Shown: positions 1 through 41,332 of the stretch, in pieces | How the letters are laid out: the number at the start of each line of letters is the position of its first letter | Position numbering within the stretch: position 1 is the first letter of the stretch | Source: an uncultured Pelagibacteraceae bacterium | GTDB lineage: Bacteria > Pseudomonadota > Alphaproteobacteria > Pelagibacterales > Pelagibacteraceae | NCBI GenBank assembly: GCA_902598595.1 | Contig: CACKCD010000006.1 | Coordinates: forward strand, 1-41,332 | Direction: 5' to 3' | Length of the DNA: 41,332 nucleotides | Notes under the pieces: model-generated | What the model was told of the DNA's origin: nothing | Database searches by the model: none | Seen by the model: the letters and a program-made list of their open reading frames with translations, nothing else | Made by a program: the position numbers and the translations under genes

Positions 1-2
1 TT

Positions 3-680
3 ATTGCTTGGGGAACAGGACTAGCTAAGTTTAATGGTGTAGTAGGGTCTATTCCACCAATGACTTATCTTTTCGATTTTGATCTAAAAGCTGCTCTAAC
101 GGCTGGAATGTCTACAGTTGTGTTTACTTTATTGTTTATAGACTTTTTTGACACAGCTGGAACATTAACTTCAGTGGCAAATGTTGCTGGTAAAGTAGAT
201 AAAAATGGAAAAGTTCAAGATATTAATAAAGCAATGCTTTCCGATAGTGTTGGAACTGTTGCAGGAGCTATGATGGGAACTACAACGGTAACAAGTTACG
301 TTGAGTCCGGTGCTGGAGTTAAAGCAGGCGGTCGAACTGGAATGACCTCTTTAGTTATTGGAGTTCTTTTCTTGTCTTGTTTATTTTTTGCACCGTTAGC
401 AACTAGTTTGCCAAAAGAAATTGATGGCGCAGCGTTACTATATGTTGCTGTTCTCTTTGTAAGAAATATCACAGACATTGATTGGGATGATATAGCTGAG
501 TCAGCGCCAGCAGTTTTAGCTATGATTACTATGCCCTTGACTTACAGCATTAGTAACGGAATCGCTTTAGCATTTATCGCTTATGCACTAATCAAATTGC
601 TTACTGGAAAGTTTGGAAAAACATCTCCAGCTATTTGGGTTATTGCAGCAGTAAGTGTATTAAGTTTTTACGTAGCTTAA
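3..680 (+). CDS. NCS2/AzgA-type purine (adenine/guanine/hypoxanthine) permease, C-terminal part
   Basis: Open frame runs off the left edge; FIDFFDTAGTLTSVANVAG and GTTTVTSYVESGAGVKAGGRTGMTSL are typical of the AzgA/PbuG-like family. Confidence 0.85.
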   Translation: MAWGTGLAKFNGVVGSIPPMTYLFDFDLKAALTAGMSTVVFTLLFIDFFDTAGTLTSVANVAGKVDKNGKVQDINKAMLSDSVGTVAGAMMGTTTVTSYVESGAGVKAGGRTGMTSLVIGVLFLSCLFFAPLATSLPKEIDGAALLYVAVLFVRNITDIDWDDIAESAPAVLAMITMPLTYSISNGIALAFIAYALIKLLTGKFGKTSPAIWVIAAVSVLSFYVA

Positions 681-687
681 TAAATTT

Positions 688-716
688 GAGGGCCAGTGAA
701 AACTGGCCCTTATTTT
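688..716. terminator. Bidirectional Rho-independent terminator (AGGGCCAGT-GAAA-ACTGGCCCT followed by TATTTTTTA)
   Basis: Perfect 9-bp stem (689-697/702-710) with a GNRA-type GAAA loop between two convergent genes, followed by a T-rich tract. Confidence 0.85.
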
Positions 717-1234
717 TTATGTTTTTTAACTAAATCCTCTATTCTTATTTCCTCATAGCGCTCAAAAGGTTGCACAATCCAAGGATTGCTATCTAATTTT
801 TGAGCACAAAAATCTGGTTCAAAAGTAGAATCTTTCTTCTTCCAAAGCACAGCTGTCTTAATTTTTTTAATATTGCCTTTCAATGGAGGATAATTTTTTA
901 ACCATTGAATGCTTTTATTTAATGTTACACCAGTATCAGACAAATCATCACATAGAAGAATATTGCCCTTCATATCTTGAACAGTTGAACTCATTTCTCT
1001 GGAAAATACTAGCTCTCCTTGCTGATCTTCAATTCCCTTTCCAGAATAAGACTCAACAGCGAGATAGGCACACTTAAGTTTAAAAATTCTGCTAAGAACA
1101 TCTATAATGGGCGCTCCTCCTCTCATAATTCCAATTAAAATGTTGGGCTGAAATCCACTTTGATGAATTTGAATTGCTAATTTTTCAGTTGTTAGATTAT
1201 ACTCTTTCCAGTCTATGATAAGTTTATCTGCCAT
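710..1234 (-). CDS. Purine phosphoribosyltransferase-family protein
   Basis: PRTase motif ILLCDDLSDTGVTL and GIMRGGAPIIDVLSR. Confidence 0.8.
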   Translation of the reverse strand: MADKLIIDWKEYNLTTEKLAIQIHQSGFQPNILIGIMRGGAPIIDVLSRIFKLKCAYLAVESYSGKGIEDQQGELVFSREMSSTVQDMKGNILLCDDLSDTGVTLNKSIQWLKNYPPLKGNIKKIKTAVLWKKKDSTFEPDFCAQKLDSNPWIVQPFERYEEIRIEDLVKKHKK

Positions 1235-1267
1235 AGAAAAAACTAAATTATTTTAGAGGAGTTGTAA

Positions 1268-1555
1268 ATGAAAGCTTATTGGGTGTGTATATATGAAAAG
1301 ATTGATAATGCAGAAAAGTTAAAGGAATATGCAGCTAAAGCTAGGCCAGCAGTAGAAAAATTTTCTGGAAAATTCCTAGTTAGAGGTGGAAAAAATAGAA
1401 CAAATGATGGAATTAAATCTCCTAGAATTGCTGTAGTTGAATTTCCGGATTATAACACTGCTATAGAATGCTATGACTCTCCGGAATATCAAGAGGCACA
1501 TGATATTCTTAAAGGACATGTTGTAAGACATCACCAGATAGTACAAGGTAGTTAA
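1268..1555 (+). CDS. DUF1330 domain protein
   Basis: 95 aa; pattern KFLVRGGK...RIAVVEFPDYNTAIECYDSPEYQEA is typical of DUF1330; AGAGGAG Shine-Dalgarno upstream. Confidence 0.8.
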   Translation: MKAYWVCIYEKIDNAEKLKEYAAKARPAVEKFSGKFLVRGGKNRTNDGIKSPRIAVVEFPDYNTAIECYDSPEYQEAHDILKGHVVRHHQIVQGS

Positions 1556-2175
1556 TACTGAATTGGCTCATTATCTATTGATCTCCACAGATACCATGTA
1601 GCTACCGAGCAATAAGGTGTAAATTTTTTATAAAGTTTATCTAAAAAACTTTTTGGAGGAAAATATTTCTTATTATAATTATTTGATATAGCTCTTAAAA
1701 GACCAATATCCTGTAAAGGCCAAATATTTGATCTATTAAAAGTAAATAATAGAATCATTTCCGCTGACCATCTTCCTATTTGTCTTAATTCAGCCAAATA
1801 TAAAATTGCCTCTTCATCATTCATTTTTTTAATTAGGTGAGGTTTGAATTCTTTATTGATTATTCTTTTTGCTAAATCTTTAATACCCCTTACTTTTTGT
1901 CTACTCAAACCACATCTTTTAAGTTTTTGGACTGATAATTTATTTACATTTTTTGCATTAATTCTTCCTTTGCAGGTTTTCTCAAATTTAGAAAAAACAG
2001 AGTTTGCTGCTGCAACACTTATTTGTTGACCTATTATACTTTTGCATAGTGAAAAAAAAACATCATTTCTTGTTATTAGAGCTCCATCTTTATAATTATT
2101 GATTAATTTTTTCATAACTTTATCTTTTTTAGACAAAAAGGCTTTTGCTTTATTCCAATAACTTGGTTTTCTCAT
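1552..2175 (-). CDS. alkA: DNA-3-methyladenine glycosylase II-like (HhH-GPD superfamily)
   Basis: SLCKSIIGQQISVAAANSVFSKF, LRQIGRWSAEMILLF, WPLQDIGLLRAI. Confidence 0.75.
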   Translation of the reverse strand: MRKPSYWNKAKAFLSKKDKVMKKLINNYKDGALITRNDVFFSLCKSIIGQQISVAAANSVFSKFEKTCKGRINAKNVNKLSVQKLKRCGLSRQKVRGIKDLAKRIINKEFKPHLIKKMNDEEAILYLAELRQIGRWSAEMILLFTFNRSNIWPLQDIGLLRAISNNYNKKYFPPKSFLDKLYKKFTPYCSVATWYLWRSIDNEPIQY

Positions 2176-3080
2176 GCCCTTGGATTAATTATTTGTTTTT
2201 TAAGCTGAGACTCTCTTACAAATATTATTAAAGAACTTGCGATTACTAATAACGCTCCTAATAAGGTTAAAATCTTAGGAACTTCGCTCCAGATTAAGAA
2301 TCCAAATACTATTGCAAATACTAAGCTTAAATATTTTATAGGTGTAACCAGTGAAGCTTCAGCCAATCTATAACTTTGAGTTAACAGAAGATTTGCTATA
2401 CTTCCGCACAAGCCCATAATAAGAAAAATTACGAAGTCAATTAATGATGGTATTTTCCATTCTACAAAAAATATTGATCCAAGACCTAATAAAGTGCAGA
2501 GTAAAGTAAAATAAAAAGCAATTGTATAATTAGGTTCAGTTTTTGATAAAGATCTAACGCTTATTGCTACGCAAGCAAAGAAAATACAAAAAACTATTGG
2601 AGTAATATAGTAGTAATTTAAATCAATAAAAGCTGGCTGAACTATTAATAACATTCCAACAAAACCTAAAAATACTGCCGACCACCTTTTAATTCCAACT
2701 TTCTCAGATAAAAAGAAAATAGATGCAACAGTAACGAATATTGGTCCTCCAAATGTTAAGGACACCACATCGGCTAAAGGCAATTCTCTTAATCCAATAA
2801 ATAATGCAATGATAGCAGCAGCGCCAGTTATAGCACGGAACGCATGAAGACCTGGTCTAGATGTTTTATAAAAACTAAATAATTTATCTTTTGGAATAAT
2901 GAAAAAAATCGGAATAAAACCAATAAAAAATCTTAAAAACAAAACTTGTCCAACAGGATAGTAATCAAGCCATTTCACGCAAATATCCATAATAGAAAAG
3001 CAAATTACGCTCCCTACCATGTACAATACGCCTATTTGATTTTGTGTTAACAATTGAATATCCTCATAAATTCTAAACAT
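2172..3080 (-). CDS. DMT/EamA-family transporter
   Basis: About 10 hydrophobic segments; SLTFGGPIFVTVASIFFLSEKVGIKRWSAVFLGFVGMLL. The Met at 3080 is preferred over the ORF-track start at 3245, which would overlap msrA. Confidence 0.8.
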   Translation of the reverse strand: MFRIYEDIQLLTQNQIGVLYMVGSVICFSIMDICVKWLDYYPVGQVLFLRFFIGFIPIFFIIPKDKLFSFYKTSRPGLHAFRAITGAAAIIALFIGLRELPLADVVSLTFGGPIFVTVASIFFLSEKVGIKRWSAVFLGFVGMLLIVQPAFIDLNYYYITPIVFCIFFACVAISVRSLSKTEPNYTIAFYFTLLCTLLGLGSIFFVEWKIPSLIDFVIFLIMGLCGSIANLLLTQSYRLAEASLVTPIKYLSLVFAIVFGFLIWSEVPKILTLLGALLVIASSLIIFVRESQLKKQIINPRA

Positions 3081-3092
3081 ATTAAATAACTT

Positions 3093-3542
3093 ATGAAGAA
3101 ATGTACACTTGCACTTGGTTGTTTTTGGAAACCTGAGGAAAACTTCAAAAGTAAACTTGGAATTATTGAAACTGAAGTAGGTTACGCTGGAGGTAAAAAT
3201 CCTAATGTAAGCTATGAAGAAGTCTGTACTGGGGATACTGGTCACGCTGAAGTAGTAAGGCTTACATTTGACGAGAAAATAACTTCCTATAAAAAAATAT
3301 TAGATTTATTTTTTAAGATGCATGATCCAACTCAAAAAGACATGCAATACCCTGATGTTGGAACTCAGTATAGAAGTGAAATATTTTATGAAGATGAAGA
3401 ACAAAAAAAAGAGGCTGAAGAAGTTTTAAACGAAACAAACAAACATTTTAATGGAAAAATTCAAACCAATATCTCAAAATTTAAAAATTATTGTAAGGCA
3501 GAAGAGTATCATCAAAAATATATAGAAAAAAAGAATCAATGA
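3093..3542 (+). CDS. msrA: Peptide methionine sulfoxide reductase A
   Basis: GCFW active-site motif, ETEVGYAGGKNPNVSYEEVCTGDTGHAEVV, HDPTQ, GTQYRSEIFY. Confidence 0.92.
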   Translation: MKKCTLALGCFWKPEENFKSKLGIIETEVGYAGGKNPNVSYEEVCTGDTGHAEVVRLTFDEKITSYKKILDLFFKMHDPTQKDMQYPDVGTQYRSEIFYEDEEQKKEAEEVLNETNKHFNGKIQTNISKFKNYCKAEEYHQKYIEKKNQ

Positions 3543-4354
3543 AAAGTTTGGTTTCTACAGATTGGTTAGAAAAAAATTTAGAGAATGTAAGAATTTTTGA
3601 TGGAAGTTGGCATTTACCAAGTACTAATCGAAATGCTTTAGATGAATTTAATTCAGTACATATTAAAAACTCCAATTTTTTTGATATAGATAAAAATTCA
3701 AATCAAAATTCCAACTTACCTCATATGCTTCCTACCAAAAGAGAGTGGGAAAAAGTTATGTCTGAACTTGGTATAAAAAATTCTGATCACGTTATCATTT
3801 ATGATAATTCAGATGTAATAAGCTCTTGCCGTGTTTGGTATACTTTTTTGTACTTTGATCATAATCCAAATTTGGTTTCAGTTTTAGACGGAGGTTTAAA
3901 AAAATGGTTAAAAGAAAAAAAAGAAACAACTCAAGATATAAAAAAGTTTCAAACAAGTTCTTATATAGCTAAAGAAAATAAATCATTAGTCCTAGATAAA
4001 GATCAAATAAATTTTAATATTCAAGATAAGTCTTTCGAACTTATTGATGCACGAAGCAAGGAAAGATTCTTAGGTTTACATCCAGAACCTAGAAAAGGAT
4101 TAAGAAGTGGTAATATAACAGGTTCAAAAAATATACCTTTCACTGAATTTATAAATATTAATGACCGAACTTTTAAAAAAAAAGATGAATTAATATCAAT
4201 TTTTGAAAAGAATAAACTTGATCCAAATAAAAAGATAGCTTTTACCTGTGGTTCCGGTTTAACAGCATGTGTTTTAGGGTTAACTAATTCTATCATAAGT
4301 GGTAGAAAACCCGTTGTCTATGATGGATCATGGTCAGAATACGGAATTAAATAA
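3539..4354 (+). CDS. 3-mercaptopyruvate sulfurtransferase-like (two rhodanese domains)
   Basis: Active-site CGSGLTACV (3-MST-type CGSGVTA); VSVLDGGLKKWL; ARSKERFLG. Confidence 0.85.
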   Translation: MKSLVSTDWLEKNLENVRIFDGSWHLPSTNRNALDEFNSVHIKNSNFFDIDKNSNQNSNLPHMLPTKREWEKVMSELGIKNSDHVIIYDNSDVISSCRVWYTFLYFDHNPNLVSVLDGGLKKWLKEKKETTQDIKKFQTSSYIAKENKSLVLDKDQINFNIQDKSFELIDARSKERFLGLHPEPRKGLRSGNITGSKNIPFTEFININDRTFKKKDELISIFEKNKLDPNKKIAFTCGSGLTACVLGLTNSIISGRKPVVYDGSWSEYGIK

Positions 4355-4357
4355 AAA

Positions 4358-5224
4358 ATGAAAACATCCTCAAAATTTAAAACTTTTTTAATAATTTTTT
4401 TGATTGCAATTTTTTCAATAATTGCTGCTAGACATTTTATTGGATTACATTTCCAAAAAAAATTTAGCACTAGACCTGCTCCTGGAGTAATCGTAACAGA
4501 GGTGAAAAAATCGCTATTTTATAAAAGCATAGAAACATTTGGAACAGCAATCGCTCAAAACTCTAAAACATATAGAGTAAAAAAAGATAATATTGTTGGA
4601 AATTTAAATATTGAAAATAGATTTGTTAAAAAAGGTGAAATAATAATTGCTTTAAAAGATGAAAAAAACATTGTTGCAGATTTTGAAGGCAAAATTGGAA
4701 AAAGAGAGATTGCACAAGGTGTTCTTGGCTCAAATAGTTTAATAATAACCCTCGATGATTTAAAACGGATAGTAATAGATATTAAAGTTCCAGAGAATTA
4801 CGTCGGCGTTTTAAAATCAGGTTTAAAAGCAGAAATAATAAATTCAGCGTTTAATAAAACATTTAAAGGTAAGATTGAGTCCATCAGCTCTAGAATAGAC
4901 CCTTCAACAAGATCAATTCTAGCAAGGGTAATTGTAGATAACTCTAATTTTGAAATTATCCCAGGACAACTAATGACTGTTAAAATAATTTATGACGAAA
5001 TAAGTGAAATAGGTGTTCCAGAGAGTGCTGTAACTATTCAGGGAAATACTGCTTTTGTTTATATTGTAAAAGCTAATACCGCAGAAAAGAAAAATATTAA
5101 GATGGGCAAAAGAAATTTTGGAAAAGTTTCTGTCCTGTCAGGAATAAATGAAGGAGATATGGTTATTAGCGAGGGTGTGTCTAAAGTCAGAAATAAATCT
5201 AAAGTTAAAATTATAAATCCATAA
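4358..5224 (+). CDS. RND efflux periplasmic adaptor (MFP), short form
   Basis: N-terminal TM; RIDPSTRSILARVIVDN, GVPESAVTIQGNTAFVYIV, GINEGDMVISEGVSKV; directly upstream of an RND pump. Confidence 0.85.
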   Translation: MKTSSKFKTFLIIFLIAIFSIIAARHFIGLHFQKKFSTRPAPGVIVTEVKKSLFYKSIETFGTAIAQNSKTYRVKKDNIVGNLNIENRFVKKGEIIIALKDEKNIVADFEGKIGKREIAQGVLGSNSLIITLDDLKRIVIDIKVPENYVGVLKSGLKAEIINSAFNKTFKGKIESISSRIDPSTRSILARVIVDNSNFEIIPGQLMTVKIIYDEISEIGVPESAVTIQGNTAFVYIVKANTAEKKNIKMGKRNFGKVSVLSGINEGDMVISEGVSKVRNKSKVKIINP

Positions 5225-5227
5225 AAT

Positions 5228-8200
5228 ATGTTTTTAACAGACTTATCTATTAAAAGACCTGTCGTAGCATCAGTTATGAGCTTAGTGCTGGTTATTTTTG
5301 GACTCGTAACTTTTCAAGAAATACCAACTGATGAATTACCTGATGTGCAACCTCCCGTAGTTACAATTCAAACTGAATACAGAGGAGCATCGGCTGAAAT
5401 TGTAGATACACAAATAACACAAAAAATAGAGGACTTTGTAGGTGGAACCCCAGGATTAGAGACAATTGACTCATTCAGCGAAGATGAAAGCTCAAGGATA
5501 ACTTTAACATTTCAAACTGACTTAGATCTTGACGATGTTGCCAACGATGTAAGAAGTTCGGTCTCTAGAGTAGTAGATAATTTGCCAGATGGCGCAGGGC
5601 AGCCTGAAATATTTAAACAAAGCGCAGGAATGAGAACTACTATGTGGTTGTCTTTTAATTCTGAAGCAATGACAGATTTAGAACTAACAGATTATGCAGA
5701 CAGATATTTGATAGATGTTTTTTCTGTCGTTTCTGGAGTTGGTAGGGTGCGTCTTGGTGGGGAAAGAGAGCTTTCTTTAAGAGTTTGGTTAGATCCTATA
5801 GCTTTAGCAGCAAGAGATATAACTACTCAAGAAGTAGAACAAGTTTTAAAAAAAGAAAATGTAGAATTTCCCGCTGGAAGAATTGAGTCTAAAGATATCG
5901 ATTTAACTATAAAACTAGACAAAGCTTATAAAAATTTAGAAAATTATAAAAAATTACCCCTTAAAAGAGCTAAAGATGGTTCAATAATTACTTTAGGTGA
6001 CGTTTCTCGAGTAGAACTAGGTGCTGAGTCTACTAGAACTTTATTTAAAGGTAATGGTAAACAAGTTGTAGGGATTGGAATTTATCAGCAGTCTGATGCG
6101 AACACTATCGCGGTCGCGAATGGCATTAAAAAAAAGATTAAAGAAATAAAACCAACATTACCACCAGATACTACACTAGAAGTTTCGTTTGATAGAAGCA
6201 ATTACATTAAAGCTGCCATTTATGAAGTATATAAAACTTTAGTTATTGCTTTAATTTTGGTCACGATAATAATTTATTTATTTTTAGGAAACGTAAGAGC
6301 TCTTGTGGTGCCATTAATTGCATTACCTGTTTCTTTAATCTCAACTTTTTTATCTATTTATGCATTTGGTTTTTCGATTAATCTTTTTACACTGATGGCT
6401 CTTGTTTTGGCTATTGGAATTGTTGTAGATGATGCAATTGTAATGCTAGAAAACATTGTCAGAAGAATAGAATTAGGTGATAGTCCTTTAGTAGCTGCTT
6501 ATAAGGGAGCAAAACAAGTATCTTTTGCTATTATAGCAACAACTGTGGTTCTGGTGGCTGTATTTGTTCCTTTAATCTTTATTAAAGGTATTACAGGAGT
6601 TTTGTTTACTCAAACAGCAATTACTCTCGCATCTGCTGTAATCATCTCAAGTTTTGTGGCTCTTTCTTTAAGTCCGATGCTGGGAAGCAAGTTTTTAAAG
6701 AAAAATATGAATAAATCAAAAATAGTATTAAGATTTGAGAAATTTTTAAAAAATTTAACACAACTTTATAAATTATCTCTATTAGGATGGATAAAAAAAA
6801 AGAAAATAATTACATCATTTTTAATTGGCACGCTGGCTTTAACTATCTTTTTATTTAATTTTGCTCCAAAAGAATTAATAGCGCCTGAAGATCGAGGAGC
6901 TTTCTTTGTAATTGTAAAAGCTCCTCAAGGATCTGGTTTTAATTTTACAAAAAATAAAGCAGAAGAAATTGAAAAACTTTTACTTCCTAGTGTAGGTAAA
7001 GGTGAATATAGAAAACTTATAATGAGAGTGCCTGGATTTGGAAAATCAGCAAAACAAGTTAATAGTGGTTTTATTATTGTGCTTTTAGAGCCCTGGTCAA
7101 AGAGAGATCGTCATGGAGTTAAAATTATGAGGGAGTCTTTTGGAAAAATAGGAAAAGTACCTGGCGTACTTGCATTTCCTATAATGCCTCAAGGAATTCG
7201 AACTGGAGGAATCGAAAGTCCAGTTCAGTTTGTCATATTAGGAAATACTTACGATCAACTAATTAAGTGGAAAGAAATTATAAAAAAAGAAGCCAGAAAA
7301 AATCCTGGCCTAGTATCCATTCAAGATGACTTTGATATGAACAAACCTCAATTAAATGTTCAAATAGATCAAAAAAAAGCTGCAGATTTAGGGGTTTCTA
7401 CTGAAGATATAGGAAGAACAATAGAAACTATCTTTGGATCAAAAAAAGTTACTAATTTTACACAAGATGGAAAGGAATATTCAATTATTCTTCAAGGAGA
7501 CATTAAAGATAGGCAAGAGCCAGATAGTATCAGCAAGGTATTTGTTAGATCAAAAAATAATGGCAAGCTTGTTTCCATTTCTAATTTAGTTGAATACAGC
7601 GAAGAAGGTCAATCACCTTTTTTAGCAAGATACAATAGACAAAAAGCTGTTACAATTTCATCTAGACTAGTTGGAGATTATTCGTTGGATGAAGCATTAA
7701 AATTTTTAGTAAATGTTGTAGAAAAAAATACTCCTCAAGCTAAAATTGCTTACAAAGGTGAAAGTGAAGAATATAAAAAAACGAATACAGAATTATATAT
7801 TATTTTTGCCTTAGCTCTAATTACTGCCTATCTTGCTATGTGTGCTCAATTTGAAAGTTGGAAACATCCGCTTACAATTATGTTAACTGTTCCCATGGCT
7901 ATTCTTGGAGGATTGCTTGGTCTTTTAGTCGTAGGATCTTCATTAAACGTTTATAGCCAAATAGCATTGATAATACTAATTGGTTTGTCTGCAAAAAATG
8001 GAATTTTAATTGTTGAGTTTGCAAATCAATTAAGAAAAGAGGGAAAGAATTTAGAAATTGCTGTATTTGAAGCCGCAGCTATTAGATTAAGGCCAATCTT
8101 AATGACAAGTTTATCTACAATTATAGGAGTATTACCTTTAATCATAAGCTTTGGACCTGGTGCAGCAAGTAGACTAACAGTAGGGATTACAATTTTTGCA

Positions 8201-8323
8201 GGAATGATTTTTTCTACTTTTTTTACCCTTTACGTAATACCTACTATCTATACAGTTGTTGGAAAAAATACTCAAAGAATTGATGCTGTAGAAATTGAGT
8301 TAAATAAACAACTTAAAAAATAA
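5228..8323 (+). CDS. RND-family multidrug efflux permease (AcrB/MexF-like)
   Basis: 1031 aa; IKRPVVASVMSLVLVIFGL, IGIVVDDAIVMLENIVRRIE, GLSAKNGILIVEFANQLR. Confidence 0.95.
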   Translation: MFLTDLSIKRPVVASVMSLVLVIFGLVTFQEIPTDELPDVQPPVVTIQTEYRGASAEIVDTQITQKIEDFVGGTPGLETIDSFSEDESSRITLTFQTDLDLDDVANDVRSSVSRVVDNLPDGAGQPEIFKQSAGMRTTMWLSFNSEAMTDLELTDYADRYLIDVFSVVSGVGRVRLGGERELSLRVWLDPIALAARDITTQEVEQVLKKENVEFPAGRIESKDIDLTIKLDKAYKNLENYKKLPLKRAKDGSIITLGDVSRVELGAESTRTLFKGNGKQVVGIGIYQQSDANTIAVANGIKKKIKEIKPTLPPDTTLEVSFDRSNYIKAAIYEVYKTLVIALILVTIIIYLFLGNVRALVVPLIALPVSLISTFLSIYAFGFSINLFTLMALVLAIGIVVDDAIVMLENIVRRIELGDSPLVAAYKGAKQVSFAIIATTVVLVAVFVPLIFIKGITGVLFTQTAITLASAVIISSFVALSLSPMLGSKFLKKNMNKSKIVLRFEKFLKNLTQLYKLSLLGWIKKKKIITSFLIGTLALTIFLFNFAPKELIAPEDRGAFFVIVKAPQGSGFNFTKNKAEEIEKLLLPSVGKGEYRKLIMRVPGFGKSAKQVNSGFIIVLLEPWSKRDRHGVKIMRESFGKIGKVPGVLAFPIMPQGIRTGGIESPVQFVILGNTYDQLIKWKEIIKKEARKNPGLVSIQDDFDMNKPQLNVQIDQKKAADLGVSTEDIGRTIETIFGSKKVTNFTQDGKEYSIILQGDIKDRQEPDSISKVFVRSKNNGKLVSISNLVEYSEEGQSPFLARYNRQKAVTISSRLVGDYSLDEALKFLVNVVEKNTPQAKIAYKGESEEYKKTNTELYIIFALALITAYLAMCAQFESWKHPLTIMLTVPMAILGGLLGLLVVGSSLNVYSQIALIILIGLSAKNGILIVEFANQLRKEGKNLEIAVFEAAAIRLRPILMTSLSTIIGVLPLIISFGPGAASRLTVGITIFAGMIFSTFFTLYVIPTIYTVVGKNTQRIDAVEIELNKQLKK

Positions 8324-8912
8324 TATATTTATTTTTATCTAGATTTTTTTTACAGAGTGTTAGTTGTTTTCTGTATTTGTTAGCCATATCTCTTACTGAC
8401 TTAGCATAAATAATAGCTTTTTTATCTTTTGAGTAATTTTTATAATCTCCCCAACCTTTATAGTAAGCTAAATATTGTCTAAAGGCATCTTTTTTAGAAA
8501 TTTTTAATATTTTAGAAGTTTTATTAATATACCAGCCTATAAAATCAACTGAGTCTTTAAATCGAGCGCGGGTGGCAAGTGGATTATTTGTTTCTCTTTT
8601 ATATTGCTCCCAAGTACCTTTTACAGCTTGAGAATAACCAAATGAACTGGATGGTCTTTTAAATGGTATGACCTTAAATAATTTTTTTCTTGGTGGTTTA
8701 GCAAGCCAATTAAAATCGCTTTCTTTTTTAACAAAAGCTAGTTGCAGATGAATAGGCGCTCCCCATTTCTCATATGAGGCTTTTGAATGTTTATACCACA
8801 AATACCTTTCTTCAAAGATTGCACAACTATTTTGAGTATTTTTTGGAATTGATGAACATGCTGTTATTATCAAAAAAATTCCAAAAAATATAATCTTTTT
8901 AAAAAGAATCAC
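8313..8912 (-). CDS. Lipoprotein with SLT/lytic transglycosylase-like domain
   Basis: Lipobox FLIITACSS; FVKKESDFNW catalytic-Glu-like segment; SSSFGYSQAVKGTWEQY; AYYKGWGDY. Confidence 0.75.
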   Translation of the reverse strand: MILFKKIIFFGIFLIITACSSIPKNTQNSCAIFEERYLWYKHSKASYEKWGAPIHLQLAFVKKESDFNWLAKPPRKKLFKVIPFKRPSSSFGYSQAVKGTWEQYKRETNNPLATRARFKDSVDFIGWYINKTSKILKISKKDAFRQYLAYYKGWGDYKNYSKDKKAIIYAKSVRDMANKYRKQLTLCKKNLDKNKYIIF

Positions 8913-8932
8913 TTTTCAAATTATATAAGAAA

Positions 8933-9424
8933 TTAATTTAGCTTTCTCCATTTTTCTGGATTAATAAAAGTCCCACCCCACAAACCTAGTTTTTCTTCTT
9001 TTGCAAAATTTTCATGAGGTATATATATTTTAGAATATTTTCTATAAGCTATTGCGTAGCCATTACGAACCATCCATCTATTTAAATTGATAGTTCCTTT
9101 AAAACATTTAGCTAAATATCTTTTATATCTATCTTTTCCTAATAAAATACATTTTACTGGTTTATTGCCAATTTTTTGAATAAGTTTTTTTTTAGATACT
9201 TGTCCACAGTAATAATCTTTTTGAAAAGTAAAAAACATTATTTGTAGATAGGGTTTTTTACATTTTTGTTTCATTTCAGGAGCATCAATACCCTCCAACC
9301 TTATTTTATAAGATTTAATATGTATGGTATCTCCATCAACTACTTTTGGGAGTCCTATAACTTCTGATGACTGTAAAGTTTGAAAAAAAAATAAAGTCAA
9401 AGTTATAATTATATATTTAATCAT
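8933..9424 (-). CDS. Staphylococcal-nuclease-like (SNase) secreted protein
   Basis: Signal peptide; VVDGDTIHIKSYKIRLEGIDAPEMKQKC; CILLGKDRYKRYLAKCF. Confidence 0.85.
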   Translation of the reverse strand: MIKYIIITLTLFFFQTLQSSEVIGLPKVVDGDTIHIKSYKIRLEGIDAPEMKQKCKKPYLQIMFFTFQKDYYCGQVSKKKLIQKIGNKPVKCILLGKDRYKRYLAKCFKGTINLNRWMVRNGYAIAYRKYSKIYIPHENFAKEEKLGLWGGTFINPEKWRKLN

Positions 9425-9801
9425 CTAATTAATTTTCTTAATAAAAATATCATTAATACTCCAGCTACGTTAGCAAATAAATCATAAAGCTCGAAGGCGC
9501 GGTTAGGAATAATGTAATGTGAAGCCTCTAAAAAAATTGATATTAAAATGATAAAGTAAAAATTAGTAAAAATTTGGGTCTGTTTTAAATTACAAATCAC
9601 TGCCAAAACACTCAAATACATAAAGCAAAATAAATGATTAATTGATGTCCCGATAGGATTATCAACAAGATTAGGTTGTTTGCCTAAATCTCCATACAAA
9701 AGATATCCAATAAGACTTCCGGGAAATAAATATAGAATGAACAATGCTGCTAAAGAGAAATAATAAAGATATTCAATCAACTTTAAGACATTATTTTTCA
9801 T
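9421..9801 (-). CDS. VanZ-like family membrane protein
   Basis: TM segments with ...NHLFCFMYLSVLA... and ASHYIIPNRAFELYDLFANVAGVL; the Met at 9801 avoids overlap with gpmA. Confidence 0.7.
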   Translation of the reverse strand: MKNNVLKLIEYLYYFSLAALFILYLFPGSLIGYLLYGDLGKQPNLVDNPIGTSINHLFCFMYLSVLAVICNLKQTQIFTNFYFIILISIFLEASHYIIPNRAFELYDLFANVAGVLMIFLLRKLIR

Positions 9802-9841
9802 TATAAGTTTAATATTACATAATATCTGATATTTATCTATT

Positions 9842-10561
9842 ATGAGCAAATTAATCCTAGTAAGACACGGTCAAAGTGTATGGAACGCGGAAAACAGATT
9901 TACTGGATGGGTGGATGTTGATTTATCCGAAAAAGGAATTTTAGAGGCTCAAAAATCTGGTCAATTAATTAAAAATCTAAATATTAATATAGATGTTTCC
10001 TATACATCTTTTTTAAAAAGAGCCATCAAGACTCTTACAACTATACTTCAAGAAAATGGTTTGGAACTTAAATTTAATACTTCTTGGGAATTAAATGAGA
10101 GACATTATGGATCTTTAACTGGATTAAACAAAGAAGAAACTAAAAAGAAAATTGGTGAAGAGCAGTTTAAACAATATAGAAGATCTTGGGATGTGCCGCC
10201 ACCACCAATGGCTGAGAACGACAAAAACTATTCTTTATTTAGTCCTTTAAACCCAAGTATACCCGTGGGGATGATACCTTTTACGGAGTCTTTAAAAGAT
10301 ACATACAAAAGAGTGATTCCTTATTATGAAAAAGAGATTCAAAAACATATTAAAGAAAATAAAAACGTTTTAATATCAGCTCATGGTAATTCACTAAGAT
10401 CACTATGCAAATATCTATTTAAAATTTCTGATCAAAAGATAAATGAATTAGAAATTCCAACAGGAAATCCTTTAATAATTGAATTTGATAATAATCTTGA
10501 AATTAAAAAATATTATTATCTGGATAAAACTAGAGCTAAAACTATTATTTTTAATCAGTAA
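9842..10561 (+). CDS. gpmA: 2,3-bisphosphoglycerate-dependent phosphoglycerate mutase
   Basis: LVRHGQSVWNAENRFTGWVDVDLSEKG; ERHYGSLTGLNK; ISAHGNSLRSL. Confidence 0.95.
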   Translation: MSKLILVRHGQSVWNAENRFTGWVDVDLSEKGILEAQKSGQLIKNLNINIDVSYTSFLKRAIKTLTTILQENGLELKFNTSWELNERHYGSLTGLNKEETKKKIGEEQFKQYRRSWDVPPPPMAENDKNYSLFSPLNPSIPVGMIPFTESLKDTYKRVIPYYEKEIQKHIKENKNVLISAHGNSLRSLCKYLFKISDQKINELEIPTGNPLIIEFDNNLEIKKYYYLDKTRAKTIIFNQ

Positions 10562-11246
10562 TCTTTAAGCTTGAAATTTTATCGTACATTGCTTTTGTAT
10601 TTAAATGATAAAACTTTTGCTTACTCTCATTTCCAATTAAAGAATTTTTCTCAATTAAATGGTCCCAAATCTTGTTCATAGAAAATATTTTATCTTTTAT
10701 GGAACTAAAAACACTTTCATCTAAAATTTGAAGGCCAGTAAAAATGAATTCATTGTTATTATCTCTAGTAATTACGCCATTATGGAGGTTAAAATCTCCC
10801 TTAAAAGAACTATCAAAACTCAAATTTTTATTGACTAACAATAAACAAGGTTTTTTCTTTTTAAAATATAGATCTTCCAAATCTTTTAATTCACTATAGT
10901 AAACCTTGCTCCATATAGTATCTGGATTAATTGCTAGAAAAGGTTTTTTAAAAGATTTAGTGGCGTGAAGTATCCCGCCTCCGGTATCAAGTAATTTATC
11001 CTTTTCGTAAGAAATGGTAATTCTTACTTTGTATTTTTTTTTATTAATAAAATCTTTTATTTGACCTGGTAGATGATGAACATTAACAACTATTTCTTCT
11101 ACACCATGATTGATTAATAATTCTATCGCTCTCTCTATCAAGTTCTTGTTGCCTATTTGAATTAATGGCTTTGGAGTTTTAAAAGTAATGGGTTGCATTC
11201 TTTTTCCTAATCCAGCTGCTAAAATCATCCCATGTTTAATTTTCAT
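10551..11246 (-). CDS. murU: Nucleotidyltransferase, MurU-like (N-acetylmuramate-1-P uridylyltransferase)
   Basis: GMILAAGLGKRMQPITFKTPKPLIQIGNKNLIERAIELL; follows an AmgK-like kinase. Confidence 0.8.
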   Translation of the reverse strand: MKIKHGMILAAGLGKRMQPITFKTPKPLIQIGNKNLIERAIELLINHGVEEIVVNVHHLPGQIKDFINKKKYKVRITISYEKDKLLDTGGGILHATKSFKKPFLAINPDTIWSKVYYSELKDLEDLYFKKKKPCLLLVNKNLSFDSSFKGDFNLHNGVITRDNNNEFIFTGLQILDESVFSSIKDKIFSMNKIWDHLIEKNSLIGNESKQKFYHLNTKAMYDKISSLKITD

Positions 11247-12208
11247 ATTTTAACCTTTTTTAATTTTTTTAAAGGTAAATGCTTTTTAAATAATATATTC
11301 AATCTATTAAAAATAGGGTTTCTCATTCTTCTTTCAAGAAGCGACCAGGTGTGGGGTAAATATTTTAGATAATTTGGTTTTTTGTCTCTTTTATAAAGAC
11401 GTACAAAAATTCCAAGTATTTTTAAATTTCTTTGGACAGATAAAATATCAAAATCATTTTTTAGATAAGATTGATCTTTAGCTTTAAATCTTGATTTTTT
11501 TATATAGTGTTTAAATAAATTATCTTGTAAATTTTTTTGCATTTTAATCCTCACATCATCAATTAATGAAGCAACATCATATAAAGGATTTCCAATTATT
11601 GCGTCTTGACTATCAATAAGACTTAATCTTTTTTTAGTCATCATAATATTTGATGCATGAAAATCTCTATGCGTAAAATAATTATTTTTAAAATAAAGTT
11701 TTTTATAAATATTGTTAAGTTCTTTCCTTAATATTTTTTTAATTTTTCTAAGGTTTAAATTTTTAGAACAATACTTCAGATGCCAATCAAAAAATAAATC
11801 TGACTCTTTGTGGAGATGGCTAAGAGAATATTTGCTAAATTTGATTTTTTTTCCACTAAAATAATATTGATTTTTAAGCTTAATCTTTTGTAATTTAATG
11901 ATTAATTCGATTAATTTTTTGTAATCTTTCAGCTTATCTTTTTTATTTTTAATATAATCGTAGAAAGATTTATCGCCTAAATCTGTAATTTCTATCATAT
12001 TGTCTTTGTAATAATTTTTTAGAAGTTTAGGTGATAAAATATTATGACTATTTAGAATTTTATTTACAGCGGAATAAACTATTAAATTTTTATATTGTTC
12101 TTTTCTTGCAAAGACTATGATTGAAGTTTTATTTTTCCTTTTTACTCTATAAAACTCTCTAAAAGATGCATCACCAGAAATCTTTTTTAACTTATAATTT
12201 ATTCTCAT
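11243..12208 (-). CDS. amgK: AmgK-like sugar kinase / aminoglycoside phosphotransferase fold
   Basis: THRDFHASNIM and LIDSQDAIIGNPLYDVASLIDD; synteny with tsaE and murU. Confidence 0.8.
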   Translation of the reverse strand: MRINYKLKKISGDASFREFYRVKRKNKTSIIVFARKEQYKNLIVYSAVNKILNSHNILSPKLLKNYYKDNMIEITDLGDKSFYDYIKNKKDKLKDYKKLIELIIKLQKIKLKNQYYFSGKKIKFSKYSLSHLHKESDLFFDWHLKYCSKNLNLRKIKKILRKELNNIYKKLYFKNNYFTHRDFHASNIMMTKKRLSLIDSQDAIIGNPLYDVASLIDDVRIKMQKNLQDNLFKHYIKKSRFKAKDQSYLKNDFDILSVQRNLKILGIFVRLYKRDKKPNYLKYLPHTWSLLERRMRNPIFNRLNILFKKHLPLKKLKKVKI

Positions 12209-12647
12209 TAATATCTTTCCATTTTCCGTGTCCTACAATGCTTAGTTCTCTTTCGTTCTCTCTGTTAGAATATTTTAAATGCAACTCTAATCTATTTTCT
12301 AAATTTGTCTCGACTAATTCTGGCCATTCAATTATTTTTATTGAACTTAAATCTTCTTTAAAAATGCCGAGTTGATCTAACTCTTTACTATTTTTAATTC
12401 TATAAAGATCATAATGCATCACTTTCAAATTTTTAATATCGTATTCATATAATAAGTTAAATGTGGGGCTTAAAACTTCTGTTTCCTTGACACCTTCTCG
12501 TTTTTGTAAATAATTAATAAAATTTCTTGTAAAAGTTGTTTTGCCAACGCCAATTTCACCAATTAAAAAAATGCAATCTTTTTCGGATACATTGTCTGCA
12601 ATTTTATTTGAAATTAATCTAAGGTGATCTAAGGATTTAATAATCAT
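12192..12647 (-). CDS. tsaE: tRNA threonylcarbamoyladenosine biosynthesis ATPase TsaE
   Basis: P-loop GEIGVGKTTFTR; VLSPTFNLLYEY; HYDLYRI. Confidence 0.9.
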   Translation of the reverse strand: MIIKSLDHLRLISNKIADNVSEKDCIFLIGEIGVGKTTFTRNFINYLQKREGVKETEVLSPTFNLLYEYDIKNLKVMHYDLYRIKNSKELDQLGIFKEDLSSIKIIEWPELVETNLENRLELHLKYSNRENERELSIVGHGKWKDINENKL

Positions 12648-12658
12648 TAGCTACTAAT

Positions 12659-13948
12659 CTAGTAGCGGTAAGTATCTGGTTTAAATGGTCCTGATGGTTT
12701 AACGCTAATGTAATCTGCTTGTTCTTTTGACATTTTGGTCAATTTTGCTCCAACTTTTTCCAAATGTAACATAGCTACTTTTTCGTCTAAATGTTTTGGT
12801 AAAACATAAACTTTTTTTTCATATTTATCTGAGTTATTCCATAATTCAATTTGTGCAATCACTTGATTAGTAAATGAAGCGCTCATTACAAAGCTTGGAT
12901 GCCCAGTTGCGCAACCTAAGTTTACAAGTCTTCCTTCAGCTAATAAAATAATTCTTTTTTTGCTTGGCAATTCTATTTCGTGAACTTGTGGTTTAATCTC
13001 ATCCCACTTGTAATTTTTTAAAGCCTCAACTTGAATTTCATTATCAAAGTGACCAATGTTACATAATATTGCTCTATCTTTCATATTTCTCATATGATCT
13101 GCTGTTACAATATCTTTATTTCCTGTGGCGGTTACTACAATGTCTGCGTCTTTAATCGCATCATTCATTAACACAACTTCATAACCTTCCATTGCTGCTT
13201 GTAGTGCACAAATTGGATCCGTTTCTGTTACCATAACCCTAGCACCAGCTTGTCTTAGTGATGCAGCACTTCCTTTTCCAACATCACCAAATCCTGCAAC
13301 AATAGCTACTTTCCCGGACATCATAACATCAGTTGCTCTTTTTATTCCATCTACTAAACTTTCTCTGCAACCATATAAATTATCAAATTTTGATTTTGTA
13401 ACTGAGTCATTGACATTAATTGCTGGTATTAAAAGCTCTTTCTTCGCTTCCATCTTTTTCAAAGCTAAAACACCTGTTGTTGTTTCTTCTGAGACACCCT
13501 TAATATTTTTTAATAAATCTTTATAATCTTTATGCATTAAAGCCGTAAGATCTCCTCCGTCATCTAAAATCATATTTGGCTTCCAATCTTTCTTTCCTTC
13601 TATAGTTTGTTTTACACACCACCAATATTCTTCTTCTGTTTCACCTTTCCAAGCAAATACAGGGATACCAGCTTTAGCAATTGCTGCTGCTGCATGATCT
13701 TGTGTCGAAAAGATATTACAAGATGACCATCTAACTTCTGCTCCTAAATCTACTAATGTTTCAATTAAAACAGCTGTCTGAATTGTCATGTGCAGACAAC
13801 CAAGGATATGCGCTCCCTTTAATGGTTTTTCACCTTTGTATTCTTTTCTTAGTGCCATTAAACCTGGCATTTCAGTTTCAGCTAAAGAAATCTCTTTTCT
13901 GCCGAAGTCTGCTTGATTAATATCTTTTACTTTAAAATCTTGAGACAT
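12659..13948 (-). CDS. ahcY: S-adenosyl-L-homocysteine hydrolase
   Basis: 429 aa; [37 protein letters not shown]-terminal KPDTYRY. Confidence 0.97.
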
Positions 13949-13996
13949 ATTTTAGAGTTGTTTAACAACTTAAATGAAAGTTATCAAGAAGGATTG

Positions 13997-15520
13997 CTAA
14001 GAAAATTTGGGCAGCAATACTTCCACCTGAGCTCCTCCTTTATTAAGTCTATTTGAAGCAGATATCGTTCCTTCATGTAATTCTACAATATTTTTAACAA
14101 TGTTAAGTCCTAGACCTGAGTGTTTTCCAAAGCTTTTTGGCCTATTGCTATAAAATCTTTTAAATATTTTTTGGGGCGAAGTTTCAGAAAAACCAGGTCC
14201 CTCATCTTTAATTAAAATAACTAAATTATTTGAAGTTTCTTCGATTTCTATGTTTATTTTCTTATTATCATCACTAAAAGAAATAGAATTGTCTAATAAA
14301 TTGGCTATTACTTGTTCTAATCTATTTTCAATACCTAAAATATAGTGACCATTTTTAGAAATCATTTTCTTTTTAATACTTATATTAATTTTTTTATTTT
14401 GATTTTTTAAATCTTGTCTAAAATCTTCTGCAACATTTGTAATAATTTCGATTAAATTAACTTTGGTCATTTGTTCTCTAGACCAAGACGCTTCGTCTTT
14501 TAACATCTGAGAATAATCTGTTATTAATCTTTCAATTCTTTCTACGTCATGATTAATAATCTCCAATAATTTTTCACTTTCAATTTTTTTTGTAGTTTTG
14601 TCTAAAAGCTCAGAGGCACTTTTTAATGAAGCTAATGGATTTCTAATTTCGTGAGCCAAGTCGTTTGAAAAAGTTTCTGCTCTAGCAGTTCTCTTTTGAA
14701 GTTCTTTTGTCATTTCATCTATAGATTTTGTTAATTTTCCAATCTCATCTTCTCTTACAAAAAAATTTTTTATATCGATATTTTTATTAGATTTTTTTTT
14801 GATAGCTTCACTAAACTTCACTAATAATCCGATTGGTTTTAGAATATATTTATTTAAAAAAAGGGAAAAAATTAAAATAACTAATGCTACAGCTAATACT
14901 GTTCTAATTATAAAAGCTTTCCGTTCTTTAACAGCATTAAGAATATCATTGGCTTCTTCAGATACAACTATATAACCTGTATCTTTTTTATTAAGTTGAA
15001 TCCTGCTTAACGTACTAACAAAAAAGTTGTTTTGAATATTTTCTGAAATAGTTATTGGTTCGTCTTGATATTTATTTATTATGGTTTCTTTTATTAAATT
15101 TTCATTTTGCTCTTTAATTAATTTTTTAGAATTATTTTTTTCTTTTATTTGTCCATCTATTGTTTCTTCTATAATAATATCTGACCTTATAAAAACATTT
15201 TGATCTAAATCCAAAATGTTTGTATCTCCTATAAGTTCACCATCGATGCTATAAAATTGTACTCTATCTAAGCTTTGAAATAAAAATCTAGCAGACAATA
15301 AAAATGTTCTAATATCTTTTGAATTAAAATTAATATTTAGTCTTTCAAGATGATCTACTGTATTGTTAATTACAATATAATGATCAACTGCTCTTTTTTT
15401 GACAAGATTAGGTTGAATAGCTCCAAGATAAACTATCGTAAAAAGTCCTAATATAGAAAAGACTGTTAAGTTAAATAATAAAAATTTTCTTAATATAGAA
15501 GCTGATTTTTTTTTTTTCAT
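13997..15520 (-). CDS. chvG: Sensor histidine kinase, ChvG-like
   Basis: Two TM segments, HAMP, FSNDLAHEIRNPLASLKSASELL H-box, HSGLGLNIVKNIVELH; partner of the adjacent ChvI-like regulator. Confidence 0.8.
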   Translation of the reverse strand: MKKKKSASILRKFLLFNLTVFSILGLFTIVYLGAIQPNLVKKRAVDHYIVINNTVDHLERLNINFNSKDIRTFLLSARFLFQSLDRVQFYSIDGELIGDTNILDLDQNVFIRSDIIIEETIDGQIKEKNNSKKLIKEQNENLIKETIINKYQDEPITISENIQNNFFVSTLSRIQLNKKDTGYIVVSEEANDILNAVKERKAFIIRTVLAVALVILIFSLFLNKYILKPIGLLVKFSEAIKKKSNKNIDIKNFFVREDEIGKLTKSIDEMTKELQKRTARAETFSNDLAHEIRNPLASLKSASELLDKTTKKIESEKLLEIINHDVERIERLITDYSQMLKDEASWSREQMTKVNLIEIITNVAEDFRQDLKNQNKKINISIKKKMISKNGHYILGIENRLEQVIANLLDNSISFSDDNKKINIEIEETSNNLVILIKDEGPGFSETSPQKIFKRFYSNRPKSFGKHSGLGLNIVKNIVELHEGTISASNRLNKGGAQVEVLLPKFS

Positions 15521-16218
15521 TAACTAACATTCCATCTATACCCACTTCCATATCTAGTTTCAATTGCAGAAAATTTTTCATCTACTTTTTTAAACTTTTT
15601 TCTAATTCTTTTAACATGACTATCTATAGTTCTGTCTTCAATTTCAGTATTTTCCTTATAAGCAATATCCATTAAATGAGATCTTTCTTTTATAACTCCT
15701 GGTCTCTTTGCTAATTCCTTCACAATTAAAAACTCTGTAGTAGTTAATTTATCTGGCAAGGGTTTTCCACCCCATTCACACTCTAGTTGAGATGGATCTA
15801 GTTTTAATTTTCCATGACTTATTATATTTTTATTATCATCAATAGCATTATTTTTTTTTCTCAACTGCACTCTTATTCTTTCAATTAAAACTTTAGTCGA
15901 AAATCCTCCTGATTTTTTAACAAAATCATCGGCACCTAATTTTAAACCTAATAATTCGTCTACTTCTTCATCTTTTGAGGTTAAAAAGATAATAGGAATA
16001 GACATTTTTTTTCTTAATTTTTTTAGTAATTCCTCTCCATCCATTCTTGGCATTTTGATATCTAAGACTGCTAGATCTGGAGGATTCCTTGTTAGACCAA
16101 CTAATGCAGACTCACCGTCTATATAAGTTTGGACTTTAAAACCCTCTCTCTCAAGTGCTATACTTATTCCTGTTAGAATGTTTCTGTCGTCGTCAACTAG
16201 GGCTATTGTTTGTGTCAT
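15520..16218 (-). CDS. chvI: OmpR-family response regulator, ChvI-like
   Basis: TIALVDDDRNILTGISIALE, DLAVLDIKMPRMDGEELL, winged-helix C-terminus RTIDSHVKRIRKKF...TRYGSGYRW. Confidence 0.82.
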   Translation of the reverse strand: MTQTIALVDDDRNILTGISIALEREGFKVQTYIDGESALVGLTRNPPDLAVLDIKMPRMDGEELLKKLRKKMSIPIIFLTSKDEEVDELLGLKLGADDFVKKSGGFSTKVLIERIRVQLRKKNNAIDDNKNIISHGKLKLDPSQLECEWGGKPLPDKLTTTEFLIVKELAKRPGVIKERSHLMDIAYKENTEIEDRTIDSHVKRIRKKFKKVDEKFSAIETRYGSGYRWNVS

Positions 16219-16257
16219 AAATTCATTCTCAAGATTATAATGTCAAAATTTAGGCGC

Positions 16258-19023
16258 TTAATGCGCTTCTCCCCAGTTGTTCCCTGAATTTATACTTACT
16301 TCTAATGGTATAGAAAACATGTGATGATCAGAACTTGAAACAGATACCATTGCATCTTTTATAATTTTCTTAACCGAAGATTCATTTTTCTCTAAACATT
16401 CAAAAATTAATTCATCATGAATTTGAAGTAACATTTTTGCATTCTTCTTTTCTTCAAGAATTTTATCAATTTTAATCATAGCTAATCGAATAATATCTGC
16501 TGCTGATCCTTGAATAGGAGCATTAATCGCAGCTCGCTCCTGAAAACTTCTAACACTGAAATTTTTATCATTAATACCTCTTAAATGTATTCTTCTTCCA
16601 AAAATATTTGTTACGTAACCTTGTTTTCTACAAATTCTAACAGTCGTACTCATATAATCTTTTATTTCGGGAAACTTTTTAAAATAAGCATTGATAAAAT
16701 CTAGTGCCTCTTGATTGGATACTGCAATTTGTTTTGCAAGACCGTATTGTGTAATTCCATAAATTATTCCAAAGTTAATGGCCTTTGCTTTACGTCTATA
16801 ATCCTCCGTAACTCTTTTAATTGGAACATCAAATACCTGACTAGCAGTTAATGCATGTATGTCTAAATTGTTTTTAAAAGCTTTTTTTAATTCTTTTACA
16901 TCGGCCATATCTGCAAGTATTCGCATTTCAATCTGGTTATAATCTGCCGAAATAAGTTTATTATTTTTATCAGCTACAAATGCTTTTCTGATTTCTTTAC
17001 CATCTAAAGTTTTGATAGGAATATTCTGTAAATTAGGATCGCTTGAGGCCAATCTGCCTGTGTTTGTAGCTGCTAATAGGAAAGAAGTATGAACTCTTTT
17101 GGTTTTTTTATTTATATGCTCTTGTAAAGCGTCTGAATATGTGCTCTTTAATTTTGAAACTTGCCTCCATTCTAATATTAAATTAGGAAATTTATGTCCT
17201 GTTAGGGCTAAATCTTCTAAAATTTTAGCACTTGTCGCTAGACTTCCTTTTTTCGTTTTTTTTTGCTTAGCAATTTTCAAGTCATTATAAATAATTTCAC
17301 CTAATTGTTTTGGAGATCCTATATTGAATTTTTTACCAGAAATTTTGTAAATATCTTTTTCAATTTTTATCAAACGCTCTTCAAATTTTTTAGATAGTTT
17401 TTTAAGATAAATATCATCTACCTTAATTCCATTGGTTTCTAGTTTTGATAATATCGCTATCATTGGCTTTTCAAATACTTCATAAATTTTTTCTAGTTTT
17501 TCTTCAGTAACTCTCTGAGATAAGATTTCGTATAACCTTAAAGTAACATCTGCATCTTCTGCTGCATATTCTGTCGCTTTTTTTAAATCAACTTCTGAAA
17601 AATTTAATTGTTTTTTTCCAGTTCCAACAATTTCTTTATAGCTAATCGTTTTATGTCCAAGATGTAGTTCTGCTAAAGTATCCATGTTATGTCGATTATT
17701 TCCTGCGTCTAAAGTATATGATAATAACATTGTATCTTCGACAGGATATAACTTAATCCCGTTATTTTTAAAAATTATGAAATCATATTTTATGTTTTGA
17801 CCAACTTTCTTAATGCTAGGATCCTCTAAAATTATCTTAATTTTTTTTAAAACTATTTCCTTTTTCAAACCTTTTACGCCTTTGTGATCAAGTGGAATGT
17901 AATAAGCTATATTAGGTGCATAGCTTATAGAGATTCCGACCAGACCTGCTTCTTGGGGATTTAATGAGGTAGTCTCAGTATCAACTGAAATTACTGATTT
18001 TTTATCTAATTCTTTTATCAGATCATCTAATTCTTTTTCTTCTAAAATACTTTTGTATGATTTTGTATCTATCTTAGAATTTTTTTTTGAAACGTTATGA
18101 TCTTTAAAGTCATTACTGTTTGGTTCTCCATAAAAACTAATAGCTTGGCTTAGCAATCTATTAAATTCCATTTCTCTTAAAAATTCATAAAGTTTAGCTT
18201 TATCTATATCTTTGATAATAAATTCATTAGGGTCATTCTTAACTGGAACGTCATTTTTTAGAGTAACAAGTTGTTTGCTTAGCATGGCTTTATCTTTATT
18301 TGAAAGAAGCGTTTCTCTTCTCTTATTTTGAGGAATTTCAGATGCTTTGTTTAATAAATTTTCCAAATTTTTATATTTATTTATCAATTCGGCTGCAGTT
18401 TTTATTCCAATGCCAGGCACCCCAGGAATATTGTCTGAGCTGTCTCCTGCCAAAGATTGAACGTCAATCACTTGATTTGGTTTCACTCCAAATTTTTCTA
18501 ACACTTCTTTTTCTCCAATGACCTTGCTCTTCATAGGATCAAAAAGCCTGATCTTATTTGAAACTAATTGCATTAAGTCTTTATCTGAAGATATGACAGT
18601 CACTTTACCTCCAGCTTCTGTAATTTTTTTTGCATAGGTAGCTATCAAATCATCAGCTTCATAATTCAAAAGTTCAATAGATGGTAAATTAAAAGCATCC
18701 ACTGATTTTCTAATATATTCAAATTGGGGAGCTAAATCATCAGGTGCTTCAGCTCTGTTTGCTTTATATTCGCTATAAATATCATTCCTAAAATTTTTTC
18801 TAGCAGAGTCAAAAATAACTGCAAAATGTGTTGGTTTGTGAATTGAATTATCAGACCTAGAGTCTTCCAATAATTTAAAAAGCATGGAGCAAAAACCACT
18901 TACTGCTCCTGTAGGAAGCCCGTCACTTTTTCTAGATAATGGAGGTAAAGCATAATAAGCTCTAAAAATATAACCTGATCCATCTATAAGATAATAATGA
19001 TCTGTTTTTTTTATTGAACTCAT
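16258..19023 (-). CDS. polA: DNA polymerase I with 5'-3' exo, 3'-5' exo (SVDTETTSL) and polymerase domains
   Basis: 921 aa; SADYNQIEMRILADMA, KAINFGIIYGITQYGLA, LLQIHDELIFE. Confidence 0.97.
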   Translation of the reverse strand: MSSIKKTDHYYLIDGSGYIFRAYYALPPLSRKSDGLPTGAVSGFCSMLFKLLEDSRSDNSIHKPTHFAVIFDSARKNFRNDIYSEYKANRAEAPDDLAPQFEYIRKSVDAFNLPSIELLNYEADDLIATYAKKITEAGGKVTVISSDKDLMQLVSNKIRLFDPMKSKVIGEKEVLEKFGVKPNQVIDVQSLAGDSSDNIPGVPGIGIKTAAELINKYKNLENLLNKASEIPQNKRRETLLSNKDKAMLSKQLVTLKNDVPVKNDPNEFIIKDIDKAKLYEFLREMEFNRLLSQAISFYGEPNSNDFKDHNVSKKNSKIDTKSYKSILEEKELDDLIKELDKKSVISVDTETTSLNPQEAGLVGISISYAPNIAYYIPLDHKGVKGLKKEIVLKKIKIILEDPSIKKVGQNIKYDFIIFKNNGIKLYPVEDTMLLSYTLDAGNNRHNMDTLAELHLGHKTISYKEIVGTGKKQLNFSEVDLKKATEYAAEDADVTLRLYEILSQRVTEEKLEKIYEVFEKPMIAILSKLETNGIKVDDIYLKKLSKKFEERLIKIEKDIYKISGKKFNIGSPKQLGEIIYNDLKIAKQKKTKKGSLATSAKILEDLALTGHKFPNLILEWRQVSKLKSTYSDALQEHINKKTKRVHTSFLLAATNTGRLASSDPNLQNIPIKTLDGKEIRKAFVADKNNKLISADYNQIEMRILADMADVKELKKAFKNNLDIHALTASQVFDVPIKRVTEDYRRKAKAINFGIIYGITQYGLAKQIAVSNQEALDFINAYFKKFPEIKDYMSTTVRICRKQGYVTNIFGRRIHLRGINDKNFSVRSFQERAAINAPIQGSAADIIRLAMIKIDKILEEKKNAKMLLQIHDELIFECLEKNESSVKKIIKDAMVSVSSSDHHMFSIPLEVSINSGNNWGEAH

Positions 19024-19066
19024 ATATATATATTACATTAATTTTTAACCTATATTTAATCAAACT

Positions 19067-19999
19067 ATGAATAAATATGCTTTAACTGTTGAAAATCTTA
19101 CAAAGGTTTACTCGGTTTCTAAAAAGAAAAAAGAAAATAAAGCACTAAATAATTTAAACTTTCAAGTGAAACAGGGAGAAGTATTTGGTTTACTAGGGCC
19201 TAACGGTGCTGGTAAAACAACATTCCTAAGCATCCTTGGCGGGACTGTTTCAAAAACAAAAGGAAAGGTAAATGTTTGGGGTTTTGATCTTGATAAAAAT
19301 CCTAGACAAGTAAAAGCCTCAATTGGGATAGTGCCTCAAGAAATAAATTTAGATGCTTTCTTTAGCCCTAAAAAATTGCTTGAATTACAAGCAGGTCTTT
19401 ACGGCATAACCAAAAAAGATAGAATCACTGACTTAATTTTAAAAATGGTATCATTGGAAGATAAAGCCTATGCATATTCTAGAAGTTTATCAGGTGGAAT
19501 GAAGAGAAGACTACTTATTGCAAAAGCGATGGTTCATCAACCTCCTATCTTAATTTTAGATGAGCCAACGGCTGGGGTAGATGTAGAGTTAAGAAATAAT
19601 CTTTGGAAAAATGTTAAAGATTTAAATAAAGAAGGAGTGACAATTATTTTAACTACCCATTATTTACATGAAGCTCAAGAAATGTGTGATCGAATAGCTA
19701 TAATAAATAAAGGAGATTTAGTAGCTCTTGATACAACTCAAAAACTTTTAGACAGAATTCAAACAAAAAAAATAAATTTTAAAGTAAAAAACATTGATAG
19801 AAATAAAATTTTTAATATGGAAGGGATAAAATTTAAAATCGACTCGGATGAAACTATCTCAGTAACATATGAGAAAAATTCACTAAATGTTGGAGAAATC
19901 ATCAATTATTTAAATAAATCTAATGTAAAAATACTTGATATTATTACAGAAGATGGGGATTTAGAGGATGTATTTGTGCAACTAACAAATAATAGGTAG
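19067..19999 (+). CDS. ABC-2-type transporter ATP-binding protein
   Basis: GLLGPNGAGKTT, SGGMKRRLLIAKAM, ILDEPTAGVDVELR. Confidence 0.93.
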   Translation: MNKYALTVENLTKVYSVSKKKKENKALNNLNFQVKQGEVFGLLGPNGAGKTTFLSILGGTVSKTKGKVNVWGFDLDKNPRQVKASIGIVPQEINLDAFFSPKKLLELQAGLYGITKKDRITDLILKMVSLEDKAYAYSRSLSGGMKRRLLIAKAMVHQPPILILDEPTAGVDVELRNNLWKNVKDLNKEGVTIILTTHYLHEAQEMCDRIAIINKGDLVALDTTQKLLDRIQTKKINFKVKNIDRNKIFNMEGIKFKIDSDETISVTYEKNSLNVGEIINYLNKSNVKILDIITEDGDLEDVFVQLTNNR

Positions 20000-20031
20000 A
20001 TTTAATTTAAAAAAAAGATAAATATATAGGT

Positions 20032-20583
20032 ATGGAACTTGTTAAAAATTTTACTCAATCAAAATTAATTAAAAATTTATTTATTGCTTTAATTGGATCA
20101 ATTTTGCTTGCCATTTCAGCTAAGATTAAGATTCCTTTTTATCCAGTGCCTATGACAATGCAAACTTTAGTAGTTTTATTAATTGGAATTACATTTGGAT
20201 GGAAGCTTGGAATTGCAACTGTGGCGCTATATTTAATTGAGGGTATAATTGGCCTGCCTGTATTTTCTGGAACTCCTGAAAAAGGAATTGGTCTAACATA
20301 TTTTTTTGGACCAACATTTGGTTATTTAATTGGTTTTTTAGTAGCTGTTTTTTTTGCAGGAAAATTTAATTATAACAATAATTTGATAAAAAATTTTTTA
20401 AAACTAATATTTGCAACAAGTTTTATTTATATTTTAGGAATGCTTTGGCTTGGAGGGTTAATAGGATGGGAAAAACCAATATTTAAACTAGGTGCTCAAC
20501 CTTTTCTTTTAGCAGAATTTTTCAAAATTTTATTAGCAACTTTTGCTATTAATTATATTAAAAAAATTAAAAAAATATTTTAA
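20032..20583 (+). CDS. bioY: Biotin transporter substrate-binding component BioY
   Basis: KIPFYPVPMTMQTLVVLLIG; GIIGLPVFSG; FGPTFGYLIGF. Confidence 0.9.
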   Translation: MELVKNFTQSKLIKNLFIALIGSILLAISAKIKIPFYPVPMTMQTLVVLLIGITFGWKLGIATVALYLIEGIIGLPVFSGTPEKGIGLTYFFGPTFGYLIGFLVAVFFAGKFNYNNNLIKNFLKLIFATSFIYILGMLWLGGLIGWEKPIFKLGAQPFLLAEFFKILLATFAINYIKKIKKIF

Positions 20584-20584
20584 T

Positions 20585-21157
20585 TTATCTTGGAGATCTT
20601 TTTGAAAGTATTCTTTGAAGTGTTCTTCTATGCATTTTAAGTCGTCTAGCTGTTTCTGAAACATTTCGATTACATAATTCAAATACTCTATGAATATGCT
20701 CCCATTTTACTCTATCAGCTGACATAGGGTTTTCAGGTGGTTTTGCTTTTGACTCAGGAGATGCTAACAATGCTGCTTCCACATCGTCTGCATCTACAGG
20801 TTTAGCCATATAATCTATAGCTCCGGCCTTAACAGCTGCTACAGCGGTAGGCAAATTCCCGTATCCGGTTAACATTACAATTCTGCAATCTTTTTTATTA
20901 CTAGATAGTTCTTTCACTACGTCCAATCCATTGCCATCTTCTAACCTCAAATCTATTAAAGCAAAGGCTGGAGGGCTATTTTTTACTATTTGAAGCCCCT
21001 CTGCTACGGTTTTAGCGCCTTTGACTAAAAAACCCTTCTTTTCCATAGCTCTTGCGAGCCTTCCACGCAATGGATCGTCATCATCAAGAATAAGAAGAGA
21101 CTTATCTGAGAAATCAGAGAGTTTTAGTTGTTCTGGATAATTTTTTTGAGCATTCAT
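20585..21157 (-). CDS. regA: Redox response regulator RegA/PrrA/ActR
   Basis: Receiver DLRLEDGNGLDVV; Pro-rich linker KPPENPMSADRVKWEHI; Fis-like HTH RNVSETARRLKMHRRTLQRIL. Confidence 0.93.
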   Translation of the reverse strand: MNAQKNYPEQLKLSDFSDKSLLILDDDDPLRGRLARAMEKKGFLVKGAKTVAEGLQIVKNSPPAFALIDLRLEDGNGLDVVKELSSNKKDCRIVMLTGYGNLPTAVAAVKAGAIDYMAKPVDADDVEAALLASPESKAKPPENPMSADRVKWEHIHRVFELCNRNVSETARRLKMHRRTLQRILSKRSPR

Positions 21158-21228
21158 ACAACTTAGATATAGTTATTCAGTGCAAGATTACAACAGTCAA
21201 AAATGCTTTTTTTTCTTTACATGAAGTG

Positions 21229-21285
21229 AAAAAAACCTTAAATGCGGACTATTAGGTTTTTTTTATTGAAATTTTTTAAAAACCT
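21229..21285 (+). promoter_or_regulatory. Candidate 5' leader with mutually exclusive hairpins before the ODC-like gene
   Basis: AAAAACCT (21231-21238), AGGTTTTT (21254-21261) and AAAAACCT (21278-21285): the middle element can pair with either flank. Confidence 0.5.
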
Positions 21286-21313
21286 TTTGTGTAAACTAAC
21301 GAGGGACACATGA
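21242..21313 (+). CDS. Candidate leader peptide MRTIRFFLLKFFKNLLCKLTRDT
   Basis: 23-codon frame from ATG 21242 to TGA 21311-21313, ending 1 nt before the ODC-like ATG at 21315; no strong SD of its own. Confidence 0.3.
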   Translation: MRTIRFFLLKFFKNLLCKLTRDT

Positions 21314-21314
21314 A

Positions 21315-22493
21315 ATGCGAAAATTTAAAGACGTTAACGAACTAGTTAATGAGCTAAAACCTGATTACCCCGTATATTGTATACGGCCAGAGTCGATTAA
21401 AAAATCAACAAAATTCTTCAAGGATAATTTTCCAGGTAAAGTACTTTATGCTGTTAAAACAAATCCTAATGAAAAAGTTATTAAACAAATTATTTCCAAT
21501 GGGATTGAAGATTTCGACGTAGCTTCACTAAATGAAATCAAATTAATAAAAAAAGTAAAACCTGATGCTAATTTATATTTTATGCACACAATTAAAAGCA
21601 AGGAAAGTATTTCATCTGCTTATTTTGATTATGGAGTTAAAAATTTCGCATTAGACAATAGAGACGAACTTAGAAAAATTCTTGAAGCAACTAATCAAGC
21701 TAAAGATTTAAACTTATATGTAAGAATAGCTATTTCTAATGAGCATGCTGAAATTGATTTATCAAGAAAATTTGGTGCGTTGCCTTCTGAAGCATTAGGT
21801 CTAGTAAGATTATGTAAAGAACATTCAAAAAAACTTGGAATAAGTTTTCATGTTGGCTCGCAATGTATGCATAAAATTTCTTATTCAAAAGGTATTCGGG
21901 AAATAGGAACTATTATTAAAAAAACTAAAATAGTACCTGATATTATAAATGTAGGTGGTGGTTTTCCCTCGATTTATCCAGATCTTAATCCTGAACCAAT
22001 TAGTAACTATCTTGATGAAATCAAAGCGTCTCTTAAAAATTTAAAATTGCCAAAACTACCGAAAATTATTTGTGAGCCTGGTAGAGCCTTAGTTGCTGAA
22101 AGCGGATCTACCATAGTAAAAGTTGTTTTAAGAAAAAAGGATAATTTATATATTAATGATGGTACATATGGCTCTTTATTTGATGCAGGAGTTCCAAACT
22201 TTGTTTTACCAACTAAGATGATTACTAAAGGTAGAATTCATTCTAAAAAATTAACTTCGTTTAGCTTCTTTGGGCCAACTTGTGACAGCTTAGATTTTAT
22301 GAAGGGACCTTTTTTATTACCAAACAATATAAAAGAAGGTGATTACATAGAATTAGGGCAGCTAGGCGCGTATGGACTAACTTTTAGAACAAAATTCAAT
22401 GGTTTCTATTCAAATGAAATTTTCGAATTGAATGATAAGCCTATTATGTCTTTATACGAAGATTCAAGTAAAGTTAATTACTTGGTTGCTTAA
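21315..22493 (+). CDS. Ornithine decarboxylase-like PLP enzyme (alanine-racemase-fold, group IV)
   Basis: PLP Lys motif YAVKTNPNE; SFHVGSQC; INVGGGFPSIYP; CEPGRALVAESG; FGPTCDSLD. Confidence 0.9.
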   Translation: MRKFKDVNELVNELKPDYPVYCIRPESIKKSTKFFKDNFPGKVLYAVKTNPNEKVIKQIISNGIEDFDVASLNEIKLIKKVKPDANLYFMHTIKSKESISSAYFDYGVKNFALDNRDELRKILEATNQAKDLNLYVRIAISNEHAEIDLSRKFGALPSEALGLVRLCKEHSKKLGISFHVGSQCMHKISYSKGIREIGTIIKKTKIVPDIINVGGGFPSIYPDLNPEPISNYLDEIKASLKNLKLPKLPKIICEPGRALVAESGSTIVKVVLRKKDNLYINDGTYGSLFDAGVPNFVLPTKMITKGRIHSKKLTSFSFFGPTCDSLDFMKGPFLLPNNIKEGDYIELGQLGAYGLTFRTKFNGFYSNEIFELNDKPIMSLYEDSSKVNYLVA

Positions 22494-23539
22494 TGACAAA
22501 AAAAAATGGTCCTAACATCGGACACAATAAAAAATCATTTTTAAATAATCCTGTAGAACATATTGATATTACCTCTTTTGACGCTCGAAAGATAATTGAA
22601 GGTATGAGCAAAATGTCATTTACTTCTAGAGACACCGCAAAAGCAGCAAAAATTTATAATGAAATGATATCGGATAAGAACTGTTCTATTTTTTTAACTC
22701 TTGCTGGCTCAACTTCAGCTGGTGGTTGTATGAAACTCTATTCTGATTTAGTTAAATATAACATGGTTGATGCTATAGTGGCTACAGGAGCCTCTATAAT
22801 AGACATGGATTTCTTTGAGGCATTGGGGTTCAAACATTATCAAGGATCTCAATTTCAAGACGATACAGAGCTTAGAAAGAACTATATTGATAGAATTTAT
22901 GACACATATATTGATGAAGAAGAGCTTCAAGACTGTGATCGGACTATTTGTGATATTGCTAATTCATTAGATCCTAAGGCTTACACATCAAGAGAGTTTA
23001 TTAAAGAATTAGGTAAATTTCTGAAAGATAATGCAAAAAAAAAGGGGTCTCTAATAGAAACTGCCTATGAAAATAATGTTCCTATCTTTTGTCCAGCATT
23101 TACGGATAGTTCTGCAGGTTTTGGATTAGTTATGCATCAGGAACAAAATCCAAAAAAACATATTACAATCGACTCTATTAGGGAAATGAGGGAGTTAACT
23201 GAAATCAAGATTAAATCTAAACAATCAGGGTTAATAATGATAGGTGGAGGAGTTCCTAAAAATTTTATTCAGGATACAGTTGTGTGCGCAGACCTTTTAG
23301 GCAAGAAAGTCGATATGCATAAATATGCTATACAAATTACTGTGGCAGATACGAGAGATGGCGCTTGCAGTAGTTCAACTTTAAAGGAAGCGAGTTCATG
23401 GGGTAAAGTAGATATTGCAAAAGAGCAAATGGTTTTTGCTGAAGCTACAAGTGTTCTTCCTTTAATTGCTAGCGACGCATATCACAGAAAAAATTGGAAA
23501 AATAGAGAAAAAAGAAATTTTCAAAAAATCTTTAAATAA
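22493..23539 (+). CDS. Bacterial deoxyhypusine synthase-like protein
   Basis: FLTLAGSTSAGG, DAIVATGASIIDMDF, CPAFTDSSAGFGL, IMIGGGVPKNF, ASSWGKV (the DHS catalytic-Lys region). Confidence 0.9.
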   Translation: MTKKNGPNIGHNKKSFLNNPVEHIDITSFDARKIIEGMSKMSFTSRDTAKAAKIYNEMISDKNCSIFLTLAGSTSAGGCMKLYSDLVKYNMVDAIVATGASIIDMDFFEALGFKHYQGSQFQDDTELRKNYIDRIYDTYIDEEELQDCDRTICDIANSLDPKAYTSREFIKELGKFLKDNAKKKGSLIETAYENNVPIFCPAFTDSSAGFGLVMHQEQNPKKHITIDSIREMRELTEIKIKSKQSGLIMIGGGVPKNFIQDTVVCADLLGKKVDMHKYAIQITVADTRDGACSSSTLKEASSWGKVDIAKEQMVFAEATSVLPLIASDAYHRKNWKNREKRNFQKIFK

Positions 23540-23543
23540 TATT

Positions 23544-24419
23544 ATGAGTAAGATTAGATTAGCTTTAATACAGATGAAGATGTCATCTGAAAAAAAGAAA
23601 AATATTGAAAATGCTGTTTCAAAAATTTATAAAGCCAAAAAAAAAGGTGCAGATATTATTTGTTTGCCTGAATTGTTCTTAACAAATTATTTTTGCCAAA
23701 CTGAAAAGCATTCTAATTTTAATTTAGCAGAAAAGATTCCAGGTCCAACGACCGATATCTTTTCTTATCTTGCTAAAAAACTTAAAATAATTTTGCTTTT
23801 ATCACTATTTGAAAAAAGAACTTCAGGTATCTACCATAATACTTGCGTAATAATCGACGAGAAAGGGAAAATTAAAGGCAAATACAGAAAAATGCATATA
23901 CCGGATGATCCTCAATATTATGAAAAATTTTATTTTACACCAGGAGATCTTGGTTTTAGATCTTTTAAAACATCAAAAGGTAATTTAGGGACTTTAATTT
24001 GCTGGGATCAGTGGTTTCCAGAAGCAGCAAGACTTACTGCTATGAAAGGGGCAGAAATAATTTTTTATCCAACTGCAATAGGATGGCATCCAAAAGAAAA
24101 AAAGAAGTTTGGAAAAAGTCAATTAAATTCTTGGTTATCAATACAAAGAGCACATGCTATTGCAAATGGTGTTTTTGTTGCAGCAATTAATAGAACAGGG
24201 ATAGAAAAACAAGGCTCAAAAAAATTAGAATTTTGGGGTAACAGCGTAATATTTGATCCAAGTGGAAATATTATAAAAAAGGCAAAATTTACTGAACAAA
24301 TACTTATTTGTGATATTGATTATAAAAAAATAGAAACAGTAAGAAGACATTGGCCTTTTTTTAGAGATAGAAGAATAGAGTATTACAAAGACATACTAAA
24401 AAATCCAATAGATGGTTAG
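23544..24419 (+). CDS. aguB: N-carbamoylputrescine amidase (nitrilase superfamily)
   Basis: ICLPELFLTNYFCQTE (Glu), KYRKMHIPDDPQYYEKFYFTPGDLGF (Lys), LICWDQWFPEAARL (Cys); start adjusted to MSKIRLALIQ. Confidence 0.9.
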   Translation: MSKIRLALIQMKMSSEKKKNIENAVSKIYKAKKKGADIICLPELFLTNYFCQTEKHSNFNLAEKIPGPTTDIFSYLAKKLKIILLLSLFEKRTSGIYHNTCVIIDEKGKIKGKYRKMHIPDDPQYYEKFYFTPGDLGFRSFKTSKGNLGTLICWDQWFPEAARLTAMKGAEIIFYPTAIGWHPKEKKKFGKSQLNSWLSIQRAHAIANGVFVAAINRTGIEKQGSKKLEFWGNSVIFDPSGNIIKKAKFTEQILICDIDYKKIETVRRHWPFFRDRRIEYYKDILKNPIDG

Positions 24420-25458
24420 CAAATTTAAAGATGTTGGATATAGGATGCCAGCAGAATGGGAAAAACAAAAATCCACTTGGGTAGCCTGGCCACACAATAA
24501 AAAAGACTGGCCAAATAAATTCAAATTAATTCCTGATATTTTTGCTCAAATTATTGCGAAAATTTCTAAATTTCAGAAGGTAAATATTCTTATTGAAAAT
24601 AAAAATCTTAAAAAAAAAATTTATTTAGTTTTAAAAAATTACTTTGCTAATACTAAAAATATAAATTATACAATATGTAAAACAAATAGAGCGTGGTTAA
24701 GAGACTCCTTTCCTATTTTTGTAAAGAATAAGTTAAATAAAAAAGTTTTAATAGATTGGGGTTTTAATTCTTGGGCAAAATACAAGAATTTTAATCACGA
24801 TAATAAAATAGGTATTAAAATTAAAAAATTTCTTAATTTAGACTCAGTCAAACCAAAATTTAAAAATAGGAGAATTATCTTAGAGGGTGGATCAATAGAT
24901 GTAAATGGAAAAGGAGTTCTTTTAACTACTCGTGAATGTTTACAAAGTAAAATACAAGAGAGAAATATTGGCTTTAAAAGGAAAGACTATGAAGAAATAT
25001 TCAAAAAATTTTTAGGAATTAAAAAAGTTTTATGGCTTAATAAAGGAATAGTTGGTGATGATACCCACGGACATATTGATGACATAGCTAGGTTTGTAAC
25101 TAGCAAGAAAATTTTTATCGCATATGAGAAAAATAAAAACGATGTAAATTACAAAAAATTAAGAGAGAACTATCAGATAATACAAAAATTAAATAAAAAA
25201 AAAGAATTCGAGATAATAAAGATACCTATGCCTAATGCAAAATATATTGATGGCGTAAGAGTTCCTGCTTCTTACCTTAACTTCTATATTGCCAACCGAA
25301 TAGTTTTAGTTCCAGTATTTAGCGATGAAAAAGATAAAAAGATCATTAAAATTTTTAAAAAACACTTTAAAAATCGAAAAATTATTCCAATTGATTGTTC
25401 TCTGTTAATATGGGGATTTGGAGCAATTCATTGCATGACACAACAGGAACCTATTTAG
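24412..25458 (+). CDS. aguA: Agmatine deiminase (PPAD family)
   Basis: MPAEWEKQKSTWVAWPHN, ILEGGSIDVNGKGVLLTT, GDDTHGHIDDIARF, GAIHCMTQQEP active-site Cys. Confidence 0.92.
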   Translation: MVSKFKDVGYRMPAEWEKQKSTWVAWPHNKKDWPNKFKLIPDIFAQIIAKISKFQKVNILIENKNLKKKIYLVLKNYFANTKNINYTICKTNRAWLRDSFPIFVKNKLNKKVLIDWGFNSWAKYKNFNHDNKIGIKIKKFLNLDSVKPKFKNRRIILEGGSIDVNGKGVLLTTRECLQSKIQERNIGFKRKDYEEIFKKFLGIKKVLWLNKGIVGDDTHGHIDDIARFVTSKKIFIAYEKNKNDVNYKKLRENYQIIQKLNKKKEFEIIKIPMPNAKYIDGVRVPASYLNFYIANRIVLVPVFSDEKDKKIIKIFKKHFKNRKIIPIDCSLLIWGFGAIHCMTQQEPI

Positions 25459-26731
25459 ATAAGTATCTACATTCAATCAAAATTTTTACGCTCGCTCCAT
25501 TATTTTTATTATTTGAAAAAGATAATTTTGCTCCACTTCTTTCTAAGAGTGTTTTTCCTAAAAAAGTTCCTAGACCTGTTCCTGCATTTTGATCAACTAG
25601 AGAAGATTTAGATTTAATATAGGGTTCTCCAAGAAACTCAATGATATCATCTGGAAAACCGGGTCCATCATCCTGAATAATAATTTGAATTATGTTTTTG
25701 TCACTAATTAATTCTATTTTAACTTTTGCTTTCGAAAATTTTACTGCATTACCTATAAAATTTCTTAAGCCATAAATAACTTCTGCTGATCGTGAAATTA
25801 AGAGTTTATTTTTATCATTTGATGAGTCTAAATAAATTTTTTTAGAGCTAGTTTCCTTAAATGACTCAATTATTTCTTCTAATAAATCTTCTAATTTTGT
25901 TTTCTTAAAAAATTCATCATCTTTAATTTGTTTTTTAGAAATTTGTTTTAATATTTCACCACACCGTTTAGTTTGAGTAATTAACAAATCAATATCTTTT
26001 GATAATTCTTTATTACTTGCTAATTCTTTTTTAAGTTCTGAAGCAACAACATTAATTGTGGCTAGTGGAGTGCCCAGTGAGTGAGCTGCTGCTGCTGCTT
26101 GTCCTCCAAGAGACTCCAGTTCATATTCTTTTGCTAAAACTTGTTGAACTTTATTGATTGCATCAGTTCTTCTTTTGCTTTCCCCAGAAAATCTAATTCC
26201 AAAATAGCATAAAAATACTAAGCCTACAATTATTGCTATGATGTATCCGGTTAAATATAATTTTGGAAAAGTTTCAGAATGTTCATGTATTCCAGGTAAA
26301 GGATAATGAAAATATGAAAGAATAAATAATAATATAACAGTTAAAATTCCTAGAATGATGGTTGTTCCCATACTTAAGAAAGTTGATGAAACTATCGCTG
26401 GAATAATTATAAGTATTGAGAATGGATTTGAAATACCGCCAGTTAAATATAATAAAGCAGCTAATTGAAATAAATCGTAGATTAAGAATACACTTGCGTT
26501 TAAATCTTTTATTAAAATTGACCTAATCTGAAATTGTAGATACAGATTTGTAAAAATACCTATTACTATTATAAGACAAGCATATACAAATAAAAATTCT
26601 AATTTAAGATAAAAATAAACTAAAGTTATTGCTGAAAATTGTCCAATAATCGCGATCCATCTTAAATAGACTAGAGTTTTTCTATCTAAATTAAGGTTTT
26701 CTCCTAATCTAAAAAGAGTAGAAAAATTCAT
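25451..26731 (-). CDS. regB: Redox sensor histidine kinase RegB/PrrB/ActS
   Basis: Quinone-site heptapeptide GGISNPF; H-box AAAAHSLGTPLATINV; six hydrophobic N-terminal segments. Confidence 0.92.
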   Translation of the reverse strand: MNFSTLFRLGENLNLDRKTLVYLRWIAIIGQFSAITLVYFYLKLEFLFVYACLIIVIGIFTNLYLQFQIRSILIKDLNASVFLIYDLFQLAALLYLTGGISNPFSILIIIPAIVSSTFLSMGTTIILGILTVILLFILSYFHYPLPGIHEHSETFPKLYLTGYIIAIIVGLVFLCYFGIRFSGESKRRTDAINKVQQVLAKEYELESLGGQAAAAAHSLGTPLATINVVASELKKELASNKELSKDIDLLITQTKRCGEILKQISKKQIKDDEFFKKTKLEDLLEEIIESFKETSSKKIYLDSSNDKNKLLISRSAEVIYGLRNFIGNAVKFSKAKVKIELISDKNIIQIIIQDDGPGFPDDIIEFLGEPYIKSKSSLVDQNAGTGLGTFLGKTLLERSGAKLSFSNNKNNGASVKILIECRYLSK

Positions 26732-26739
26732 TTCAAAAC

Positions 26740-28809
<2,070 letters not shown>

Positions 28810-28935
28810 TTAGATAACTATTTATATCATTTTTTTAGATTAATATAAAACGACCAAGATGGGTCACAGCTTAAAATGATTGAATACCAATGCTTTTAGC
28901 TTAAAATAAAAAAAAATTTATAAATTTAAACAAAT

Positions 28936-30051
28936 TTAGATTTTCATGGGCATTATTACGTAATAACTGTTTTTATCAGAGGCGTCTTCAATTAGCACTG
29001 GTGATACAGAATCCTTTAAATTCATTTTTAGATTTTTATCTTCAACTTCGGATGCAATATCAATTAAATATTTCGAATTAAAACTTATATTTAAATCATT
29101 TGAATTAAAATTTGCTTTAATAATTTCATTACCTTCTCCAGAATTTGCACTATTTACAGAAAGTTGAATATTTTCTTTGTTTATAGCTAATTTTACTCCC
29201 TCTTTTCCATCTAATGAAACACTTGTTACTCTTTCAACAGAATTTATAAAATCTTTTGAAGATACTATCAACGACTTTTCATTATTAACAGGGACCACTT
29301 TTTTATAATCAGGAAATTTTCCATCTATCACTTTAGAAATTAATTTCATATTTCCTAAAGTAAATTTAATTTTATTTTCACTTGTTTGCATAGTTAATTT
29401 TTCATTAGATTCTGTCAACAAAGAACAAAGTTGAAATACAGTTTTTCTAGGCAATATTAAAGACGAAAAGTTATCAGCATTTTCTATTTCGAGACTGCTA
29501 GATGATAACCTATGACTATCAGTAGCTACCCCGGTTAAAAAATTTCTTCCATGTGCTTCAGTTAAGTGTAAAAAGACTCCATTTAAATAATGTCTTGTAT
29601 CATCATTTGAAATAGCAATTTTTGTTTTATTCAAAAGCTTTAAAAATTTTTTGTTATCTATTGAAATTTCTTGACCCTCAAATTCATCGGTAAATGTCGG
29701 AAAATTATCAGTTGGTAAACATAGTAAATTAAAATCAGAATTATCGCTTTTAAGACTAAGTTTATTTTCAGTTTTTAAGTCAAAAATCAAATCAGAGTTT
29801 GATGATATTTTCCTAAGGATATCATAAAGTATAGCTGCAGAAGTAGTTGTGCTACCTTCTTTAGTAACTTTAACTTCATCGATTTCGTCATAAAAAACGA
29901 TATCTAGATCAGTTGCTACTATAGACAATTTATTATTCTTAAGCTGCAATAAAACATTAGAAAGTATTGGGAGGGTATTCTTTTTTTCAACAACACCTTG
30001 CACATAGTTTAACGATTTTAATAAAATATCTCTTTTAACAATAAACTGCAT
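28936..30051 (-). CDS. dnaN: DNA polymerase III subunit beta (sliding clamp)
   Basis: MQFIVKRDILLKSLNYVQGVVEKKNTLPILSNVLL; C-terminal YYVIMPMKI. Confidence 0.95.
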   Translation of the reverse strand: MQFIVKRDILLKSLNYVQGVVEKKNTLPILSNVLLQLKNNKLSIVATDLDIVFYDEIDEVKVTKEGSTTTSAAILYDILRKISSNSDLIFDLKTENKLSLKSDNSDFNLLCLPTDNFPTFTDEFEGQEISIDNKKFLKLLNKTKIAISNDDTRHYLNGVFLHLTEAHGRNFLTGVATDSHRLSSSSLEIENADNFSSLILPRKTVFQLCSLLTESNEKLTMQTSENKIKFTLGNMKLISKVIDGKFPDYKKVVPVNNEKSLIVSSKDFINSVERVTSVSLDGKEGVKLAINKENIQLSVNSANSGEGNEIIKANFNSNDLNISFNSKYLIDIASEVEDKNLKMNLKDSVSPVLIEDASDKNSYYVIMPMKI

Positions 30052-30059
30052 TTCAATTA

Positions 30060-31448
30060 CTATTCTAGTAAAAGACCTTTAATTTGATTTATATTCTTTT
30101 TCATTTCATCATCTTGGTCAGATAATCTAGTTATGGTTTTTACTGCATGTATAACTGTAGTGTGATCTCTATTAGCAAACCTTCTTCCAATTTCCGGAAG
30201 AGATCTAGTAGTCATCTTCTTAGCTAAAAACATTGCTATCTGCCTAGGTCTAGCCAAAGGTCTAGAGCGTCTTTGAGAAAGCATATCACTTAAAGGAATA
30301 TTAAAGAAATTTGATACTACGTTCTGTATTTTGTCTACAGTAATGATTTTAATCTGACTAAAAACATCCTTTAATATATTTTTACAATCGTTAACAGTTA
30401 AAGTCTTATTATGCACTCTACCAAATGCAATCACTCGATTTAAAATTCCTATAAGCTCTCTAATATTAGTCTTGCTTTCATTAGCAATATAATTGATTAC
30501 ATCATCACTTAAATTAATATTTTCCTTAAATTGACTTTCTATCTCTAAAATTTTCTTTTTTATTATTTTTACCTTTAATTCTATATCAGGTGTATCTATA
30601 TCTACAACTAAACCTCCTGCTAATCGTGATTTAATTCTTTCTTGAACTCTATCTAGTTTCATAGGTATTCTATCAGCAGAGATAATTATCTGAGAGCCTT
30701 TATCCATGAGACTATTAAAAGTGTGAAAAAATTCTTCCTGTAAACTTTCTTTTCCTCGTATAAACTGAATATCATCAATTATAAAAACAGAGGATTTTCT
30801 GAAGAAATCTTTAAAATTTACCATATCATTCTTTTTTATAGATTTTATAAAATGATACATAAATCGTTCTGCAGATATAAACATAACATTATTTTCAGAT
30901 TGAAGCTCAAGACCAATAGCATTAAGTAAATGAGTTTTTCCTAAACCTACTCCTCCGCATATATATAATGGATTATATCTTGATAAGTGCTCACATACTT
31001 TTTTCGAATAAGATAAGGCAATATCGTTACTTTTGCCCTGAATGAAATTTTCGAAATTTAAACTAGAGTTAAGCCTATTATAATTTAATAAGGAGTCTTT
31101 GATCTCTGTAACCTTACTTAGTTCATCAATTTTTATTAGATCTGTGCTATTTTTTGTTTCTTCTATTATCTTAAACTCAATTCTGTTTAAACTGAGTTTA
31201 AAGCTTTTTACCTGTTCTAAAATTTTATCCAAATATCTGGAAACTATCCAATCTCTAAAAAATCTTGTTGGAACTCCAAGAATTAAGTAATCGTTATATT
31301 CCTTAACTAAAGAAATTTTTTGAAGCCAACTAGTATAAATTTCAGTTCCAAAAGTTTTTTTAAAAGAATCTTGAATTTCATTCCAGTTTAATGTTTTTTC
31401 TTCCTCAGAAATATAAACATTATTTTTTTTTATATTATTTTTATCCAT
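30060..31448 (-). CDS. dnaA: Chromosomal replication initiator DnaA
   Basis: LYICGGVGLGKTHLLNAIG; VFIIDDIQFIRGKESLQEEFFHTFN; RRSRPLARPRQIAMFLAKKMTTRSLPEIGRRFANRDHTTVIHAV. Confidence 0.97.
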   Translation of the reverse strand: MDKNNIKKNNVYISEEEKTLNWNEIQDSFKKTFGTEIYTSWLQKISLVKEYNDYLILGVPTRFFRDWIVSRYLDKILEQVKSFKLSLNRIEFKIIEETKNSTDLIKIDELSKVTEIKDSLLNYNRLNSSLNFENFIQGKSNDIALSYSKKVCEHLSRYNPLYICGGVGLGKTHLLNAIGLELQSENNVMFISAERFMYHFIKSIKKNDMVNFKDFFRKSSVFIIDDIQFIRGKESLQEEFFHTFNSLMDKGSQIIISADRIPMKLDRVQERIKSRLAGGLVVDIDTPDIELKVKIIKKKILEIESQFKENINLSDDVINYIANESKTNIRELIGILNRVIAFGRVHNKTLTVNDCKNILKDVFSQIKIITVDKIQNVVSNFFNIPLSDMLSQRRSRPLARPRQIAMFLAKKMTTRSLPEIGRRFANRDHTTVIHAVKTITRLSDQDDEMKKNINQIKGLLLE

Positions 31449-31668
31449 GTAATTAATTTTTTAAGAGTTTCCTTTAAACGCTTTTTAGAAAACATTTGCA
31501 ACTAGCTACAGGTTGTAATGAAAAAAATATTAAACTAGGTTGTAGTATTAACGCTACGATAGAAAATAATTAATCTACAACTTTAAAAAGAATCTATATT
31601 TGGATTCGTAAAACTAAATATAGATGAATTTGGAATAATTAATCAACTTCAAATTGTTAAACTTAAAA
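31449..31668. other. dnaA-rpsT intergenic region, candidate oriC / dnaA regulatory region
   Basis: Largest non-coding gap in the window (220 bp), next to dnaA, with several short direct and inverted repeats. Confidence 0.4.
31592..31625. terminator. Stem-loop ATCTATATTT-N14-AAATATAGAT, possible rpsT terminator or origin structure
   Basis: Perfect 10-bp arms; on the minus strand downstream of rpsT it is followed by TCTTTTT. Confidence 0.5.
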
Positions 31669-31920
31669 TTAAATTTTTTTTGAGATTTTTGAAATTTTTC
31701 TAGACGCGGTTCGTTTATTTACTATCCCTGATTTAGCAACCTGCATTAGAATTGACTGAAATTTTGAAAAATATTTTTTAGCTTTTGCCTTATCTTTAGA
31801 TTTAATCAATAATTCCATTTGTTTAACAGCATTTTTGTACTTACTTTTTCTTATCCTGTTAATTTGGGTTTGTTTTTTTACTCTTCTTACTCTTCTGATT
31901 GCTGATTTTGTATTAGGCAT
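31669..31920 (-). CDS. rpsT: 30S ribosomal protein S20
   Basis: MPNTKSAIRRVRRVKKQTQINRIRKSKYKNAVKQ...GIVNKRTASRKISKI. Confidence 0.95.
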   Translation of the reverse strand: MPNTKSAIRRVRRVKKQTQINRIRKSKYKNAVKQMELLIKSKDKAKAKKYFSKFQSILMQVAKSGIVNKRTASRKISKISKKI

Positions 31921-31967
31921 ATTTTTTTAAGATTGTATATATGGGCAATTTAATACGGTCAACTTTA

Positions 31968-32837
31968 TTATTTCTGACATTTAGCACAATAAAAAGATGC
32001 TCGATTAGCAATTACAATTTTAATTATATTATTTTGGCAGTTTTTTTTAGAACATTTTTCTCCTTTTTTCCCGTAGACGTTAAAATATTGTTGAAATAAA
32101 CCCTTTTTTCCATTGCTACTCGAAAAATCTTTTATTGAAGAGCCTCCTGAGGCAATAGCCCTAGACAAGATTGATTTAGTAAATTTTATGATTCTTTTTA
32201 TTTCTCTATCTGCGAGTTTTTGAATTTTTTTTGAGGGCCTCACACCGCTAAAAAAGAGTATTTCATTTACATATATATTGCCAAGTCCGGATACAAACTT
32301 CTGATCCATTAAAATGTTTTTAATTACTCTATTACGTCTTGATATATATTGTTTAAAATAAGTAAAATTAAATTTCTTATTTAATGGTTCAGGACCTAAG
32401 TTTTTAAGATGTAAATTATCATCGAAATTAACTTTATTTAAAAATTTTATAAAACCAAACTTTCTAACATCATTATAAATTAATTTTTGACCACCTGATA
32501 AACTAAAAATTACTCTATCATGTTTTTTATCTTTTTCTTCATTAACATCATAGTAAAAACTTGTTTTATATTTTGTATTTTTTTTATTAATAAAAAAAAA
32601 TTTACCTGTCATTCCTAAATGCACCAACATGACAATATCTTTATTAAAGAAAAATAATAAAAATTTTGATCTCCTAGAAATTTTTTTAATTTTTAAGCCA
32701 ATAATACTTTTAATTTGGCTTTTAACTACTTTATACCTTAATCTACCATCATTTATTTTAACTGATTTTATAATTAAATTTTGAGTTTTATTAATTAAGG
32801 ACCTTTTAACAACTTCAACTTCTGGTAATTCTGGCAT
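31968..32837 (-). CDS. mutM: Formamidopyrimidine-DNA glycosylase
   Basis: N-terminal PELPEVEVVKRSL; LVHLGMTGKF; zinc finger C..C near the C-terminus. Confidence 0.95.
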   Translation of the reverse strand: MPELPEVEVVKRSLINKTQNLIIKSVKINDGRLRYKVVKSQIKSIIGLKIKKISRRSKFLLFFFNKDIVMLVHLGMTGKFFFINKKNTKYKTSFYYDVNEEKDKKHDRVIFSLSGGQKLIYNDVRKFGFIKFLNKVNFDDNLHLKNLGPEPLNKKFNFTYFKQYISRRNRVIKNILMDQKFVSGLGNIYVNEILFFSGVRPSKKIQKLADREIKRIIKFTKSILSRAIASGGSSIKDFSSSNGKKGLFQQYFNVYGKKGEKCSKKNCQNNIIKIVIANRASFYCAKCQK

Positions 32838-32848
32838 ATAAATCTATT

Positions 32849-33553
32849 ATGAAAAGTACTATTCAAGATAAAACAAAGTTAGTCAATTCTGTATTTTCAA
32901 AGGTATATAAGAAATATGACTTGATGAATGATATCATGTCCTTGGGAGTTCATCGTATATGGAAAAAAAAATTAATAGATTGGATGAACCCTCAATTTAA
33001 TGATAATCTCATCGACGTAGCTTCCGGAACAGGTGATATAGCAAAACTTTTTTCAAAAAAAATAAATAATTTAAATAAAGTATCTTGTGTTGAGCCTAAC
33101 AATGATATGTATTTAGCTGGTAAAGATAACTTAAAAAAATTTGCAAATATAACTTGGCACAAAGCAAAAGCTGAAAAACTACCTTTCAATAATGATACCT
33201 TTGATTTTTATACAATTAGCTTTGGAATAAGAAATGTATCGGATATAAATTTATCTTTAAAAGAGGCATTAAGAGTTTTAAAACCTGGAGGTCGTTTCAT
33301 GTGTTTAGAATTTTCAAAAGTTAATAATGAGATGATTAACTTTCTATATCAAAACTATTCTAAAACTATACCTATCATTGGGAAATACATCGTAGGATCA
33401 TCAAAGCCTTATGATTATTTGGTTGAAAGTATCAATAAATTTTATTCACAAAAAGAACTTGTTAATTTAATGAAGCAAAATGGATTCTCCAACATTGAGT
33501 ATAGAAATCTTTCAAGTGGTATTTCTGCTATACACTCGGGATGGAAAATTTAA
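32849..33553 (+). CDS. ubiE: Ubiquinone/menaquinone methyltransferase
   Basis: VFSKVYKKYDLMNDIMSLGVHRIWKKKLIDWM; DVASGTGDIA; SFGIRNVSDINLSLKEALRVLKPGGRF. Confidence 0.96.
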   Translation: MKSTIQDKTKLVNSVFSKVYKKYDLMNDIMSLGVHRIWKKKLIDWMNPQFNDNLIDVASGTGDIAKLFSKKINNLNKVSCVEPNNDMYLAGKDNLKKFANITWHKAKAEKLPFNNDTFDFYTISFGIRNVSDINLSLKEALRVLKPGGRFMCLEFSKVNNEMINFLYQNYSKTIPIIGKYIVGSSKPYDYLVESINKFYSQKELVNLMKQNGFSNIEYRNLSSGISAIHSGWKI

Positions 33554-35119
33554 ATGATTAAAAGATTTTTTCGATTATTACAAATTGCAAGAAAATTATC
33601 TACTTCTGGTGCAGTAGAGACAGTTAATCAAATACACAGTTTACCCATTTTAATAAATATTTTTTTTAACATAATTTCAGTAGGATCTGCAAAAAGGATA
33701 GCAATTAATGAAAAAAAACCTGGAGAAAAACTTTGTGAAGCGCTTGAAGGAATGGGAACCACCTTTATCAAACTTGGCCAATTCTTAGCTACGAGACCAG
33801 ATATTATAGGAGAAGAAACTGCTAAAAGTTTAGAAAAACTCCAAGATAAGTTACCTGCATTTGACACATATCAAGCCAAAAAAATTATAAAAAAAGAAAT
33901 TGGAGAAGACCAATATAATAATATTTTAGAACTTAGCGAACCTATTGCTGCAGCTTCTATAGCTCAAGTTCACATAGCTAAAATTAAAGATGAAAATGAA
34001 AACAAAGAAGTTGCAATTAAAATTTTAAGACCAGATATAGAAAAATTATTTAATGAAGAATTAGATGCCTTAATGTTATTCGCATATATTGTTGAAAATA
34101 CATTTACAAAAGCAAAAAGACTAAAGCTTGTTGAAGTTGTGTACTTGCTACGTGAAATTACAAATGTTGAAATGGATCTTAGATTCGAAGCGGCGGCGGC
34201 GAATGAATTATATGAAAATACAAAAAATGATAAAGGTTTTAATGTACCAAAAATTTATTGGAATTATACTACTAAAAAAATTTTAACTTTAGACAAAGTT
34301 GATGGAGTATCTATTAGAGAGCATGAAAAACTTCGATCACTTGGGATTGATCTAAAAATTCTAGCCGAAAGTTTAATTCAACACTTTTTAAAACAAGCAG
34401 TAAGAGATGGTTTTTTTCATGGAGACATGCATCAAGGAAATTTATTTGTTGATCAAAAAGGAAATATTGTGCCCGTAGATTTTGGAATCATGGGTAGATT
34501 AGATAAAAATAATAGAAAATTTTTAGCTGAAATTCTATATGGTTTCATACAAAGAGATTATACAAAAGTAGCAGAAGTACATTTTCAGGCTGGCCTTGTA
34601 CCTCAAGATGCATCTAAAGAGGAATTTGCTCAAGCATTAAGGTCCGTAGGAGAACCAATCTTTGGTCATTCAATTAAAGATATTTCTGGAGGAAATTTAT
34701 TAGCTCAGCTTTTTGAAATCACTGAAAAATTCAACATGCCAACCCAAACTCCTTTACTCATTCTGCAAAAAACTATGGTTGTGGTAGAGGGAGTCGCAAG
34801 AAAAATTTATCCTGAAACTAATATTTGGGAAGTCTCTAGACCTGTTTTAGAAGATTGGTTAAAAGATATTAAAAGTCCAAAATCAACATTAGATACAGCT
34901 ATAAATACCTCTGCTGAGATAATTAAAAGAATACCTGATTTCCCCAATATAATGGATAAAGCAAATTATGCCCTCCAATTGATGGTTGAAGGAAAATTAA
35001 ATTTAGGTCTAAAAAATAACAAAAATCTAGAAATAGAACAAATGAAGTTAAAAAATTTTAGAAACAATCTAATTATTAGTTTTTTTGGTATTGTAATTGT
35101 TCTTCTATTAGTATTTTAA
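33554..35119 (+). CDS. ubiB: Ubiquinone biosynthesis protein kinase-like UbiB
   Basis: GTTFIKLGQFLATRPDIIGEE; AAASIAQVHIAK; FFHGDMHQGNLFVD. Confidence 0.95.
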   Translation: MIKRFFRLLQIARKLSTSGAVETVNQIHSLPILINIFFNIISVGSAKRIAINEKKPGEKLCEALEGMGTTFIKLGQFLATRPDIIGEETAKSLEKLQDKLPAFDTYQAKKIIKKEIGEDQYNNILELSEPIAAASIAQVHIAKIKDENENKEVAIKILRPDIEKLFNEELDALMLFAYIVENTFTKAKRLKLVEVVYLLREITNVEMDLRFEAAAANELYENTKNDKGFNVPKIYWNYTTKKILTLDKVDGVSIREHEKLRSLGIDLKILAESLIQHFLKQAVRDGFFHGDMHQGNLFVDQKGNIVPVDFGIMGRLDKNNRKFLAEILYGFIQRDYTKVAEVHFQAGLVPQDASKEEFAQALRSVGEPIFGHSIKDISGGNLLAQLFEITEKFNMPTQTPLLILQKTMVVVEGVARKIYPETNIWEVSRPVLEDWLKDIKSPKSTLDTAINTSAEIIKRIPDFPNIMDKANYALQLMVEGKLNLGLKNNKNLEIEQMKLKNFRNNLIISFFGIVIVLLLVF

Positions 35120-35126
35120 TTGAAAA

Positions 35127-36356
35127 ATGTCTTTAAAAGATAAAAAAATTTTAATGATTATTGGTGGTGGTATATCAGCCTACAAAGCTCTTGATCTTAT
35201 AAGATTATTAAAAAAAAATAATGTTGATGTAAAAACTATCCTAACTAAGAGCGGCAAAGAATTTGTTACTCCTCTTTCAATTACAACTTTAACAAAAAAT
35301 AAAACATTTGAAGATATTTTTGATAAAAACAGCGAAGCTGAAATTGATCATATAGCTTTATCTAGATGGGCTGATTTAATTGTCGTTTTACCTACAACAG
35401 CAAACTTTATGACAAAATTGAGCATAGGTAAGGCTGAGGATCTAGCTACTACCGTATTGTTGGCTTCTAACAAAGATATTCTTTTAGTTCCTGCTATGAA
35501 TGTTCGAATGTGGCTTCATAAAGCTACACAAAATAATTTAAAAATTTTACAAGATTATGGATATAATTTTATTGGTCCTGAGAGAGGAGAAATGGCTTGT
35601 GGTGAATACGGAGAAGGAAAGATGTCAAGTCCAAGACAAATTTATTCTTACTTAAAAAATTATTTTTTTGAAAAAAATTTAGTTAAAAAAAAAAATTTTA
35701 AAGCTTTAGTTACCACAGGTCCAACTAGAGAATATTTAGATCCTGTAAGATACATCTCTAATGAGTCAAGTGGAAAGCAAGGTTATGAGGTAGCTATAGC
35801 TTTAAAAAAATTGGGTATAAAAACTAAGTTAATAGCTGGACCTTCTAATTTCATTTCTTCTAAAAACTTAAAAATTAAAAAAATAATTTCTGCTAAGCAA
35901 ATGATGCAGGAAGTTAAAAATTCTCTTCCAGTTGATATAGCAGTTTGTGCAGCTGCGGTTTCAGACTTCAGGCCAATCAATAAAAGTAAGAACAAAATTA
36001 AAAAAAGTAAAACAAATTTTGATAATATACAGTTAGAAAAAAATCCAGATATTTTAGATTATTTAAGTAAAAATAATAAAGCTAGACCCAAAATAGTAGT
36101 TGGTTTTTCTGCAGAGACAGAAAATGTTATTCAAAATTCGAAAATTAAAATTAAAGAAAAATACTGTGATTTAATTATTGCGAATGATGTTTCCGAAAAG
36201 GACTCTGGATTCAATTCTGATTATAATAAAGTTTCAATAATAGATAAAAAAGGTAAAATTAAATCTATCCCAAAAAATAAAAAAAGTTATATTGCTAATA
36301 CAATTGCTAAAATTATATTAGATAAACTTTTGATGAATGATAAAAATATTAATTAA
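35127..36356 (+). CDS. coaBC: Bifunctional phosphopantothenoylcysteine decarboxylase/synthase
   Basis: GGGISAYKALDLIRLLKK; LLVPAMNVRMW; TTGPTREYLDPVRYISNESSGKQGYEVA. Confidence 0.95.
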   Translation: MSLKDKKILMIIGGGISAYKALDLIRLLKKNNVDVKTILTKSGKEFVTPLSITTLTKNKTFEDIFDKNSEAEIDHIALSRWADLIVVLPTTANFMTKLSIGKAEDLATTVLLASNKDILLVPAMNVRMWLHKATQNNLKILQDYGYNFIGPERGEMACGEYGEGKMSSPRQIYSYLKNYFFEKNLVKKKNFKALVTTGPTREYLDPVRYISNESSGKQGYEVAIALKKLGIKTKLIAGPSNFISSKNLKIKKIISAKQMMQEVKNSLPVDIAVCAAAVSDFRPINKSKNKIKKSKTNFDNIQLEKNPDILDYLSKNNKARPKIVVGFSAETENVIQNSKIKIKEKYCDLIIANDVSEKDSGFNSDYNKVSIIDKKGKIKSIPKNKKSYIANTIAKIILDKLLMNDKNIN

Positions 36357-36777
36357 AAGACTGTCCAGAGAAGTTTCACTACCCAAATACGAAACGAATG
36401 GATCTTCTGGCATGGATTTAGCAGCAAACGTTAGTGATATAGTTAATATTGAACCAGGCAAGACAGCAATTATTCCTACTGGTTTAGCACTATCTATACC
36501 AAAAGGATTTGAAGTGCAAATTAGGCCAAGATCAGGTCTGGCAGCTAAACAAAAAATAAGTGTTTTAAATACACCGGGTACAATCGATGCTGATTATAGA
36601 GGTGAAATAAAAGTAATATTAATCAATCTTGGTCAAGAGTCATTTAAAGTGGATAAAGGTCTACGCGTCGCTCAAATGGTTGTGTGTCCAGTAGTTCAAG
36701 CCCAACTAAAAGAAGTGAATGATTTAAATGAAACAGAACGAGGCAAAGGTGGATTTGGATCTACTGGAACTAAATAA
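36337..36777 (+). CDS. dut: dUTP diphosphatase
   Basis: GSSGMDLAAN; RPRSGLAAKQKISVLNTPGTIDADYRGEIKV; RGKGGFGSTG. Confidence 0.97.
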   Translation: MIKILIKRLSREVSLPKYETNGSSGMDLAANVSDIVNIEPGKTAIIPTGLALSIPKGFEVQIRPRSGLAAKQKISVLNTPGTIDADYRGEIKVILINLGQESFKVDKGLRVAQMVVCPVVQAQLKEVNDLNETERGKGGFGSTGTK

Positions 36778-36785
36778 TTCTGAAA

Positions 36786-37529
36786 ATGAAAATTAACTTA
36801 GGCCAATTTAAAAGATTTGAAAAACAAATAATATTAAAAAAAATTGGTTTAGCAGGACAAAAGAAAATATTGTCCGCAAATGTTTTAATTATAGGTATGG
36901 GTGGATTGGGGTGTCCTCTTCTTACTTATTTAGCTGCTTCGGGAGTTGGTAAAATCGGTATTGTTGATTTTGATAAAGTTGAAATTTCAAATTTAAATAG
37001 ACAAACTTTATTTAATTCAAAAGACATTGGTAAATATAAAGTAAACCAAGCAAAAAAAGTAATTAATAAAATAAATAAGAAAATAAAAATTATTTCATTT
37101 AAAAAAAAATTAACATCTAAAAATATTAATAAAATTTTTAATAGTTATAATATCATATGCGACGGCACAGATAATTATAATACTAGATATTTAATAAATG
37201 ATTACTGCATAAAAAATAAAAAAATATTAATCACATCTGCTATAAGTAAATTTGATGGTCTATTAATGAAATTTGATTTTACGAAAAAAGGACCTTGTTA
37301 TAGATGTTTTATGCCAAGCCCTCCAGATTTTGAAAAAAACTGTCAAACAGAGGGCATTTTTTCTCCTGTAGCCGGAATCATGGGATCTCTACAAGCTAAT
37401 GAAGTTTTAAAAAGTATTCTAAATAGTAAAAATGATCTAAAAAATCGCTTGCTCATATTTGATGCTTTGAAAACTGAATTCAGAAAATCCATAATATCAA
37501 TTAACCCAGGGTGTATAAATAAATGTTAA
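36786..37529 (+). CDS. ThiF/MoeB/HesA-family E1-like adenylyltransferase
   Basis: VLIIGMGGLGCPLLTYLAASGVGKIGIVDFDKVEISNLNRQTLF; CYRC and GCINKC metal-binding cysteines. Confidence 0.92.
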   Translation: MKINLGQFKRFEKQIILKKIGLAGQKKILSANVLIIGMGGLGCPLLTYLAASGVGKIGIVDFDKVEISNLNRQTLFNSKDIGKYKVNQAKKVINKINKKIKIISFKKKLTSKNINKIFNSYNIICDGTDNYNTRYLINDYCIKNKKILITSAISKFDGLLMKFDFTKKGPCYRCFMPSPPDFEKNCQTEGIFSPVAGIMGSLQANEVLKSILNSKNDLKNRLLIFDALKTEFRKSIISINPGCINKC

Positions 37530-37969
37530 AATTAATTATAATTATTACTTGTATTTTTTTTTTTCAAAGTTTTAGCTTTTCTCAAGATGAATATTTTTTA
37601 ACTTTACGCTATGATAAGGTCAATTTAAGACAAGGTCCATCTCGTGAATACCCTGTTAAGATTTTCTATAAAAAAAAATTTTTACCAGTTTTAGTTCAAG
37701 ATCAATCTGATAACTTTAGAAAAATAAGAGATCACGAAAATAATACTGGGTGGATACATATATCTCAGCTATCGAAAAAAAAAGCCGCTATAGTCATAGA
37801 TGATGATTTAATAATGTTTAAAAATCCTACTATTTACTCAAAACCTGTTGTGATACTCAAAAAAGGTAGGTTAAGTAAAATCATTAAGTGTAAAGTAGAA
37901 TGGTGCAAAGCTGAAGCAGATAATTACAAGGGGTGGGTTAAAAAAGAGAGTCTATGGGGACTTCTTTAA
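37523..37969 (+). CDS. Secreted SH3-like domain protein
   Basis: Signal peptide; VNLRQGPSREYPVKIFYKKKFLPVLV; NNTGWIHISQLS. Confidence 0.8.
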   Translation: MLKLIIIITCIFFFQSFSFSQDEYFLTLRYDKVNLRQGPSREYPVKIFYKKKFLPVLVQDQSDNFRKIRDHENNTGWIHISQLSKKKAAIVIDDDLIMFKNPTIYSKPVVILKKGRLSKIIKCKVEWCKAEADNYKGWVKKESLWGLL

Positions 37970-38220
37970 CGACTGGCTTTATTGGAGACTCTTGAGGCCC
38001 AAAATTTATCTAGTAAAAAATACCAAACTGCGTTAGCAAGTGGTTCTACAATTGCATCTGTTAATGCTATCATAAAAGATACATCCGCTATTAACATTAG
38101 AACTGTAATAGCTATTACGAAGTGGCCAATCGTATAAACTATTGTTCTTAAAATTGAACCCTTGTTATTGCTATATATTGTTTTTGCTGAGTTAAATATC
38201 CCTGAAGTAAATTCAGTCAT
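37966..38220 (-). CDS. DUF2061-like small membrane protein
   Basis: 84 aa; RTIVYTIGHFVIAITV...EPLANAVWYFLLDKFW. Confidence 0.65.
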   Translation of the reverse strand: MTEFTSGIFNSAKTIYSNNKGSILRTIVYTIGHFVIAITVLMLIADVSFMIALTDAIVEPLANAVWYFLLDKFWASRVSNKASR

Positions 38221-38221
38221 G

Positions 38222-40399
<2,178 letters not shown>

Positions 40400-40412
40400 T
40401 TAGCTCAATTTC

Positions 40413-40435
40413 TAGTTTATAATAATTCTAAACTA
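40413..40435. promoter_or_regulatory. Candidate Irr/ICE-type operator upstream of katG (TAGTTTATAA-TAA-TTCTAAACTA)
   Basis: 10-bp inverted-repeat arms with one mismatch; minus-strand core TTTAGAA-TTA-TTATAAA; 20-42 nt upstream of the katG ATG. Confidence 0.55.
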
Positions 40436-40454
40436 CAAAGTCAATATTTGATTA

Positions 40455-40865
40455 TTATTTTTGTAATCTAATTACAACTTCAAGGTTCTTAATTTTTTTT
40501 CCTTTAGGAGGATTGGGAACTTTACTTAATTTAACTTGATTATAATTAATATCCGTCAGCTCTTTTGAGTCCTCATCGTAAAAATGATGGTGCGACTTAA
40601 TGTTCGTGTCAAAATAACTTTTGCTTTTACTAGTTAAGATCTCCTTTATGTGACCAGCTTTTGTAAATGCTTCAACTGTATTATACACGGTCGCTAAAGA
40701 AACTTTTTCACTTCCATTTTTGTTAATTTCTTTATTCAGCGTTTCAACTGTAAAATGAAAAGTCTTCTCTCTCTCAAATAAATTTTGTGCTATTAAAATT
40801 CTTTGTTTCGTTGGTCTTAAGCCAGAAGTTCTTAACTTATTAATTATAGCTTTTTTTTGCTTCAT
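40455..40865 (-). CDS. irr: Fur-superfamily regulator, Irr-type
   Basis: GLRPTKQRILIAQNLF; SLATVYNTVEAFTKAGHIKEI; SHHHFYDED; PNPPKGKKIKNLEVVIRL; no Cys; next to fabA as in many alphaproteobacteria. Confidence 0.85.
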   Translation of the reverse strand: MKQKKAIINKLRTSGLRPTKQRILIAQNLFEREKTFHFTVETLNKEINKNGSEKVSLATVYNTVEAFTKAGHIKEILTSKSKSYFDTNIKSHHHFYDEDSKELTDINYNQVKLSKVPNPPKGKKIKNLEVVIRLQK

Positions 40866-40954
40866 TTATGAACGTTATTTATATTATGTATATTCTTTAT
40901 AAAACTTTTATATTATATGGTTTATAAATCAAGAAAAAACAGCTAACTTAATAA

Positions 40955-41332
40955 ATGCAAAAAAATAGTTATGAATATGAAGAATTAATCTCTTGCGGCA
41001 AAGGAGAATTGTTTGGTGAAGGAAATGCAAAATTACCTATGCCTCCAATGTTAATGTTTGACAGAATAACGGAAATTAAAAAAGATGTGGGGGAATTTAA
41101 AAAAGGATTTATTAAAGCAGAATTAGATATTAAAGATAATCTGTGGTTTTTCGATTGTCATTTTCAAAATGATCCAGTTATGCCTGGTTGCTTAGGCTTA
41201 GATGCCATGTGGCAATTAGTTGGTTTTTATTTAGGCTGGATAGGTGAGCCAGGTAAAGGTAGAGCTTTAGGCGTAAATTCTGTAAAATTTACAGGGGAAG
41301 TTCTAAAAAAAGTCAAAATGGCAACATATGAA
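40955..41332 (+). CDS. fabA: 3-hydroxyacyl-ACP dehydratase/isomerase FabA (truncated by window end)
   Basis: [49 protein letters not shown]. Confidence 0.95.

Follow-up and report, generated by a model that had tools for sequence, protein, structure and literature searches.

In Alphaproteobacteria, the speF RNA (RF00518) precedes genes for fold-III (COG0019-type) decarboxylases and consists of a four-stem junction, or a stem with a large insertion, followed by about 80 conserved nucleotides in a long bulged stem-loop (PMC1273637). The leader described here likewise lies before a fold-III decarboxylase gene in a member of this class, and in both cases conservation begins near the putative transcription start site. 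The two are nevertheless quite distinct in architecture, as the speF model spans 153 positions with its junction and long bulged stem, whereas a predicted leader of about 64 nt here holds one hairpin of 8-10 bp and a second of 5 bp, and obtains no score against that model.

A closer structural parallel may be found in the 5'-terminal stabilising stem-loops of E. coli ompA and papA and of B. subtilis aprE. A hairpin at the 5' end stabilises mRNAs in both species and hinders 5'-end conversion by RppH (PMC3997798). As in these leaders, the stem-loop considered here is placed a few nucleotides from the (in our case predicted) 5' end and upstream of the Shine-Dalgarno sequence; it differs in being very AU-rich and weak and in being accompanied by conserved U-tracts. 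Conserved leaders have also been described in the same bacteria by Meyer et al. 2009 (the SAR11 motifs rpsB, rpsL, ffh, SAM-V and others), although the polyamine-operon leader is absent both from those motifs and from the intergenic regions listed there (PMC2704228). We found no published description of it in the open-access literature, most subscription papers lying outside the scope of that search.

Results

The window analysed here, a stretch of 41,332 nt drawn from a 725-kb partial assembly (contig C6), belongs to SAR11 (Pelagibacteraceae), and its nearest relatives are of the same family. A gap of 157 nt separates the divergently transcribed gene for an ActR/PrrA/RegA response regulator from gene 1 of a polyamine operon, whose start codon is at 21315. 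The following features are discussed below.

21208-21214, plus strand: conserved T-tract before the -35-like hexamer
21216-21221, plus strand: -35-like hexamer TTTACA (columns 21215-21221 conserved at 99-100% in the genus g1 alignment)
21222-21238, plus strand: promoter spacer of 17 nt, which includes segment A (21229-21238)
21239-21244, plus strand: -10-like hexamer TAAATG (first two bases TA in 152/152 leaders)
21250-21252, plus strand: putative transcription start at about 21251, some 7 nt past the -10-like element and predicted from the promoter
21254-21261, plus strand: segment B, 5' arm of the leader hairpin, AGGTTTTT, covarying with 21278-21285
21257-21277, plus strand: two U-tracts, U8 (21257-21264) and U6 (21272-21277)
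21278-21285, plus strand: segment A', 3' arm of the leader hairpin, AAAAACCT, covarying with 21254-21261
21288-21310, plus strand: possible Shine-Dalgarno hairpin, TGTGT (21288-21292) with ACACA (21306-21310), GAGGG (21301-21305) in the loop
21315-22493, plus strand: operon gene 1, fold-III PLP decarboxylase (ornithine/lysine/arginine type)
22493-23539, plus strand: 1,9-bis(guanidino)-5-aza-nonane synthase of the deoxyhypusine synthase family (NF002699, 575 bits; cut-off 500)

Gene 1 is present in 344 of 397 Pelagibacteraceae genomes, and the closest solved structures to its product are lysine/ornithine decarboxylases, followed by a viral arginine decarboxylase. The synthase gene is followed on its 3' side by relatives of N-carbamoylputrescine amidase and agmatine deiminase, both scoring under the curated cut-offs. 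The genes across 22493-25458 suggest an agmatine-based route to homospermidine. Because of the synthase and the amidase and deiminase relatives downstream, gene 1 may encode an arginine rather than an ornithine decarboxylase.

The initial annotation of this DNA had singled out three segments of the gap, A (AAAAACCT, 21231-21238), B (AGGTTTTT, 21254-21261) and A' (AAAAACCT, 21278-21285), and had proposed that B pairs with either flank to give mutually exclusive stems. All three segments are found exactly where it placed them, its upstream stem of up to 10 bp has exactly matching arms (AAAAAAACCT, 21229-21238, with AGGTTTTTTT, 21254-21263), and the Shine-Dalgarno sequence that it put at about 21301 is present as GAGGG. 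An 8-nt trio of this kind was recovered from 0.35% of dinucleotide-shuffled versions of the gap and from a single one of the window's 263 tiles, while a trio with at least two G/C was seen in 0/2000 shuffles of the gap; the arrangement is not a product of chance or of AT-rich composition. The B:A' stem of the window is AU-rich, 8 bp long and weak (duplex -7.1), and the first 45 nt of the leader fold with a z of -0.7. Over its full length the gap has an unremarkable folding energy relative to shuffles (z -0.04), and support for structure therefore comes from conservation and not from stability.

Our comparison covered 13 genera (g1, g5-g15 and g17) and about 240 orthologous leaders. Among 88 distinct g1 leaders, the alignment is almost completely conserved between about 21208 and the start codon. 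Across all genera, an arrangement of TTTACA (or TTGACA/TTTACT), N16-18 and a TA-initial hexamer occupies a fixed place in 152/152 distinct leaders, with the hexamer TT[TG]AC[AT] itself also present in 152/152 and the spacer measuring 16 or 17 nt in 151/152, its sequence varying freely in other genera. The layout was scored by taking the best of three spacers for each sequence, and part of this agreement is built in by that choice; the regularity between genera is well beyond it. A consensus promoter scan of the window did not return this element, because TAAATG is a poor match to TATAAT. Counted from the putative start, the leader is estimated at 60-69 nt in 139/152 leaders and at about 64 nt in the window.

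The position of segment A inside the spacer of this conserved promoter-like element bears directly on the proposed switch, as A would then probably lie on the 5' side of the RNA start and go untranscribed. In g15 the spacer keeps ACCTTAA even though the leader is without the complementary AAGGT, for which reason segment A appears to be retained for its own sake.

MAFFT alignments of the A/T tracts set the stem out of register, and we therefore used swap tests in place of a covariance model, in which the 5' segment of every leader was matched, at fixed cut points and without alignment, to 3' segments taken from the others. In g1 and g5 the cognate B:A' pairing was better by 9.4 sd (0/5000; z -9.4). 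In g7, where the hairpin is of other sequence (arms AAAGU/ACUUU or AACUUGCAUA/UAUGCAGGUU) and lies in a different place relative to the U-tracts, the cognate pairing was better by 7.0 sd (0/5000; z -7.0). These statistics ignore kinship; the safeguards are that g7 gives its result independently and that controls using a downstream segment were flat (z +2.0 and +0.3). For A:B the same test gave a z of -4.1 in g1 and g5 and of +1.9 in g7; the A:B signal stems from the main clade, where both segments are nearly fixed.

The main stem classes point the same way. For B/A' arms of AAGGU/ACCUU, AAGAU/AUCUU, AGGGU/ACCCU, AAGAG/CUCUU and AAGCU/AGCUU, the mean B:A' duplex energy is, in order, -8.0, -8.8, -8.8, -9.4 and -8.1 kcal/mol, whereas A:B weakens from -12.3 kcal/mol in the AAGGT class to -5.4 in AAGAG and -3.5 in AAGCT. 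This pattern indicates that the B:A' pairing is preserved by compensating changes across these classes and that A:B is not, with A:B being lost in whole lineages that keep B:A'. For the A:B half, this is the outcome that the initial annotation had named as counting against its own proposal. Over 8 pairs in 92 leaders, 680 cells are Watson-Crick, 49 are G-U and 7 are other combinations, in a register picked to maximise pairing, which makes the paired fraction flattering; we regard it as informative that G-U predominates among the exceptions (49/56) and that positions 2, 4 and 5 show several Watson-Crick types. The comparison argues that one 5'-terminal hairpin is real and that the pairing itself is conserved.

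The hairpin begins a few nucleotides past the putative start in g1, g5, g7 and g12. A clear 5' hairpin was not found in the leaders of g6, g8 and g11, and it is therefore not indispensable. In g7 leaders (L139, L143, L219-L247), a U8 run lies directly 3' of the 5' hairpin in a terminator-like arrangement, a few nucleotides from the putative start, and some g7 stems carry GCAUA/UAUGC.

Two tracts of at least five U are present in 94/94 g1 leaders (10.9 expected) and in 30/30 g7 leaders (12.1 expected); the double tract was not seen in leaders of g8, g9, g10 and g15. Downstream of the tracts, TGTGT and ACACA of the possible Shine-Dalgarno hairpin are nearly invariant in g1 and are the sole match to this pattern in the genome. 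The swap test for this hairpin gave no covariation in g1 and g5, where almost nothing varies, and was weakly positive over all genera (z -4.7), the hairpin taking other forms in other genera. We also asked whether the conserved loop AAAUUUUUU pairs with codons 2-4 of gene 1, and rejected this as cognate pairs were no better than others (-5.69 vs -5.76). Conservation at these codons is only mildly unusual, and in g7 the loop/gene-start pairing looks striking yet has no cognate advantage.

No family was matched in Rfam scans of the window and of the leader. For speF (RF00518) there was no match in the window and none at E up to 10 in 21100-21400; 0/60 family genomes scored over the cut-off, a count for which there was no positive control, as the control genomes gave no match either. 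Two weak speF-model matches far under the gathering score, G094:C1:87870-88018 (L249) and G101:C2:88243-88310 (L250), are probably due to chance.

Discussion

The explanation that we tentatively prefer, and to which we would give close to an even chance, is that the gap carries the promoter and short 5' leader of the polyamine operon, with a constitutive protective stem-loop and a U-rich ribosome-loading sequence. The promoter layout, the hairpin and the conserved U-tracts are borne out by comparison between genera. In this model, transcription would begin just before segment B (about 21251), and the mRNA would start within a few nucleotides of the AU-rich stem-loop (21254-21261 with 21278-21285). 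The stem-loop would most likely shield the message against decay that begins at its 5' end, the U-tracts and the Shine-Dalgarno sequence shown in a loop of its own would most likely aid ribosome loading, and the element as a whole would be constitutive. The nearly constant B:A' energy across stem classes, the swap tests in g1 with g5 and in g7 together with their flat controls, and the placement of the hairpin a few nucleotides past the putative start in four genera, for which there is precedent (PMC3997798), are all consistent with this model. Less readily accommodated are a start site that is itself a prediction, a -10-like element that poorly matches TATAAT, a weak hairpin and the three genera without a clear one. 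Furthermore, equally strict conservation would be expected of a regulated leader.

Regulation of this kind is possible, if on the unlikely side. Here the 5' stem-loop, the U-tracts and the hairpin around the Shine-Dalgarno would reshape with a metabolite (arginine, agmatine, ornithine or a polyamine), a protein or temperature, and would thereby set the translation of the operon. The near invariance of about 100 nt within a genus, the presence of the Shine-Dalgarno sequence in a loop whose short, conserved hairpin occurs nowhere else in the genome, and the membership of the downstream genes in one biosynthetic pathway would all fit such a leader. However, apart from the U-tracts, a leader of about 64 nt with two short AU-rich stems contains nothing that is obviously a conserved aptamer-like core; the Shine-Dalgarno hairpin does not covary in g1 and g5 and changes form elsewhere, and the pairing of leader and gene start is unsupported. 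It is rather improbable that the locus represents a very small new class of SAR11 regulatory leader (about 64 nt, with two U-tracts and with 5'-terminal and Shine-Dalgarno hairpins) that senses arginine, agmatine, polyamine or temperature and acts on translation.

The attenuator or riboregulator leader suggested by the initial annotation survives as a conserved leader with a covarying B:A' RNA hairpin, and loses its mutually exclusive switch. Our analysis confirms the three segments, leaves the switch unsupported and indicates that one of the two stems is the conserved hairpin. We accordingly doubt that the leader is a transcription attenuator, with a terminator hairpin accompanied or not by an alternative A:B stem. 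The main clade has a strong A:B pairing (about -12 kcal/mol, with a swap z of -4.1), but segment A falls in the spacer of the promoter-like element, and the pairing is largely lost from the AAGAG and AAGCT classes and missing from g7 (z +1.9). In g7 a U8 run stands immediately behind the hairpin, much as it would in a terminator, but too little RNA lies on the 5' side of that hairpin for an antiterminator; B:A' has no long U-run behind it in the window or in g1, and a scan of the window finds no terminator. A plausible A-B-A' switch can emerge when one of its segments is a promoter spacer.

An element acting at the level of DNA, with the inverted repeat past the promoter as a repressor binding site, seems to us very unlikely. 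The repeat does lie just after the -10-like element, a usual operator position, but its arms change jointly to other sequences in close relatives, the g7 hairpin is unrelated in sequence, and exceptions to Watson-Crick pairing are mostly G-U (49/56), which argues for RNA and against a DNA operator. The degenerate speF RNA entertained by the initial annotation can be set aside almost entirely, as the decarboxylase family and bacterial class are shared, but the leader is far too short for the model, has neither the junction nor the long bulged stem, and gives no covariance-model match.

Few cells in the ocean are as abundant as SAR11 bacteria, which have very short intergenic regions and only a small number of known regulators. 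That compensating changes have apparently kept a polyamine-operon leader in much of the family suggests that RNA structure is under selection in AU-rich leaders, a kind that searches based on GC content would miss; the GC filter of Meyer et al. 2009 (at least 26%) disfavours AU-rich leaders of such a kind (PMC2704228).

Several smaller observations concern the genes on either side of the gap. Two conserved stretches, ATAT (21167-21170) and CAAC (21191-21194), are compatible with a minus-strand promoter of the divergent ActR/PrrA/RegA gene (region 21166-21194), which with such a promoter would be almost leaderless. An ATG at 21310, 5 bases before the gene 1 start, opens a short frame (21310-21345) that overlaps gene 1; this frame is common in g1 and missing from several genera. 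In one g7 genome (G257, L248), the decarboxylase match has two in-frame stops and is missing its first 68 residues.
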